Assembly: GCF_000165485.1 (NCBI RefSeq) | Contig: NC_014623.1 | Location: forward strand, 1,011,501-1,075,500 | DNA length: 64,000 nt | Direction: 5' to 3' | Source of the DNA: Stigmatella aurantiaca DW4/3-1 | GTDB lineage: Bacteria > Myxococcota > Myxococcia > Myxococcales > Myxococcaceae | Shown here: in pieces, positions 1-64,000 of the stretch | Layout: each line of letters opens with the position of its first letter | Numbering within the stretch: the first letter of the stretch is position 1 | Notes under the pieces: model-generated | The model's database searches: none | Seen by the model: only the letters and a program-made list of their open reading frames with translations | Told to the model about the DNA's origin: nothing | Made by a program: the position numbers and the translations under genes

Positions 1-850
1 TGGCGATGAGCTGCGACAGGACGGGCTGGTTCTGGGGGAAGGCGCGCTGCCGGTAGGTGCGCCACAGCTTCTCGCGCGTCTTGGCGTTCTTCGCGTACGT
101 CATCAGCGGGAAGTAGTCCGGGTAGTTGGTCGTGATGACCACCTTGCCGTCCTTGCCCGGCGCGTGCGCCCGGAGATAGTCCTCCGGCAGCCCCTCCAGC
201 TCCTTGGGCGTGAACGCGACGGTGCGCACGTCCTCGGCGATGTTCTTGCCGAACTGCTGGCCGAGCTTGAGGATCTCCTCGTTGAGCGCCTTCACCTGGG
301 CCCGGGTGGCGTCGTCCCGGTCCACGCCCGCGCGGCGGAAGTCGAGCAGCGTGCGCTGCATCCAGTAGCGCGTGGCGTCATCCGCCCGCGAGAGGTCCAC
401 CGCGGACAGGGCGTCATAAACCCCTCGATCCTGGGAGATCTCCACGTTGGCGGTGTCCACCAACTGCTCGCACGTGCGGGCCGCATCCCGCATGGCCGCG
501 TCCGGGTGCACTTCGCGGGCGAGGCTGGAGCGGCTGGCGGTGTTGAAGAGCGAGGCCATGGCCTCGTCATACGCGGCGAGCACGGCGGCCCCTTGGGCCT
601 TCACGTCGAGCGTCTTCAGCGAGGCCACCTGGGCGTGCGCCCGCTCGATGCCGGCGGTGCACGCGGCGGTGAAGGCGGCGGCAGTGCCCGTGAGCAGCTC
701 CGAGCCGTTCGGGGGGGGCAGGGGCTGCTTCACCGCCTCGGCCGTCTGGGACGAGGCCTCGGGGGCAGGGGGCGCGGCCTCGGGCGCGCGGTGGGTGGAG
801 CAGCCCGTCATGGCCAGGGCGGCCGAGAGGGCGAAAGTGGCGAGTCTCAA
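1..850 (-). CDS. M3-family metallopeptidase lipoprotein (3' part outside window)
   Basis: The reading frame is open from a TTG at 850 down to base 1 and continues beyond the window; about 283 residues are visible. The start gives MRLATFALSAALAMTGCSTH, a lipoprotein signal with lipobox AMTGC, and GGAGG lies six bases upstream of the TTG. After a short Pro/Ala-rich linker the protein shows the helical N-terminal half typical of thimet oligopeptidase/oligopeptidase A enzymes, with phrases such as NEEILKLGQQFGKNI and the TTNYPDYFPLMTYAKN stretch. The zinc-binding HEXXH motif should lie in the missing C-terminal half and cannot be checked. By family it would be a zinc oligopeptidase, here probably anchored to a membrane rather than cytosolic. 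It lies downstream of the yebC-type gene on the same strand with 84 bases between them, so co-transcription is possible. Confidence 0.8.
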   Translation of the reverse strand, partial: MRLATFALSAALAMTGCSTHRAPEAAPPAPEASSQTAEAVKQPLPPPNGSELLTGTAAAFTAACTAGIERAHAQVASLKTLDVKAQGAAVLAAYDEAMASLFNTASRSSLAREVHPDAAMRDAARTCEQLVDTANVEISQDRGVYDALSAVDLSRADDATRYWMQRTLLDFRRAGVDRDDATRAQVKALNEEILKLGQQFGKNIAEDVRTVAFTPKELEGLPEDYLRAHAPGKDGKVVITTNYPDYFPLMTYAKNAKTREKLWRTYRQRAFPQNQPVLSQLIA

Positions 851-934
851 GAATGTCCTCCAGGAGGTCTGCGAAACGCGGGACCGTCATGCCACATCCC
901 GGCCCGCTTGGCCTGCCTGGCGGAGGGCCCGCCG

Positions 935-1657
935 TCACGCGAGGTTGTGGAAGACCCGCTGGACGTCCTCGTCCTGCTCGAGCGCGTCCACCACCTTGAG
1001 GACGTCGGTGGCCTTGTCCTCGGGCAGCTCGATGGGGTTCAAGGGGATGTACTCGGACTCGGCGGAGATGAGCTTGAGGCCGCGCTCCTCGATGGCCGTC
1101 TGGAGCTGCCCGAAGTCATTGAAGGCACAGCGGATGATGATCTGCTTCTCGCCCTTCTCGCCAGTGCCCTCGCCCATCTCCTGGAGTCCATGGTCGATGA
1201 GCTCCAACTCGATGGCGTCGAGGTCCAGCCCCTCGGGGGACAGCCGGAAGACGCCCATTCGCTGGAAGAGGTAGGCGACGCTGCCGGTGGTTCCCAGGTT
1301 GCCGCCGCCGTCCTTGAAGTGCATGCGGACGTTGGCCACGGTGCGCACGACGTTGTCGGTCGCGGTCTCGACGAGCACCGCGATGCCGTGGGGCCCATAG
1401 CCTTCGTAGAGGACGACTTCGTAGTCCTTCGTGTCCTCGCCGCTGGCACGCTTGATGGCGGCCTCGACCTTGTCCTTCGGCATGTTGCCGACACGGGCGT
1501 TCTGCAGGGCGCGGCGGAGGGCGGGGTTGTGGTCCGGGCTGGATCCTCCAGCCTTGACGGCGATGACGATGTCCTTGCTGATCCGCGTGAACAGCTTCGC
1601 CATCTTGTTCCAGCGGGCGAACATCGTGGTCTTGCGTGTCTCGAAGATTCGTCCCAT
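935..1657 (-). CDS. yebC: YebC/PmpR (TACO1) family protein
   Basis: The 240-residue protein is full length for the family. It has the basic N-terminal region ([20 protein letters not shown]), then the conserved [29 protein letters not shown] block, then the [19 protein letters not shown] segment near residue 85. The N-terminus MGRIFETRK resembles the variant with an MGRxFExRK start rather than the MSGHNKWS start of classical YebC. The family was first described as transcriptional regulators (PmpR), while the mitochondrial homologue TACO1 and recent bacterial work point to helping ribosomes through difficult, for example proline-rich, stretches. Which role applies here is not visible. No clear ribosome-binding site precedes the ATG. 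The gene is divergent from the prolyl oligopeptidase gene, with about 160 bases between them. Confidence 0.93.
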
Positions 1658-1814
1658 GACCGGTGCGGGGAAGGGTGTGGTTCTGAAGAATGGTCAGGCC
1701 TGCGCGCGTTCCGCAAGCACCACGGCGAGCCCATACGGCCAATGTCGAAGGATGGATAGCCCCTGGAAATAAAGGGGTTTCGGCTTAAGTTCGCCCCCCA
1801 CTTTGGGAATTCTC

Positions 1815-3944
1815 TTGCGTCATTTTACCTTCCTCGCCGCGCTCGCGGCATGGCTCGGCGTGGGCTCGGCCGCCGTGGCCGCGGACGAAGACCCCTATCT
1901 CTGGCTCGAGGACGTCGAAGGTCCCCGGGCCCTGGACCAGGTGCGTCAGTGGAACGCCTCCACCGCCGCGATTCTCGAGAAGGCGCCAGGCTTCGAGGCG
2001 TACCGGACGCGCGGTGCGGCCCTGCTCAATGACACGGCGCGGATCGCCTTTCCGGATGCCGTCCAGAATGACCGCGTCGTCAATTTCTGGCAGGACGCAA
2101 GCCACGTGCGCGGCCTGTGGCGCGTGGCGAGCCTCGACGGTTTCATCGCGGGCCAGCCTGAGTGGCGCACGCTGATCGATCTCGACGCACTGGCGAAGAG
2201 CGAGGGCAAGAACTGGGTGTGGAAGGGAGCCCTCTGCCTGCGTCCGGCCTATGACCGCTGCCTCATCGCTCTGTCGGACGGGGGCAAGGATGCGCACCTG
2301 TGGCGCGAGTTCGACACGGTCTCCGGCCAGTTCGTCGAGCAGGGGTTCGTGACGCCGGTGGCCAAGAACAACGTGAGCTGGCTCGACCGGGACACGTTGC
2401 TCATCCGCTCCGACTATGGCCCGGGGACGCTCACCACGGCGGGCTACGGCCGGCAGGTGCGGCGGTGGAAGCGGGGCACGCCCCTGGCGGAGGCACCGGT
2501 CGTCTTCGAGGCGCATCCCAGCGATGTATGGGCCGTCTCCATGACCGAGATCGAGGAGGGGAACACCTATCCGCTGATTCAGCGGGACATGACCGTCTGG
2601 ACATCCGAGTTCCACCACCTGACGCCCGACGGGAAGCTGGTGCGCTCTCCCTTGCCCGCGGATGCGGAGGTCGAGGGCGTGCTCCAGGGCCGGTTGATCG
2701 CGCGCCTCTATGCCCACTGGAAGCACGGTGGGAAGACCTACAAGGCGGGCTCGCTGGTGGCCTATGCCATCGCGCCGCTGCTCGAGGGCAAGGCGCCTGG
2801 GATCGAGACCGTCTATCAGCCCTCCGCGAGCGAGGCGATCGAGGAGGTGGCCCTGGGCAAGCAGACGGTCTACGTCAAGCTGCTCGACAACGTCGCGGGC
2901 AAGCTCGTGCGGCTGACCCGGGGTGCCCAGGGCCGCTGGACGCCAAAGCCGGTGCCGCTCGCTGCGAAGAGTGTCATCCACCTGGTCTCCGTGGGCGGCA
3001 GCTCCGACATGGCCTTCGCCTCGGTCGAGGGGCTGACGGCGCCCGAGGCCTTGTTCTCGATCCAACCTGGGGCCGCGCCGGTCCAGATCGCGGCGCTCCC
3101 GGCCCGCTTCGATGCCTCGAAGATGGAGGTCCTCCAGCGCTTCGCCACCTCGAAGGACGGCACGCGCATTCCGTATTTCGTCGTCCGCCCGAAGGGCGTG
3201 AAGGGGCCTGTCCCGGCGCTGATGCATGCTTATGGCGGCTTTCGCGTGGCGACCAGCCCCACCTATTTGTCGAAGAACCCGTTGCGCCTCGGCCCCCTGG
3301 CGCAGTTCTGGGTCGAGGAGGGCAATGCGTTCGTGCTCGCCAACATCCGTGGGGGGGGAGAGTTCGGGCCGAGGTGGCACGAGAGTGTGCTCAAAGCCAA
3401 CCGCCAGAAGGCCTATGATGACTTTCATGCCGTCGCCGAGGATCTGTTCCGGACTGGCATCACGAAGCAGGGGTCGCTCGGCATCTCTGGACGCTCGAAT
3501 GGGGGCCTGCTGGTCGGGGTCGCCTACACGCAGCGGCCCGAGCTCTACTCCGCGGTGCTGATGGGGGTGCCCCTGGCAGATATGAAGCGCTACAGCCATC
3601 TGCTGGCCGGAGCCTCGTGGATGGGGGAGTACGGAGACCCGGACAAGCCCGAGGAATGGGCGTTCATCTCGAAGTACTCGCCCTACCAGAACCTGAAGAA
3701 GGGCGCCGCTTACCCCAAGGTGATGTTCTACACCTCGACCAAGGATGACCGCGTCCATCCGGCGCATGCCCGGAAGATGGCGGCGCGCATGGCCGAGCTG
3801 GGCCACCCCTTCTATTACTATGAGAACATCGATGGTGGGCACGCCGGCTCGGCCAATCACAACGAAGAGGCCTACCGGGCCGCTTTGATGATGGCCTACC
3901 TCAACCGGGAGCTGCGCGGCATAGACGCCCCTGCCCCGGAGTAG
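1815..3944 (+). CDS. Prolyl oligopeptidase family serine peptidase (S9A), exported
   Basis: This 709-residue protein starts with MRHFTFLAALAAWLGVGSAAVAADEDP, a good Sec signal cleaved after AVA or AVAA. The upstream TTG at 1803 would add four residues and is less tidy. DEDPYLWLEDVEG opens the mature part as in prolyl oligopeptidases, followed by a beta-propeller (roughly residues 70-420) and an alpha/beta-hydrolase domain. The nucleophile is Ser561 in GRSNGG, the acid lies in TKDDRVHP, and the His in GGHAGS. GGFRVATSPTY and NIRGGGEFGPRWH are characteristic oxyanion-region blocks. The enzyme should cleave short proline-containing peptides in the periplasm or outside the cell. Length and catalytic triad are complete. 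No partner gene is evident. Confidence 0.92.
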   Translation: MRHFTFLAALAAWLGVGSAAVAADEDPYLWLEDVEGPRALDQVRQWNASTAAILEKAPGFEAYRTRGAALLNDTARIAFPDAVQNDRVVNFWQDASHVRGLWRVASLDGFIAGQPEWRTLIDLDALAKSEGKNWVWKGALCLRPAYDRCLIALSDGGKDAHLWREFDTVSGQFVEQGFVTPVAKNNVSWLDRDTLLIRSDYGPGTLTTAGYGRQVRRWKRGTPLAEAPVVFEAHPSDVWAVSMTEIEEGNTYPLIQRDMTVWTSEFHHLTPDGKLVRSPLPADAEVEGVLQGRLIARLYAHWKHGGKTYKAGSLVAYAIAPLLEGKAPGIETVYQPSASEAIEEVALGKQTVYVKLLDNVAGKLVRLTRGAQGRWTPKPVPLAAKSVIHLVSVGGSSDMAFASVEGLTAPEALFSIQPGAAPVQIAALPARFDASKMEVLQRFATSKDGTRIPYFVVRPKGVKGPVPALMHAYGGFRVATSPTYLSKNPLRLGPLAQFWVEEGNAFVLANIRGGGEFGPRWHESVLKANRQKAYDDFHAVAEDLFRTGITKQGSLGISGRSNGGLLVGVAYTQRPELYSAVLMGVPLADMKRYSHLLAGASWMGEYGDPDKPEEWAFISKYSPYQNLKKGAAYPKVMFYTSTKDDRVHPAHARKMAARMAELGHPFYYYENIDGGHAGSANHNEEAYRAALMMAYLNRELRGIDAPAPE

Positions 3945-3945
3945 G

Positions 3946-3957
3946 ACGCCCGGGCGT
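3946..3957. terminator. GC palindrome after the prolyl oligopeptidase stop
   Basis: ACGCCCGGGCGT is a perfect 12-base palindrome two bases after the stop, followed by TTCTT. It could form a small terminator hairpin, but the loop would be tiny and the T-run is poor, so this is a weak call. Confidence 0.3.
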
Positions 3958-4053
3958 TCTTCCGGGCACACCACCGGCCAGTCAAGCCGCATGCCAGCGA
4001 TTGGCGCCTGGACTTGGGGTGTGCAAGTTGAGCCCCATGTCAGGGGGCAGCGC

Positions 4054-5373
4054 ATGAATCGGTGGGGGTGGGTGTTGGGGTGTGGACTGTGGATGGCCCT
4101 GGTGGGGTGTGGCTCCGCGAGCAAGGAGCCGGGTTCTCCTGGAGGCACGCCTCCCATGGACGAGCGCCTTCCCCCCCCAGCCGGGGGCGCTGGGCCCGCG
4201 GACGGCGGGATTCCTGCCTCCGGTGGGGATGCTCCCTCTGGAGAAGAAGGCGCGGTGCCCTCGGATGGCGGGATTCCCACGTCACCTCCCCGCCCCCCGT
4301 CCACCCCCTCGGAGCTCAATGGCGGGCCTTCCCTCGCCGCCGCCGCGTGTGTTCCGTGGACGCAGCCCGTCCCGCCCCAGGAGGCGACGGCTTGTGAGGT
4401 GCTCTCCGAATTCGATGTTTCCCAGCGTCCCTATCCCCGGGAGGTGGCCCGGTATGACGCGGAGGGCCGCCTGCTGGAACGGCGCACCTTCCTGGAGGAC
4501 GGGTCGCCATTCTCGCGGGAGATGCATTCCTGGGTTCGTGGACACGAGACCTCCCGCTTGATCGAGCAGTACGTCCAGGACCCGACATCGAGCCTGACGG
4601 AGTGGACCTATGACGCGCTGGGCAGGATTCAACAGCGCACAGAGCGGACTTCCGGCCAGCCGGGCACCGTGTCTCAGTATCAGTACAGCGAGCGGGGCCG
4701 CTTGGAGCGGATCGACCGCACGTCCGATGCCGGGGGGGCGCTGTCCCCGGTTCTCTACAGGTACAACGCGGGGGGCCAACTGGAGTCCATCCAGACAGGC
4801 GGAACGTGTGGCCAACAGGCCTCCGCCGAGTGTGAGGAATTCACCTATTGGAGCAATGGCAAGCTGCGCAATGCTTACCGGCAGCACGGCGCGTCAAGGT
4901 TCGAAAGCGAGGACTACGACGCGCAGGGCCGGCTTGCCCGGACGCTCTGGGAGCAGCCTGGGCTCATGGGCGAGTCCGAGCGGTCCTACGACTCCACGGG
5001 GCGTCTGGTTCGGAAATGGGAGAAGGTGACCAGCGAAAGCACTCCCCATGAGTCCGTTATCACCTACGGCTACGATGGGAATGACCTGCTTCAGGTAGAG
5101 CGGTTTGCCAAGGATTTCATGGTTTCACCTGAACATGCCTCCGAGGGAACGCCTGCCATGGCTCGCCAGCGCATTACCCGTCGGCTCACCTATCTCTGTG
5201 GCACGCCAATCGTCTGGCTCGAGGAGTGGGATGCCAACGAGGACGGTGTGGTCGATGCCCAGCGCACGCACGAGCGGGATGCCCAAGGCCGTCTCATTCA
5301 TGAGGAGTACTCGGGAGTTCCAGGACTCGATGGGGGACCCCTGCGTCAGGATTTCAGATACACCTGTGACTGA
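4054..5373 (+). CDS. Lipoprotein with YD/RHS-like repeats
   Basis: The chosen ATG gives MNRWGWVLGCGLWMALVGCG, a lipoprotein signal with lipobox LVGC. A GGGGG stretch lies a few bases upstream, and an earlier ATG at 3991 would bury this signal. A low-complexity Pro/Gly/Ser spacer with repeated DGGIP follows (about residues 25-95). The rest carries degenerate YD repeats of the RHS type: YDAEGRLLERR, YDALGRIQQR, YSERGRLERI, YNAGGQLESI, YDAQGRLART, YDSTGRLVRK and YGYDGNDLLQV. Such repeats form a beta-shell or extended surface structure in larger RHS proteins, but this protein has no RHS core or toxin tip, so it is probably a stand-alone surface lipoprotein. Function unknown. Myxobacterial genomes carry several proteins of this build. 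Confidence 0.85.
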   Translation: MNRWGWVLGCGLWMALVGCGSASKEPGSPGGTPPMDERLPPPAGGAGPADGGIPASGGDAPSGEEGAVPSDGGIPTSPPRPPSTPSELNGGPSLAAAACVPWTQPVPPQEATACEVLSEFDVSQRPYPREVARYDAEGRLLERRTFLEDGSPFSREMHSWVRGHETSRLIEQYVQDPTSSLTEWTYDALGRIQQRTERTSGQPGTVSQYQYSERGRLERIDRTSDAGGALSPVLYRYNAGGQLESIQTGGTCGQQASAECEEFTYWSNGKLRNAYRQHGASRFESEDYDAQGRLARTLWEQPGLMGESERSYDSTGRLVRKWEKVTSESTPHESVITYGYDGNDLLQVERFAKDFMVSPEHASEGTPAMARQRITRRLTYLCGTPIVWLEEWDANEDGVVDAQRTHERDAQGRLIHEEYSGVPGLDGGPLRQDFRYTCD

Positions 5374-7103
5374 CGGAGGATGTGTCAGGGGAGGGGGTCC
5401 GCCCCTTGCGTCATGGAGATGTATCGTTGCCCTTGCCGCGATGGGCTGCGGCCAAACAGCCACTCCAGATGCACAAGAGCCGGGAAAGGGGGCCGCGAGT
5501 CTCGTGGCCCACATGAACCAGGCGCTGTCTGGGCAGCTCTCACGCGTGACCGTGACCCTCACCGCCGAGGATGCCCCCACCCGAACGGTGGCGCTGACGC
5601 TCTCCGGTGGCGCGTGGAGCGGGACGATGTTCAACATTCCGTCAGAGCCCTCCTTCGAGAACACCGCGCCCTGCATCGACTCGCTGGTGGCCTCCTCCAG
5701 CACCGTGCGGCCCGGGGGCACCATTGCCTTGCATGCCACCGCGCATGACCCCGACGTGGGCGATACGCTCAGCTATTCCTGGTCTTCCGCCGCGGGGAGT
5801 TTCTCCTCCGCTGGCTCGGCGGGGACGGTCTGGACGGCCCCTCAGGTGGAGGGACCCGTGACGCTCACCCTGACCGTGATGGATTCACGCGGTGCGTTCG
5901 CGACCGCCAGCATCACCCTCACCGTGCTGCCCGCGAACGGCGCCGGCCAGGGGGCCGCCACCTTCACGGTCTCCTTCAACTTCTCTCCCTCCGTGCAGAA
6001 CGTCGCCTCTTCGCTGTCGCCCATCCGGCTGGGGCAGAGCACCACCGTCACGGCGTCCGCCTCGGACGCGGATGGAGACGCCCTGTCCTACGCCTGGAGC
6101 GCGAGCTGCGAGGGCGCCTGGACGAATCCGAACTCCCGTGAGGCCAGCTTCGCCCCGAGCGCGGTGCCTCCAGGGGAGTCCTGTGGCAACTGTGCCCTCA
6201 CCGTCACCGTCACCGACGGCAAGGGCGGCGTGAACACGGGCACCCTGCGCCTGTGTGTCCAAGGCCCCGACGATGATGTCCCGGCGTTCCCCCCGCACAT
6301 CGTCCAGACCTACCAGTCCGCGCAGTCCGTGCAGGGAGGGAGCCCTGTCACCTTGCGCATCATCGCGGAAGATGGGGACGGGGGCGCCCTGACGTTCTCC
6401 TGGAGCGTGGCCCATGGCTCCCTCGCGGCGCCCAGCAACAGCTATACCTCGAGTGAGGCGGTGTGGACCGCGCCGCTCTGCGCCCCGTCGCCAGCGGCGG
6501 TCTTCATCACGGCCACCGTCACCAATGCGCTGGGGTTCTCCGCCTCTCACCGCTTCAGTGTCACGGTCGTCAGCGCCCCGGATTGTGATGAGCAGGAGGA
6601 GCCGCAACCGCCCGGGTCCACCTGGAAGTTCACGGGCAGCATGATCACGCCCCGGTATGATCACCAGGCCGTGCTCTTGCCCTCCGGCAAGGTGCTCGTG
6701 ACGGCCGGTGATCATTCCACGGCGGGCTGGCTCGATACCGCGGAGGTCTATGATCCCGCCTCGGGCACCTGGACCCCTGCAGGGCGCATGAAGGCGTCCC
6801 GTGAGGCCTCCTACACGCTGACGGTCCTGCCCTCCGGCGATGAACTCCTGGACGACGGTCATGGGCGTGCCGCCCGGGTTGTGGTCCCACGCCTGGTTGA
6901 TGGCCCCCAACCAGATCCTCCTGCAGGGAGGAAGGTCGCTGGCCTTCTACGATCCAGAGCTGGGCACGAACATCACAGGCGATGCATTCAGCTACACCCG
7001 GAGCTGGCATACCGTGACGAGACTGTCCTCTGGGAAGATCCTGGTGACGGGGGGCTATAACGCCCACGGCGTGCTGGCCCAGTCTCTGCTCTTCACCCCT
7101 TGA
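5330..7103 (+). pseudogene. Ig-like/Kelch-repeat lipoprotein gene, disrupted near 6840
   Basis: One frame encodes a lipoprotein signal ending in ALAAMGC (Cys codon at 5447), three Ig/PKD-like domains (roughly 5660-6570) each ending in TLTVLP- or TVTDG-like strands, then Kelch repeats (DHQAVLLPSGKVLVTAGDHS, LDTAEVYDPASGTWTPAG). After ASYTLTVLPSGDE near 6840 the frame turns to non-Kelch sequence, while the +1 frame carries on the same Kelch pattern (MNSWTTVMG, LWSHAWLMAPNQILLQGG, HTVTRLSSGKILVTGGYN) to a stop at 7101-7103. The join lacks the usual LLTGG...AEVYDP stretch, so a small deletion with a frame change is the simplest reading. The only in-frame ATG near the signal (5330) gives an unusually long n-region and overlaps the previous gene. 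A sequencing error cannot be excluded. Confidence 0.7.
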
Positions 7104-7114
7104 GCAAAGGGGTG
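7094..7114 (+). terminator. Hairpin enclosing the stop codon of the Kelch gene
   Basis: CACCCCTT (7094-7101) and AAGGGGTG (7107-7114) form a perfect 8-bp stem with a five-base loop that contains part of the TGA stop. There is no U-run after it, so it is a possible, not certain, terminator. Confidence 0.4.
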
Positions 7115-7143
7115 GGTTGAAGACGCGCTACGATGCGCGCGGC

Positions 7144-7926
7144 ATGAAGGCGATAGTCACCGGCGCAAGCGGAACGATCGGCTCGAAGCTGTGCGCGCAC
7201 CTGCGGTGCCAGGGCCATGATGTGGTGCCCTGGGATCGCCGTCAGGTCCCCGTCAACGATTACGGGGCCATGGAGCGGTTCGTGCGCGAGGTGGCCCCGG
7301 ACGTGGTGTTCCACCTCGGCGCGATCTCCCAGCCCTCGGAGTGGTCCGACGAGGGCTGGGGAAGCAATTACGCGTGGGCCAGCGAGCTGGCCTGGCTCAC
7401 CCGGACCCTGGGCGTGCGCTTCCTGTTCTCCAGCACATCCATGGTGTTCTCGAACTCGGCTCGGGGGCCCTTCACGCGCAGCTCCCAGCCGGATGCCTCG
7501 GAGGGGTACGGATACGCGAAACGGCTGGCCGAGGAGCGCGTTCTCTCCCAGAACCCCGAGGCGCGGGTCGTCCGCCTGGGATGGCAGATCGGCGAGCAGC
7601 CCACGGGCAACAACATGGTGGCCTTCCTGGAGGAACGAATGCGCCAGGAAGGCCGTGTGGCCGCCAGCACCCAGTGGTTCCCCTCCTGCGTCATGCTGGA
7701 GGACACGGTGCGATTACTCCCGGCCCTCGCCTGGGCGGAGCCGGGAGTCTCCATGCTCGATGCGAACGAGCGGTGGTCCTTCCATGAGATCGCCCTCGCC
7801 CTGAACGCCCTTCATGGGGGGCGGTGGCGTGTGGAAGCCTCGGAGCACCCCGTGCTCGACCAGCGGATGAGGGATGACCGGGTGGCCGTGCCTTCGTTGA
7901 AGGAACGGTTGCCCGGGCTGCTCTGA
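7144..7926 (+). CDS. NAD(P)-dependent epimerase/dehydratase (extended SDR)
   Basis: The 260-residue protein begins MKAIVTGASGTIGSKL, with the glycine-rich dinucleotide-binding motif GASGTIG directly at the N-terminus; this is why the ATG at 7144 is preferred to the TTG at 7117. VVFHLGAISQPSE matches the second-strand region of RmlD/GalE-like enzymes. The catalytic Tyr-x3-Lys is seen in YGYAKRLAEE, with the preceding Ser in LFSSTSMVFS. The C-terminal part (VMLEDTVRLLPALAWAEPGVSML) resembles sugar-nucleotide reductases and epimerases. It is shorter than most nucleotide-sugar epimerases (about 300-340). The substrate cannot be told and no sugar-biosynthesis genes adjoin it. It is convergent with the methyltransferase gene, 24 bases away. 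Confidence 0.82.
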   Translation: MKAIVTGASGTIGSKLCAHLRCQGHDVVPWDRRQVPVNDYGAMERFVREVAPDVVFHLGAISQPSEWSDEGWGSNYAWASELAWLTRTLGVRFLFSSTSMVFSNSARGPFTRSSQPDASEGYGYAKRLAEERVLSQNPEARVVRLGWQIGEQPTGNNMVAFLEERMRQEGRVAASTQWFPSCVMLEDTVRLLPALAWAEPGVSMLDANERWSFHEIALALNALHGGRWRVEASEHPVLDQRMRDDRVAVPSLKERLPGLL

Positions 7927-7950
7927 ACCCTATGTGTGCGGCAGATGGTT

Positions 7951-8721
7951 TCAGCGCGGCTTGACAAACTTCAGGGCGAAGCGATCGCTCGTGCCGCGGC
8001 GGGCTCCGGCGGCCTGGGGGCTGGCGTTCCAGTCGCGCGCGTCCTGCGGGTTGCGCCAGACGTCGCTCTCCGCGGCGAGCTGGAAGCCGCTGGCCTCCAC
8101 TTCCGAGCGGACCACCTGCTCGTCGATGCGGTGCAACGTCTGGGTGTCGGCCACGCCGGTGCCGGGCTTCGCGCTGGAGTCGACGACGACGTAGACGCCG
8201 CCGGGCTTGAGTGCCCGGAAGATGGCCGCGTTCATCTTCGCGCGGTCCGCCTGGAGCGACACCACGTCGTGGTAGATGATGTTGCTGACCACCGCATCCA
8301 GGTCCGTCACCTCGGGGGGCAGCGGCTCATTGAGCTCCCGGTCCACCCGGACGACCTTCTGGTTCACGGGAAGCGCGAGCCGCTCGCTCCAGGGCTTCTC
8401 GGCGAAGAGATCGAGGACGAACTTCGGATTCTCGCCGTAAACCACGCCCTCCGGACCCACGGCGCGGGCCAGCAGCTCGGTGGTGTAGCCCGCGCCGGCG
8501 ACCAGCTCGGCGACCTTCATGCCGGGGCGGACCCCCACGAACTCGAGCAGGGCCGCGGGGTGGCGTCCCGCGTCGAGGGCCCGATCGGCCTCGGTGCGGT
8601 CCGGGGCGTCAACGATGGCCTGGGCGGAGAAGGACGTCTCCGAGGAAGGGGGAGGGGTGGAGGCGGACGTGTGGCTACAGCCCGCCAGGAGGAGTCCCGC
8701 AGTGAGGAAAAGAGAGCGCAT
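7951..8721 (-). CDS. Predicted methyltransferase, lipoprotein (COG4798-like)
   Basis: The chosen ATG gives MRSLFLTAGLLLAGCSHT, a clear lipoprotein signal with lipobox LLAGC; an in-frame ATG 36 bases upstream would displace it. The mature part has a class I SAM-methyltransferase core: GMKVAELVAGAGYTTELLARAVG (motif I), then LDAVVSNIIYHDVV (motif IV region) and ALKPGGVYVVVDSSA (motif V/VI). This combination, a secreted or lipid-anchored methyltransferase-fold protein, matches the group annotated as predicted methyltransferase COG4798. SAM is not known to be available in the periplasm, so the enzyme may be inactive, work on another ligand, or keep a cytosolic face. It lies 50 bases downstream of the DUF3616 gene on the same strand. 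Confidence 0.82.
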   Translation of the reverse strand: MRSLFLTAGLLLAGCSHTSASTPPPSSETSFSAQAIVDAPDRTEADRALDAGRHPAALLEFVGVRPGMKVAELVAGAGYTTELLARAVGPEGVVYGENPKFVLDLFAEKPWSERLALPVNQKVVRVDRELNEPLPPEVTDLDAVVSNIIYHDVVSLQADRAKMNAAIFRALKPGGVYVVVDSSAKPGTGVADTQTLHRIDEQVVRSEVEASGFQLAAESDVWRNPQDARDWNASPQAAGARRGTSDRFALKFVKPR

Positions 8722-8771
8722 GGCGCCGTCATAACGCCAGTGTTCGCGTATCTCCACCGGAGAAGTTCCGT

Positions 8772-9950
8772 TTAGAAGTCCAGCCGGAAAATGTCCGCGA
8801 AGACACCACAGGGGCCATAGCGGCGAGAGGGCGCGGGATCGTCGTAGACGACGAGCACGCTGTCGGACTCACTGAAGTAGCTGAAGTTGGCCACCCCCTC
8901 CGCGTGGTCCCGCTTGCCAGACTGGGGAATGTCGAAGAGGGGTTCGAGCACGCCCTTCTCCTGGTTCAGCAGGCTGTTGCCGTGGAGTGACTGGAACTTG
9001 TGAAGCCGGAAGAGGCGGATGGGGGCCTGTACCGGCAGCGTGGGGCCTGCCAGCACGAGCAGGTCCTCTCCGTGCACGCACAGCTCGCGGATGCCCAGCC
9101 CATCCAGGTCGAGGAAGTGCTTGGCGTAGCGGGCGCCGTGGCGGCCCGGCTTGGGCTCCAGGAGGCCGTTGCCGGCATCGGCCAGGCGCATGTCCAGCAG
9201 TGTCGAGTGGCCTCGCAGCACGGGCCCGCGCAGGCCGAGAAACACCCGGTCCGTGTCCGTCACCACCAGCCCCTCGATGTCCAGGCCGTTGTCCTTGCTG
9301 GGAATGGGCAGCGCACCGCCGCCTTTGACGGCGGGACGCGCCAGGAAGGGACCGAAGTGAGGGTCCTCCCGCAGCAGCTCCATCAACAGGTTCTCTCCGG
9401 GGAGGGACGTTTTGGAGCGCGTGGCCGGTGTCCTCGCGGGAGGTGCCTTCCGGCCCTTGTCCCGTTCCTGGCCCTGGGCGGGCTTCACCCGGGCCGCCGC
9501 GTGCGAGCGCTTCGAGGTGCCCCGGGTCTTCAGCTCCACGGCGAGCTCCCCATTCACGAAGGGAATCCGGGCGAGCATGAAGCGCTCCGGCGCATGCTCC
9601 ACGGTGGCGAGCCGGGCAATGTCGTCCGCCACCCCCTTGCCCTTGGGCTTCTTGCGCTTGGCGCTGTGACTGCCAACCAGCCAGAGGTAATCGGCGTGGG
9701 CATCCAGCGCCTCGATGTCGATCTCCGCGTTCCGATTCGCGTCGAGGAAGTCCGCCACGTGGAAGCGCGCGTGGTGGCCGTAGATGCGTGCCTCCGAGGG
9801 GGTGAGCCGCTCCACCACCCCCGCCTCGTCCGCCGCGACCCAGAGGTTTCCATCCGAGCTACGCACGGCCGCCGACAGATCCTCGGGGACCTCGGCCGCA
9901 TTCGAGTCGAATTGCAGCAACAGACGTCCCAGGAGCTGACCTGCTTCCAT
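8772..9950 (-). CDS. DUF3616 domain protein
   Basis: The 392-residue protein has no signal peptide. It contains the features of the DUF3616 family: DLSAAVRSSDGNLWVAADE near the N-terminus, a central KDNGLDIEGLVVTDTDRVFLGLRGPVLRG block, and C-terminal GKRDHAEGVANFSY. The pattern suggests a beta-propeller-like fold with repeated strands (LWLVG, LLVLAGP, VLVVYDDP). A lysine/arginine-rich insert of about 50 residues (near residues 145-195) interrupts the first half. Function is unknown in the family. GAGGAAGAG lies six to ten bases before the ATG. It may be transcribed with the methyltransferase gene that follows it. Confidence 0.85.
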   Translation of the reverse strand: MEAGQLLGRLLLQFDSNAAEVPEDLSAAVRSSDGNLWVAADEAGVVERLTPSEARIYGHHARFHVADFLDANRNAEIDIEALDAHADYLWLVGSHSAKRKKPKGKGVADDIARLATVEHAPERFMLARIPFVNGELAVELKTRGTSKRSHAAARVKPAQGQERDKGRKAPPARTPATRSKTSLPGENLLMELLREDPHFGPFLARPAVKGGGALPIPSKDNGLDIEGLVVTDTDRVFLGLRGPVLRGHSTLLDMRLADAGNGLLEPKPGRHGARYAKHFLDLDGLGIRELCVHGEDLLVLAGPTLPVQAPIRLFRLHKFQSLHGNSLLNQEKGVLEPLFDIPQSGKRDHAEGVANFSYFSESDSVLVVYDDPAPSRRYGPCGVFADIFRLDF

Positions 9951-10058
9951 GAACTCTTCCTCGTCCTGTGTGGGCGGGTTGGCGCCAGGACAATGGGGCG
10001 CGCGCGCTCCATGTGCCAGTGGGGTGCTTGGGAAATGGCGCTTGGGCTTCGAGGCCCG

Positions 10059-10895
10059 TCACGCCACGGAAGGGGAGGGGGTTTGCGGCGGGGGCATTCC
10101 GGGGGAGCCCAGGCGCGGATCCTTCACGGTATCGACAATGGCCACCGAATCTTTCAACTGAAGTGCGTCATAGAGGGCGATGATGTCTGTGTTTCCGTGG
10201 CGGATGCACCCGTGCGAGACGTCCTCGCCCAGCTTGTCGGGGGCGTTGGTGCCGTGAAGTTCCTCTCCCGAGCGTGAGCCGTCCGCCCAGGACAGATCGA
10301 TGAGGCGGGGGCCATAGACAGGTCCCCCCCACAGCTTCTGGCCCAGGGCATATGCCTCCGCCCGGCCCAGCTTGCCGCTGACCTGCTTCAATCCCTTGTC
10401 CGTTGGGGAGGAGTTCGCGCCCACGGCGTTGCCGAAGATGCCCTGCAACTGGCCTTGTGCGTCGAAGAGAAAGGTGCGGTGCTCGTTTTTCACCACCACC
10501 ACGCGCACGGGCGTGCCGTCATAGCGGGGCACCGGAAGGTTCTGGGATTGTCCTGTCTGCTTCGGGGCGGGGGCGAGCGCATCCAGGGCTTGCAGGGTGG
10601 CCGCATCCACCCCGCCCGTGGCCTTCACGTTGGGAAAGGCGGACTGGGCATGCACCTGGAAGTTGCGCACCGCCTTGGCGGACTGTTTGCCAAAGGCGCC
10701 ATCCGCGCCCCCCGGTAGGCTGAAGCCCATGGCCAGCAGGGCCTCCTGAAGGGCCCTCACCCCGGTTCCCCGGGCCCCCGGGCCGATCGTTCCCTTGCCC
10801 GAGAGGACGTCCACCAGGCTGGGCTGCCCACTGAAGCGCTTGTTGCGGAGGGCGGAGGCCGCCGTGGGAGGTGGGACTGGGGAGTTCGAGGACAT
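10059..10895 (-). CDS. Peptidoglycan-binding and L,D-transpeptidase (YkuD) protein
   Basis: The 278-residue protein has an N-terminal peptidoglycan-binding domain type 1 (GPGARGTGVRALQEALLAMG, DGAFGKQSAKAVRNFQ; about residues 35-105). A YkuD L,D-transpeptidase domain (about residues 128-265) carries the active site HGTNAP (His214) and SHGCIRHGN (His228, Cys230). Such enzymes form 3-3 cross-links or attach proteins to peptidoglycan in the periplasm. Oddly, neither this start nor the longer frame (ATG at 10967) shows a hydrophobic signal; the N-terminus MSSNSPVPPPTAASALRNKR is polar. It may use a non-Sec route. The ATG at 10895 is chosen because the sequence upstream is low-complexity and overlaps the divergent small membrane gene's leader. 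Confidence 0.85.
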   Translation of the reverse strand: MSSNSPVPPPTAASALRNKRFSGQPSLVDVLSGKGTIGPGARGTGVRALQEALLAMGFSLPGGADGAFGKQSAKAVRNFQVHAQSAFPNVKATGGVDAATLQALDALAPAPKQTGQSQNLPVPRYDGTPVRVVVVKNEHRTFLFDAQGQLQGIFGNAVGANSSPTDKGLKQVSGKLGRAEAYALGQKLWGGPVYGPRLIDLSWADGSRSGEELHGTNAPDKLGEDVSHGCIRHGNTDIIALYDALQLKDSVAIVDTVKDPRLGSPGMPPPQTPSPSVA

Positions 10896-11020
10896 GGGAC
10901 GCCTCAGGCTGGAGACACGCCGGGGCATCCCACCACAGGCCGCCTGGCCCACGGGAGGAGAACCCAAGGCGCTTGGATCGAATGCGCGGGCACCTGTATC
11001 CTCGTGGACAGGAGATCCCC

Positions 11021-11245
11021 GTGAGTTCCCTCATCATCCGCGTGGTTTGTGGGCTGCTCTTCGCCGCCTTGGTGCTCGGAGTCGTGGCCCGTCCTCCCGC
11101 CAACCTCACGCAAGGGCTGGGGATGCTCCTGCCAGGGGCCTTCCTGCTGAACTTCGCCCTCCGGGGAACAGGCCGCTCGCGCCTGCCCCGCAAGCGGGCT
11201 CCCGCTCCCGTTGAGCCTCCCTCCTCTGGGTCCGCTCCTCCGTGA
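11021..11245 (+). CDS. Small two-helix membrane protein
   Basis: A GTG start at 11021 is preceded by AGGAGA with good spacing and gives a 74-residue protein. Two hydrophobic segments are visible: SLIIRVVCGLLFAALVLGVV and LGMLLPGAFLLNFAL. A basic and Pro/Ser-rich tail (about residues 48-74) follows and is probably cytoplasmic. No family is recognised. It is divergent from the transpeptidase gene. The open frame extends upstream to 10871, but that sequence lacks membrane-protein character and a ribosome-binding site. Confidence 0.6.
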   Translation: MSSLIIRVVCGLLFAALVLGVVARPPANLTQGLGMLLPGAFLLNFALRGTGRSRLPRKRAPAPVEPPSSGSAPP

Positions 11246-11582
11246 GGAGGACGTCCGGGGAGGCCCATCCTAGACGCCGTTAATCCCAATCCCAGTCATT
11301 CACGTCTCACGGCCCTGGGACGCTTCGAGTGGAAGTGTTCACATGAAGATGTTGGGGGCGGACGGAGCCCGGGCCCTGGGATCAAGAAGGGGAAGAGGAG
11401 TGGCCTGCCTGGTTCCTTGCTCTCCAGTGCGTCTGGAAATAGCGGATTAGTTTAATGAGCCCAGCTTTCCTTTTGTACAGAGTTGAAAAGTGCGATGGGA
11501 TTCCGGGGAGGGGCTTTGACTGGGGGTGCTATAGACCGCAATCGTTTGTTGAACGATTGAGAATCGGGGGCCGGTTCTGGCA
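11246..11582. other. 337-base intergenic region before the kinase-STAND gene
   Basis: No gene was found here. The part from about 11430 to 11580 is noticeably richer in A and T than its surroundings, as expected for a promoter of the kinase-STAND gene. TATAGA at 11530-11535 could be a -10 element, but no good -35 hexamer lies at the right distance, so no promoter is called. A set of inverted repeats follows at 11540-11566. Confidence 0.5.
11540..11566 (+). promoter_or_regulatory. Overlapping inverted repeats upstream of the kinase-STAND gene
   Basis: AATCGTT (11540-11546) pairs perfectly with AACGATT (11552-11558) across a five-base loop. The CGATT of the second arm can instead pair with a further AATCG at 11562-11566 across three bases. 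The two hairpins exclude each other. They sit just after a possible -10 (TATAGA, 11530) and end 17 bases before the ATG, so they could be an operator or an RNA structure affecting translation. Role not established. Confidence 0.4.
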
Positions 11583-14558
11583 ATGAATAGCGTTCTCGGA
11601 AGTGGTATGGGGTCTGCTTCGCAGAACGAGCGAGAGGGGGAAATCTCCACCGCTCAGGGAGCCCCCCGGGCCGTCCGCGACACAGGCGTTGCTTCGCGAG
11701 TCCAATCCGCGGCGAGCGCCCTTCCCCCCAACACAAGCCTTTCGGCTCTGAGGGCGGGAGGCCAGAACGCGGGAGGAGCCCCTCTCGCGCCCGCCCCGGG
11801 GATGCGCATCCAGCAGTACGAGCTCATCCGTCAGCTCGGCGCTGGCGGAATGGGCACTGTCTTTCTTGCCCGCGACACCCGGCTGGGGCGCCGTGTGGCC
11901 ATCAAGCTGCTGCAAACACGCAATCCTGCCTTTACCCACCGGTTCATCCTCGAGGCGCGCGCGACCGCGCGCTGCAGCCACGAGAACATCGTGGTGATTT
12001 ATGAGGTGGGAGAGTTCCAGGGCAGTCCCTTCATGGTGCTGGAGTTCCTCCAGGGCCAATCCTTGCAGAAGCTTGTCAGTGGCCAGTGTCTGCCTCCCGC
12101 TCGCGTGGTGGAACTCCTGGCCCCCGTCGTGCGCGCGCTGGAGTGCGCCCATGAGCAAGGCATCGTCCATCGCGATCTCAAACCCGACAACATCCTCGTG
12201 ACGGACTCGGGGACCGTGAAGGTGCTCGACTTCGGCATTGCCAAGGTCCTCCACGGGCAGGAGGCCTCCCCCGACAAGACCCGGGTGGGCCAAGTCCACA
12301 CCCCGGAAGGCGTGGGCGTGGACCTCTCCAATCTCACGCAGAACGGTGCCCTCGTGGGCACGGTGCCCTACATGTCCCCGGAGCAATGGGGCAATGGCGT
12401 CCCGGTGGACCTGCGCACCGATATCTGGGCCTTGGGCATCCTCCTGTTCCGGATGCTGGCCGGCCGTCACCCGCTGGAGCCTCTGCGGGGTCCGCAGCTG
12501 GCCGTCACCGCGTTCCTCGATGAGCCCATGCCCCGGCTGCGCGACGTGGCCCCGGATGTGCCCGCCGCGCTGGCGGATGTGGTGGACCGCTGTCTGCGCA
12601 AGCGCAAGGAAGAGCGGTTCCCCGATGCGGCCTCGGTGCTGCGTGCCCTGGAGCCTTTTCTTCCCGGCCGCTACAGCCGCGACCTGCGCATCGATGAGAG
12701 CGAGAGCCCTTACGCGGGCCTGAGTTCCTTTCAGGAATCCAATGCCGCCCTCTTCTTTGGACGCTCGCGGGAGATTGGCGCGCTGGTGAGCCGCATCCGC
12801 GACCGGCCGCTCATGGCCGTCGTGGGGCCCTCGGGCGCTGGCAAGTCCTCCTTCGTGCGCGCCGGCCTGGTGCCCTTCCTCAAGCGCTCTGGCGATGCCT
12901 GGGAGTCGCTCGTTCTCCGGCCGGGCAGGGATCCCCTCGGAGCGCTGGCCAGCGTTGTGGCCCCGCTGATGAACTCCTCCGACTCGCTCGCGCAGGATCT
13001 CCAGGAGCACCGGCGGCTCGTGGCGCGCATGCGGGAAGAGCCCGGCATCGTGGGGACGGTGCTGCGTGGCCGGGCTCGCCGCGAGCGCAAGCGGCTGTTG
13101 CTCTTCATCGACCAGTTCGAGGAGCTCTACACGCAGGTGGCTGATGCCCGGGAACGCCAGGCGTTCACCGCGTGCCTCTCGGGCATCGCCGACGATGCGA
13201 CCACGCCAATGCGGGTCGTGCTCTCCATCCGCTCGGACTTCCTCGACCGGGTGCACGAGGATGAGCGTTTCATGGGCGAGCTGAGCCAGGGGCTCTTCTT
13301 CCTGACGGCTCCCCATCAGGAGGGGTTGCGCGACGCGCTGGTGCAGCCCGCGGAGATGGCGGGCTACCGCTTCGAGTCTCCCGAGATGATCAGCAGCATG
13401 CTGGAGCACCTGAACTCGACCGAGGGCGCGCTGCCGCTGCTCCAGTTCGCCGCCACCCAGCTCTGGGAGCAGCGGGACACGGCGCGCAAGCTGCTCACCC
13501 AGGAAAGCTATATCGAAATGGGTGGCATTGCCGGAGCGCTTGCCAGCCACGCGGACAGCGTTCTGGACAAGATGACGCCTTCGGCCCGCGTGCTCGTCCG
13601 GTCGCTCTTTCTGCGGTTGGTCACGCCGGAGCGCACCCGCGCCATCGTTTCGATGGAGGAACTCCATGAGTTGTCGCGGGACACCGTGGAGCTTCAGAGC
13701 GTGACCGACCAGCTCGTCCTGGCGCGGCTCCTGGTGGTTCAGACGGGGAGCGGTGCCACCGGTGCCACGGTGGAGATTGTCCACGAGTCACTCATCCACC
13801 GCTGGCCGACGCTTCACCGTTGGTTGGAAGAGAACCAGGATGACTCGGCCTTCCTGGAGCAGCTCCGCACGGCGGCCCGTCAGTGGCATGCCAAGGGACG
13901 GGATGGCGGCCTGCTGTGGCGCGGAGAGATGGTGGAGGAGGCGCAGCGGTTCCAGCGCCGGTACCGCGGCGAGTTGCCCCAGGTGCAGCTCGACTTCCTC
14001 TCGGCGGTGGTCTCCCAGGCGGCGCGTGCCACGCGGTGGAAGCGGGCGTTGGTGGTTGGCTCGATGGTGTTCCTGAGCGTGCTCGTGGCCGCGTCTCTGG
14101 TCGCCCTGGTGCTCATCCGGGAGTCGAAACAGGAGGCCGATCGGCAGGCGAAGGAGGCTCGTCAGGCAGAAGCGGTGGCCCAGCAGAGCCTGGCCGTCGC
14201 GGAAGCCCGGGAGCGGGCGATGGTGGAGGCCAAGCAGGAGGCGGAGGCGGCCACGAAGCAGGCGGTGGAGGCCAAGCAGGAGGCAGAGGCGGCCACGCAG
14301 GAGGCGGTGGAGGCCAAGCAGCAGGTGCAGCAGGCGTTGCGCATGTCCAAGCGTGATCAGTGGCGTCTCCGGATCGCGAAGAAGATCTCCGATAAGAACG
14401 AGAAGGCGGCGCGCCAGGCCGAGGCGAGAAACCAGCGTCTGGCGGAGGAGAACGAGCGCAAGTTCCTCGAAGAGCAGGAGCGCAACCGGCGGATGGAGAA
14501 GCAGTTCGGAAAAGGTGGCCCTGTGCCTTCTCTGTTCATGGGGATGGACCCGCAATGA
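11583..14558 (+). CDS. Ser/Thr protein kinase fused to STAND NTPase, membrane anchor and coiled coil
   Basis: This is a 991-residue protein. After a polar N-terminus of about 75 residues comes a complete kinase domain (about 78-360): P-loop GAGGMGTV, Lys108 in VAIK, catalytic HRDLKPDN (Asp198), DFG at 216-218, and SPEQ in the activation segment. A STAND-type ATPase of the novel-STAND (nSTAND1) kind follows: SPYAGLSSFQE, Walker A GPSGAGKSS (415-423), Walker B LLLFIDQFEELY (Asp510) and IVHESLIHRWPTL. One transmembrane helix lies at about 822-845, then a charged coiled coil to the end. Related proteins usually end in WD40 repeats, which are absent. It probably senses a ligand through the STAND module and signals by phosphorylation. 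The gene overlaps the next by ATGA. Confidence 0.92.
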   Translation: MNSVLGSGMGSASQNEREGEISTAQGAPRAVRDTGVASRVQSAASALPPNTSLSALRAGGQNAGGAPLAPAPGMRIQQYELIRQLGAGGMGTVFLARDTRLGRRVAIKLLQTRNPAFTHRFILEARATARCSHENIVVIYEVGEFQGSPFMVLEFLQGQSLQKLVSGQCLPPARVVELLAPVVRALECAHEQGIVHRDLKPDNILVTDSGTVKVLDFGIAKVLHGQEASPDKTRVGQVHTPEGVGVDLSNLTQNGALVGTVPYMSPEQWGNGVPVDLRTDIWALGILLFRMLAGRHPLEPLRGPQLAVTAFLDEPMPRLRDVAPDVPAALADVVDRCLRKRKEERFPDAASVLRALEPFLPGRYSRDLRIDESESPYAGLSSFQESNAALFFGRSREIGALVSRIRDRPLMAVVGPSGAGKSSFVRAGLVPFLKRSGDAWESLVLRPGRDPLGALASVVAPLMNSSDSLAQDLQEHRRLVARMREEPGIVGTVLRGRARRERKRLLLFIDQFEELYTQVADARERQAFTACLSGIADDATTPMRVVLSIRSDFLDRVHEDERFMGELSQGLFFLTAPHQEGLRDALVQPAEMAGYRFESPEMISSMLEHLNSTEGALPLLQFAATQLWEQRDTARKLLTQESYIEMGGIAGALASHADSVLDKMTPSARVLVRSLFLRLVTPERTRAIVSMEELHELSRDTVELQSVTDQLVLARLLVVQTGSGATGATVEIVHESLIHRWPTLHRWLEENQDDSAFLEQLRTAARQWHAKGRDGGLLWRGEMVEEAQRFQRRYRGELPQVQLDFLSAVVSQAARATRWKRALVVGSMVFLSVLVAASLVALVLIRESKQEADRQAKEARQAEAVAQQSLAVAEARERAMVEAKQEAEAATKQAVEAKQEAEAATQEAVEAKQQVQQALRMSKRDQWRLRIAKKISDKNEKAARQAEARNQRLAEENERKFLEEQERNRRMEKQFGKGGPVPSLFMGMDPQ
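14223..14325 (+). repeat. 42-bp tandem repeat coding for 14-residue coiled-coil units
   Basis: Near-identical 42-base units start at 14223, 14265 and 14307 (the last partial), each beginning GTGGAGGCCAAGCAG. They encode VEAKQEAEAATKQA-like units of exactly two heptads, so gaining or losing a unit would keep the coiled coil in register. Confidence 0.8.
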
Positions 14559-15562
14559 GAGGCCCGCCGTACGGGAGCCTGTGTGGGCAGATGGCTTTGT
14601 GGTTCCTCATCACGCTCTGGGGGGGGCCTGCATCCGCTCAGCAGCCCCAGCCTGTGCCCATTCTCCGGAACCAGCCCGCCTGGGCCCAGGGAGTCTCCCC
14701 CCAGCAACAGAAGGCTGCGTCTGCGTTGCTTGAGGAAGGAAACGGGCTGCTGAAGGAGTTCATGTATACGCAGGCGGAGCCGAAGTATGTTGAGGCGCTC
14801 AAGATCTGGAAGCACCCCGCCCTCTACTACAATCTGTCGCTGACGCTGCGCAACCTCGGCCGTCCCCCGGCAGAGGCCTACGAGTACGCGGTGGTGTCCA
14901 CCCAGTATGGGGAAGCGCCCCTCGGGGAAGATCGCTACAAGGATGCATTGAGTTACATCGCGAGCGTGAAGAAAGAAAACGCACTGGTGAGCATCTCGTG
15001 TGGCCATGACATAGAGGCGAGGCTGGAACGGGGAGACCAGCTTGTCCCCATCAATTGTCAGCGCTTCGAGCGGTTGCTCCTCCCGGGGAGTTACATCGTC
15101 AGCGCCTCCAGCGACGGAGTTCCAATCCCCGCTACGAAGCTCATGCTGGCGGCGGGTGAGCGGTTCCGCTACCAACTGGGTACCGAGTCACAACGGCGGT
15201 GGGCGGCCTGGAAGCCTTGGATGGTGTTGGGCTCTGGGGTTGCGCTGGCAGTGGGGGGGCGGTTCATCCATGTCAAAGCCCGTGATGAGTTCCAGGCTTT
15301 CGACGCGGGAATCGACGCATGTGGTGGGTGCGTCCCTGGCCCTGAGCAGTCGTCTACCCGTGCGCGTGCGCGTACCCTGCAGACGGCTGCAATCGGCACC
15401 TACGCCGTGGGAGGGGCTGCATTCGTCACGGGGTTGGCTCTGCTCTATGCCAATCGGCTCAAGCCCGAGCTTCGCCTCACGCCCCTTCAGGACAAGGCGC
15501 TGAGCGTAGTGCCTGTCGCCGGAGCGGATGAGAACGGCTTCCTGGCGTCCTACCGATTCTGA
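14555..15562 (+). CDS. Exported TPR-like protein with C-terminal membrane helices
   Basis: The 335-residue protein starts at the ATG of an ATGA overlap with the kinase-STAND stop, so it is translationally coupled. The N-terminus has a signal (MALWFLITLWGGPASAQQ). A helical region follows with tetratricopeptide character (ALLEEGNGLLKEFMYTQAEP, YVEALKIWKHPALYYNLSLT). A PEGA-like beta segment comes next (ERLLLPGSYIVSASSDGVPI, LAAGERFRYQL), then two hydrophobic helices (WMVLGSGVALAVGGRFI and AIGTYAVGGAAFVTGLALLYA). This is a common layout of myxobacterial envelope proteins of unknown function. The coupling suggests it works with the kinase-STAND protein, perhaps as a periplasmic sensor or target. 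No specific family name can be given. Confidence 0.78.
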   Translation: MRGPPYGSLCGQMALWFLITLWGGPASAQQPQPVPILRNQPAWAQGVSPQQQKAASALLEEGNGLLKEFMYTQAEPKYVEALKIWKHPALYYNLSLTLRNLGRPPAEAYEYAVVSTQYGEAPLGEDRYKDALSYIASVKKENALVSISCGHDIEARLERGDQLVPINCQRFERLLLPGSYIVSASSDGVPIPATKLMLAAGERFRYQLGTESQRRWAAWKPWMVLGSGVALAVGGRFIHVKARDEFQAFDAGIDACGGCVPGPEQSSTRARARTLQTAAIGTYAVGGAAFVTGLALLYANRLKPELRLTPLQDKALSVVPVAGADENGFLASYRF

Positions 15563-15570
15563 GGTTTCCC

Positions 15571-17112
15571 ATGAGACGAGACACTGTTGGCCAGGTGCGC
15601 CGGACGTTCATGCTCTGGGGCGCGCTGGTCTTCGCCACGCTTTCATTGGCTGCCTGCTACGAGTCCCAGCGCGACGCCTGCCCCTCGGGGTTGGTCTGTC
15701 CCAACGCCATGAAATGCTCCGCTTCCGGGAACTCGTGCATTCGCGATACGGATACGTGTGGGGATGGCGTCATTCAGGAAGAAGAAGCTTGCGACGACGG
15801 CAACATCCTGGACGGTGATGGGTGCCGTTCCGACTGCAAGTCTTTGGAAAAATGCGGTGACGGTTCGGAAGATGATGGCGAAGTCTGCGACGACGGAAAC
15901 CTCATCTCCGGCGACGGGTGCCGTGAGGATTGCAAGTCCTCGGAGGTGTGCGGGAACAACATCGTGGATACCGCACGGGGCGAGGTTTGCGATGATGGAG
16001 GCACCGAGAGTGGAGATGGATGCAGCGCGGACTGCAAATCCAATGAGACCTGTGGGAATGGCATCTGGGACATCGCGGCGGGAGAGCGATGTGACGACGG
16101 AAACAATGAAAACGGCGATAAGTGCACCGCCGACTGTCAACAGGGGGGTGTCTGCCGCAATGGAGTGCAAGAAGAAGGTGAAGAGTGTGACGACGGAAAC
16201 GAGATAGATTCAGATCTTTGTTCGAATCATTGCCGTGCTCCGCGGTGCGGCGATGGGATTAAAAACCGCGATGAAGAATGCGATGATGCGGGTGAGACCA
16301 GTACGTGCGATCTAGATTGTACGTTGCCCCTCTGTGGTGATGGCAACGTCAATCATAACGTGGGAGAGCAGTGCGACTCTGGTCATCCGGGAGAGGATAC
16401 CCCTGCGTGCACGAAAGATTGCAAAGTGTCTTTTTGCGGTGACGAGTACGTCAATCGTAAGGCGAATGAGGAGTGCGACACGGGTGTCGGGGGAGGAAGG
16501 GGGTGTTCAGCCACGTGCAAGGTCATGGTGTGTGGAAACCGCAAGCGTGAGGCGGAAGAGGCGTGTGATGACGGGAACACGCTTTCCTGCGGGACTTGTA
16601 ATTCTACTTGTACCGAGGGGTGGACGCTGAAAACAGCCGAGGGGCATATCAAACTCCTTCGGCCATACGGCTTCGTGGGGGATGGCTGGAAGTTCGCGAT
16701 CGGCGCCGGAGGTGACGTTCCGGTGGTGTTTGAGTTTGATAGAGATGGAAATGCCGGGAGTGGAACTGTGAAGATTGATCTGGGCAATAATCCTACCGAC
16801 GAGAAGATTGTTGAGAGAATCAAAGGTGCGATTGAGTCCAAGCAAGATGCGGCTGGAGTCACAGCGGCATTGGTGCCTGTGAGCGGGGGGCTCAGTTTCG
16901 TCAAACTCGTGAGCAGGAAGCCAGGGCTGGCTGGCAACCAGCTTATCGGTGTGGATTCCGCCGGAGGATTTTCGAGTACCTTCGAGGTGGTTGGGCTGAC
17001 TGGTGGATTGGGAAAAGATTGCTCGAAGGGGGTGGGTTGCTGGTCTGATGATGACTGTGCAAATGGGCTTTCTTGCAAAGTCAGGGATGGAGTCAATAAG
17101 TGTTGGGATTGA
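15571..17112 (+). CDS. Cys-rich DUF4215-repeat lipoprotein
   Basis: The 513-residue protein has a lipoprotein signal with lipobox SLAAC. About eight Cys-rich DUF4215 (myxobacterial Cys-rich) repeats follow, recognisable by CGDGV.. EECDDGN ..DGC..DC (about residues 60-350). The repeats are presumably disulfide-stabilised and surface exposed. The C-terminal 150 residues differ: [20 protein letters not shown], then [20 protein letters not shown] and [21 protein letters not shown]. They resemble a beta-rich module seen in other secreted bacterial proteins. The protein ends in a last Cys-rich stretch ([13 protein letters not shown]). GAGG lies six bases before the ATG. The gene follows the TPR-like gene by eight bases, so it is probably in the same operon. 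Its base composition is clearly lower in GC than the neighbours. Likely an extracellular binding or structural protein. Confidence 0.88.
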
Positions 17113-17141
17113 TGCAACCCATGGAGGGGCGCCATCCCCTG

Positions 17142-17819
17142 TTACATGCGGGGCAGGTAGGCCGGGATGATCAGCGACGTGGCGGTGAGCGTGCACGCCG
17201 CCTCGTCGATCTCGAGCACCAGCCGCACCCCCTCCACCGTCACCAGCAGCGACGGGGGATCTCCGGGCAGCGCCATGAGCCAGGTGGACATCATTGGCAG
17301 CCCCGTCCGGAGCAGCTCCGCCGCGCGGTACATGTGCATGCGCACCGCCTGGCGCAGCGCCGCGGGCAGTGAGTGCAGCAACAGGGACGTGTTCTCCGGG
17401 AGGTGCACCGTGTAGGTGCCCACGGGCGCCGGCTCCACGGTGGGATCGGAGAACCCGCGCAGCCGTTCCCGGAGCTGGTGGATGACGGGCTCGGGCGAAT
17501 GCGTTTTGTGCAGGAAGCCCACGATGCCCCCCAGCTTCGGCTCCTGGGTGACCATCGAGGAGAGCATCAGCACGGGGATGGTGCGCAGTTGCTGATCCAC
17601 GCGCATCCGCCCGTACAGCTCCCACCCGTCCATCCGGGGCAGGAGCAGGTCCAGCAAGACGAGGTCCGGCCGGGCCTGGGGGCCCTCGCTCAGGCGCTTC
17701 AGTGCTTCCTCCCCGTCGGACACGAGGGTGACATCACACCCCTCGGAGCGCGCCACGCTTTCCAAGCAGTTCTGCCAGGACGGATCGTCCTCGACGACGA
17801 GTAGGCGGTGCACGGTCAT
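17142..17819 (-). CDS. Response regulator with uncharacterised C-terminal domain
   Basis: The 225-residue protein starts MTVHRLLVVEDDPS, the canonical receiver opening, which fixes the ATG at 17819 rather than further upstream. Phosphoacceptor Asp57 lies in LVLLDLLLPRMDGW, the switch Ser in VLMLSSM and the Lys in FLHKT, so the receiver (residues 4-118) is complete. The remaining 100 residues match no DNA-binding or enzymatic output domain that I recognise; they contain AALRQAVRMHMYRAAELLRT and a beta-rich end (LLVTVEGVRLVLEIDE). The gene is divergent from the RelE/ParE-like gene and kinase, so it may be one of that kinase's targets. It is convergent with the DUF4215 gene, 29 bases apart. Confidence 0.85.
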   Translation of the reverse strand: MTVHRLLVVEDDPSWQNCLESVARSEGCDVTLVSDGEEALKRLSEGPQARPDLVLLDLLLPRMDGWELYGRMRVDQQLRTIPVLMLSSMVTQEPKLGGIVGFLHKTHSPEPVIHQLRERLRGFSDPTVEPAPVGTYTVHLPENTSLLLHSLPAALRQAVRMHMYRAAELLRTGLPMMSTWLMALPGDPPSLLVTVEGVRLVLEIDEAACTLTATSLIIPAYLPRM

Positions 17820-17979
17820 GGGGGCTGGGCGGAATCCAACCAGTTCCACGTTTTTCAAGCAACCTGGATGCTCGGCGAGTGAACACTTGGGAGGGCCCTC
17901 CGCTCGCGCAAGGGCTCGCTCCAAGAGGGGTGCTTGGTGGCTTGCTGAGGCGGCGAAGAGTGTCCAGTTTGAGTGCATC

Positions 17980-18255
17980 ATGGCTTTTCGACTCCAGCTC
18001 GCCCCCCAGACAGTGGGACTCCTTTCCGGTTGCCCCTCCGCGGTGCGCGAGCGCGTTCTCAATGAGCTGGGAGAAGTGTTCTCGGGCCCCCTGCTGCGCG
18101 CCGGAAAGCCTGTGTCGGGGGCGGCCACGGGAGGCGACTTCACCCTGCCTTCCGGTTTTCATGTGCGGTACGCGCTGGACCGGGGCCATGGTCTGCTGCA
18201 CCTGCTGGAGCTTCGCGCGCCCGTCGAAGAAGCCACCGGCGCCCAGGCGTTTTGA
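17980..18255 (+). CDS. Small protein with RelE/ParE-like pattern, coupled to a kinase
   Basis: A 91-residue protein starts at ATG 17980. Its layout looks like the RelE/ParE fold: a first strand FRLQLAPQTV, a helix RERVLNELGEVFSGPL, and then strands FTLPSGFHVRYALDRG and GLLHLLELRAP, resembling the closing strands of ParE toxins. This is a fold-level resemblance judged by eye, not a family match. No antitoxin gene precedes it. The stop overlaps the TTG start of the histidine kinase (TTGA), so the two proteins are made together. It may be a former toxin fold reused as a kinase partner, or an unrelated small domain. No strong ribosome-binding site is visible before the ATG. Confidence 0.55.
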   Translation: MAFRLQLAPQTVGLLSGCPSAVRERVLNELGEVFSGPLLRAGKPVSGAATGGDFTLPSGFHVRYALDRGHGLLHLLELRAPVEEATGAQAF

Positions 18256-20744
18256 GTGCCCGGACCGAAGGGTCCGTTTTCCCTGAATTGCGCGTGCCGC
18301 ATCGACTGGCAGACTTCCTCCGCAGTCACCGAGACGCCATCCTCGAGGCGTGGGAGGCGGAGGTTCGGCAGCTCCCCGCGGCCCGCGCCCTGTCCCAGGT
18401 CGCGCTGAGGGACCATCTGCCCCTGTTGCTGAAGGCCATCGCGGACATGGTGGCCCAGGCCGCGCCGGCCCACGTGGAGGATGCGCTCGGCAGCGTGCCG
18501 GACGTGCACGCCCTGGAGCGGCTGGGCGAGGGGTTCGATCTACAGCAGGTGGTGAGGGAGTACCGGCTGCTGCGCCGGTGCGTGCTGCGGCTGTGGGCTG
18601 CCCAGGGGATCTCCGATTCTTCGGAAGCCACCGCTGTCTTCCACGATGCCGTCGATGAGGCAGTGGGGGCCTCTGTCTCGCGCTACATGCGCGCCCGGGA
18701 GCGCACCTTCCAGGCGCTCGACAGCATCTCCGCCGCGGCCATTGGCAGTCCGGATGTCTCCACCTTTCTGCCCCGGCTCCTCCAGGTGTTGCAGGAGACG
18801 GTGCAGGTGGTGGACGCGGTGGCGGTGCTGGTGTGCGAAGGGGAGGAACTCCGGGTGGAGAGCGCGGTGGGGCTCCGCGTGGAGAAGAACCTGCGGCTCC
18901 GCGTGGGCGAGGGGCTGGCCGGAGAGGTGGCCGCCACCCGCCAACCCTTGCTCGTGCATGAGCCCGCCACGGGCCCCCGGCGGCTTGCCCCCGTGCTGCT
19001 CGAGAATGGCCTGCGGGCTGTCTATGGGGTGCCCCTGCTGCTGGAGGGGACGTTGCTGGGGGTGGCGCTCATGGGCAGCCGCACCAGCCAGGAGTTCTCC
19101 GGCGAGGACCTGTTGCTCTTTCGCACCATGGCGGCGCGCACCACGTCCATGCTGGCCCGGGCCCAGGCCCATGCGCGCGAGCAGGCGGCCCGCGCCGAGT
19201 CCGAGCAGTCCCGGGTCCAACTGCGCGCGAGCGAGGAGCGGCGCAAGCGCTGGGAGGAGATCTTCACGCACCTGGGCGTGGGGGTGGTGCTCATCCGCGT
19301 CCAGGATGGGCTCCTGGAGGATGTGAACCCCGCCTTCGCGCGGATGCATGGCTTTACCCGCGAGGAACTCGTGGGGCGGCCGCTGGAGGACACCTGCGCC
19401 CCCGAGTCGCGCGGCGCCCTGAGCCGGCACATGCAGGTGGCGGACTCCAAGCCCCATCACGAGTACGAGTCCCTCCACCTGCGCAAGGACGGCAGCCGTT
19501 TTCCCGTCCTCACCCACGTGACGTCCTTCCGGGACGAGGCGGGCCACGTGGTGCAGCGCGCGTGCGCCTTCCTGGACATCACCCAGCGCCGCGCCGCGGA
19601 GGCCGAGCGCCAGCGATTGCTGGCCGGCATGGAGGCGGAGCGCGCCCGGCTCGCCGCGGTGCTGGATCAGCTGCCCGCCGGCGTCATCCTCGCCGAGGCG
19701 CCTCAAGGCCGGCAGGTGCTGGGCAACCGTCAGGTGGAGCGACTTCTGGGAGCCCCCTTCACCCCGGCCGAGAGTCTCAGTGAATACGGCGCCTATGTCG
19801 GCTTCCATCCCGATGGACGGCCCTACCTGCCCGAGGAGTGGCCCCTGGCGCGCTCGCTGCTCCAGGGCGAGGTGGTGGAGGGAGAGGAGCTCGACATGCA
19901 GCGCGCGGATGGCACCCGCCTCAGTGTGCTCGCCTCCAGCTCGCCCATCCGGAGCCGGGAGGGCACCATCCTCGCGGGCGTCCTGGCGTTCGTGGATGTG
20001 ACGCCGCTGCGCCGCGCGGAGGCCGCCGCGCGCCAGGCCGCCGAGTTCGGCGAGAAGCTCATGGGCATCGTCAGCCACGATCTGCGCAATCCGCTCAACG
20101 CCATCCACCTGTCCGTCACCCAGCTGCTGCACAGCGAAGCCCTCCCGCCCCGGGAGCAGCGCGCCGCGGTCCGCATCTCCAAGGCCGGGGAGCGGATGAA
20201 GCGGATGATCGAAGAGCTGCTGGACTTCACCCGGGGGCGTCTGGGCGGGGGGATTCCCATTCATCGCACGCCGGGCGACCTGCGCGCCGTGGTGCGCCAG
20301 GGGGTGGAGGAGCTGGAGGCGGCCTGGCCGGAGCGCCAGGTGCTCCTTCAAGTGGAGCCCGGGCGCTACGAGGGGGAGTGGGACGCGGGGCGGTGGGTGC
20401 AAGTGGTGAGCAACCTGGGCGGCAACGCGCTCCAGTACAGCCCGCCCGAGGCCCCCGTCACCTTCCGGCTCACGGACACCGGAGACACGGTGGTGCTGGA
20501 GGTGCACAACCTGGGGGCCCCGATCCCGCCCGAGGCCTTGCCGCACCTGTTTGATCCGTTCCGCCGTGCCGTCTCGCAGGGCAACGGTCTGGGGCTGGGG
20601 CTCTACATCGTCGAGCAGGTGGTCAAGGGCCACCAGGGCCACCTGTCGGTGACCTCCACGGCGCAGGAGGGAACCACCTTCCGGGTGCGCGTGCCCCGCC
20701 GTGGGGCCGTGGCACCGCCCGAGGTGCCCGCCGGGCCGACGTGA
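18252..20744 (+). CDS. Sensor histidine kinase: RsbRD-N, GAF, two PAS, HisKA, HATPase
   Basis: This is an 830-residue soluble kinase. Residues about 15-140 resemble the RsbRD N-terminal domain (LADFLRSHRDAILEAWEAEV, VVREYRLLRRCVLRLW). A GAF domain (about 160-310) follows, then two PAS domains (about 335-450 and 475-595), then HisKA with His609 in GIVSHDLRNPL. The HATPase has N-box VVSNLGGNALQYSP and G-box GNGLGLGLYIV. There are no membrane segments, so it senses cytosolic signals. The start is a TTG overlapping the stop of the small RelE/ParE-like gene. Its end lies only four bases from the end of a convergent receiver gene, and another response regulator is divergent upstream. The catalytic part closely resembles the kinases at 26325 and 52006. 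Confidence 0.92.
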   Translation: MSARTEGSVFPELRVPHRLADFLRSHRDAILEAWEAEVRQLPAARALSQVALRDHLPLLLKAIADMVAQAAPAHVEDALGSVPDVHALERLGEGFDLQQVVREYRLLRRCVLRLWAAQGISDSSEATAVFHDAVDEAVGASVSRYMRARERTFQALDSISAAAIGSPDVSTFLPRLLQVLQETVQVVDAVAVLVCEGEELRVESAVGLRVEKNLRLRVGEGLAGEVAATRQPLLVHEPATGPRRLAPVLLENGLRAVYGVPLLLEGTLLGVALMGSRTSQEFSGEDLLLFRTMAARTTSMLARAQAHAREQAARAESEQSRVQLRASEERRKRWEEIFTHLGVGVVLIRVQDGLLEDVNPAFARMHGFTREELVGRPLEDTCAPESRGALSRHMQVADSKPHHEYESLHLRKDGSRFPVLTHVTSFRDEAGHVVQRACAFLDITQRRAAEAERQRLLAGMEAERARLAAVLDQLPAGVILAEAPQGRQVLGNRQVERLLGAPFTPAESLSEYGAYVGFHPDGRPYLPEEWPLARSLLQGEVVEGEELDMQRADGTRLSVLASSSPIRSREGTILAGVLAFVDVTPLRRAEAAARQAAEFGEKLMGIVSHDLRNPLNAIHLSVTQLLHSEALPPREQRAAVRISKAGERMKRMIEELLDFTRGRLGGGIPIHRTPGDLRAVVRQGVEELEAAWPERQVLLQVEPGRYEGEWDAGRWVQVVSNLGGNALQYSPPEAPVTFRLTDTGDTVVLEVHNLGAPIPPEALPHLFDPFRRAVSQGNGLGLGLYIVEQVVKGHQGHLSVTSTAQEGTTFRVRVPRRGAVAPPEVPAGPT

Positions 20745-20748
20745 AGGC

Positions 20749-21141
20749 TCAGCGACCTCCGGACGCGGTCCGCCGGACGCGCGGCCACACCTGCCCAAGG
20801 GTCTCCATCAGCACCTGCAAGTCCAGCGGCTTGGGGATGGAGGCGAGGATGCCGGAGGGCACCGGACGCGTGGCGCCCGCGCCCGAGACGACGATGACCG
20901 GAATGCGCTGGATCTGAGGTTCCTCTTCCAGGCGCTCCATCAGCTCCCACCCCGTCATCACCGGCATCATCAGATCCAGGATCATCACCCCCGGGGGGGG
21001 CTCCCGTCTCAGCCGCTCCAGTGCATCGAGGCCGTTGACAGCGGTCTCCACCGTGAAGCCCTGTTCTGTCAGGTACTCCTCCAGCATTTCGCGGCTGTCG
21101 ACATGATCCTCGACGAGGAGGATGTGGCGGGGGTCCGGCAT
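20749..21141 (-). CDS. Single-domain response regulator
   Basis: The 130-residue protein consists of one receiver domain: acidic pair in LLVEDHVD, phosphoacceptor Asp56 in VMILDLMMPVMTGW, switch Ser in VIVVSGAG and Lys in ASIPKPLD. AGGAAGAG lies before the ATG. With no output domain it probably acts by protein contact or as a phosphorelay intermediate. It is convergent with the sensor kinase gene ending four bases away, making that kinase a likely partner. Confidence 0.9.
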   Translation of the reverse strand: MPDPRHILLVEDHVDSREMLEEYLTEQGFTVETAVNGLDALERLRREPPPGVMILDLMMPVMTGWELMERLEEEPQIQRIPVIVVSGAGATRPVPSGILASIPKPLDLQVLMETLGQVWPRVRRTASGGR

Positions 21142-21246
21142 GGGCTCTTCCTCGACGGGGTGAGGCTCCCCGTCAAAGCCGAAGCGTCCACCGAAGCCAG
21201 GCCCGGTGAAAGGGGGGGCTGGGCGGGGTGTTGGCTACCGGATGGA

Positions 21247-22395
21247 TCAGCGCCGGCGCGGCAGGCTCCGGGGCCGGGCCGCCCGCTGGCTGGCCGGTGG
21301 GCGCGACCCCTGCTGCGTTTGCTCGGGAAGGAGGCGGTCCTGGAGCGCGTCGTCCGGATCCTCCCCGGATTCCACGCGCAGGGCCACGTAGTGGAGCGTC
21401 ACCAGCTCCGCCAGGGCCTCCTGGCGGCCGAAGTGCTGCCCGGTGACGCGCAGGTGCTCGCGCAGCGCGCTGGCCAGGTGGGCGCAGGAGAGGAAGCGGT
21501 CTCCGGGATCAGGCGCGAGTGCCCGGTGCACGGTGGCGCGCAGGGCCTCGGGCACCGCGCGCGTGGCCGCCTCCCGGTCCGCCCCCGAGTAGTTGCGGAT
21601 GCGCCCGAGCAGCTCCTGGGCGCACTGGCGCTGGGTGGCATCGGGGGGCAGGGCTTGCCGCTGCCGCGCGTCGAAGGCCTCGGCCCCCTCGAAGAGGTGC
21701 CTGCCGGTGAGCAACTGGAGCAGGACGATGCCCAGGGAGAACTGATCCGCGCGCGCCTCCAGGGCGAGGCCTTGCGCGAGCTCGGGGGCGGCATAGGCCA
21801 GGCTGCCCTGCCACTCGGAGCCCTCGCTGCCCAGGCGCCCGGCCAGCCGGGACCAGGCCACGCCGAACTCCAGCAGCTTCACCGCCCCGTGCTCGCTGAT
21901 GAGGATGTTGTGGGGCGTCACGTCGCGGTGGACGATGCCCAGCGCGCGCCCGTGCTCGTCCGTGAGCGCGTGCGCGTGGTGCAGGGCCTCGGCCACCTCC
22001 GCCACCACGTGGCAGGCAAAAGCCTCCGAGAGGGGCTGCTGGGCCCGCTCCGAGGCGGCCAGCACCGCCTCCAGCCGGTGTTTCGGCACGTGCTCCAGCA
22101 GCAGCAGGGGCGCATCGTCCGTCCCCTTGAGCGGGTGCACGGTCAGGATGTTGGGGTGGCTCAGCTGCGAGGTGACGCGGGCTTCCTCCACCAGTCGGCG
22201 CCGCGCCTCCTCGCTGCCAGCCGGCGAAGGGCGCTTGATGACGGCGTAGCCGCCAAAGGCCGCGCCATACCGGCGGCGCACGAGGATCAGCTCGCCGTGG
22301 CGAGCCGGCCCCAGCCACTGGACGAACTCATAGGAGGTGTGCCCGGACCGCAGCAACACCTGGGGAGGGTGGGGCTCGGTGGGCGGGGAGGACAT
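21247..22395 (-). CDS. Ser/Thr protein kinase-like protein with EFG in place of DFG
   Basis: The 382-residue protein starts at ATG 22395, with GGAG seven bases upstream. It has a protein kinase fold: Lys54 in YAVIKRPS, HRDVTPHN (156-163), YAAPELAQG in the activation segment and DQFSLGIVLLQLLTG. Two key places deviate. The P-loop is degenerate (WLGPARHGELILV), and the metal-binding DFG is EFG (LLEFGVAW, 176-178). Glu can sometimes replace this Asp, so activity may be weak or absent; a pseudokinase is a real possibility. A short basic C-terminal tail follows the domain and there is no membrane helix. It is divergent from the XRE regulator across a region with tandem repeats. Confidence 0.88.
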   Translation of the reverse strand: MSSPPTEPHPPQVLLRSGHTSYEFVQWLGPARHGELILVRRRYGAAFGGYAVIKRPSPAGSEEARRRLVEEARVTSQLSHPNILTVHPLKGTDDAPLLLLEHVPKHRLEAVLAASERAQQPLSEAFACHVVAEVAEALHHAHALTDEHGRALGIVHRDVTPHNILISEHGAVKLLEFGVAWSRLAGRLGSEGSEWQGSLAYAAPELAQGLALEARADQFSLGIVLLQLLTGRHLFEGAEAFDARQRQALPPDATQRQCAQELLGRIRNYSGADREAATRAVPEALRATVHRALAPDPGDRFLSCAHLASALREHLRVTGQHFGRQEALAELVTLHYVALRVESGEDPDDALQDRLLPEQTQQGSRPPASQRAARPRSLPRRR

Positions 22396-22600
22396 GGGCA
22401 CACTCCAAAAGAGGGGAGGACCTGGAGAGTATGGTCCGGTCCCCCCCCCGCCGTCACCTGTCAGGTCCCTCCGGAGCACACGGAAACCACGGGTTGAGGC
22501 TCCCGCATCCAACCTAACAGGGAGGGAATGTGCCAGGTTGCCTCGGGGGCCCGGTATAAGCCGAAAATCCAGGGCTTACGCTCCCAAAGGGCTCCAAAAC

Positions 22601-22636
22601 CCAACCCACCAAATAGGGCCAACCTGTCAAATAGGG
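22601..22636 (+). repeat. Two head-to-tail 18-bp direct repeats, candidate operator
   Basis: ccaacccaccaaataggg (22601-22618) is followed without a gap by ccaacctgtcaaataggg (22619-22636), with 15 of 18 bases identical. They lie just upstream of a possible -35 region. A shorter relative, CCAACCTAACAGGG, occurs at 22509-22522. Direct repeats at this spacing are typical of protein-binding sites; the adjacent XRE regulator or an unlinked activator could bind them. Confidence 0.6.
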
Positions 22637-22637
22637 G

Positions 22638-22666
22638 TAGGTGCTCCCGACGTGACGGGTTATAAC
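22638..22666 (+). promoter_or_regulatory. Possible sigma-70-type promoter of the XRE gene
   Basis: TATAAC at 22661-22666 is a good -10 element. At 17 bases upstream the -35 region reads TAGGTG (22638-22643), a poor match, as in promoters that need an activator. The 18-bp repeats end at 22636, exactly where an activator would bind. Confidence 0.4.
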
Positions 22667-22727
22667 GCCCCTTACGGATCCACGTGGAAGTGGGCCTGTC
22701 ACCGAGACTCCTGTTTAGCCTGACAAC

Positions 22728-23219
22728 GTGCGCAAACTTCGTGGGGTGCGACCCAACCTGAAAGGTTCTCCGGCCCCGGCCTCTCCGAAGCACCGGGGAG
22801 CTCGCCGCAAGGGCCCCTTGTTGCCTCAGTCCGTGCGGAGGATGGAGAAGCGCCTGGCGACGACGGTGGGGGAGGCCTCCCGGCAGGCGCGCATGCGCGC
22901 GGGGTTGACGCAGGCGGACGTGGCCGAGCGCATCGGCGTGGCCACCGAGGTGTATGGGCGGATGGAGCGGGGGAAGATGTTGCCCAGCATCTCGACGCTG
23001 CTGCGCCTGTGCGTGGTGCTGCGCAGCGGGCCCGATGAGCTGATGGGGCTGGCGCCCATTCACGGCTCGCCGGAGCGCTCTCCCTGGGCCAGCGAGGTGC
23101 CCGCCGGGCTCGATGACACGCCGGAGATGCGCCGGGTGCTGCGCACCTTGCGGCGGCTGAAGCGCTCTCAGCTCAAGTTGATGTACCTGGTGGCCACCGC
23201 CATCCTCACGCGCCACTGA
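22728..23219 (+). CDS. XRE-family helix-turn-helix regulator
   Basis: The protein has up to 163 residues, with a Cro/C1-type helix-turn-helix: ASRQARMRAGLTQADVAERI, GVATEVYGRMERGKMLPSIS, TLLRLCVVLRSGPDELMGLA (about residues 48-105). The C-terminal 55 residues (TPEMRRVLRTLRRLKRSQLK and following) form one or two amphipathic helices, possibly for dimerisation. The start is uncertain: GTG at 22728 gives a basic N-terminal extension, while ATG at 22842 would begin just before the HTH, but its GGAGG is directly adjacent. It is a probable autoregulator given the repeats upstream, and possibly controls the TonB receptor gene downstream (102 bases away). That link is an inference. Confidence 0.85.
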   Translation: MRKLRGVRPNLKGSPAPASPKHRGARRKGPLLPQSVRRMEKRLATTVGEASRQARMRAGLTQADVAERIGVATEVYGRMERGKMLPSISTLLRLCVVLRSGPDELMGLAPIHGSPERSPWASEVPAGLDDTPEMRRVLRTLRRLKRSQLKLMYLVATAILTRH

Positions 23220-23321
23220 GCCCGTGTCCCCTCCCGCCCCTGTCGCCTCTCGGTGACATTTTCAGGGACGGCAGGGCAGGGCACGTTGAATTGACCCGGG
23301 AACCCTGGCCTCATCCGCCCC

Positions 23322-26159
23322 ATGTGGGTGCAGCCCAGGGACAGCAGGGCCCAGCAGGGGCGGTGGAGCTTGCTCACGGGAGGCTCCTGGCGCCGCCTGT
23401 GCGGGGTGTGGCTCGTGCTGCAAGCCTGGGGGGCCTTTGCCCAGGAGGGCCCGCCGGACGCGGGCCCGCCCGTGCCCACGGAAGTGGGGCTCCACCGCAC
23501 GGATGCGGGCTTCGCTCTGGAGGCCGCGCCCCCCGGCGATGCGGGCACGGAGCCTGTCTTTCTGCCCCCCTCCCTTCGGGAGGACTCGCCGGCCCAGTAC
23601 CCGCCGCAGCTCGCCGCGGAGCAGGTGACGGGCTCGGTCCGGCTGGAGCTGTTGGTGGACGAGGCGGGCGAGGTGGAGTCCGCCACGCTGGTGGAGGGCG
23701 TGCACCCGCTGCTGAACGAGGCCGCGCTGCACGCCGCCCCGGGGTTGCGCTTTGTCCCGGCCACGCTCAATGGGCAGCCCGTTCCCGTGCGCCTGGGCTT
23801 CGAGTATCGCTTCGAGGCCCCGCGCCTGGAGGCGGTGCCGGCGGGGGATGGGGGCACGGAGCCGGTGCTCGCCCCCGTCACCCTCAAGGGGTTGGTCCGC
23901 GCCAAGGGCAACCGCCGGCCGCTGCCCGGCGCGGTGCTGGTGTCCGAGGCCGCGCCGGACGCGCCCGTGGAGACGGATGCGGCGGGGCGCTTCGAGGCGC
24001 GCTGGCCTCCGGGCTCGCAGTGGGTGCGGGTGACGAGCCCAGGGCACAAGCCCCTCAGCTTCAAGGAGAACGTGCGCCCGGGCGAGACGCTGGAGGTGGT
24101 GTATGGGCTGGAGCCGCTGGTGCTCAACCCATACGAGACGGTGGTGCGCGGAGACCGGGAGCGCACCGAGGTGTCGCGTGTCACGCTGCACGACGCGGAG
24201 CTGCGCGAGGTGCCGGGCACCCTGGGAGACCCTTTCCGCGTGGTGATGTTGCTGCCGGGCGTGGGCAGCATGCTGTCCGGGGTGGCGTACCCGGTGGTGC
24301 GCGGCAGCCAGCCGTCCTCCACGGGCTATTTCCTGGATGGGGTCCGCGTTCCCATCCTCTTTCACCTCTTCCTCGGCCCCGCCGTCCTCCACCCGGACTT
24401 CATCGACACCATCGACTTCTATCCGGGCACGCCCCCGCCCCAGTATGGGCGGCTCATGGGCGGGGCCATCAATGGCCGGCTGAGCCGCCCCCGGGATGAC
24501 CGCGTCCATGGCAGCGTCTACGCGGATCTCATCAACGCGGGCTTCTTCATCGAGTACCCCTTCCAGTCCACGGGCACCAACGTCTCGCTGGCCGGGCGCT
24601 ACTCGTACACCCCGTGGGTCGTCGCCATCGCGGCCAATTCCCTTCAGGAGCCGCCGCCCCCCGGACGGAAGAACGACAAGCTGGTGCTGGACTTCTGGGA
24701 CTACCAGGCGCGCGTGGAGCAGAAGGTGGGACGCGGGCAGACGCGCCTGTTCGCGTTCGGCTCCTCGGACACCTTCGGCGAGAAGGCCCAGGATGCCCTG
24801 GGCTCCACGGCGCTCCAAACCATCCTCTTCCACCGGGTGGACCTGCGGCACCAGCACCCCCTGGGCCCAGGTCAGCTGGAGGCGGGGGTGACGTGGGGTT
24901 TAGACCGGCTGGGGGTGGTGAGCCGGGATCCCGACGAGCGCACGGAGTTCCACGTCGACAACCTGACGTTCTCGGCGCGGGCCCGCTACGACATGAAGGT
25001 GTCCGAGCGGCTGTCGCTGCGCACCGGCGCGGACCTGGACCACACCCGCGCGACCGTGCAGGCCTTCTACCCCGAGACGGACGATGACGGCGTTACCCGG
25101 GACCGGGTCATCAACGCGCCCGTGTCGCTGGGCCTCTTCACGGGGGCCTATGGCGAGCTGCTGTGGCAGCCGGCGGAGCGGTGGACGGTGGTTCCCGGCC
25201 TGCGGTTGGACAACTACCACCTGTCGCCCCGCGTCAACCGCTTCGCCGTGGAGCCCCGGCTCAGCGTCCGGCACGCGCTGCGGGAGGACCTGACGCTCAA
25301 GGCCGGCGCGGGGCTGTTCCACCAGGCGCCCACCACGCTCATCAGCCTGCCCGTGGTGGACGTCGCTGGGCTGGAGTACGGCTTGCAGCAGGGGCTCCAG
25401 TTCTCCCTGGGCGCGGAGTGGCGCGGGTGGGAGGCGTTCGAGGTGGGCCTGGACGCCTACATCAACCCGATGCTGCGCACGGTGGAGCTGACGCCCTTCT
25501 CAGGGGACTCGTTCGATGAGGACGACATCGGGGACCCCGTAGATGACGATAACGATGTCGGCCGGCCCGAACTGCCGGACCTCACCCGCCACGGCCTGGC
25601 GTATGGGCTGGAGGTGCTCATCCGGCGTCCCCTGGGCGGCGCGTGGTTCGGGTGGCTCTCGTATACCTTGCAGCGCAGCACGCGCTTCACGCGCTTCACG
25701 CGCCACGATGCCCAGGGCACCGAGCTGGGAAAGGTGGAGAAGAACCTGCCTTTCGTCTTCGATCAGACCCACATCCTCAACCTGGTGGTCAGCCGCAAGT
25801 TCGGCAGCAACTGGACGCTGGGAGGCGTGGTGCACTTCAACACCGGGCGGCCCGAGGCGGGCCAGCTGGGCAGCCAGACCCAGCGCGAAGGCGTCGTCGA
25901 CGGGCGGCCAGGCTGGGTGGAGGTGGATCGCGACCAGGTGGACCGGCTCCCGTCCTTCTTCCGGTTCGACGTGCGGCTGTCCAGGTCCTGGGCCTACGAG
26001 ACGTTCACCCTCGAGGCGTACCTGGACATGCTCAACGTGACCATCCACAAGGAGGTGGTGGGGTTCGACTACCTGGGGGGGTTCGGCCGGCCGTTGGTCA
26101 AGGAGGCGATTGGCGTCCCCGTGGTGCTGCCCATCCTGGGGGTCAAAGGGCGTTACTGA
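23322..26159 (+). CDS. TonB-dependent receptor with N-terminal TonB-like domain
   Basis: This is a 945-residue outer-membrane protein. A Sec signal ends in AWGAFAQEG. Residues about 85-175 resemble a TonB C-terminal domain (YPPQLAAEQVTGSVRLELLV, LNEAALHAAPGLRFVPATLN). A carboxypeptidase-regulatory-like beta domain follows (VTLKGLVRAKGNRRPLPGAV, FEARWPPGSQWVRVTSPG). The plug then runs from about residue 265 (DPFRVVMLLPGVGSMLSGVA, YPVVRGSQPSSTGYFLDG), and the beta barrel occupies the rest, with a C-terminal aromatic (GVKGRY). A loop rich in Asp (DSFDEDDIGDPVDDDNDVG) may bind metal. Receptors of this build carry a TonB-like module, which may interact with or replace a partner. The substrate is unknown. 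The start codon choice is by signal peptide; the ribosome-binding site is weak. Confidence 0.9.
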   Translation: MWVQPRDSRAQQGRWSLLTGGSWRRLCGVWLVLQAWGAFAQEGPPDAGPPVPTEVGLHRTDAGFALEAAPPGDAGTEPVFLPPSLREDSPAQYPPQLAAEQVTGSVRLELLVDEAGEVESATLVEGVHPLLNEAALHAAPGLRFVPATLNGQPVPVRLGFEYRFEAPRLEAVPAGDGGTEPVLAPVTLKGLVRAKGNRRPLPGAVLVSEAAPDAPVETDAAGRFEARWPPGSQWVRVTSPGHKPLSFKENVRPGETLEVVYGLEPLVLNPYETVVRGDRERTEVSRVTLHDAELREVPGTLGDPFRVVMLLPGVGSMLSGVAYPVVRGSQPSSTGYFLDGVRVPILFHLFLGPAVLHPDFIDTIDFYPGTPPPQYGRLMGGAINGRLSRPRDDRVHGSVYADLINAGFFIEYPFQSTGTNVSLAGRYSYTPWVVAIAANSLQEPPPPGRKNDKLVLDFWDYQARVEQKVGRGQTRLFAFGSSDTFGEKAQDALGSTALQTILFHRVDLRHQHPLGPGQLEAGVTWGLDRLGVVSRDPDERTEFHVDNLTFSARARYDMKVSERLSLRTGADLDHTRATVQAFYPETDDDGVTRDRVINAPVSLGLFTGAYGELLWQPAERWTVVPGLRLDNYHLSPRVNRFAVEPRLSVRHALREDLTLKAGAGLFHQAPTTLISLPVVDVAGLEYGLQQGLQFSLGAEWRGWEAFEVGLDAYINPMLRTVELTPFSGDSFDEDDIGDPVDDDNDVGRPELPDLTRHGLAYGLEVLIRRPLGGAWFGWLSYTLQRSTRFTRFTRHDAQGTELGKVEKNLPFVFDQTHILNLVVSRKFGSNWTLGGVVHFNTGRPEAGQLGSQTQREGVVDGRPGWVEVDRDQVDRLPSFFRFDVRLSRSWAYETFTLEAYLDMLNVTIHKEVVGFDYLGGFGRPLVKEAIGVPVVLPILGVKGRY

Positions 26160-26324
26160 GCGGATGCGCCCCCGGCGAGGGCTCCGTGTGTTCACTGGCG
26201 ATCATCCTGGACCCGGGGCCTTGTCTTCGCCCGAGACGATCATGTCAGGCTGGCATCGCCGCGCGGTTCTTGCGCCATCCAGGGGAGGAATCCCTGGCCA
26301 GCCAAGGGCGCGCAGGGGGGGCGC

Positions 26325-27503
26325 ATGCACAAGTCTTCTGTCTCCGGGAAGTTCCGGGCGGGGAGGCAGCTCGTTGAAAGCGAGACGCCATGCCTTGTCT
26401 TCGAGGCCACACGGGCCCGGGATGGGGCGCTGAAGTCCTTGCGGTGTGTGGGCTGGAATCCGAGCGCGGAGGCCTGTGCGCTCGTCCATGGGACCCCCTG
26501 TGACATGGAGCGGTGGGTGAAGCGGGTGGAGGGGCTCCTGGACGGGGCGGCCTGTGCCCGCGCGCTGGACACCGGCGAGCCCTACCTGGCGGAGCTGCAC
26601 TGCGAGCTGGGCGGCACGGAGTCCTGGTGGCAGGCCACGGCGGTGCCTCGCGGGGAGGGTTTCTCGCTGTGGCTGAAGAATGTGACGGACGCGCGGTGCA
26701 AGGACTCCAAGGTGCGCGAGGCGCTGGAGCGGGCCCTGGCGCGCGAGGAGCGCATGGCGGAGGAGGCCGCGTTCCGCGAGCGCTTCATCGGTGTTCTGGG
26801 GCACGACCTGCGCAACCCGCTGAGCGCCGTCATGGTGTCGGTGCGGGCCCTGTGCCGTTACGGCTCGCTGTCGTCCACCCAGCAGGAGCTGGGCCAGCGC
26901 ATCGAGGCGAGCGCCGGCCGCATGTCGAAGATGATCTCCGACATCCTGGACCTCACGCGGGCGCGGCAGTCTGGTGGCATTCCCCTGTTCTTGATGCCCA
27001 TGCAGCTGAGCACCATGTGTCAGCAGGTGGTGGGGGAACTGTCCGCCGCGTCCCCGGACCGGTGCATCCTCTATGACGCGCAGGGGGACAGCGAAGGGGT
27101 GTGGGATGCCGAGCGGCTGGCGCAGGTGCTGAGCAACCTGGTGTCCAACGCGCTGGAGCATGGGGGCGAGGAGGTCCCGGTCATCGTCCGCAGCTATTCG
27201 CAGGGGGACATGCAGGCCCTGGAGGTACACAACCCGGGCCCCCCCATTCCGGCGGACAGGCTGGCCACGCTGTTCGAGCCCTTCCAGCAGGGGAGCCCCC
27301 TCGCGGAGGGCAAGCGCAAGCGCCGGGGGTTGGGGCTGGGGCTCTACATCGTGAAGGAGCTCGTCCAGGCGCACGGTGGCCAGGTGAGCGTCCACTCCGC
27401 CGGGGAGGGCACCACCTTCACCGTGCTGCTGCCCCGGGATGCCCGGCAGGTCATGGCCGGGAACCACGAACAGCAGGAGCAGACGCTCTGGTCTCGACGG
27501 TGA
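26325..27503 (+). CDS. Sensor histidine kinase with short PAS-like input domain
   Basis: The 392-residue protein has an N-terminal PAS-like domain of about 115 residues (PCLVFEATRARDGALKSLRC, WWQATAVPRGEGFSLWLKNV). A coiled linker follows, then HisKA with His160 in GVLGHDLRNPLSAV and an HATPase domain with VLSNLVSNALEHGG and RGLGLGLYIVKELV. No transmembrane segment is seen, so it is cytosolic. AGGGGGGGCGC lies before the ATG. No response regulator adjoins it, so its partner must be elsewhere. The catalytic half is a close paralogue of those at 18252 and 52006 in this window. Confidence 0.9.
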   Translation: MHKSSVSGKFRAGRQLVESETPCLVFEATRARDGALKSLRCVGWNPSAEACALVHGTPCDMERWVKRVEGLLDGAACARALDTGEPYLAELHCELGGTESWWQATAVPRGEGFSLWLKNVTDARCKDSKVREALERALAREERMAEEAAFRERFIGVLGHDLRNPLSAVMVSVRALCRYGSLSSTQQELGQRIEASAGRMSKMISDILDLTRARQSGGIPLFLMPMQLSTMCQQVVGELSAASPDRCILYDAQGDSEGVWDAERLAQVLSNLVSNALEHGGEEVPVIVRSYSQGDMQALEVHNPGPPIPADRLATLFEPFQQGSPLAEGKRKRRGLGLGLYIVKELVQAHGGQVSVHSAGEGTTFTVLLPRDARQVMAGNHEQQEQTLWSRR

Positions 27504-27555
27504 GGACCCGGCGGGCGGGTGGACTGCCCGGTGCCGCCGGGCGCCGCGTCGCCCG

Positions 27556-28212
27556 TTAGTTGTAGATGGAGAAGACGGGCGGCCGCCGCTCCGGACCAAA
27601 GAAGTCGGGATAGAGGGCGACGAAGCGGCTTCCTTCCTGGACCGGGTACGGAGGGTTGGAAGAGGACGTGGCCGAGACCGCGTTGCCCGTCAAAAAGCCC
27701 GTGACCTCCAGATACCCAGGATGAATGATGACTTCGTGCAGCGTGACCTCGCCCCGCACGCCGGGGGAGGAGTGGTGTCCCCTCAGGCCCTCCGCCCTCA
27801 TGAAGTCCAAGGAGCTTGGGTTCAGCTGGCCCAGGGAGAGGATGCTCGAGCCTCCATACCAGGGAGCCACTGCCGTCGCCGAGTAGGCCGCCACGATTCC
27901 CCGGCCCGTGCTCGTGAGGGCGATGGACGGCTCATAGAAGGAGATTCCCAGCTCGCGCGTTCCGGCAACCGGGATGATGCACGGATTGGAGGGATCAACG
28001 TCACGCCGCATGACGATATGGTAGACGGGCCAGCGCACGTTGAGTTCCGGCGGAGCATACGGGTGCAGGATGGAGTCCTCTTGGACTTGGAGCCGGAAAG
28101 TGCATCCCAACCATGTTGCCTGGCGTTCCTTGATGACAGGCAGCTCATCGGCCAGAGCCACAGAAGCAAGACATGCGATCATCCCAACGGCAATCGTTTC
28201 GAGCATGCGCAT
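27556..28212 (-). CDS. Secreted protein of unknown function
   Basis: The 218-residue protein starts at ATG 28212, which has GGAGG eight bases upstream; the longer frame from 28227 would start inside that ribosome-binding site. The N-terminus MRMLETIAVGMIACLASVALADE is a Sec signal cleaved after ALA. The mature protein looks mostly beta (TWLGCTFRLQVQEDSILHPY, VTLHEVIIHPGYLEVTGFL), with one pair of Cys residues (C42- and C83-region) that could form a disulfide. No family is recognised. It is divergent from the SitA6-type toxin gene. Base composition is lower in GC than the kinase genes before it, so it may belong to the same variable block. Confidence 0.75.
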   Translation of the reverse strand: MRMLETIAVGMIACLASVALADELPVIKERQATWLGCTFRLQVQEDSILHPYAPPELNVRWPVYHIVMRRDVDPSNPCIIPVAGTRELGISFYEPSIALTSTGRGIVAAYSATAVAPWYGGSSILSLGQLNPSSLDFMRAEGLRGHHSSPGVRGEVTLHEVIIHPGYLEVTGFLTGNAVSATSSSNPPYPVQEGSRFVALYPDFFGPERRPPVFSIYN

Positions 28213-28457
28213 CAAGACAGCCTCCAAGGGGTGAGTCCGGGTGAGGCCGCATTACATACAAGGCCTCGCTCACGGAGCGCATGTGCCGAAGGTCATGAAG
28301 GACCCAGGCTCACACCGCGTTCTTCGTGCTCCGAATGGGAAGGGAGTTGAGGTTAGGGTGTCGGTGCGCCTCTTACTCCCTAGAACTTGCCATGGCCTCC
28401 TTCGCCCTTCGCTTCTTCTCCTCGCCTGGGACGCGCTTCCTCCTCCCGGTCCTGTGC

Positions 28458-30539
<2,082 letters not shown>

Positions 30540-30618
30540 CACCTTTGCTCCTTTTGCACACAGTGTAGGTGTCTTGGCGCACCGGAGCAAGGCGCCAGGG
30601 CAGAAGTGCGCCGCTGTC

Positions 30619-31521
30619 CTACAGCGCCGGCTGGAGGGCCGGGGCGGCGCGCAGCGTGAAGAAGGCCACCTCGGGCTGGGTGCCGCGCCGCAGGTACGGC
30701 CCGCCGAAGCCGAAGCCCAGCCCCTGGTTCACGTAGAGCTGGTTGCCCCGCACGGTGTAGTGCCCGCGGATGTAGGGCTGGCCCGCACGCCGGAAGACGG
30801 CCTCCGTCAGCCCTCGCACCACGAACTGGCCACCATGCGTGTGCCCGGAGAACTGCACCAGCCCCTCGTGGGGCGGCAGCTTCTCGATGGTGGGCGGCGT
30901 GTGGGCCAGCACCAGCCGCGTGCCGCTCGTGGGCGCACCCTGGAAGGTCGCCTTCACGTCGTCCCGGCCCGTGCGCCCATCGTCCACGCCGAGGACGGTG
31001 GCGGGCGTGCCCCGCACGGTCACCACCCGGTGCTCGTTCTGGAGCACCGTGTAGCCCAGCCGCTCGAAGCCCTCGCGCAGGTAGGGCGCGTTCACCCAAT
31101 GGTCATGGTTGCCCAGCACCACGAAGACGGGCCCCGTCAGCCCCGCCAGCAGCTCCCGCACGCGCGGCAGTGGCTTCGGGCTGTGGGTGACGTAGTCGCC
31201 CGTGAGGAACACCATGTCCGGCGCCGAGGCGTTCACCGCCTCCACCGCCCGGCGGATGCGCACCGCGGAGGTGGCCTGGCCCACATGGATGTCCGACAGC
31301 TGGGCCACACGCAGCCCGTCATGCCCGGGGCTCAGCCCAGGCACGTGCAGTTGGTGCTCGCTGAGCGCGAAGTAGTCGCGCCAGCGCAGCCGCAGCGTCT
31401 CTTCCTTCTCCCGGACCACCAACTCATTCCGCGCCGGGGCCAGCCTGTTGGAGGCCGTGGCGTTGGAGGCCGCGTTCATGTGGGCGCGGTCATGGAGGCG
31501 GCGGGAGAGTCTCAGGCGCAT
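30619..31521 (-). CDS. Metallophosphoesterase (calcineurin-like)
   Basis: The 300-residue protein contains every metal-binding motif of the YaeI-like metallophosphoesterases: LSDIHVG, TGDYV, LGNHDHW, LAHTPP and FSGHTHGG. LRVAQLSDIHVGQATS is typical. The N-terminus is basic (MRLRLSRRLHDRAH) without a clear hydrophobic anchor, although YaeI-type members often have one. AAGGAAACGC before the ATG supports the start. The family hydrolyses phosphodiesters such as lipid headgroups or nucleotides, and the substrate here is unknown. The C-terminal QGLGFGFGGPYLRRGTQPEV block is also family-typical. Confidence 0.9.
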   Translation of the reverse strand: MRLRLSRRLHDRAHMNAASNATASNRLAPARNELVVREKEETLRLRWRDYFALSEHQLHVPGLSPGHDGLRVAQLSDIHVGQATSAVRIRRAVEAVNASAPDMVFLTGDYVTHSPKPLPRVRELLAGLTGPVFVVLGNHDHWVNAPYLREGFERLGYTVLQNEHRVVTVRGTPATVLGVDDGRTGRDDVKATFQGAPTSGTRLVLAHTPPTIEKLPPHEGLVQFSGHTHGGQFVVRGLTEAVFRRAGQPYIRGHYTVRGNQLYVNQGLGFGFGGPYLRRGTQPEVAFFTLRAAPALQPAL

Positions 31522-31741
31522 GCGTTTCCTTCCAAAACATCATCCGGCAGGGGAACGGACGATTCTAGAGGAGAGGTCCCACGAGATTGAAGGTGGGGTC
31601 ATCCGCCTGCTTGCCCCCCCTGTTCGTGGAATAACCTCTGGCCCCATCAGAAGGCGATCAGGAGGCGGAGATATTCCCGGCCCGTGGGGCCGAGGTGTTT
31701 CCGGTGGCTTGCATGTCTTTCAAGGTGGGTGTTGCTCACGA

Positions 31742-31782
31742 AAAAGCCGGTAGAGGGCCTCGCGGCACCCCTACCGGCTTTT
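31742..31782 (-). terminator. Strong Rho-independent terminator
   Basis: AAAAGCCGGTAG (31742-31753) and CTACCGGCTTTT (31771-31782) are perfect 12-base inverted arms around a 17-base loop, with T/A runs on both sides. It lies 22 bases after the stop of the propeller lipoprotein gene on the minus strand, and can work in both directions. Confidence 0.9.
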
Positions 31783-31803
31783 GTCGAGAGGCGGTGCTGT
31801 CCG

Positions 31804-33300
31804 TCAGTGGCCGCGAATCACCGTGAGCCCGTCGTTCGTGAGAACGTAGAGGGAGGCCGGGGTGACGGACGGATCATAGAAGAGCTCTCGCACCTGGGAG
31901 CCGGCCACGCCGGCCACCTTCGTGAGCTGCTTCTGTCCATCCAGCCGCCACAGGCCGTCCGTCTTCGTGCCGATGAAGAGCGAGCCGTCGTCCGTGGCCG
32001 CCAGCGAGGTGAGCGAGTCGGTGGGCAGCCCCGCCACCTTGACGGAGTTCTCCTCCGAGCGGCGCAGGATGGTCATCTTCCACAGTCCGAAGTCGCGGCT
32101 GGCCAGGTAGTAGCTGCCGTCCTTCGTCTGCTGGAAGCCGCGCCAGTAGTCCTTCTCCGCCAGGCTGTTCACCGCGCGCACGTAGCTGTTGAGCTTTTCC
32201 GGGGTGATGGACTGCTCGGTCCGGTCCCAGTCCACCAGGTTCGGCGTGGGCGTCACCACCGCCACGTTCCAGTCATTGCCGATGAGCACGTCCCCGCTCT
32301 GGCTGATGCCCAGCGCGTAGGTGTAGCCGGCCCGCTGTGTCTGGCCGACGACGTTGCCGTTCTCGTCCAGCTTGTCCTCGAACCACACCGGGTGCCGGTG
32401 GCTGTTGTACTGCAGGCCCTTGATGCGGGTGACGCCGTGGTTGGTGCCGATGTAGATGTCCCCCCGCTCCGCGCCCCGGGTCACCTTGGTGCAGGTGAGC
32501 ACCGAGCGGTCCTCGTCGAAGTGGTGATCATTGGTGTTGCGGATGCCGATGTTTTGCGGCCCGTTGGGGGTCGCGGACTTCTGCAGGTGCTCTTCCAGCA
32601 CGATGGAGCCGTCGGCGGTGACCCGCACCACGTCCATGTCGCCCTTCTGGTACTCGCCGTAGCGCACCGGGTCAAACCGGGAGGGATCCGGGTCGTCGTA
32701 CCTGGGATGCGAGCGTCCATCCGGGCTGTAGATGAAGGCGCCGCCTGGGACGTCCTCGGCGGTGTAGCCCACGTAGGCCCGGCCCGCGCTGCCGCCGCAA
32801 ATGACGGTGGAGCCCGTGGCCAGCGTGTCCGGGCTGAAGCCCTGGCTCGCCTGGCCGATGTGGCTCACCCATCGGGGCTGCGTGTCACCCGGCCGCAGCA
32901 CGCCGATGCTCGTGCCGTTGAGCAGCCAGATGTTCTGGGCATCGTCCACGCTCACCGACAGCACGCGCCCGAGGTTGTAGCGCTGGGTGTAGTTGACCTG
33001 TGGGTCGGTGGGCCACGGGCCCGGGCCTCCCTGGGGGGGGGGCGGGGGCTCGGGCGTGCCCGAGTCCGGGTTGCCGGGCGTGCCGGAATCCGGGTTGCCG
33101 GGCGTGCCAGAATCCGGGTTGCCGGGCGTGCCAGAATCCGGGGTCCCCGGCGTGCCCGAGTCCGGGCTGTCCGGCGCTCCCGGATTCGTGGGTTCCTCAT
33201 TCACGTTGTTTGGGGGGGGAGGCACGGACTCCGAGCCTCCACATGCCCACGCCGTGACCACCACCACCACCGCACACGCCCCCAGCAGTCTGCGAATCAC
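31804..33300 (-). CDS. Propeller-type lipoprotein with octapeptide-repeat spacer
   Basis: The 498-residue protein starts at GTG 33300, which has GAGGAGG eight bases upstream; this places the lipoprotein signal (VIRRLLGACAVVVVVTAWAC) at the N-terminus. A Pro/Gly/Asn-rich spacer with five GNPDSGTP-like octapeptides (about residues 40-90) follows. The rest shows repeated strand patterns (NIWLLNGTSIGVLRPGD, GDIYIGTNHGVTRIKGLQYN, GSLFIGTKTDGLWRLDG, SLYVLTNDGLTVIRG) like the regulator-propeller (Reg_prop) repeats that form a beta propeller. It is probably displayed on the outer surface, the spacer lifting the propeller off the membrane. Function unknown. A strong terminator ends the transcript. Confidence 0.85.
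   Translation of the reverse strand: MIRRLLGACAVVVVVTAWACGGSESVPPPPNNVNEEPTNPGAPDSPDSGTPGTPDSGTPGNPDSGTPGNPDSGTPGNPDSGTPEPPPPPQGGPGPWPTDPQVNYTQRYNLGRVLSVSVDDAQNIWLLNGTSIGVLRPGDTQPRWVSHIGQASQGFSPDTLATGSTVICGGSAGRAYVGYTAEDVPGGAFIYSPDGRSHPRYDDPDPSRFDPVRYGEYQKGDMDVVRVTADGSIVLEEHLQKSATPNGPQNIGIRNTNDHHFDEDRSVLTCTKVTRGAERGDIYIGTNHGVTRIKGLQYNSHRHPVWFEDKLDENGNVVGQTQRAGYTYALGISQSGDVLIGNDWNVAVVTPTPNLVDWDRTEQSITPEKLNSYVRAVNSLAEKDYWRGFQQTKDGSYYLASRDFGLWKMTILRRSEENSVKVAGLPTDSLTSLAATDDGSLFIGTKTDGLWRLDGQKQLTKVAGVAGSQVRELFYDPSVTPASLYVLTNDGLTVIRGH
33051..33170 (-). repeat. Five 24-bp tandem repeats within the propeller lipoprotein gene
   Basis: Units at 33051, 33075, 33099, 33123 and 33147, each starting CGGGCGTGCC or CCGGCGTGCC on the plus strand, encode the octapeptide GNPDSGTP or a variant. 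The middle units are almost identical, so copy number may vary by slippage without a frame change. Confidence 0.85.
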
Positions 33301-33412
33301 CGTTGTCGCCTCCTCGATCAGGGAGGACCTAGAGCAAGCGCCATACCGGCCCGGGACCGTGGAATCTGTGGTCAGGGGCACCGTGGGTGGGAAGGATTTT
33401 TCCCAGAAACGG

Positions 33413-33447
33413 CCGGGCCCGCATCCCAGAGAGGGAAGCGGGCCCGG
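33413..33447 (-). terminator. GC-rich hairpin after the 33487 gene
   Basis: CCGGGCCCGC (33413-33422) and GCGGGCCCGG (33438-33447) form a perfect 10-bp stem, with an inner TCCC/GGGA pairing. It lies 40 bases beyond the stop of the gene ending at 33487 and is followed on the minus strand by a short T-rich stretch. A second small inverted repeat, TGGGAA/TTCCCA, lies at 33388-33405. Confidence 0.65.
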
Positions 33448-33486
33448 ATGCGCACGGCAGCCTGGCGGGACGGCGCCGCGCAGGCG

Positions 33487-34005
33487 TTACTTCAGGGTGC
33501 CCTTCGCGCTCGTGGCGCGCAGCTCCACCGCGACGGCGTTATCCCCGTCCAGCTGGAACTTCGCCCGCACCTGCGCCCCCTCGGGCAGCGAGTCCGCCTT
33601 CACCTGCTTGCCATCGAGCCACACCGCCGTCTCGTTGCGCACGTCGAGCTCCGCGGACGGCAGGCCCTGGCGCGCGATGGTCACCTCATCGTCCGAGCGC
33701 TTCGAGATGATCCCCTGGAGATCGAAGGCCCCCATGGCCTTGAGGGTGCTCTTGTCCGAGTGATGGCCGGTGATGTCCTTGGCGGTCTTGCTGATCTTCG
33801 GCCCCACCTCGGTGGCGTTGATGCCCTGGTGCGAGTCCCGTTTGGCGTCCTCGATGGAGCTGCCGGGCTGCTGCGTGAACACCTGGGTGGCGTCGCGGGT
33901 CTTCTCGTTTTGGGCCTTCTGCTCGGCTTGGACCTTCTGAGCTGCGTCGCCCGCGAATGCCGTGGTTCCCACGCAAACGACCAGTGCTGCGATGAGCTTC
34001 TTCAT
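33487..34005 (-). CDS. Exported protein of unknown function
   Basis: The 172-residue protein has an N-terminal signal MKKLIAALVVCVGTTAFAGD, cleaved after AFA. The first half of the mature protein is polar and helical (QKVQAEQKAQNEKTRDATQV). The second half looks like a small beta domain (EVTIARQGLPSAELDVRNET, AVWLDGKQVKADSLPEGAQV, RAKFQLDGDNAVAVELRATS), similar in rhythm to periplasmic OB-like or DUF5666-type domains. I do not recognise a named family. A terminator-like hairpin follows. It is monocistronic between the TonB-like gene upstream and the propeller lipoprotein gene downstream. Confidence 0.75.
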   Translation of the reverse strand: MKKLIAALVVCVGTTAFAGDAAQKVQAEQKAQNEKTRDATQVFTQQPGSSIEDAKRDSHQGINATEVGPKISKTAKDITGHHSDKSTLKAMGAFDLQGIISKRSDDEVTIARQGLPSAELDVRNETAVWLDGKQVKADSLPEGAQVRAKFQLDGDNAVAVELRATSAKGTLK

Positions 34006-34128
34006 TCGCGAATCTCCTGAAAGAGGTTGGTTTCTATCTGGGCAAAACGGTGGTGCTCGTGATGCGCCGTGCCAACCAAGCCCCTCGCTTTTGTGCTCTC
34101 TCGTCCGATGGGCGGCCAGGCGGGCGGC

Positions 34129-35352
34129 TCACCACACCTGGAGCAGGCGCGAGCGGCAAAGGAAGTGCGGATGGCGCAGGTCCACGGCCTCGATGTCGCC
34201 GGTGGTCTCCTCGAAGCGGCCCGCGAGGACGCCCAGCGCCGCCATGGCGGCCAGGTATCTGGCGTCCTCGCCCTTCATGTCCTTGAGCGGCCTCAGGTAA
34301 ACGATGGTGCCCTCGATGGCCCATCGCGAGCGGATGCCGTCCTTGCGCAAGCCCAGGGCCTTCTCCGGAGGGGGGGCGAGCCCCGCCAGCGCCGGGGGCA
34401 CCGAGTCCACCACATAAGCGTCGAAGGCCTTGTTGCCGCTGGACTCCACCACCCGGACCGATTGGAGTTGGCCGTCCGGGGCTTGCTGGATCTCCAGGAT
34501 GACGACGAGCCCCGATTTGGACTCGGCGAACCGTTGCAGGGCCTCGCCCCCTTGCACGAAGGCCCGCATCGGGTTGTCGGCGGGGTTGCCCCGGGAGAGG
34601 GCCTCGAGGCGCTCGGAGGCCGTGGGGGCGGCGCGCTCATGCCGAGGGGTGTTGGTCTCCTGGCCCGCACCGTAGCGGGCGGCCTGGTCCTGGTAGGCGC
34701 GGGCCATGCGCTCCAAGGTCTTCTTGCCCCCGAAGAGGGGGGCGTTCTCCATCTGCTTCTCCAGCGCGGTGTCGACGCGGCCGAAGTAGGGATCCACCAA
34801 GCCGTTCTCCACCCGGACCGTGGCGAGCTTGCTCTCGGCGAAGGTCTGCACCCGGGCGCTGACCCGGGCCAGTTCTTCGGCGGCGAGGGTCTCGGGCGAC
34901 AGGCTGGGGTCTCCCGGACGGAGGGTGTGCCCCCGGGAAGGCTCTGAGGAGGGGGGTTGGGGGCCTCCCGGCTGGAGCGCGGGAGGCGAGAGCATGAGGG
35001 GCTTCGAGGCCACGGGGGCATCCACCGGTGGCGCATCTGATGGGGACGCCTCCGGAGGCGTCGCGGGAGAGACTTCGGGAAGAGGGGCCGAAGGGGGCGG
35101 CGCGGGCGGGGAGGGCTTGGGACGGGAAGGGCGAGGCGGCCTCGGGGGACCTTCTGGACGCGAGGAGGACGGCGGCGCCTGAGGGGCTGGGGGGGCAGGG
35201 GGCACGAAGACGAGATCCACCGCCACGGGAGAGGAAGCCAGGGGGGAGCGGGGGCGTACGGGGGCCTGTTCGCTCCCCGAGAGAAGGGCCAGGAGGACTC
35301 CATGGATGAGCAGGGAGGCGAGCGCTGCCCTCCCAAGGCGCGAGCGCCGCAT
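34129..35352 (-). CDS. TonB-family protein with long Pro-rich spacer
   Basis: The 407-residue protein has one N-terminal membrane helix, AALASLLIHGVLLALLSG, containing the SxxxH-like arrangement of TonB. A very Pro-rich periplasmic spacer (about residues 30-150) and a helical middle part follow. A C-terminal domain resembles TonB (GLVVILEIQQAPDGQLQSVR, VVESSGNKAFDAYVVDSVPP). A further 40 residues rich in basic and aromatic residues close the protein. By family it would transmit proton-motive force from ExbBD to outer-membrane receptors. No exbB/exbD genes adjoin it. It lies downstream of the Fur/Zur-family gene on the same strand, 75 bases away; metal control is possible but not shown. Confidence 0.82.
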   Translation of the reverse strand: MRRSRLGRAALASLLIHGVLLALLSGSEQAPVRPRSPLASSPVAVDLVFVPPAPPAPQAPPSSSRPEGPPRPPRPSRPKPSPPAPPPSAPLPEVSPATPPEASPSDAPPVDAPVASKPLMLSPPALQPGGPQPPSSEPSRGHTLRPGDPSLSPETLAAEELARVSARVQTFAESKLATVRVENGLVDPYFGRVDTALEKQMENAPLFGGKKTLERMARAYQDQAARYGAGQETNTPRHERAAPTASERLEALSRGNPADNPMRAFVQGGEALQRFAESKSGLVVILEIQQAPDGQLQSVRVVESSGNKAFDAYVVDSVPPALAGLAPPPEKALGLRKDGIRSRWAIEGTIVYLRPLKDMKGEDARYLAAMAALGVLAGRFEETTGDIEAVDLRHPHFLCRSRLLQVW

Positions 35353-35427
35353 GGTCCCAGTCTCGCAGAGGGCGGCGCCGGCCTCAATTCAGGGACCTCG
35401 GGGAGAACTTCCGGGCCGCCGGGCGGT

Positions 35428-35877
35428 TCAATCGCAGCGATCGCAGAGGCCGCGCAACTGGACCTCCACCGCCCGGGCCGCCACCGCCCGGGGCGTTCCC
35501 TTGACAGGTGTCAAGGTGATGGAGTCTTCGGGCAGGCACGCAACCGTTCCGCAGTCCGTGCAGGTGAAGTGCGCGTGGAAACCCTGGTGCTCCTTGCCCG
35601 CGCGGCGCAGCTCGAAGCGCCACACATGGTCCCCCAAGTCGGAGCGCAGCACGAGCCCCGCTTCGGTGAGATCCGTCAGGTTCCGGTAAAGGGTGACCCG
35701 GTCGAACCCCTCTTCGCCCAGCGCATCTACCAGATCCGCATGGCTCAAGGGGGCAGAGGCCGCCTCCAACTCGCGGAGCACGGCCACCCGGGGAGAAGTG
35801 CTTCGCAGCCCCACTGCGCGGATCTTCTGCTGGAGTTCGGCGAGCTTCGGCTGGGGAGAGCTCTTCTTGGCACCCAT
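35428..35877 (-). CDS. Fur-family metalloregulator, probably Zur
   Basis: The 149-residue protein has the complete Fur layout: a winged helix (LRSTSPRVAVLRELEAASAP, FDRVTLYRNLTDLTEAGLVL) and a dimerisation domain with FHAHFTCTDCG and a C-terminal CDRCD. The two CxxC pairs form the structural zinc site. Its divergent neighbour is a zinc-free L33 gene and then a DUF1826 gene, both typical members of Zur regulons, and a repressor-type operator-promoter lies between them. Zur is therefore more likely than Fur or PerR, but sequence alone cannot settle this. GAGGAG precedes the ATG closely. Confidence 0.88.
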   Translation of the reverse strand: MGAKKSSPQPKLAELQQKIRAVGLRSTSPRVAVLRELEAASAPLSHADLVDALGEEGFDRVTLYRNLTDLTEAGLVLRSDLGDHVWRFELRRAGKEHQGFHAHFTCTDCGTVACLPEDSITLTPVKGTPRAVAARAVEVQLRGLCDRCD

Positions 35878-35934
35878 GGGCTCCTCGCATAACCGATCTG
35901 CCAGGCACTTTCACCTGACCTGATGGTGGAATCC

Positions 35935-35963
35935 TTGAATTGTTTTTGCAACTTGGTTACAAT
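35935..35963 (+). promoter_or_regulatory. Sigma-70-type promoter with overlapping inverted-repeat operator
   Basis: TTGAAT (35935-35940) and TACAAT (35958-35963) are separated by exactly 17 bases, a strong promoter reading towards rpmG. Within the spacer and into the -10 lies the inverted repeat TTGCAAC-TTG-GTTACAA (35946-35962), six of seven positions paired. A protein bound there would block RNA polymerase. Given the neighbours, the Fur/Zur-family protein is the obvious candidate. Confidence 0.75.
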
Positions 35964-36030
35964 AACGGAGGTCCGATATTTCTTGGCCCCCTCTTGCACC
36001 GTGCGCGGGCCGCGCACGGGGAGTCTTCCC

Positions 36031-36195
36031 ATGCCCAAGGGCAATCGAACGATCATCCACCTTGTTTCCACCGCTGGCACCGGCTTTTTCTACACAACGA
36101 CGAAGAACAAGCGGAAGTCGCAGGAGAAGCTTGAGAAGAAGAAATACGACCCGCGTGTGCGCAAGCACGTGCTGTTCGTTGAGGGCAAGCCATGA
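36031..36195 (+). CDS. rpmG: Ribosomal protein L33, zinc-free form
   Basis: The 54-residue protein is full length for L33, with the family signature [19 protein letters not shown] and the basic C-terminal half ([18 protein letters not shown]). It lacks the two CxxC pairs of the zinc-ribbon form of L33. In many bacteria this zinc-independent form is made when zinc is short, under Zur control; others use it constitutively. A promoter with an overlapping operator lies 68 bases upstream, next to a Fur-family gene, which favours control by zinc. GGGGAG lies about eight bases before the ATG. The stop overlaps a short ORF by ATGA. Confidence 0.95.
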
Positions 36196-36248
36196 GCCTA
36201 CCGGCCGAGGACAAGCCCCGGTGGCCCTCATCCCGGGGGAGCGTGTGA
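36192..36248 (+). CDS. Possible 18-residue coupled ORF between rpmG and the DUF1826 gene
   Basis: An ATG at 36192 overlaps the rpmG stop (ATGA). It opens an 18-codon frame, [18 protein letters not shown], whose TGA overlaps the ATG of the DUF1826 gene (TGATG). Both junctions are of the kind used for translational coupling, so ribosomes could pass from rpmG to the DUF1826 gene through this frame. The peptide has no known relatives that I recognise and may have no function of its own. It could be chance. Confidence 0.35.
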
Positions 36249-36910
36249 TGGAGCCCGTGCTTCATGCCCAGCCCGTGCCCGTGGACGCGGGGATGCACGG
36301 CGCGAACGTCTTGGTCTGGCAGCCCTCGGAACTCACGGACATCTACCGCGAGGGGGTCAACTGCTGCGTGTGGCGGCGGGGGGTGAGCACCTCCTTGAGC
36401 CAGTGGCTGGGCCGGGTCTGTGCCCAGCATGCTTTGCAGGTGGTTGAGCGGGTGGACGCCCGGCGCGTGGACCTGCGTCCGGCGCTGAGGGAGTTGCCCG
36501 AGACAGCGGAGCGTGAGGCCTGGCTTGAGGATCTGCACCTGCTGCTGAATTTGTACGCCGATCTCTTTGGTGTCCGGGGGTTGGGCGTACGGCTCACCAC
36601 GTTGGATCGGGAGATGTGTCCGCGATTCCATGTGGATCGTGTTGGGGTCCGGCTGCTGTGCACCTATGCGGGGCTGGGCACCGAGTGGTTGGACAATGCC
36701 GACGTGATGCGGGGCGGCCTGGGGCCTCAGGGGCAAGTGCTGCGTCCGGGAGGGAGCGTGCGGCGGATGGAGCGCTTCGATGTGGCCCTCCTCAAGGGGG
36801 AAGCATGGCCGGGCAACGCAGGCAACGGGGTGGTTCACCGCTCGCCCGTCATGGGAAGTCAGGCGCACCGGAGATTGCTGCTCTGCGTGGATCCGGTGGA
36901 CATCGGTTGA
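36248..36910 (+). CDS. DUF1826 protein, probable zinc-regulon member
   Basis: The 220-residue protein starts at ATG 36248 with GGGGGAG upstream. It contains the DUF1826 hallmark near residues 120-145, FHVDRVGVRLLCTYAGLGTE, followed by WLDN. Also typical are VLVWQPSELTDIYREGVNCC near the N-terminus and VHRSPVMGSQAHRRLLLCVD at the end. The His-x-Asp and the second His suggest a metal site like that of 2-oxoglutarate oxygenases, an inference from the motif only. DUF1826 genes are often found with Zur-controlled genes, and here the gene follows zinc-free L33 beside a Fur/Zur-family repressor. GTG at 36221 is an alternative start. Confidence 0.85.
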   Translation: MEPVLHAQPVPVDAGMHGANVLVWQPSELTDIYREGVNCCVWRRGVSTSLSQWLGRVCAQHALQVVERVDARRVDLRPALRELPETAEREAWLEDLHLLLNLYADLFGVRGLGVRLTTLDREMCPRFHVDRVGVRLLCTYAGLGTEWLDNADVMRGGLGPQGQVLRPGGSVRRMERFDVALLKGEAWPGNAGNGVVHRSPVMGSQAHRRLLLCVDPVDIG

Positions 36911-37150
36911 GGTCGGACGCTGGAGCAAGACCCCCCAGGTGAGGTGAAGGAGGGGGCGGCTGTTGGTGCCTCTTGGGCTGCGGGCAAGCAGGCCGGCGGC
37001 TTGACGGGGGGTTGCAGGACGCCAGGGTTAAAGCTGTCAACATCCGGTGGAATGGCTACTTGACTCAGGTTCGCCGATGCCGAGACTGCGGCCTGAATCT
37101 ATCCTACCCCCGTTGACGGCCTCCCCCTTGCACGCCCAGCCCGCTTCGCC
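36911..37150. other. 240-base gap before the hybrid kinase
   Basis: No gene, RNA or convincing promoter was recognised. TTGACT occurs near 37060 but lacks a matching -10. Confidence 0.4.
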
Positions 37151-39094
37151 GTGAGCCCGCCCCTCGTCCTCCTCGTCGCCAACCCCTCCCCGGGCCGGAC
37201 CCTCCAGGCGCTCGCCCTCAAGAGCCAGGGGTGGCGCGTCGAGGAGGCCTCTGTGGCGGGCTTGTCCGAGCCGAGGGAACGGCCGGATGTCCTCGTGCTG
37301 GAGGGCGGGTTACCGTTGGATAGGGAGGTTCTGGCGACCCAGGGGTTGGCCACCGTCGTGCTGGCCTCCTCCGTGGAGCGGGAGCGGCTGAGGCAGCGGG
37401 GCCTTCAGGCGTCCTTCCTCGATTGGCCCGCCTCGCTGGGGGAGCTGGTGGAGGGGGTCCGGGCCTCGCTGCCGCCCGAGAGGCGGGAGCTTCCGGGGGA
37501 GGGCGCTCCCACCACCGTCCTCATCGCGGATGACGACCCGTTGTCCCGCAAGCTCTTGCAACTGCACCTGGCGCCCTTCCGCTTCGAGGTGATGGCCGCG
37601 TCGAATGGGCAGGCCGCGCTGGAGCTGGCGCGGCGGCGGCGGCCCAAGCTGATCATCGCGGACGTGCTGATGCCGGGGCTCGATGGGTTCCGCCTGTGTC
37701 TGGCGCTGCGCAAGGATCCGCGGCTGGCGAACGTGCCCGTGCTCCTGACGCACGTGGGCGCCCCCGATGAGCTGGATCTGCGCATGGCGCAGAACGTGGG
37801 CGCCAACGGTTTCGTGCGCCGGACGCAAGAAGGCGAGGAGCTCATCGCCGCGCTCCTGCGGGAGCTGCACAGCGGAGGGCCCTCAGCGGCGCCGCTCGAT
37901 CAGGGGCTGCTCTGCGAGGAGCACCTGTACGGCATGGTGCGGCGCCTGGAGCGCCAGGTGGGGCTGCTGGCCCAGGCCGAGCGCGCCGCGCGCGAGAGCG
38001 AGGAGCGCTACCGGCTCGTTGTCGCCGGCTCCTACGATGGGGTCTGGGACTGGGATTTGCGCCACCACACGATGTGGTGCAGCCCCCGGCTGCTGGAGCT
38101 GCTCGGGCGCCGGGTGGAGGACTTTCCGGGCACCTATGACGCGTTCATCGCGTGGGTGCATCCGGAGGACCGGACCCGGGTGGAGCAGGCCCTGGTCACG
38201 CACCTGGAGGAGGGCACGCTCTATGATGTCTCCGTGCGGCTGCGCCACGCCGACGGCAGCTACCATGCGTGCGTGAGCCGGGGCCAGGCGATGCGGGACG
38301 AGCACGGCCGCCCCGTGCGCATGGCCGGCATCATCAACGACGTCACCGAGCAGCTTCGCCTCTTCCGGGAGACGCAGGAGGCGGTGCGCACGCGCGATGA
38401 ATTCCTCAGCGTGGCGGCCCACGAGCTGCGCACGCCGCTGACGGCGCTGCGGCTGCGGCTGCAAGGCGTCAACGCCGCGATGCAGGCGGACACGCCCACC
38501 TCCCCCGAGCGCATCTCCCAGGCGCTGGGCTCCGCGGACCGGCAGGTGCAGCGGCTCACCGGGCTGGTGGACACGCTGCTGGATGTGTCCCAGCTCCAGA
38601 GCCACGCGCCCCTGCTCCAGCTGGAGCAGGTGGATCTGGCCGCGGTGGTGCGCGAGGCGGTGGCCCGCTCCGAACAGGAGGCCTCCCGCGCCGGGTGCCG
38701 GTTGGTGATGAGCCCGATGCCGGCCACGTTGGGGCGGTGGGATCCGGTGCGGCTGGCCCAGGTGGTGCGGCACCTGCTGGCCAACGCGATGAAGTTCGGC
38801 CCGGGCAAGCCGGTGGAGGTGACGCTGGAGGCCCGGGTGGACGCGGCGGTGCTCAAGGTGCGCGACCACGGCATCGGCATCGAGCCCGAGCGCCTGGATG
38901 CGCTCTTTCAGCGCTTCGAGCGCGCGGTGCCGGTGCGGCACTACGGTGGGCTGGGGCTGGGGCTGTACCGGGTGCGGCGCATCGTCGAGGCCCACGGCGG
39001 CGCGGTGACGGTGGACAGCAAGCTCGGCGAGGGCGCCACCTTCCATGTCCACCTGCCCCGCGAGGGCCCGGCAGCCGCCAACAGCCGCGTCTGA
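37151..39094 (+). CDS. Hybrid histidine kinase: pseudo-receiver, receiver, PAS, HisKA, HATPase
   Basis: The protein has 647 residues from a GTG start. Residues 1-110 look like a receiver domain without the acidic pocket (LVLLVANPSPGRTLQALALK, DVLVLEGGLPL). Residues 120-240 are a receiver with acidic triplet ADDD and phosphoacceptor Asp171 (IIADVLMPGLDGF); the conserved Lys is replaced by Arg (FVRRT). A PAS domain of PAS_3 type (about 280-405: YDGVWDWDLRHHTMWCSPRL, HPEDRTRVEQAL) follows. HisKA has His424 in AAHELRTPL, then HATPase (HLLANAMKFGPG, GGLGLGLYRVRRIV). There is no membrane segment. Receivers at the N-terminus suggest it is controlled by another kinase. No ribosome-binding site is evident before the GTG. 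Confidence 0.88.
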   Translation: MSPPLVLLVANPSPGRTLQALALKSQGWRVEEASVAGLSEPRERPDVLVLEGGLPLDREVLATQGLATVVLASSVERERLRQRGLQASFLDWPASLGELVEGVRASLPPERRELPGEGAPTTVLIADDDPLSRKLLQLHLAPFRFEVMAASNGQAALELARRRRPKLIIADVLMPGLDGFRLCLALRKDPRLANVPVLLTHVGAPDELDLRMAQNVGANGFVRRTQEGEELIAALLRELHSGGPSAAPLDQGLLCEEHLYGMVRRLERQVGLLAQAERAARESEERYRLVVAGSYDGVWDWDLRHHTMWCSPRLLELLGRRVEDFPGTYDAFIAWVHPEDRTRVEQALVTHLEEGTLYDVSVRLRHADGSYHACVSRGQAMRDEHGRPVRMAGIINDVTEQLRLFRETQEAVRTRDEFLSVAAHELRTPLTALRLRLQGVNAAMQADTPTSPERISQALGSADRQVQRLTGLVDTLLDVSQLQSHAPLLQLEQVDLAAVVREAVARSEQEASRAGCRLVMSPMPATLGRWDPVRLAQVVRHLLANAMKFGPGKPVEVTLEARVDAAVLKVRDHGIGIEPERLDALFQRFERAVPVRHYGGLGLGLYRVRRIVEAHGGAVTVDSKLGEGATFHVHLPREGPAAANSRV

Positions 39095-39109
39095 CGCGGG
39101 CCCTCCGCC

Positions 39110-40525
39110 TCAAAGCGAGTCCAAGAAGGCCAGCAGCGCCAGGCGGTCCTCCCGGGAGAGGCGCCGCACCCGCTCGCGCGAGCCCTCGGCCTCGCCCCCG
39201 TGCCAGAGGATGGCCTCCATCACCGAGCGGGCGCGGCCATCGTGCAGGAGCCGGGTGTGGCCGCTCACCTGGTGGGTCCGGCCCAGCCCCCACAGTGGCT
39301 GTGTGCGCCACTCCCGCCCCGAGGCAAGGAAGTCCTCGCGCCCGTCCGCCAGGGCCTCGCCCAGGTCGTGCAGCAGCAGGTCCGTGTAGGGCCAGAGCGT
39401 TTGACCGGCCAGCTCCGGGTAGCCCTCCAAGGGGCCTGTCTCCAGCCGGGGACGGTGGCAGCGCGCACAGCCGGTCTGGTGGAAGAGGGCCTTGCCTTTC
39501 AGCACCTCGGGCCGGTCCACCCCCTGGCGCGCGGGGACGCCGATGAGGTGCGTATAAAAGGTGAGGGCCGCCAGCTTGCGCGCGTCCAGCTCCGGCACGC
39601 CCCCACTGGGCGCCACCTGGCACTCGGCCTGGGACAGGGTGCATGGCTCCGCGGGCGACAGGGGCGAGGTGATGCCCAGGTCTCCCGCCAGCGCGCCCGC
39701 GTTCTGGTGCTCCAGGTCGGGCTGGTTCGCCTTCCAGCCGAAGCGGCCCAGCACCGTCCGGCCTTGCCGGGCACTCCAGACGCGGTTGGCCCGCCCAGAG
39801 ATGCCGTCCCCGTCCACGTCGTCTGGATCCTCCCATGCGCGCACCGTCTCCTCGGGCACGGCGGCCAGCAGGCCCAGGCCGAACATCGGCTGCGCCACGC
39901 GGGGCGACAGGCGGGTCTCCGGATGCAGGGGGCCGTAGGCCAGCCCTGAGAGGACGAGCTCGGGGACTTGGAGGGAGTAGGCCTCGCCGTCCTCGAAGGT
40001 GCCCGGCTGCTCCGTGGTGCGCACCTCCACGCGGCCCTCGGGCGCCACGCTCGCCACGGCGAGCGGCTGGAGCTGATCGCCATAGGTGGGCTCGGGCACC
40101 GGGGCGCCCCAGGGCTTCGTGCCGGGCAGGCTGAGCCGTACCAGCAGCGAGAGCGTGGGCTCGCCCGGCCCAGGAGGGGCTCCCCGTCCCCCCCGTGGGT
40201 GGCAGGCCAGACAGGAGACCGCATGGAACAGGGGCCCCAGCCCATCCCGGTCCGTCCGCGCATGCGGGGCGGGAAACCAGTCCGCCTCGAAGAAGGCCTC
40301 GCCCACCAGGAACTCCGAGCGCCGCTCCAAGGAGAGGTTTCCCGCCGGCTGGGTGAAGGCACCGGTGCCGGTGCCGGCCACGCTCGTGGTGCCTCCGGGC
40401 GCTTCCTCCCCCGGCTCGACGAAGCCGGGGACTGGCTCCGGGGGGAGCCCAGGCGCCGGGCTCCCGTTCCCAGGCTGACAGGCAACGCCCATCAGCCACA
40501 GGCTGAGCAGCGCCCCGGTCCTCAA
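39110..40525 (-). CDS. Di-haem oxidoreductase lipoprotein (DUF1111 family)
   Basis: The 471-residue protein starts at a TTG that overlaps the stop of the RCC1 gene (TTGA), giving MRTGALLSLWLMGVAC, a lipoprotein signal. Two c-type haem sites are present, CLACH (105-109) and CARCH (353-357). Family blocks include DVDGDGISGRANRVWS, LGRFGWKANQPDL and LLHDLGEALADGREDF, as well as HDGRARSVMEAILWHGGEAE at the C-terminal end. These proteins (also called DHOR) resemble di-haem peroxidases, and in several bacteria they are encoded with iron-uptake genes. Anchored in the envelope, it probably transfers electrons, perhaps in iron handling. Cytochrome c maturation is needed. A Fur-box-like site lies upstream of the operon. 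Confidence 0.9.
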   Translation of the reverse strand: MRTGALLSLWLMGVACQPGNGSPAPGLPPEPVPGFVEPGEEAPGGTTSVAGTGTGAFTQPAGNLSLERRSEFLVGEAFFEADWFPAPHARTDRDGLGPLFHAVSCLACHPRGGRGAPPGPGEPTLSLLVRLSLPGTKPWGAPVPEPTYGDQLQPLAVASVAPEGRVEVRTTEQPGTFEDGEAYSLQVPELVLSGLAYGPLHPETRLSPRVAQPMFGLGLLAAVPEETVRAWEDPDDVDGDGISGRANRVWSARQGRTVLGRFGWKANQPDLEHQNAGALAGDLGITSPLSPAEPCTLSQAECQVAPSGGVPELDARKLAALTFYTHLIGVPARQGVDRPEVLKGKALFHQTGCARCHRPRLETGPLEGYPELAGQTLWPYTDLLLHDLGEALADGREDFLASGREWRTQPLWGLGRTHQVSGHTRLLHDGRARSVMEAILWHGGEAEGSRERVRRLSREDRLALLAFLDSL

Positions 40526-42060
40526 GGCAACGTCACCAAGATCGGCTCGGTATAGGTCCATCGGTCCAGCAGGTCCTCCCGCCCGAGGCTGCCACTGAAG
40601 CTCCAGCCCCAGGTGAAGAGCGAGCCGTCCCGGTGGAAGGCGACGACGTGCGTGGCCCCCGGCGACAGGGTGAGCAGCCCCTTGAGCCCCTCGGCCGCGG
40701 GCACCGGCACGTTCGTGTCCGTCTTGCTCCCATTGCCGAGCTGGCCGTTGAAGTTCTGGCCCCACGAGAGGAGGGTGCCATCCGCCCGCTGCGCATAGCT
40801 CATGTTGCCGTTGGCGAAGACGAAGCGGGCGTCCACCAGGTTCTTCACCTGCACGGGCGCGTTGCTCTGTTCGCCGGGGATCGCCTCGCCGAAGCCGAGC
40901 TGGCCGCTGGCATCCAGCCCCCACGAAGAGACCGTCCCCCCGGCGTGCAGGACCAGGATGTGGTCCCGCCCCGTGGCGATGTCCACCCCGTTCGCCACCC
41001 CCGGCACCTGCGCGGGCGTGGGGTGGGCCGTGCTGTCCTGCGTGCCCTGGCCCAGGTTGCCATAGGTGTTGCGGCCCCAGACCCACACCGTGCCGTCCCG
41101 CTTCAGGGCCACCGAGTGCATCGAGCCCGCCACCACCTTCACCACCTCCGTGAGCCCGCCCACCAGCACCGGGTAGTCCCGGGGGCTCTCCGTGGTGCCG
41201 TCGCCGAGCTGGCCCGTCGAGTTGTCCCCGAAGGCGCGCACGGTGCCGTCCTCCATCAGCACCAGGCTGTGGCGGTACCCCAGCGCGAGGGCCACCGCGC
41301 CGCTCAGGCCCTCCACCCGCGTGGGGCTCCAGCGCGCCGTCAGATCCGGCGTCCGGGGCTGGCCCGCCTCGGGCGGCTTGCCCAGGCCGAGCTGCCCCTG
41401 CGCGTTCTCGCCCCAGGCCCACACGGTGCCGTCTTCCTTCAATGCCATGGAGTGGTTCTGGTTGAGCGCCACCGCGGCCACGCCCTCCATGCCCGGCACC
41501 GGCTTGGGCACCCGTTGATCCGCGGTGACCTCCGCGCCCAGGCCGAGCTGGCCGCGGTTGTTGCGGCCCCAAAGGTAAAGGGCCCCCTGGCGCACCACGC
41601 CGGTGTGCGACCCGCCGGCGCCGCTGAGGCCGCCGAAGTGGAAGCTCACCGTCTGTTCGGCGGTGTTGCCCGCCGCGTCCGTGGCGCGCACCGCCAGGGT
41701 GTTGCGGCCGGGCCAGGGCGCCACCTCGAACTCGAAGCGGTCTTCGCCCCGCGAGGGCGTCAGCGCCAGCGGCTGGAACCCGGCGCCGTTGAGCGACCAG
41801 CTCAAGGTGGCCAGCTGCGTGTCATCCGTGGCCGTGAACTCCGCGAGCACCTTCCGTGAGGTGTAGCTCCATCCCACCGTGGGCGAGAGCAACTGCACCT
41901 GGGGGGCCACGTCGTCCACGGGGGGCGCGGGAGGCGGAGGCTGGGGTTCATCGGAACCCCCGCAGGCAAGCAGCAGGGCCAAGGACAGCGCGGGGGACAG
42001 CGTGGGCAGGAGGCGCGGGCGGCGCCAGGCCGCGGGCGGAGTGACACGGAGATGAGCCAT
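40522..42060 (-). CDS. RCC1-repeat lipoprotein
   Basis: The 512-residue protein starts at ATG 42060, giving a lipoprotein signal that ends in LALLLACGG. A Pro-rich linker and an Ig-like domain (about residues 50-140: YTSRKVLAEFTATDDTQLAT, LAVRATDAAGNTAEQTVSF) follow. Seven or so RCC1 repeats then appear (LYLWGRNNRGQLGLG, VWAWGENAQGQLGLG, VRAFGDNSTGQLGDG, VWVWGRNTYGNLGQG, VSSWGLDASGQLGFG, LLSWGQNFNGQLGNG, LFTWGWSFSGSLGR), forming a seven-bladed propeller. It is the first gene of an operon with the di-haem protein, whose TTG start overlaps its stop. Role unknown; probably a surface-exposed partner of the di-haem protein. Confidence 0.9.
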   Translation of the reverse strand: MAHLRVTPPAAWRRPRLLPTLSPALSLALLLACGGSDEPQPPPPAPPVDDVAPQVQLLSPTVGWSYTSRKVLAEFTATDDTQLATLSWSLNGAGFQPLALTPSRGEDRFEFEVAPWPGRNTLAVRATDAAGNTAEQTVSFHFGGLSGAGGSHTGVVRQGALYLWGRNNRGQLGLGAEVTADQRVPKPVPGMEGVAAVALNQNHSMALKEDGTVWAWGENAQGQLGLGKPPEAGQPRTPDLTARWSPTRVEGLSGAVALALGYRHSLVLMEDGTVRAFGDNSTGQLGDGTTESPRDYPVLVGGLTEVVKVVAGSMHSVALKRDGTVWVWGRNTYGNLGQGTQDSTAHPTPAQVPGVANGVDIATGRDHILVLHAGGTVSSWGLDASGQLGFGEAIPGEQSNAPVQVKNLVDARFVFANGNMSYAQRADGTLLSWGQNFNGQLGNGSKTDTNVPVPAAEGLKGLLTLSPGATHVVAFHRDGSLFTWGWSFSGSLGREDLLDRWTYTEPILVTLP

Positions 42061-42127
42061 GGTTTCGGACACCTTGAAGGGCGGCACGGGGAAGGCCGCC
42101 CGCCTTCTCCTCCTCATACGGGAACAT

Positions 42128-42146
42128 GCGACTGATTATCAATTTC
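42128..42146 (-). promoter_or_regulatory. Fur-box-like site upstream of the RCC1/di-haem operon
   Basis: On the minus strand the 19 bases GAAATTGATAATCAGTCGC match 14 of 19 positions of the classical Fur consensus GATAATGATAATCATTATC. The TTGATA inside could serve as a -35 element, with TATGAG 18 bases downstream as a -10. The site would then overlap the promoter, 68 bases upstream of the RCC1 start. This suggests iron repression of the operon. Confidence 0.6.
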
Positions 42147-42312
42147 AGGATGAGCCTTCTCCGAGCAAGCAGGCACGATGTCCTGGCGAAGAAGTACCTC
42201 CGAGGGCCATCAACTGTCGGCCACTGTGCGGTGCTAGAAGGAGTGAACGCATTCGGTTCTTTCCTCTTGGAGGAATCTCTCTAGGGTCTTGAGCCGTTTC
42301 CAGAGGATGTTC

Positions 42313-42690
42313 ATGCCTGAGGTGCTCGTCGTTGATGACAGCAAGGTGATGCGGGACATGGTCGTGGCCTGCCTGCGTCCGCTGACGGGGCTCGGCTTCA
42401 CCCATGCCTCCAGCGGCCTGGAAGCCATCGAGCGGCTGTCGCTCAAGCCGTATGATCTCATCGTCCTGGACCTGAACATGCCGGACATCGGCGGCATCGA
42501 GGTCGTCGAGTTCGTCCGGGGACAAGACACCCTGCGCCACCTGCCGATCGTCATGGTCACCACCCGGGGCGATGAGGCGTCGCGCACCAAGGCCCTCGCG
42601 GCCGGGGCCGACCGCTTCATGACCAAGCCCTTCACGCCGGCGGCCCTCCTGGCGGAAGTTCAGGGCTTGCTCACCGGGGGCCGCGGGTGA
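42313..42690 (+). CDS. CheY-type response regulator of the first chemosensory operon
   Basis: The 125-residue single receiver domain has acidic pair in VLVVDDSK, phosphoacceptor Asp53 in LIVLDLNMPDIGG, Thr in VMVTTRGDEA and Lys in FMTKPFTP. The start at 42313 has AGAGG six bases upstream. It is the first gene of a seven-gene operon; its stop overlaps the GTG start of cheA (GTGA). As the CheA next door lacks a receiver, this is the natural phosphoryl acceptor, and there is no output domain, so it would act by binding a target. Confidence 0.92.
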   Translation: MPEVLVVDDSKVMRDMVVACLRPLTGLGFTHASSGLEAIERLSLKPYDLIVLDLNMPDIGGIEVVEFVRGQDTLRHLPIVMVTTRGDEASRTKALAAGADRFMTKPFTPAALLAEVQGLLTGGRG

Positions 42691-44786
42691 GCGTGGATCT
42701 GGCAGACTTCCTGCCTGCGTATCTGTCCGAAGTCGAAGAGTTGATGAGCGCCGCCCGCGCGCACCTGCTCGCGCTGGAGAAGGCGGTCCGGCAGAGCGTC
42801 ACCCGGCCTCGCACCGTCCGAGACTTGTTCCGGGCCCTGCACACCATCAAGGGCCTGTCGGCGATGATCGACGTGGAGCCCATCGTCTCCATCGCGCACT
42901 GGATGGAGGCGGCTCTGCGCCATGCGGACCAGGCCGGAGGCCAGCTTCCCGATTCCAGCATCGAGCTGTTGCTGGAGGGGTTGAGCGCCATCGAGCAGCG
43001 GGTGCGCCAGCTCGCGGGCGGCAAGCCGGTGGGGGAGGCGCCCCGGGAGCTCCTGGAGCGGCTGGAGGGGCTGGAGTCCGCCGCCCAGGGCCGCACGGGC
43101 CCGAAGCCCGTGGCCACCTTGGAGCTGGATCCCTTGCTGGCCCAGAAGGTCTCCCCGGCCGAGCAGGCCCAGCTCTCCGCGGGCGCCGCCGCGGGCCGCC
43201 GGGCGGTGAGGCTGGACTACGTTCCTTCCGCCGAGCGCTCCACCCAGGGGCTCACCATCAACTCCATCCGGGAGCGGGTCAGCCGCCTCGCGGAGCTGGT
43301 CAAGGTGCTGCCCGTGTCAGGCCCCACGCCCGGGGGCGGCAACCTCACCTTCGTGCTGCTCGTCCTCACCGATGCGGAGGACGCGGCGTTGCTCGAGGCC
43401 CTCGGTGGCCCGCCCGCGACGGTGCGCCTGCTGCTTTTGCCCACCGCGTCGGCGCCCCCTCCCGGGCCGGCCGCCCAGGCCGTGACCCCCGCGCCGGTGA
43501 CGGCCCCCATCCAGGTGCCCGCCACCGCCGATGCGCTCCTGCCGGAGGAGGACCTTCCCTTCGAGGAGCTTCGCCGGGGCACGGGCATCCTCCGCGTGGA
43601 GGTGCCCCGCCTCGATGACGCGCTGGAGCGGCTGGCCGCGCTCGTCGTCAACCGCTCGAAGCTGACGCGGGCGGTGGCGGACCTCACGGCGGCGGGGGTG
43701 CCCACCCGGGATCTGCTCCAGGTCCTTCAGGAGAACGCGCGGCTGCTGCGGGACTTGCGCGCCTCCATCCTCCACCTGCGCATGGTGCGCGTGAGGGATG
43801 TGCTGGAGCGGATGCCCCTGTTGGTGCGCGGCCTGCGCCGCGCCACGGGCAAGCAGGTCCGGCTGGAGCTGGACGTGGGCGATGCGGAGCTGGACAAGGC
43901 GGTGGCGGACCGCATCCTCCCCGCGCTCGTCCACCTGGTGCGCAACGCCATGGACCACGCCATCGAGTCCCCCGCGCAGCGCCGCGCCGCCGGCAAGCCC
44001 GAGGAGGGCGTGCTGCGCCTGGGCTGCCACACGCGCGTCAATGGACGGCTCGAGCTGTCCGTGAGCGATGATGGCCGGGGCGTGGATGCCGCCGCGGTGG
44101 CCGCGCGTGCCGGGGGGCCAGTTCCCAGTGCCTCCGAGGAGCTGCTGGAGCTGCTGTGCCGCCCGGGCCTCTCGACCCGGCAGTCCGCGGACTCCACGAG
44201 CGGGCGCGGCATGGGCATGGACATCGTCAAGCGCATCGTCGTCGAGCAACTCGGCGGCGAACTGGGCCTGGAGACGCGCCCGGGGCAGGGGACGACGTTC
44301 ACCCTGTCCGTGCCGCTCACCATCACCATCGTGGATGCCTTCATCTTCGAGTGCGCCGCCCTGCGCTACGCCGTGGCCGTGAGCACCGTGGAGGAGATCA
44401 TCGAAGTGGATCCCTCCCGCGTCGTCCACCCGCCCGGAGAGCACGAAGGGGGCACGGCGCTGGTGGAGCGCCGGGGCGTGGCTGTCCCCCTGGTGTCCCT
44501 GGAGCAGTTGCTGCGCCGGGAGAGCGGGCGGACGGGGTTGGCGCCCAAGGCGTTCATCGTCCGGCAGCGCGGCACGCCCGTGGCCTTCGCCGTGGACCGG
44601 CTGCTCGGCCAGCAAGAGATTGTCCTGAGGCCGCTGGAAGATCCGCTCGTCCAGGTGCCGGGCGTCGCGGGTGCCACGGATCTCGGGGATGGACAGCCCA
44701 CGCTGGTGTTGGATCTGCCCGCGCTGGGTGCGGCAAGAGGAACAGGCGCCCGTTCCGGATGGACGGGCAGAGAGGCCACGGCATGA
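42687..44786 (+). CDS. cheA: Chemosensory histidine kinase CheA
   Basis: The 699-residue protein has an N-terminal HPt domain with His52 in ALHTIKGLSAM. A linker of about 190 residues of low conservation with Pro/Ala stretches follows. The dimerisation helices come next (ERLAALVVNRSKLTRAVADL and VLQENARLLRDLRASILHLR), then the ATPase domain (HLVRNAMDHAIESP, SVSDDGRGVD, SGRGMGMDIVKRIV) and a C-terminal CheW-like domain (ALRYAVAVSTVEEIIEV, VPLVSLEQLLRR). It lacks a C-terminal receiver, unlike the CheA at 58413. It overlaps cheY upstream by GTGA and cheW downstream by ATGA. It should phosphorylate the CheY next door and the receiver of CheB. Confidence 0.95.
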   Translation: MSVDLADFLPAYLSEVEELMSAARAHLLALEKAVRQSVTRPRTVRDLFRALHTIKGLSAMIDVEPIVSIAHWMEAALRHADQAGGQLPDSSIELLLEGLSAIEQRVRQLAGGKPVGEAPRELLERLEGLESAAQGRTGPKPVATLELDPLLAQKVSPAEQAQLSAGAAAGRRAVRLDYVPSAERSTQGLTINSIRERVSRLAELVKVLPVSGPTPGGGNLTFVLLVLTDAEDAALLEALGGPPATVRLLLLPTASAPPPGPAAQAVTPAPVTAPIQVPATADALLPEEDLPFEELRRGTGILRVEVPRLDDALERLAALVVNRSKLTRAVADLTAAGVPTRDLLQVLQENARLLRDLRASILHLRMVRVRDVLERMPLLVRGLRRATGKQVRLELDVGDAELDKAVADRILPALVHLVRNAMDHAIESPAQRRAAGKPEEGVLRLGCHTRVNGRLELSVSDDGRGVDAAAVAARAGGPVPSASEELLELLCRPGLSTRQSADSTSGRGMGMDIVKRIVVEQLGGELGLETRPGQGTTFTLSVPLTITIVDAFIFECAALRYAVAVSTVEEIIEVDPSRVVHPPGEHEGGTALVERRGVAVPLVSLEQLLRRESGRTGLAPKAFIVRQRGTPVAFAVDRLLGQQEIVLRPLEDPLVQVPGVAGATDLGDGQPTLVLDLPALGAARGTGARSGWTGREATA

Positions 44787-45214
44787 GTGCGCTGCACGTC
44801 GTGTTCAAGGTGGCCGGCGGGGAGTACATCATCCCCGCCTCGGATGTGTTGCAGATGGAGTCCTTCACGGGCGCCACGCCCGTGCCGGGGGCGCCCGCGC
44901 ACGTGGCGGGGCTGGTGCAGGTGCGCGGCCGGGTGGTGCCGGTGGTGGATGCGCGGGCGCGCTTCGGGATGCCCGCGGCGGAGCGGACGTTGGATTCGCG
45001 GGTGGTGGTGGGGCAGCTCGGCGCACGCGTCGTGGGGTTGCTCGTGGACAGCGCGCGCGAGGTGATGAAGCTTGCCCCCGAGCAGCTTCAGCCCCCGCCC
45101 CCCCTGGTGGCTGAGCAGTCCAGGGGCTTCGTCAAGGCCGTGGCCCAGGTGGGCTCGCGGCTGGTGATGCTCATCGATTTCCCCCGGGTCATCGGGGAGG
45201 AGAAGCCTCAATGA
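44783..45214 (+). CDS. cheW: CheW adaptor
   Basis: The 143-residue protein has a single CheW domain: [40 protein letters not shown] and [20 protein letters not shown]. It is of normal length and couples the receptor to CheA. Both ends overlap neighbours by ATGA, indicating coupled translation inside the operon. Confidence 0.93.
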
Positions 45215-47760
45215 AGTCCAAGGGTGTGAATGGCGTGACGGGGTTGGAGGCGGCGCGCGTGCTCGCCGAGACGGTGGGGAACTTCGTGCGGGAAGGCACC
45301 GGGGCCCTGTTGGAGGTGGAGCAGATCACCTCGCGGCTGGCTTCCAGTGGCAATGAGCAGGCCGCCGCCAGCGACCAGGTGCGGGCCGCCATCGAGGCGG
45401 TGGCCACCGGCGTGGAGCAGACGGGCACTTCCCTCCAGGAACTGGTGCGCTCGCAGCGCACGGTGAACGACTCCGCCAAGGCCGTGCAGCAAGAGGCCGA
45501 GCAGACCGCCGGGGCGATGCAGGAGCTGACGGCCTCCATCACCGCAGTGCGCAAGGATGCCGCCGCGCTGGCCTCCTCCGCGGAGAGCACCGCGGCCACG
45601 CTGGAGGAGACGGCCCGCTCGGTGAAGGGGGTGAGCATCAACGCGGAGGATCTCGCCGCCTCCAGCGAGGAGATGCTGGCGTCCCTGACGGAGCTGAACG
45701 CCACGGTGACGGACCTGGTGGCGCGCAACCAGTCGAACGCCTCGGCCACCGATGAAGTGGCCGCCACCGTGGAGCAGATGTCCAAGGGGCTGGCCCGGCT
45801 GTCCACGGATGCGCAAGGGGTGGGCGAGCGCATCGCCACGATGTCGAAGGCCGTGGTGGGCATTGGCCAGACGCTGGGCAACCTCTCGCGGGATGCCACC
45901 AGCATGGCCGCCAGCGTGGAGGAGACGGCCTCCACCACCGAGGAGCTGGCGCGCTCGGTGCGCGGGGTGGCCGAGAGCGCCCGGACGCTGGAGACCGCTT
46001 CGGCCACCACCGCCTCGACGGTGACGGAGGTGGCCGCCAGCGTGGAGGAGGTCGCCGCGACGGCCGAGAAGAACGCGGCCACCGTGGACGCCAACGCCGC
46101 CACCATCGAGCAGATGGCCCGCTCCTCCCAGGTGGTGGCCCGCAGCGCGGAGCAGATCAACACCCTGGCGGCCACCAGCGCCACGGCCTCCAGCCAGCTG
46201 GAGACGTCCATGCGGCGCATCGCCCAGCGGGCCGAGGAGGCCCGGGCCCATGGGGATCGGGTGAGCGCCACCGCGCGGGAAGGCGGCGCCACCGTGGCCC
46301 GCTCCATCGCCGGCTTTGGCCGCATCCGCCAGTCCATCACCGAGTCCTCCGGGGTGATGAAGGAGATGGGCCGGCGCGCCGAGGAGATCGGCGACATCGT
46401 CCAGACCATCAACCTCATCGCCGACCGCACCAACCTGCTGTCGCTCAATGCCAGCATCGAGGCGGCCCGCGCGGGCGAGCACGGGCGCGGCTTCGCGGTG
46501 GTGGCCGAGGAGATTCGCGCCTTGGCGGACCGGGCGGCGGCGGCCAGCGCGGACGTGGCGAAGATCGTCCGGGGCTTGCAGAACACCGCGCGCGATGCGG
46601 CGGTGGCCACGGGCGAGGGCGTGCGCGCGGCGGACGAGGGTGCCTCGCTCGCGGCGGACGCAGAGCGGGCGCTCTCCTCCATCCTCAAGGGCGTGGACGA
46701 GCTGGGGACGGCGGTGCGCGAGGTGGCCCGGGACACCGGGGAGCAATCGCAGGCGGTGCAGGCGCTCGCGCAGGCCACCGCCCGGGTGAGCGAGCAGGGC
46801 CGGCTCATTGCCTCCTCGGCCGCGGAGCAGGCCCAGGCGGCGCAGGCCCTGTCCAAGGGCGCCTCGGAGATGCGGCGCATGGCCAAGCAGACCACCCAGG
46901 CCACGGGCGAACAAGCGCGCGCGCTGCGCGAAGCGGTGCGCTCCAATGGACAGCTCGCCGAGTCCGCCGAGAAGGTCGCCCGCGCGGTGCAGGAGCAGTC
47001 CACGGCGGCCACCGAGCTGGCGAAGACGGCCTCCCAGCTGCGCTCCCTGGTGCAGCAGGTGAGCTCGGCCGTGGCGGGGCAGAGCAAGGAAGTGTCGGGC
47101 GTGGGGACCGTGGCCCAGGAGGTGGCCTCCGCCATCCAGCGCACCCTGTCCGCGCTCGCGGAGCAGTCCAAGGGCGCCTCGGAGGTGGCCAAGGCCATGG
47201 ACGATACGCGCAAGCAGGTGGCGCAGTCCGCCAAGGCCGTGGCCGAGCAGGGCCGCGCGGTGAAGCAGAGCGAGACGGCGGCGCGCCAGGTGGCGAAGCT
47301 GGCCTCGGAGCTGACCCGGGCCGCGGACGAGCAGGGCCAGGCGTTGGTGTCCCTGTCGCGCAGTGGCGACGAGGTCCGGCGGGTGGCCCGGCAGACCGCG
47401 CGCGCGTTGGATGAGCAGGCGGTGGCCGTGAGCGCCCTCACCCAGTCCGCCAACCAGCAGGCCGTCGGTGTGGCGGCCGTGGCGCGCGCCACGGCAGAGC
47501 AAGCGGGCATGAGCGAGCAGATCTCCCGGGCCGTGGAGGACATGCGCTCCCGGGCGCGCGAGATCGCCACCACCGCGGCGCAACAGGCGCGCGGCACGGC
47601 CACCACCGTGGGCGAGGTGAAGGAAGTGACGGCGCGGCTGGCCCAGCTGTCGAAGCTTCAGGGTGAACAGGCAGAGCACGTGTCCCGGCTCCATGGCTTG
47701 CTGGGGGGCACCCGGCCGCCCGAGGCCAAGCCGGCCCGCGTGACCCCGGAGCAGCCGTGA
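45211..47760 (+). CDS. Giant soluble methyl-accepting protein without membrane segments
   Basis: The 849-residue, almost wholly helical protein has no transmembrane or recognisable ligand-binding domain. The conserved signalling tip lies in the middle (about residues 400-450: [40 protein letters not shown]) and is flanked by long coiled-coil arms of similar length. The arms contain repeated [18 protein letters not shown]-like segments with Glu/Gln pairs that could be methylated by the CheR of the same operon. FrzCD of Myxococcus is a smaller receptor that also lacks membrane segments. The absence of a sensor suggests a signal delivered by a protein partner, for instance the HEAT protein encoded next. 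ATGA and GTGA overlaps link it to both neighbours. Confidence 0.88.
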
Positions 47761-50111
47761 GGGCCGTTCATCATCCCCTGTCCCTGTCGAGCGAGGACCG
47801 CGCCCGGGTGGAGGCGGTGGAGGCCCTCTCGCGCCGCGGCCCCGCCAGCCTGGAGGCGCTCCTCCAGGAGCTGGACACGCCAAGCTGGGCGGTGCGCCGG
47901 GCCGTGATTGGCGCGCTGGCGCGCATGGGAACGCCCGCGGTGGTGCCGCTGTGCGAGGTGCTGCGCGGCGCGCGCGGGAGCGAAGCCGGACTGGCCGCCG
48001 CCGTGGACGCGCTGGTGGCTTCCACCGGCGAGGTGGACGAGCCGGTCATCGCGCTGGGCGACGACTCCAACCCCGCCGTCATTTGCGATGCCGCCCAGGT
48101 CCTGGGCCGCCGCCGGAGCCGGCGCGCGGTGCCGCTGCTGGCAACGCTGACGATGCACGCGGATGACAACGTGGCGGTGGCCGCCATCGAGGCCCTGGGC
48201 CGCATCGGCGGCGGCGCCGCGGTGAACGCGCTGCTGGCGGCGCTGGGCAGCGGCAACTTCTTCCGGATCTTCCCCGCCATCGATGTGCTGGGCCGCTCCG
48301 GGGATCCCTCCGTGGTGCCCCCGCTGCTGGGGTTGCTGGCGGACCCCTTCTATATGTCCGAGGCGGCGCGGGCCCTGGGCCGCACGGGCCAGGAGGCGGC
48401 GGTGCCCGCGCTGGTGGGGCTGCTCCAGCGAGGCTCGGACTCGGTGGTGCGCGTGGCGGCGGTGGCGTTGGTGGAGATCCACGAGGCGCAGGTTCAGCGC
48501 TTTGGCGGCGCGCGGCTGGTGCGCTTGGCGCTGCGCGGCCGGCCGGAGCTGGCGGAGCTGGGGCGCAAGCTCGCCCGGTGCCTGACGGGCGCCGACGCCT
48601 CGGAAAAGGCGGCGCTCTCGCGGCTGATGGGGTGGGCGGGCGGGGTGGAGGCGGCCGCGGGCCTGGTGGCGATGCTGGACGCCGAGCCCTCCGTGGCCCG
48701 CGCCGCGGCCAGCGCGCTCCAGGAGATGGGCCCCGAGGCGGACGTGCCGCTGCTCCAGGCCCTGCGGGAGGGCGACAGCGCCCGGCGGCTGTTGTTGCTG
48801 CCCCTGGTGAACCGGCGCTCGGCGGCGGTGCAGGACGTGGTGCTGTGTCTGGGGGATGAGGACCCCTCGGTGCGGGTGCTCGCGGCCGATACCCTCTCGC
48901 GCCTGGGCGAGCCCGGCGCCGTGCGCTACCTGTTCGAGCGCCTGGCGGACGAGGACCCCCGGGTGATGCAGGCGGCGGTGGGCGCCATCCAGTCGCTCGG
49001 CAGCGACGAGACGGAGGCGCTGGCGCTCGAGGCGGCGGGCTCCACGGATGTGCGCAAGCGGCGCGCGTCCCTGCGCATCATCTCCTACTTCGGGTACTCG
49101 CGCGGGCTGGATGTGCTGCTGCGTGCCATGCGCGAGACGGATGAGCGGCTCAGGGACGCGGCCATCTATGGCCTGCCCTTCATCGACGATCCACGCGCGG
49201 TGGATGCGCTGCTGGAGGCGGCGCGCCACGACTCGGAGCGCACCCGCGCGGCCGCGATGCGGGCCCTGGGGCAGACGGAGAAGGATGCCCGGGTGACGTC
49301 CTGTCTGCTGGGAGGCCTCGCCGACAAGGATCCCTGGGTGCGCTACTACGCGTGCCAGTCGTTGGGGAAGCTCAACGAAGAGGCCGCCGCGGACGCCATC
49401 GTCGCACTGGCGGACGACGAGGCGGGCCAGGTGCGCGTGGCGGTGGTGGACGCGCTGGCCCACCTGCACACGGAGAACGCGCTGAAGGCCCTGCGGCGCG
49501 CGGCCATCGCGGGGGACTCGGACGTGCGCCGGGCGGCGCTCCTGGGGCTGGGTGTGTCCAAGCGTCCGGATGCGCTGCCGGTGCTGCTGGAGGCGGTCCA
49601 GTCGGAGGATCCGGCCACGCGGCTGGTGGCCCTCTCCGCCGTGGCGGAGTACGACACGCAGGAGACGGTCTCCGTCCTGATGCGCGCGGCGACGGATGTG
49701 GACGAGAGCGTGCGCAGCGCGGCGGTGGGCTTCCTGGCCACCCGCCCAGGCATGCCCGCGACCCAGGCCCTCGTCTCCCTGCTGGGGGAGTCCTCCTTGC
49801 GCGAGCGGGTGGTGAGTGCCCTGTCCTTGATGACGGAGGGGCGCATCCCCGGTTTGCTCTCGGCGCTGGAGGTGGCGGAGGAGAGCCAGGCGCCCCTGCT
49901 GGTGGCGGCCCTGGCGCGCATGCAGCGCGCGGACGCGCGTGCGGCGCTGCTGAGCGCGCTCACCACGGGCAGCCCCGCGGGGCGCCGGGCGGTGGCGGTG
50001 GCGGTGGGCGCCATCAACACGCTGGAGGCCCGGGAGGCGTTGCAAGAGGCGTCCGCCCATGATCCGGACCCCGACGTGCGCCAGGCGTGTTTGCAGGCAC
50101 TGAGCCGCTGA
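47757..50111 (+). CDS. HEAT-repeat protein of the chemosensory operon
   Basis: The 784-residue protein is built of HEAT/PBS-lyase-like repeats of about 31 residues from end to end, for example [80 protein letters not shown] and [20 protein letters not shown]. It has no signal or membrane segment. Such solenoids bind other proteins. Its GTG start overlaps the receptor stop, and its stop overlaps the cheR start (TGATG), so it is an integral operon member. It is not a standard chemotaxis protein; I infer a scaffold or input partner for the soluble receptor. Confidence 0.9.
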
Positions 50112-50938
50112 TGGCCTCGCTGGCTCTCACGCCGCCGGTTTTCGTGATCCTCGCCGCGCTCATCGAACAGCGCGCGGGGCTTCACTACGCGCCAGAAGAC
50201 CGCGAACTGCTGGCGGACAAGGTGTCATCCCGGGCGCTCGAGGCCGGCTTCGAGTCGTTGCTCGATTACTATTATTTCCTTCGCTACGACCCCGCCGGGC
50301 CCGCGGCACTGGATGCCCTCATCGACGCGCTGCTGGTGCACGAGACATACTTCTTCCGGGACCGGTTGCCGCTGGAGGTCCTGGTGGAGGAGATCCTCGT
50401 TCCCCGGGTGCGCGCGGGGCAGCGGCTCCGGGTGTGGTGCGCGGCCTGTTCCACGGGCGAGGAGCCGCTGACGCTGGCGATGATGCTGGCGGACCGGGGG
50501 GCGCTGGAGCATGTCCGCCTGGTGGCGAGCGACTTGAGCCAGCGGGTGTTGGACCGGGCCCGGCGCGGGGAATACAACCTGCGCTCGATGCGGGCGCTGC
50601 CCGCGGGGATTGAAGGGCGCTACCTGGATGTCGTGGAAGGGCGCCCGCGTGTGCGCGCCGAGCTCGTCGCCGCGGTGGACTGGCGCCGGGTGAACCTGGT
50701 GGACGCGGCGGCCATCTCGGAGATGGGGCGCTTCGACGCCATCCTCTGCCGCAACGTGCTCATCTACTTTCAGGACGACATGGCGCGGCGGGTGGTGGAT
50801 TCGCTCGCCCAGGCCCTCGCCCCCGGAGCGCCCCTGCTGGTGGGCACCTCCGAGTCCCTGATGCGCTTTGGCACCGCGCTGGTGTGCGAGGAGCTGCGCG
50901 GGGCCTTTTTCTATGTCCGGCCGAAGGAGAGTCCTTGA
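50111..50938 (+). CDS. cheR: Chemoreceptor methyltransferase CheR
   Basis: The 275-residue protein is the standard two-domain CheR: a helical N-terminal domain with LLVHETYFFRDRLPLEVL, then a SAM-binding domain with LRVWCAACSTGEEPLTLAMM, VASDLSQRVLDRARRGEYNL and DAILCRNVLIYF. It methylates Glu residues of the receptor of this operon. The start overlaps the HEAT gene stop, and its own stop overlaps the cheB start, both as TGATG. Confidence 0.94.
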   Translation: MASLALTPPVFVILAALIEQRAGLHYAPEDRELLADKVSSRALEAGFESLLDYYYFLRYDPAGPAALDALIDALLVHETYFFRDRLPLEVLVEEILVPRVRAGQRLRVWCAACSTGEEPLTLAMMLADRGALEHVRLVASDLSQRVLDRARRGEYNLRSMRALPAGIEGRYLDVVEGRPRVRAELVAAVDWRRVNLVDAAAISEMGRFDAILCRNVLIYFQDDMARRVVDSLAQALAPGAPLLVGTSESLMRFGTALVCEELRGAFFYVRPKESP

Positions 50939-51975
50939 TGGATGCCCCCATCCGGGTGTTGGTGGTGGATGACTCGGCGTTCGCGCGCAAGGTGCTGCGG
51001 CAGGTGCTCACCGCCGCGCAGGGCGTGCAGGTGGTGGACACCGCGCGGGATGGATTGGATGCGCTGGAGAAGATCTCCGAGCTGCGCCCGGACGTCGTCA
51101 CGCTGGATCTGTTGATGCCGCACCTGGACGGGCTCGGGGTGTTGAAGGCGCTGGCCGCGATGCCCTCGCCGCCGCGCGTGGTGGTGGTGAGCACCGCGGA
51201 GGAAGAGAGCGAGCTGGCGGTGAGCGCCCTTCAGACGGGCGCGGTGGAGCTGGTGCACAAGCCCACGGCGCTCGCCACGGAGCGCCTCTACGAGATGGGC
51301 GCGGAGTTGGTGGCCAAGGTCCGCACGGCGGCCTCCGCCGTGGCGCGTCCGGGCATGGAGGAGCCCGTCCCGGTGAAGTCGAAGGCCGCGCCGGTTACGG
51401 GAACCTTCCAAAAGGTGGTGGTGGTGGGGACCTCCACGGGAGGCCCGGCCGCGCTGGGCCGGTTGATGTCGGCACTGCCGGAGGACTTTCCCGTACCGCT
51501 GGCGCTCGCGCTGCACATTCCCCCGGGCTACACGGAGGCGCTGGCGCGCCGGCTCGACAAGCAGAGCGCGCTGGAGGTGGTGGAGGCCTCGGAAGGGGTG
51601 GAGCTGAAGCCGGGCCGGGCCGTGCTCGCCCAGGCGGGGATGCACCTGCTGCTCAACCGCAAGGGCCACAGCGCCTGGGCGAGCTTGGCGACGGAGCCCG
51701 TGGCCACGGCCCACCACCCCTCGGTGGATGTTCTCTTCCAGAGCGCGGTGGCGGGGTGGGGCCGGAACGTGGTGGGCGTGGTGCTCACCGGCATGGGCGA
51801 TGATGGGCTGGCGGGCGCGCGCGCCATCCACGCCGCGGGGGGCCAGGTGCTCACCGAGTCCGCCGAGTCCTGTGTGGTGTACGGCATGCCCCGCGTGGTG
51901 GTGGAGGCGGGCCTGTCGCACGCCAGCGCTCCGATAGAGCGCATGGCGGCGCTGCTGGCGCGCTCCGTGCGCTGA
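50938..51975 (+). CDS. cheB: Receptor methylesterase CheB
   Basis: The 345-residue protein has a receiver domain (VLVVDDSAF, Asp57 in VTLDLLMPHLDG, LVHKPTA) and a C-terminal methylesterase. The catalytic triad is visible: Ser166 in VVGTSTGGPAAL, His in ALHIPPGYTE and Asp in GMGDDGLAG. It removes methyl groups from receptors when phosphorylated by CheA. It is the last gene of the operon and is convergent with a histidine kinase gene 30 bases away. Confidence 0.94.
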   Translation: MDAPIRVLVVDDSAFARKVLRQVLTAAQGVQVVDTARDGLDALEKISELRPDVVTLDLLMPHLDGLGVLKALAAMPSPPRVVVVSTAEEESELAVSALQTGAVELVHKPTALATERLYEMGAELVAKVRTAASAVARPGMEEPVPVKSKAAPVTGTFQKVVVVGTSTGGPAALGRLMSALPEDFPVPLALALHIPPGYTEALARRLDKQSALEVVEASEGVELKPGRAVLAQAGMHLLLNRKGHSAWASLATEPVATAHHPSVDVLFQSAVAGWGRNVVGVVLTGMGDDGLAGARAIHAAGGQVLTESAESCVVYGMPRVVVEAGLSHASAPIERMAALLARSVR

Positions 51976-52005
51976 GGCGCCGCGCGGCGGGCCTCTCGCC
52001 AGGGC

Positions 52006-53301
52006 TCAGGGCTTTTTCGGCCCCACCGGCGCGGGGCGGCGCATCAGCTCCGCCGCCACGGGGGGCAGGCGGGGCAGGCTCACGGTGAAGGTGGTGCCCT
52101 CCTCGATGCCGGAGCGCACCTCGATGGTGCCCCCATGGGCGCGGACGATCTCCCGGACGATGTAGAGCCCCAGCCCGTAGCTCGTCTTCGCCGTGCGCGA
52201 GGCCTGGGGGCCGCTGCGAAAGGGCTCGAAGAGCTGGGGCATCAGCTCGGGCGGCACGGGCTTGCCCTGGTTGTGCACCTCGAGCACCACGTGCTCCTTG
52301 CGCGCCCGGGCCGTCAGCCGCACGGGCGTGTCCGGTGGGCTGTACTTGAGCGCGTTCTCCAGCAGGTTGGAGACCACCTGCGCCAGCCGGTCCGGGTCCC
52401 ACATGCCCCCGGTGTCCTCCCCCTCCTTCTCGCACACCAGGGAGCGGTCCGCGTAGGCCACCCGGAACTGGTGGCTGACCTGCTGGAGCAGCTCGTGCAT
52501 GTCCGCCCGGCGGGGCTCCAGGATGATGCCCCCGCCGAGCTGGGCCCGGGCGAAGTCCAAGAGCAGGCGGGTGAGCCGCTCGATGCGCAGCGCCGCGGAG
52601 GTGATGCGCCGGAAGGTGCGCTGCTGCTCCTCGGGGGGCGGGCCGCCCACGGCCATGATGCGCGCCCAGGAGATGATGGCCCCCAGCGGGCTGCGAATGT
52701 CGTGGCTGACAATGCCCAGCAGTTGCTCCTGGAAGTCCGTGGCGCGGCGGGATTCCTCCTCCGCCTTCTTCTCCAGGGTGATGTCCCGGAGCACCCCCAG
52801 CATCCTCACCGCCCGGCCGTTCTCGGCCAGCACCCGTGCCCGGGCGTGCATCCAGCGCGGGGCGCCCTCGGGCACGTAGACGCGGAACTCGGCGTCGAAG
52901 GCCGAGGGCTTCTCCAGCGCGGCGGCCACCTGCTGGGCGAAGCGGGACCGGTCCTCGGCGAGCACGCGCTGGAGGAAGGCCTCGTAGGTGTCTCCGGGCC
53001 CTCCCGGCACGCCCCCCAGCAGCGAGGCGATGTTCTCGGACCAGTGGATGCGCCCGGCCGCCAGCGGCCAGTCCCACGTGCCCAACTGGGCCGCCTCCAT
53101 GCACAGCCGCAGCCGCTCCCGGGTCAGCGCTGGCTCCGCGGGGTCCCCGTTTCCAGCCTGGGCGCCCGGAAGCGGTGCGGCCGCCGGAGGAGCCTCCTCC
53201 CCCAGAGGGGAGGACAGGGAGGCGTCTGCTGGGCCGTCAGCGGACTTTCCCGAGGCTGGAGGGGTGCGCCGTGTGCGCTTCTTGGAGGGGGGCTCGGACA
53301 T
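52006..53301 (-). CDS. Sensor histidine kinase with PAS domain
   Basis: The 431-residue soluble protein has a Lys/Pro/Ala-rich disordered N-terminus (about 55 residues). One PAS domain of PAS_3 type follows (about 62-178: CMEAAQLGTWDWPLAAGRIH, FDAEFRVYVPEGAPRWMHAR). HisKA has His200 in GIVSHDIRSPLGAI, and the HATPase domain carries VVSNLLENALKYSP and SYGLGLYIVREIV. The catalytic half is paralogous to the kinases at 18252 and 26325, sharing LEVHN-G-P-P and GLGLYIV blocks. No response regulator adjoins it. It may be transcribed with the GH1 gene upstream, 55 bases away, though nothing links them functionally. Confidence 0.9.
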   Translation of the reverse strand: MSEPPSKKRTRRTPPASGKSADGPADASLSSPLGEEAPPAAAPLPGAQAGNGDPAEPALTRERLRLCMEAAQLGTWDWPLAAGRIHWSENIASLLGGVPGGPGDTYEAFLQRVLAEDRSRFAQQVAAALEKPSAFDAEFRVYVPEGAPRWMHARARVLAENGRAVRMLGVLRDITLEKKAEEESRRATDFQEQLLGIVSHDIRSPLGAIISWARIMAVGGPPPEEQQRTFRRITSAALRIERLTRLLLDFARAQLGGGIILEPRRADMHELLQQVSHQFRVAYADRSLVCEKEGEDTGGMWDPDRLAQVVSNLLENALKYSPPDTPVRLTARARKEHVVLEVHNQGKPVPPELMPQLFEPFRSGPQASRTAKTSYGLGLYIVREIVRAHGGTIEVRSGIEEGTTFTVSLPRLPPVAAELMRRPAPVGPKKP

Positions 53302-53356
53302 TATCGGCAGGTCAACGGATGTGCGGCATACACCACCGCGGGTTCGAAGGGCGATG

Positions 53357-54769
53357 TCAGGGGCTCGGCGTGAGGCCGAGGTTGCGCGCGATGTCTTGGA
53401 ACGTTCGTACCGACGGTGTCTCCGTGCGGCTTTTCTCCGGGCTGTTCACGTCCACCGCGAAAAGACCGAATTTGGGTTCGTACCCTTCCGCCCATTCAAA
53501 ATTATCGATCAGACTCCAGTGGAAGTATCCCCTCACGTCCACTCCCTCCGCGATGGCTTGTTCCACGGCATAGAGGTGGGTCTGGAGGTAGCGCGGCCGG
53601 CGCTCGCCAGAGCGGTCGGCCATGCCGTTCTCGGTGACGAGAATGGGCACCCCCAGGGTGCCGTACCGCTGGAGGAAGAGGTAGAGCCCCTCCGGATACA
53701 GCTCCCAGCCCAGGTCATTCACCGTTTTTCCACGCGGAGTGTACTGGCGGGCCAGGGAGGCCTCGCCCAGGTCCTGACGGATGTAATCTCGCGTGTAGTA
53801 GTTGAGCCCAAAATAGTCGATGGAGCCCTTCAGACCCTCCACCTCGCGGTCAATGGAGGTGGAGCCCGGCACGGACAGGCGGATGCGGCCGGTGCGCAGC
53901 GCCTCGGGGACGCTCTCGTTGACGAAGGCATCGGTGAGGGCCGTGGCGGCGACGTCCGCCATGGAGCCGGTGGCCGCCTGGAAGATGCGCGCGTGGTGGG
54001 CCAGGCCAATGCGCGTGGCATGGCCGTCACCGTCCGCGTCCACGGTGTCCAGGGCCCGGAGCTGGCGGGCGGCGCGCGCATGCGCCTCGATGAGGCGGTC
54101 GAGCACCGCGGCCATGGCCCGGGTGTCTTTTTTGCCCGGGGGCCAGATGCCGTCCAGGTAGCCCTGGATGGCGTACACGTTGGGCTCGTTCACCGTACAC
54201 CACCAGTCCACCTCGCCGCCGAGCGCCTCGGCCACCCGGGCCGCGTACGCCTCGAAGGCCTCCAGCGTGGCGGGGTTCTCCCACCCGCCCGCGTCCGACA
54301 CCCAGAGGGGCAGGGTGAAGTGGTAGAGCGTCACCAGGGGGGTGATGCCCTGCTGGCGCAGCGAGCGGGCCCACTGCCGGTAGCGCTCCGCCGCCTCGGC
54401 GTTCCAGGCGCCCGGGGTGGGCTCCAACCGGCTCCACTCCAGCCCGAAGCGGTAGGCGTTGGCGCCCAGCACCTGCATGGCCCGGACATCCTCGCCGAAG
54501 CGGTTCCACGAGTCCGTGGCCTCGCCGGAGGGCCGCTCATCCTTTATATGCGGGCGCCCGTCCGGGAAGCGCTCCTGCTCCCACCGGGTCCAGTCATTCG
54601 TGTTGCCGCCCTCCACCTGGTGCGAGGAGGTGGAGGTGCCCAGCAGGAAGCCCGCGGGCAGGCCGGTGCCGATGAGGGCGGTGCGCGCCGCGTCCGGCTC
54701 GAAGCGGGAGCTTTCCGAGCACGCGGCCACGAGCAGGGGCAGGGCGAGCAGGAGGCGGTGGCGGCTCAC
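53357..54769 (-). CDS. Glycoside hydrolase family 1 beta-glycosidase, lipoprotein
   Basis: The 470-residue protein has the complete GH1 domain (LPAGFLLGTSTSSHQVEGG, YRFGLEWSRLEP). The acid/base is Glu195 in TVNEPN and the nucleophile Glu380 in VTENGM. Unusually it carries a lipoprotein signal (MSRHRLLLALPLLVAAC, Cys17), while most bacterial GH1 enzymes are cytosolic. A DADGDGHATRIG insert near residue 245 resembles a calcium-binding loop. It should hydrolyse beta-linked glucosides or galactosides at the cell surface or in the periplasm. Its GTG start overlaps the stop of a putative outer-membrane protein gene (GTGA), so the two are probably produced together. Confidence 0.92.
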   Translation of the reverse strand: MSRHRLLLALPLLVAACSESSRFEPDAARTALIGTGLPAGFLLGTSTSSHQVEGGNTNDWTRWEQERFPDGRPHIKDERPSGEATDSWNRFGEDVRAMQVLGANAYRFGLEWSRLEPTPGAWNAEAAERYRQWARSLRQQGITPLVTLYHFTLPLWVSDAGGWENPATLEAFEAYAARVAEALGGEVDWWCTVNEPNVYAIQGYLDGIWPPGKKDTRAMAAVLDRLIEAHARAARQLRALDTVDADGDGHATRIGLAHHARIFQAATGSMADVAATALTDAFVNESVPEALRTGRIRLSVPGSTSIDREVEGLKGSIDYFGLNYYTRDYIRQDLGEASLARQYTPRGKTVNDLGWELYPEGLYLFLQRYGTLGVPILVTENGMADRSGERRPRYLQTHLYAVEQAIAEGVDVRGYFHWSLIDNFEWAEGYEPKFGLFAVDVNSPEKSRTETPSVRTFQDIARNLGLTPSP

Positions 54770-55440
54770 GGCAGGTCTCCAGGGCGGGAGGAGGGAGGAT
54801 TGCCCACCAGTCCCACGGTGAGCAGGGCGCTGTGGGCGCCAAAGAGCTTGTAGGCGTAGCCGCTCACCCGGAGGCCGACCCGGGCGGTGAGGGGAATGCG
54901 CGCCTGGGCCCGGACGCCCAGGGGCAGCACGTACGCCAGCCCCACCGGGCCGTAGGAGATGCCCACGTGCGCGGGGACCATGCCGTTCCAGTCCAGCAGG
55001 CCCGCGTCCAGCCGCACCGGCCCCACGTCGTACAGGCCCCGGACCGAGGGCAGCACCTGGAGGATGGGGTTGGCGGGGTAGGCGCCTTGGATGACGGGGC
55101 CCGCCACCACGCTCCAGCGCTCACCGGTATAGCCCACGCGCGCGGACAGGGAGAGGCTGGCGCCGGGGCCGCCGCGCTCCAGTGGGAGCAGGGACAGCAC
55201 GGTGCCCTCCACGGTGAGGCCGCCGAAGAGGTACAGGGCGCCGCCGCCGCTGGTGAGGAAGACGTCGTTCCAGCCGCCGCCCTGGAAGGAGTAGCCCCCG
55301 GTGAGCAGCCCCGTCTCGGCGTGCAGCTCGTTGACGAGGGCCCGGGGGGGCGGCGTGTAGGCCGTGGGACCGGGGCCCGCCGTCTGGGCCTGCGCGGTCA
55401 GGCTCGCGGTGAAGAAGAGGGCCAGGGACAGGGGACGCAT
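54766..55440 (-). CDS. Putative outer-membrane beta-barrel protein
   Basis: The 224-residue protein starts at ATG 55440, giving a Sec signal MRPLSLALFFTASLTAQAQ; an ATG 54 bases upstream would hide it. The mature part consists of alternating amphipathic strands (LTVEGTVLSLLPLERG, ASLSLSARVGYTGERWSVV, AHVGISYGPVGLAYVLPLG, ARVGLRVSGYAYKLFGA), fitting a small outer-membrane barrel. No family is recognised. It is coupled by GTGA overlap with the GH1 lipoprotein gene, so it may help display that enzyme or take up its products. This is an inference. Confidence 0.72.
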   Translation of the reverse strand: MRPLSLALFFTASLTAQAQTAGPGPTAYTPPPRALVNELHAETGLLTGGYSFQGGGWNDVFLTSGGGALYLFGGLTVEGTVLSLLPLERGGPGASLSLSARVGYTGERWSVVAGPVIQGAYPANPILQVLPSVRGLYDVGPVRLDAGLLDWNGMVPAHVGISYGPVGLAYVLPLGVRAQARIPLTARVGLRVSGYAYKLFGAHSALLTVGLVGNPPSSRPGDLP

Positions 55441-55524
55441 GGGGAATGCCGACGATAGCCTGCCTGGGCCCGGCTCTGCCTCCCGTTCCATCACGGCCCG
55501 GTGCCGGGGCCAGGGAGGGCGCGC

Positions 55525-57201
55525 TCAGGAGTGGAGAACGCGCTCTTCGTGGGAGGGGACGGCGTGCAGGGTGAAGGAGAAGGTGCTGCCCTCGCCCAGG
55601 GTGCTCTGCGCCTCGATGCGGCCCCCATGGGCCTCGACGAGCCCCTTGGCGATGGCCAGCCCCAGCCCCGTGCCGCGGCTGACGGAGTCCTTGGCTTGCC
55701 AGTAGCGGTCGAAGACGTAGGAGAGCTGCTCGGGGGGGATGCCCTTGCCGGTGTCCCGCACGTAGAGCCGGGCCTCGTCGCCTTGCGTCCGGGCCCCCAC
55801 GGTGACGCGGCCCCCCGGGTCGGTGAACTTCACCGCGTTGCCCAGGAGGTTGCCCAGCACCTGGAGCACCCGGCCCCGGTCGCACACCACGCGCGGCAGC
55901 CCCTCGGGCAGCTCCACCACCACTTGGAGCCCGTGCGCCTCCGCCAGGGGGCGGATGCTGTCCACCGCCTCGAGGACGAGCGCCGAGGCGTCCACCTCGC
56001 GCGTCTCCAGGGGCAGCCGGCCTTCCTCCAGCCGGCCCCAATCCAGCAGATCCGAGATGAGCCGCAGCGCCCGGTCCGACGCGTCCCGGATGCGGGTGGC
56101 GTGCTTGTGCACGTGCTCGTCCCGGGGGACGTTGGGCCGCTCGCGCAGGAGCAGCGCCGCGCCCAGCTGCACCACCCCCAGCGGGTTCTTCAGGTCATGG
56201 GAGACGACGGCCAGCAGATCCTCGCGCGCGCGGGTGGCGCGGCGGGACTCGCCGAACAGGCGCGCGTTGTCGATGGCGAGGCTGGCGCGCTGGCACAGGT
56301 CCTCCGCCAGGGCCAGGTCCTCCGGGCCATAGCGGCGCCCCGAGCCCGAGGAGACGAAGGTGACGGCGCCCAGCGAATTGCCCCGCGCCCTCAGGGGGAC
56401 GATCATGTACGAGCCGGCCTGGAGCTGGGTCAGGAGCGCCGGGTGGTAGGGCTCGGCGGCGGCGGCGCGCAGGAGCGAGTCGGTCACCGCGGGCACCAGC
56501 TCGGATTCGCCGGTGCGCAGCACCCGCATCAACCCCACCGGGGCATCGGGCCGCAGCTCCATGCGGCGGGGCAGGGCCCGGGCGCGCTCCTCGAGTGTCG
56601 GGTCCAGGCACGCCACCGCCATCCGGCACACCGAGGCGCCCTGGTCGAGCGCATCCACCAGGCACCAGTCGGCCAGGTCCGGCACGGCCAGGTGGGCCAG
56701 CAGCGTGTACATGCCCTGGGGGTCCGGCGGGTGGGCGAACAGGGTGGTCATCGCCTGATAGAGGAAGGAGCGGCGGCGCTCGGCGGTCTCCACCTCGGCG
56801 CGGGCGGCCTGCTCCAGCTCCAGGGCGCGCGTGTAGACCGTCTCGGCCTCGGACAGGGGCTGGGCCGTCACGAGGACGCGCGAGGCGCCCTCGGGGCCCG
56901 CCACGGGGGCCAGTTGAAAGGTGTGCAGGCGGATCCCTTCCGCGGAGGGCCAGGACAGCTCCAGGCTGCAGGGCTTTCCGGTCACCAGCAAGCGGGCCCG
57001 CTCGGCCTCCAGCCGGGCAAGCACCTCGCGGTCGACCTGGAGCTCGCCCCACCGGTGGCCCCGGAGGGCCGTGGGGGATGTCCCCAGCACCTGGGCACCC
57101 ATGAGGCTGCAAGCCTGGATTTTTCCTGCATCGTCGAGCAGGTAGGCCGGGGTTGGCAGCGCCATGAAGACGTCCGCCCACCCATTGCTCTGCTCATTCA
57201 T
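55525..57201 (-). CDS. Sensor histidine kinase with PAS and GAF domains
   Basis: The 558-residue soluble protein starts at ATG 57201. An N-terminal PAS domain (about 10-115: FMALPTPAYLLDDAGKIQAC) is followed by a short coiled linker and a GAF domain (about 145-315: SYMIVPLRARGNSLGAVTFV, YGPEDLALAEDLCQRASLAI). HisKA has His335 in AVVSHDLKNPLGVV, and the HATPase domain carries LGNLLGNAVKFTDPGG, RDTGKGIP and GTGLGLAIAKGLV. Its catalytic domain is of a different subtype from the three close paralogues in the window. No ribosome-binding site is evident. It lies upstream, on the same strand, of the barrel protein and GH1 genes, 84 bases away. Confidence 0.9.
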   Translation of the reverse strand: MNEQSNGWADVFMALPTPAYLLDDAGKIQACSLMGAQVLGTSPTALRGHRWGELQVDREVLARLEAERARLLVTGKPCSLELSWPSAEGIRLHTFQLAPVAGPEGASRVLVTAQPLSEAETVYTRALELEQAARAEVETAERRRSFLYQAMTTLFAHPPDPQGMYTLLAHLAVPDLADWCLVDALDQGASVCRMAVACLDPTLEERARALPRRMELRPDAPVGLMRVLRTGESELVPAVTDSLLRAAAAEPYHPALLTQLQAGSYMIVPLRARGNSLGAVTFVSSGSGRRYGPEDLALAEDLCQRASLAIDNARLFGESRRATRAREDLLAVVSHDLKNPLGVVQLGAALLLRERPNVPRDEHVHKHATRIRDASDRALRLISDLLDWGRLEEGRLPLETREVDASALVLEAVDSIRPLAEAHGLQVVVELPEGLPRVVCDRGRVLQVLGNLLGNAVKFTDPGGRVTVGARTQGDEARLYVRDTGKGIPPEQLSYVFDRYWQAKDSVSRGTGLGLAIAKGLVEAHGGRIEAQSTLGEGSTFSFTLHAVPSHEERVLHS

Positions 57202-57330
57202 TGCCGTGCTCGAAGTCACCCACACAAGAAGAAGGGCGTGAACGTTTTGTTCCGAAACATAGTCTTTTGGGGCCCGTTGGCCAGCTCGTCCGGCCCCTGA
57301 GGGTGGGGGGGGTGTCGTCCGCCGGACGGA

Positions 57331-58416
57331 TCACCCTCGGGGGGGAATGTCACCCGGGGAGGCGGCCAGGTCCTTCAGGTGGTTGGCAATGGCGTCCAGG
57401 GGGAGCACGGCGTCGGCGAGCCCCGCGGCGACCACGACGCCGGGCATGCCGAAGACGATGGAGGTGGCCTCGTCCTGGGCCAGCACCCGGGCGCCGCTCT
57501 GGCGCAGCTCCCTCAGGCCATCCAGTCCGTCCTGGCCCATGCCGGTGAGGATGAGCGCGACGGAGGCGGCGCCGTAGGCGCGCGCGGTGGCCCGGAAGAG
57601 GAACGTGCCCGAGGCGCGGAAGCCTCCCACTGGCGCCGCGTTGGACACCTGGACCCGGCCGTCCGTTGTCACCCCGAGGTGCCGGTCGTCCGCGGCCACG
57701 TAGACGGTGCCCGGCTTCAGGGGCTCACCGTCCTCGGCCACCTTCACCCGGAGGGCGGTGACGGAGTCCAGCCACCGGGCCATGCCCTCGGCGAAGCCCA
57801 GGGCGATGTGCTGCACCACCAGAATGGGCAGGGGGAAGTCCGCGGGCAGCTCCGAGAAGATGCGGTGCAGGGCGGCGGGCCCTCCGGTGGAGGCGGCGAT
57901 GGCGATCACCGCGGGCCGGGTGCGGGGGCCGGGCGCGGCGGCGGGGCGGGGCGCGGGCGTGCTGGCGCGCTGGGGCCACTGCCGCACCACCTTCACCGCG
58001 GACATGGCCCGCAGGGTGTCGCGCAGGTGGCGGCTCTCCCGCTCGAAGTCGGGGGACTCCGGCCCCACCAGCTTCTGGAGCACCGCCAGCGCGCCGGCGC
58101 GCAGCGCGGACATGGAGGTCTGGATGTCGCGCTCCACGAGCGTGGAGACGACCACCACGGGGGTGGGCACCTCCGTCATGATGCGCCGGGTGGCCTCCAG
58201 GCCATCCATGCGGGGCATCTGGATGTCCATGGTGACCAGTTGGGGGCGCAGCCGGTGGACGAGCTCCACGGCTTCCAGGCCGTCCTTGGCCTCGCCCACC
58301 ACCTCGAGGCCAGGGTCCGCGCGGATGATCTCCACCAGGAGCCTTCGGGCCGTGGGCGAATCCTCGGCCACCACGACACGCAGGGGGTTGGATGAGGGGG
58401 GCACGTGGGGGGTCAT
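57331..58416 (-). CDS. cheB: Receptor methylesterase CheB of the second chemosensory operon
   Basis: The 361-residue protein has a receiver domain (VVVAEDSPTA, Asp64 in VTMDIQMPRMDG) and a methylesterase domain with Ser176 in AASTGGPAAL, His in VVQHIALGF and Asp in GMGQDGLDG. The linker between them is Pro/Ala-rich. It is the last gene of the operon visible here. Its ATG overlaps the cheA stop (ATGA). In the Wsp-type layout this protein corresponds to WspF. No diguanylate cyclase (WspR-like) gene follows within the window. Confidence 0.94.
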   Translation of the reverse strand: MTPHVPPSSNPLRVVVAEDSPTARRLLVEIIRADPGLEVVGEAKDGLEAVELVHRLRPQLVTMDIQMPRMDGLEATRRIMTEVPTPVVVVSTLVERDIQTSMSALRAGALAVLQKLVGPESPDFERESRHLRDTLRAMSAVKVVRQWPQRASTPAPRPAAAPGPRTRPAVIAIAASTGGPAALHRIFSELPADFPLPILVVQHIALGFAEGMARWLDSVTALRVKVAEDGEPLKPGTVYVAADDRHLGVTTDGRVQVSNAAPVGGFRASGTFLFRATARAYGAASVALILTGMGQDGLDGLRELRQSGARVLAQDEATSIVFGMPGVVVAAGLADAVLPLDAIANHLKDLAASPGDIPPRG

Positions 58417-60545
58417 AGCAGGCGTCTCAGCGTCTCCAGCAGGTGGGTCTGATCAAAGGTACTCTTCACCAGGTAGGCGCTGGCGCCCACCCCCAGGCCG
58501 CGGGCCTTGTCCTCGGGCAAGTCTCGCGCGGTGACGAGCACCACCGGCAGGCGGGAGAAGCGCGGCGAGGTGCGCACCGCCTCGGTGAGGGCGAAGCCAT
58601 CCATGCGCGGCATCTCCACGTCGGAGACGAGCGCGTCGGCGCCCACGTTCTGCAGCCGCTCCCAGGCCTCGGCGCCATCGGCGCAAGGAAGCACCTCGTA
58701 GCCGGCGGCCTCCAGCAAGCTCTGCTCGAGGGCCCGCGTGGTGGGCGAGTCATCCGCCAGGAGGATGCGCTGGCGGACCTTGCGGACCGAGAGCGCGGGA
58801 AACAGCGGGGTGAGGGGGCGCCCCTCGGCGGCGCGCACCAGCGAGGCGGGGTGGAGCAGCAGCGCCATCCGTCCATCCGGCAGCACCGCGGTGCCGGAGA
58901 CATGGCGGGCGCGGCGCACGCGGGGGCCCAGGCCGCGCACGAGCACCTCCTGCTCGGCGAGCACCTCGTCCACGCCCAGCGCCGCGCGGAGGTGGCCCGC
59001 GGTGAGCACCACCGTGGCGAGGCGGGCACGCGGGGGGCTCGCGGCCAACCCCAGCACCGTGGCCAGCGAGGTGATGGGGATCAGGGCATCCTCGGCGGGC
59101 CACATCTGCCGGCCTTCGACTTCGCGCACCTCTTGGGGGGCCAGCCGCAGCAGCCGCTCCACGCTCTCGGCGGGCAGGGCGAAGCGCTGGCCTCCGGCGC
59201 TCACGAGCAGGACGCGCAGCGTGCTCAGGGTGAGGGGCACGTCCAGCACGAAGCGCGTGCCCTCGCCTGGGCGGAAGGCGACATCCACGCTCCCCCGGAG
59301 CGACTCCACCTGGGAGCGCACCACGTCCAGCCCCACGCCGCGTCCAGACACGGCCGTGACTTTCGAGGCGGTGGACAGTCCTGGCTGGAAGATGAGCCGG
59401 GCCGCGATGGCGCTGTCCTCCGGGACTTCCCACCCCCGGGCGCGCGCTTGCGCCCGGATGGCCTCGAGATCCAACCCACGCCCGTCGTCCTCCACGGACA
59501 CCTGCACGCGGCCTCCGGACAGCCGGGCGGCGAGGGTGACGCGCCCCTCCTCGGGCTTGCCCGCGCGGCGCCGCTCCTCGGGGCCTTCCAGGCCGTGCGC
59601 CACGGCGTTGCGCACCAGGTGGAGCAGCGGCTCGCGCAGCCCCTGGAGCAGGGAGCGGTCCAGCTCCAGCGCCCCGCCATCCACCTCGAGCCGCACCTGC
59701 TTGCCGGCGCCCCGGGCCACGTCCCGCACGGCGCGCTCCAGCCCCGCGCAGGCCTCCGCGAAGGGCAGGGTGCGCGAGCGGCGGACCTCCTCGTCCAGTC
59801 CGCCCACGGCATGGGACAGCGCGAGCCGGTCCCCGGCGAGTTCCCGGGCGAGCTGGGCCAGGCGCGTCTCCACGCGGCGCGCGCTGGCCTCCGCCGCGCC
59901 CTGGAGCTGGGGCCGCAAGAGCGTCATCTCCTCGCGCAGCGCGTCCAGCAACTCCGCGCGGCCCTCCAGCCGGAGGCTCGCCACCCGGAGTTCACCGCTG
60001 CGCGCCAGCAGGGCATCGAGCTTCTGCGCGGACACCCGGACGGGCAGGGCCTCCGCGGCCGCCGGTGCCTCGGGGGGCGTCTCGACGGGGATGGAGGGCG
60101 CGGGGGGTGGGAGCGCCTCGGCCTTGGGGGCCGTCGGCGCCGCCGGAGGGTGCGCCGCCGCGTTCAGCTGGGGCAGCAGCGCTTCCAGGGGGGAGCCGCT
60201 CAGGTCCTGCTTGAGCGCCAGGCGCTGGCGGGCATCGTCCAGGGCGTCGGCGAAGGCGAAGCCCAGTTCGTACACCTCGGGAGGGGTGGGCTGGTTCCGG
60301 GGAACCCTGCTCACCACCTCCTCCAGGCCATGGCAGGCCATCTCCACGAGGGTCAGGCTCACCGCGCGCGAGGCGCCCTTCACGCTGTGCACCGTGCGCA
60401 GCAGCGAGGCGATGAGCTCCCCGGCGCGCGCGGGGCTGGAGGCCTTCTCCCACGCCAACAGGTCGCGGTTGAGCGCGGCGATGTGTCCCTCGAGTTCCTC
60501 GAGGAAGGTGGTCATCAGCGCCTGTGCCAGCTGGTCCCTGTCCAT
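58413..60545 (-). CDS. cheA: Hybrid chemosensory kinase CheA with C-terminal receiver
   Basis: The 710-residue protein has an HPt domain with His53 in RTVHSVKGASRA, a Pro-rich linker and a regulatory/dimerisation segment. The ATPase domain follows (HLVRNAVAHGLEGP, SVEDDGRGLD, SGRGVGLDVVRSQV), then a CheW-like domain (GGQRFALPAESVERLLRL). A C-terminal receiver domain ends the protein (ILLADDSPTTRAL, ALVSDVEMPRMDGF, VLVTARDLP, YLVKSTF). The fused receiver is typical of the WspE/FrzE kind of CheA and can act as a phosphate sink or relay. It overlaps both neighbours (ATGA with cheB, TGATG with the receptor gene). Confidence 0.95.
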   Translation of the reverse strand: MDRDQLAQALMTTFLEELEGHIAALNRDLLAWEKASSPARAGELIASLLRTVHSVKGASRAVSLTLVEMACHGLEEVVSRVPRNQPTPPEVYELGFAFADALDDARQRLALKQDLSGSPLEALLPQLNAAAHPPAAPTAPKAEALPPPAPSIPVETPPEAPAAAEALPVRVSAQKLDALLARSGELRVASLRLEGRAELLDALREEMTLLRPQLQGAAEASARRVETRLAQLARELAGDRLALSHAVGGLDEEVRRSRTLPFAEACAGLERAVRDVARGAGKQVRLEVDGGALELDRSLLQGLREPLLHLVRNAVAHGLEGPEERRRAGKPEEGRVTLAARLSGGRVQVSVEDDGRGLDLEAIRAQARARGWEVPEDSAIAARLIFQPGLSTASKVTAVSGRGVGLDVVRSQVESLRGSVDVAFRPGEGTRFVLDVPLTLSTLRVLLVSAGGQRFALPAESVERLLRLAPQEVREVEGRQMWPAEDALIPITSLATVLGLAASPPRARLATVVLTAGHLRAALGVDEVLAEQEVLVRGLGPRVRRARHVSGTAVLPDGRMALLLHPASLVRAAEGRPLTPLFPALSVRKVRQRILLADDSPTTRALEQSLLEAAGYEVLPCADGAEAWERLQNVGADALVSDVEMPRMDGFALTEAVRTSPRFSRLPVVLVTARDLPEDKARGLGVGASAYLVKSTFDQTHLLETLRRLL

Positions 60546-62188
60546 CAGCGTCCGAACTCGCTCAGAAGCCCCTTGAGCTTGAGCCCCATGGTGTTGAGAT
60601 CCTGCACCGCGCGCTCCGTCTGCCGGGTGGAGGCCAGCGCCTGCTGCGCCGACTGGTTCACGTCCCGCATCGCCTGACGGATCTGCCCGATGCCCGTGGC
60701 CTGCTGGTTGGCCGACGCGGCGATCTGCGCCGCCGTGAGCGAGGCCTGCGCCAGGATTTCCCCCAGCGTCTGGATGGAGGCGCCCGCCTGCCCCACCACC
60801 CGCGTCGCCGCCGCCACGCTCTTGGTCCCCTCCTCCGTCGTCATCACCGCCGAGTGCGTCGCCTTCTGGATGTGGCCCAGAATCTGCCGCACCTGGGCGG
60901 TGGCCTTCTTGGACTGGTCCGCCAGCGCCTTCACCTCGGTCGCCACCACCGCGAAGCCCCGTCCGTGCTCCCCGGCACGGCTGGCCTCGATGGAGGCGTT
61001 GAGCGCCAGCATGTGCGTCTGCTCGGAGATGTCATTCACCGTGTTGATGATGTCCCCGATGGCCTGCGCCTGCTCGGCCAGCGCCAGGATGCGCGTGGCG
61101 ATGGACTCCACCTGCTCCCTCACGGCCGCCATCGCGCTCACCGCCTCGTCCACCGCCCGGCGCCCGCCCTTGCCCAGCTCCTCCGACTGGCGCGCGGACT
61201 CGCTCACCGCACGGGCTCGCCCGGCGGCCTCGTCGGAGGTCTGGGCGATCTCCTCCACCGTGCTCACCGTCTCGGCCACCGCGCTGCCTTGCTCCTGGGC
61301 GCTGGCCACCTGCTCGCTGGTGCTGGAGAGGATCTCCGTGCTGGCGCCGGCCAACTGGTTGACGAATTCGGCCACCGTGCGCAGCGTCTGCTCGCGCTGC
61401 TCGGACTGGCGCCCCAGTTGGGCCTCGGACTCCTGGCGCCGCTCGGCCATGGCGTTGAAGGCGCGCGCCAGCTTCCCCGTTTCGTCCTCGTTGTGCACCT
61501 CGATGCGGTGGGCGAGGTGGCCCCGGGTGAAGCTCTCCACCCCGGACATCAACCGATCCAGGGGGCCGGTGATGCCCCGGGTGAGCGCCACGCTGACGCC
61601 GAGCACCAGGAGCACGCCCACCACCGTGCCGAGGGAGACCACCAGCAGAATGAGCCGGGAGGTGGTGGAGGCATCCTCGTGGCTGCGGCTCCACAGCTCG
61701 CGCTCCTGCTCGAGCATCTCGCTGGTGATGCGGCGGATTTGCGCCATCTGGGTGTTGCCCGTCCCCTTCTCCACGTTCGCGATGGCCACGTCCCGGTCCT
61801 TCGTCCGGCGCAGCTCGGCGGTCTCCTCGAGGAAGGCGAGCCGGGCCTCGATCAGCGCGGGCAGGTTGGCGGCCTGGCGCGTGCGGAGCTCCGAGGAGGA
61901 GGCGGCCTTCGTCAGGCGCTGCAAGGTCTCCCGGGACTCCGTGGCGGCGGCCCGGTAGCGGTTCAGGAACTCCTCATTGCCGGTGATGATGTAGTTGCGC
62001 TGGAAGGCCTCGGCATCCACGAGGTGGGCGGTGAGCTGGCGCAGCTCCTCGATGGTGAGCTCGCTGCGGACCAGCTCCTCGGTCGTGTCCGTCAAGACAT
62101 CGGTTCCGTACAGGGACATGCCCGAGATGATGAGCAAGACCAGCAAGGCCAGCCCGAAGCCGGTTCCAATCTTCCTTCCGATGCTCAT
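60545..62188 (-). CDS. Membrane chemoreceptor with CHASE3-like sensor domain
   Basis: The 547-residue protein has a first membrane helix at about 7-27 ([20 protein letters not shown]). The periplasmic part (about 30-178) contains CHASE3-like [21 protein letters not shown] second helix lies at about 179-202 ([20 protein letters not shown]), then a HAMP domain ([20 protein letters not shown]) and a signalling domain with the tip [20 protein letters not shown] and [20 protein letters not shown]. It is the equivalent of WspA in a Wsp-type operon, a receptor thought to respond to surface contact or envelope stress. It overlaps cheA and cheW at its two ends. Confidence 0.92.
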
Positions 62189-62799
62189 GCATTCCCTTCA
62201 TCAGAGATGTCGAAGATGAGCCGACTGTCTCCCAGGAGTTCCTCGCCCTCCAGGAAGATGGTGCCGTCCCGATGGATGCTGGACACCCAGCCGCCCACTT
62301 CGGCGAGTGCGGTGGGGACTGGCAGCAGGTCGTCCCGGGGAACCTGGGTGACTTCCTCCACCGCCTCCGCGCACAGGCCCAACTCCGCCCGCCCCAGCCC
62401 CACGACGAGCACCGCCGCACCGAGCCCCGAGGCGGGACGGCCAAACAGCGGCGTCAGCTCCACGACGGGCAGCACCTCGCCGCGCAGCAGGGTGAGGCCC
62501 CGCAGAAGGGGAGGCGCCCCGGGCAGCGGGGTGAGCTCCGGGGCCCGCAGCACCTCGTGCAGGAAGCGCGTGGCCAGCGCGTACATCTGTCCGCCCAGGC
62601 GGAAGCGGGCCACTTCCAGCAGGTCGCTCGCGGCCCGCTCCGACAGCGGGGGGCGCGCCAGCTCCTGGGCGCGGGCATCGAGCACCTCCCGGGCCTTCTG
62701 CGGCGAGAGGGTGTCGGCTTGGGCCGCGTTCTCCATCATCCGCTCCAGCCTCGCGCGGGCCTCGGCCCAGTCCAGGCCGCCCGTCTTGCGTTCCGGCAT
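62185..62799 (-). CDS. cheW: CheW-type adaptor with N-terminal extension
   Basis: The 204-residue protein is longer than a standard CheW of about 150. The first 60 residues are a helical, charged extension ([40 protein letters not shown]). The CheW domain follows ([38 protein letters not shown]). An extended CheW of this form resembles WspD. It is coupled to cheR upstream (TGATG) and to the receptor gene downstream (ATGA). Confidence 0.88.
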
Positions 62800-64000
62800 C
62801 AGCGCTCCTCCCGCGTCATCATCGTCTCCAACCGGACGCGCTCGTTATGGGCCACCCGGGCGAGGCTTCCGGCGCGTTCACCCTCGGACAGGGGGACGGC
62901 CGTGTCCGGCGGCAGGGCGGCGCACAGCTCCTCGGCGGCGCGGAAGGCGCGAAGGGCCCCCGCGAGGTCGTCCCGGCGCCGCAGCACGTGGCCCAGGGCC
63001 AGGTGGGCCACGGCCAGGGCGGGCTCCAGGTACACCACCTGGCGCGCGGCGCGCTCGGCCTCCGCGAGCCGTCCCAGCCCCAGCAGCACCATGGCCTCCA
63101 GGTAGCGCAGCTCGGCGGCCAGGGGGAAGCGGGCCGTGGCCTCGGCGCAAGCAGCCGCGGCGGCCTCGGGGTTCACGTTGGCCAGGGCCCGGATGGCCAT
63201 GGCCGCCGTCTCGGGCCCCTCCTGCTGGGCGCGGGCGAGCTGGGCCGCATGGCTCCAGTCTCCCCGCTCCATGGCCTGCCGGGCCGGCTCCAGCCGCTCG
63301 GTGACGCTGGGCGGCGCTGGACGGGGGGGCCGGGGCGGCGGGGTGGGAGGACGCGGCGGCGCCACGGGCAGGGGCGGCAGAGGGGGCAGGGGCGGCGGGG
63401 TGAAGGGGGTGGCCGGGGCCGGGGCGCGGATGGGAAAGGACGGGGGCGCGGAAGCGGCGGAGCGGGGGGCGCCCGGGGGGAGCCGCTGCCAGGCGACGCC
63501 CCAGCCGGTCAGCAGAGGCTCCAGGGGGGCCAGGCCGGCCAGGGTGGGATCCGAGGGACCGGTGATGAGAAACCCGCCATCGGCCAGGCTCTCGTAGAGC
63601 CTGCGGGCCACGGCGGCGATGGTGGGGCGGGTGAAGTAGATGAGGACGTTGCGGCAGAAGATGATGTCCATGCCGGAGATGCCACTCTCGGGCGAGGGCC
63701 AGGTGTCCAGGGCGAGGTTGAGGTAATGGAAGCGCACCCGGTGGCGCACCTCGGAGGCGAGCACGTAGCGCTTGTCCTCCATGCGCAGAAAGGGCCGCAT
63801 CCGCTCGGCGCCGGTGCTGCGCAGGGACCAGGCGCTGTAGCTGGCCTGCTGCGCGTGCGCGAGCGCGGCGCGGGAGATGTCCGTGGCGTGCACCTCCATG
63901 CGGTGCCCATAGCCCTCCTCCATGAGGAGCACCGCCAGCGAGTAGGGCTCCTCGCCCGAGGCACAGCCCGCGCTCCACACGCGCACGGTGTGCTCGGGGC
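62799..64000 (-). CDS. cheR: CheR methyltransferase with C-terminal TPR region (5' end outside window)
   Basis: The open frame runs in from beyond base 64000, and about 400 residues are visible. The SAM-binding domain of CheR is present (VRVWSAGCASGEEPYSLAVL, ATDISRAALAHAQQASYSAW, DIIFCRNVLIYF), while the N-terminal helical domain lies off the window. After a Pro-rich linker of about 60 residues come tetratricopeptide-like helices (EAAAAACAEATARFPLAAEL, VYLEPALAVAHLALGHVLRR, DLAGALRAFRAAEELCAALP). CheR with C-terminal TPRs is the WspC arrangement. It methylates the receptor of this operon, and its stop overlaps the cheW start. Confidence 0.92.
   Translation of the reverse strand, partial: PEHTVRVWSAGCASGEEPYSLAVLLMEEGYGHRMEVHATDISRAALAHAQQASYSAWSLRSTGAERMRPFLRMEDKRYVLASEVRHRVRFHYLNLALDTWPSPESGISGMDIIFCRNVLIYFTRPTIAAVARRLYESLADGGFLITGPSDPTLAGLAPLEPLLTGWGVAWQRLPPGAPRSAASAPPSFPIRAPAPATPFTPPPLPPLPPLPVAPPRPPTPPPRPPRPAPPSVTERLEPARQAMERGDWSHAAQLARAQQEGPETAAMAIRALANVNPEAAAAACAEATARFPLAAELRYLEAMVLLGLGRLAEAERAARQVVYLEPALAVAHLALGHVLRRRDDLAGALRAFRAAEELCAALPPDTAVPLSEGERAGSLARVAHNERVRLETMMTREER

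Follow-up and report, generated by a model that had tools for sequence, protein, structure and literature searches.

The locus analysed here lies in a window of 64,000 nucleotides (G000:C1:1011501-1075500) of the 10.26-Mb single-contig genome of Stigmatella aurantiaca DW4/3-1. A gene for a Fur-family regulator on the minus strand is divergent from rpmG2, which encodes a paralogue of ribosomal protein L33, and from a DUF1826 gene, both on the plus strand, and the intergenic region between them (35878-36030) holds a promoter and an inverted repeat. In window coordinates, the parts are as follows.

35428..35877, minus strand: 149-aa Fur-family protein, the proposed Zur (PF01475, 48.5 bits; cut-off 23.1)
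35935..35940, plus strand: -35 element TTGAAT of the rpmG2-DUF1826 promoter (promoter search)
35946..35962, no strand assigned: proposed Zur operator TTGCAAC-TTG-GTTACAA, 15-bp core TGCAACT-T-GGTTACA (found again upstream of zinc-related genes, both in this genome and in relatives)
35958..35963, plus strand: -10 element TACAAT, overlapping the right half-site of the operator (promoter search)
36031..36195, plus strand: rpmG2, L33 paralogue, 54 aa, zero cysteine (PF00471, 62.5 bits)
36248..36910, plus strand: gene for a 220-aa DUF1826 protein with a predicted Fe(II)/2-oxoglutarate oxygenase fold (PF08856, E 1.3e-59)

This layout had been proposed in a preliminary description made from the letters alone, and its elements are borne out: the divergent arrangement of the Fur-family gene and the L33 and DUF1826 genes by open reading frames and Pfam matches, the promoter TTGAAT-17-TACAAT at 35935-35963, and the inverted repeat, TTGCAACTTGGTTACAA, in the spacer and over the -10 element at 35946-35962. 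The promoter is the sole promoter-like match in 35878-36030 and agrees at 9/12 positions (shuffle mean 0.1). Six of the seven arm positions of the repeat pair, and, read over 15 bp, the proposed operator is a 7-1-7 inverted repeat, the layout of Fur-family sites; such a repeat inside target promoters is a feature expected of a Zur-class regulator. Among 29 oriented asymmetric sites (TGCAAC...GTTACA), a TTG stands exactly 11 bp before the 17-mer in 8, as it does here, and in those 8 sites TTGNNN-17-TACANN spans the repeat; a TTG at -5 is found in 18 of the 29, nearly all of them TonB-receptor promoters. The right arm GTTACAA, in place of the symmetric GTTGCAA, would keep a usable -10, so that the right half-site can double as the -10 element. 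Folding of the leader before rpmG2 revealed no hairpin more stable than those of shuffled sequences (z -0.87), and no terminator was found in the rpmG2 promoter region.

The L33 encoded by rpmG2 had been called zinc-free, and this holds in that it has no cysteine while a cysteine-bearing main copy lies elsewhere in the genome (C1:6199857). L33, L28 and S18 are each encoded twice in the genome, and S14 is matched three times, once only in part. The main copies carry the cysteine motifs CTTC...CPRC (L33), CDIC...CTRC (L28), CPLC...CRIC (S14) and CRFC with a further Cys (S18); of the repeat-adjacent spares, L33 and S18 have no cysteine, and L28 and S14 retain one each. The term zinc-free is justified for these spares because the same genome also holds cysteine-bearing L33, L28, S14 and S18. 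All four spares adjoin the repeat, and the partial third S14 match (C1:9431249, profile positions 2-40 of 54) lies away from any site. A main copy with cysteines accompanied by a zinc-independent paralogue is the pattern of other Zur regulons, as described in passages of PMC3087516 and PMC2770081.

The repeat recurs at few places in the genome. The strict core TGYAACNNNGTTRCA occurs at three places in the 10.26 Mb, against none for the reversed control, and the 17-mer TTGYAACNNNGTTRCAA with at most one mismatch likewise gives three places: the window, C1:1693694 and C1:7449665. All three strict-core places adjoin zinc-related genes, namely rpmG2-DUF1826, rpmB2-rpsN2 and a ZigA-type COG0523 gene. 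The site at C1:1693694 lies 62 bp before rpmB2 (L28), which is followed by rpsN2 (S14), and that at C1:7449665 lies 16 bp before a COG0523 GTPase gene with a CICC motif (L049:4699-5943), which scores 638.3 bits against the cut-off of 600 of the ZigA model NCBIfam NF038288. A further site, with two mismatches to the 17-mer, lies beside the S18 paralogue gene rpsR2 (C1:1694773). The relaxed core TGYAAYNNNRTTRCA, chosen only after the rpsR2 site was known, occurs at six places against none for the reversed control, five of them upstream of rpmG2-DUF1826, rpmB2-rpsN2, rpsR2, zigA and a DUF418 gene. Besides the rpsR2 site, relaxation added C1:3772920, just before the DUF418 gene (PF04235), which shares 71% identity with a gene that follows an exact site in a relative (G045), and C1:5673461, within a 577-codon open frame. 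Genes for a TonB-dependent receptor (PF07715) and a secreted-looking protein without a family match have divergent start regions where a further copy is placed, with a single mismatch in the core; this copy is intergenic if inner ATGs are the true starts. A reading of the receptor's secreted partner as MbnP was rejected, since neither Pfam nor NCBIfam returned a match.

The preliminary description had pointed to COG0523 genes, rpsN paralogues and znuABC as places where the repeat might recur. This check was largely positive: the repeat was found at the COG0523 gene, which passes the ZigA cut-off, and upstream of rpmB2-rpsN2; the znuABC part of the proposal failed, as the 3.8-kb locus of the only ZnuA-family gene (PF01297, C1:6352610) contains no match at up to three mismatches and four-mismatch ones only. 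A common site is found at zinc-free paralogues, a zinc chaperone gene and putative uptake genes, as expected of a Zur-class regulon, with the ZnuA gene as the exception. When two mismatches to the 17-mer are allowed, 18 places are found against 12 for the reversed pattern, which is near background, so that such hits alone mean little; none of the 13 that lie away from regulon genes precedes a zinc gene as judged by eye (six are inside called open reading frames, five have no called frame nearby, one is in one frame and before another, and one precedes a frame). This count is one of two observations that would fit a chance palindrome or the stem of a transcription terminator in place of an operator, a reading that is weakened by the position of the repeat inside a promoter between divergent genes, where no terminator was found, and by the core counts of 3 versus 0 and 6 versus 0.

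Conservation of the repeat bears on the same question. Of the order's 145 genomes, 28 encode PF08856, the family of the DUF1826 protein, and for 26 of these the DNA upstream of the DUF1826 operon is readable. The pattern WTGYAACNNNGTTRCAW, whose W ends were set after hits had been seen, is found with at most two mismatches within 700 bp upstream of 20 of these 26 operons (0 mismatches in 7, 1 in 7 and 2 in 6; best copy per genome where two exist); of the 200 backward-read control windows taken from each locus, 3.3% reached three mismatches and none had two or fewer. Patterns with Y/R relaxation, too, were widened only once hits were known. Absence of the repeat from related genomes had been named as an outcome that would speak against the proposed operator, and this objection fails because 20 of the 26 operons carry it. 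The six without a site within two mismatches belong to genera g18, g24 and g26. The order L33-COG0523-DUF1826 occurs in 14 of the 26 operons, some of which continue with L28-S14. In a sister genome (G077) the regulator is 98% identical, there is no DUF1826 match and no L33 at the locus, the repeat persists in an altered form (TTGCAACATGGCTGCAA), and neither the -35 nor the -10 hexamer is left.

In a survey of 142 genomes, the exact core occurs at 142 sites, spread over 66 genomes, against 17 sites in 17 genomes for the reversed core, and the ratio is 124 to 17 when one outlier genome, G042, is left out. Classification by neighbouring genes covered 85 distinct exact sites of the 142, 14 in G042 and 71 outside it; these numbers are descriptive, because many of the 71 are orthologous and so not independent (19 are the TonB-receptor promoter), and because sites from loci chosen for DUF1826 or the regulator do not form an unbiased sample. 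For 48 of the 71, a gene resembling those of the S. aurantiaca set is no more than about 720 bp away: 19 at the TonB-receptor pair, 19 at ribosomal spares, COG0523 or DUF1826 genes, 9 at a Fur-family regulator gene alone and 1 at a regulator with COG0523. Ten more lie at genes added by hand (three MopE-motif lipoproteins, two CbiM-like, two DUF418, one NicO-like with COG0523, one RibA and one transporter named by eye), and 13 of the 71 have no recognised gene nearby. G042 is different: it carries the core 18 times, and the 14 sites listed comprise 6 between converging genes, 5 in called open reading frames and 3 elsewhere. A chance or terminator origin seems to explain many of these 18 sites; for the repeat studied here, conserved upstream of DUF1826 operons, we regard it as extremely unlikely.

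The regulator itself has a FUR domain (PF01475) and a structural zinc site of two CxxC pairs, both features of the Zur class. The four cysteines of these pairs (C106, C109, C145 and C148) are invariant in 13/13 aligned regulator sequences. Of residues that might contribute to a regulatory zinc-sensing site, H101 is likewise invariant in 13/13, and in the eight closest rows H97 is kept in 7/8 and H103 and C114 in 8/8. With the NCBIfam Zur model NF008646 the regulator scores 22.5 bits, where the cut-off is 167 and the best Fur model reaches 41, which leaves it outside that subfamily. The best solved relative of the regulator is a Fur (E 1.9e-9), followed by FurB 2o03 (1.3e-5), and the match to the zinc uptake regulation protein 4mtd has an E of 0.0059. 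A FUR search finds two genes in the genome, this one and a second whose product matches solved Fur proteins far better (E 4e-34). Within the FUR family the regulator is a distant member, and the name Zur comes from the proposed regulon, not from its sequence alone.

These matches allow for a Fur-family repressor of the same regulon that would answer iron, manganese, nickel or cobalt, or peroxide instead of zinc. The best NCBIfam and PDB matches are to Fur and not to Zur, cobalt or nickel would also suit the CbiM-like and NicO-like genes found at some sites, and a regulator at the same core in family f2 (L112) matches PerR and FurB structures about equally; however, four spares that have lost zinc-ligand cysteines, together with ZigA and DUF1826, point to zinc, and a second, canonical Fur is present in the genome. 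On balance, a signal other than zinc appears quite improbable.

The distribution of regulator and site links the two. Of the 142 genomes, 87 encode a strong orthologue of the regulator (E below 1e-25), and 85 of these are among the 93 genomes of the window's family. The core site occurs in 56 of the 87 genomes with a strong orthologue versus 10 of the 55 without (Fisher p 6e-8, relatedness uncorrected). Nine of these 10 belong to family f2, which has 12 genomes, and the tenth is one of 43 others, so that with f2 left out only 1/43 genomes without an orthologue has a core site (p 6e-13, relatedness uncorrected). Within the window's family the figures are 55/85 with the orthologue versus 1/8 without (p 0.006, relatedness uncorrected), and 30 of those 85 strong-orthologue genomes have no exact core site. 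In family f2, Fur-family genes follow 7 of the 13 sites examined, and the four of these regulators aligned are 31-32% identical to the regulator of the window; judged from sequence, this placement would fit a divergent homologue that regulates its own gene. Family f3 has a single genome (G023) with the site, and this genome is also the only one there with a strong orthologue, 60% identical, which sits in a cluster of CbiM-like and COG0523 genes behind its site.

Eighty further public loci of regulator homologues, which include metagenome-assembled genomes (MAGs) of Planctomycetota and Binatia at 42-54% identity, contain the relaxed core in 13 (15 sites versus 0 in the control), and several of these sites lie beside TonB-receptor, DUF1826, COG0523, S18 or S14 genes. 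In the flanks examined, a site next to the regulator gene is absent from 21 of 30 zur loci and from 67 of the 80 public loci, the latter including all named Myxococcus and Corallococcus ones; autoregulation is therefore not general. The same absences could be taken to mean that the repeat is the operator of another repressor and that the neighbouring Fur-family gene is coincidental. We consider such a coincidence quite unlikely, since regulator and site co-occur across the genomes (56/87 versus 10/55, or 1/43 outside f2), and since the lone site-bearing genome of f3 is also its lone strong-orthologue genome, with both in the same CbiM-COG0523 cluster.

The recurrence of the repeat at zinc-related genes, in this genome and in relatives, supports the interpretation of the preliminary description, a Zur regulon with a candidate operator, and the genes are very probably a Zur regulon with a GC-containing operator. 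We assign a probability of about 0.85 to the reading in which the Fur-family protein is this myxobacterium's Zur, a zinc-bound repressor of the repeat-bearing spares and zinc genes; binding of the protein to the site, zinc as its ligand, repression, and uptake of zinc or a zinc chelate through the TonB system are the steps that we infer. We propose that a zinc-bound dimer of the regulator would bind the 15-bp 7-1-7 repeat TGCAACN-n-NGTTGCA and that, at the rpmG2-DUF1826 promoter, protein on the repeat in the spacer and -10 element would exclude RNA polymerase. When zinc falls, the regulator would leave the operator. The derepressed genes would then supply zinc-free L33, L28, S14 and S18, which would save the zinc bound in ribosomes, along with the metallochaperone GTPase ZigA, the DUF1826 protein, the DUF418 membrane protein and the TonB-dependent receptor system, which may take up zinc or a zinc chelate.

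To characterize the DUF1826 protein, we combined conservation with structure prediction. Fe(II)/2-oxoglutarate oxygenases have as their signature an HxD...H iron triad and an arginine that binds 2-oxoglutarate. The DUF1826 protein carries this HxD...H...R motif, with H128-x-D130, H197 and R209 invariant in 23/23 sequences of the order; C124, F127 and K183-G184 are among the other invariant residues. An AlphaFold2 model built from the 23-sequence alignment (mean pLDDT 87.9, pTM 0.85) has, at the level of a model, the double-stranded beta-helix fold. A Foldseek search with the model places ACC oxidase first (E 5.8e-6), and we take all of its best 50 rows except one, a cupin-type seed protein, to be of the Fe/2OG-type oxygenase superfamily, by title or by the family to which the protein is known to belong. 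With a second aligner the best Z is 11.1 over 169 residues at 3.6 Å rmsd; 49 of its best 50 rows are, on the same grounds, Fe/2OG-type, and one is titled a bsmA homologue. The TM-scores by model length (0.37-0.54, the cupin row excepted) are moderate, so the match is to the superfamily and not to a close family, and by sequence no convincing solved relative was found (best E 0.01). On the motif and the model, DUF1826 is predicted to be an oxygenase of the Fe(II)/2-oxoglutarate type.

As far as our searches show, this reading of DUF1826 is new relative to passages of PMC2770081, which labels it only a family of unknown function, PMC5786701, which associates it with predicted succinylglutamate desuccinylases, and PMC9431628, which lists it in the Pseudomonas aeruginosa Zur regulon beside zigA. 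The broader proposition, that the zinc-starvation response of Myxococcota, and possibly of some Planctomycetota, runs through a separate Zur lineage that has a GC-containing operator of its own and that DUF1826 is such an oxygenase, seems to us slightly better than an even bet.

Zur itself, zinc-free ribosomal spares, and the presence of ZigA and DUF1826 genes in Zur regulons are already known; the candidate operator and regulon for Myxococcota are, to the extent of our searches, new, and literature searches for a myxobacterial or Planctomycetes Zur returned none described in the titles of the matches listed. A 2009 search with the Zur profiles of other groups, whose genome table includes Myxococcus xanthus, states that the remaining genomes have no sites near ribosomal paralogues (PMC3087516). 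The repeat would provide a concrete operator for a group in which that search, with other profiles, reported none near zinc-free paralogues (PMC3087516). It would permit annotation of Zur regulons across Myxococcota, with DUF418, CbiM-like and NicO-like transporters, a RibA paralogue and MopE-motif lipoproteins as further candidate members, and the model gives DUF1826, a protein that recurs in Zur regulons, a hypothesis on its structure. If the oxygenase reading is true, zinc-starved cells would make an iron enzyme, which, by analogy with the Fur-regulated CciO and its TonB receptor, might process a zinc chelate or carrier. The operator of the P. aeruginosa Zur differs from the one proposed here.

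The proposed system resembles the actinobacterial Zur regulons in its Fur-family repressor and has the same four zinc-free paralogues as that of Mycobacterium tuberculosis (S14, S18, L28 and L33); the list given for Streptomyces coelicolor is S14, L28, L31, L32 and L33A (both from a passage of PMC3087516). The operator core, TGCAAC-N3-GTTGCA, contains G and C, whereas the same source calls established Zur sites AT-rich. As in P. aeruginosa, where a passage of PMC9431628 lists PA5534 (DUF1826), PA5535 (zigA) and PA5536 (dksA2), the DUF1826 and ZigA genes here would belong to one Zur regulon; however, the P. aeruginosa regulon includes znuABC, while the ZnuA gene here has no site, and the spares named there are L31, L36, DksA2 and FolE2. 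In Francisella, a Zur study that used RNA-Seq picked out a DUF1826 gene (FTN_1758) among others; a passage of that study links DUF1826 to desuccinylases, whereas the model here has an oxygenase fold (PMC5786701). In Caulobacter, the Fur-regulated 2OG/Fe(II) dioxygenase gene cciO is paired with the TonB-transporter gene cciT (passages of PMC11870441). Like that pair, the regulon proposed here would link a 2OG oxygenase to a TonB receptor and place it under a regulator of metal uptake; the Caulobacter case concerns iron and Fur, that proposed here zinc and Zur, and DUF1826 is a separate Pfam family.

The proposed Zur operator, counted as exact or relaxed copies of its 15-bp core, also lies upstream of genes for MopE-motif lipoproteins (loci L131, L140 and L155) and for DUF418 membrane proteins (L132, L142 and L224), and we regard both groups as candidate new members of the regulon. 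In a single genome, an exact site (L141, G048:C1:5166767) also precedes a gene for GTP cyclohydrolase II (RibA), at a distance of 220 bp. A partial S14-like stretch in the S. aurantiaca genome (L184, G000:C1:9431249-9431365), which is similar to the zinc-free form and has no site nearby, is apparently a gene remnant.

The core occurs 18 times in the 6.9-Mb genome G042. Among the 14 matches listed (L098-L111), six lie between converging genes and five inside called ORFs, and the copies in this genome look like terminator stems or background.

At the proposed operator's own locus, the predicted leader of rpmG2, the cysteine-free L33 gene, contains the following element:

Window 35999-36019: perfect 9-bp hairpin, CCGTGCGCG-GGC-CGCGCACGG

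The rpmG2 ATG lies 11 bases 3' of this hairpin; the fold stability of the whole predicted leader is unexceptional (z = -0.87). In six relatives (L056, L057, L162, L170, L171 and L172), a small reading frame has the operator on one side and L33 on the other, and encodes a hydrophobic N-terminal part together with a His/Cys pattern, HAHR-C-H...H..C. Comparison with window 35900-36910 reveals that a sister species (G077, L188) is without the rpmG2-DUF1826 cassette; its next called gene past zur encodes a histidine kinase, and the same gene follows the cassette in the window.

Regulator homologues were also observed in two Planctomycetota MAGs (L280 and L308), each with a core-like site 5' of the matched stretch, starting 86 and 124 bp ahead of it, respectively. 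At two further loci (L125/L228 and L167/L227), the site is followed directly by CbiM-family transporter genes, with a COG0523 gene farther along. L228 also contains the regulator gene, and its site, CbiM-family gene, COG0523 gene and regulator gene were possibly gained as one unit.
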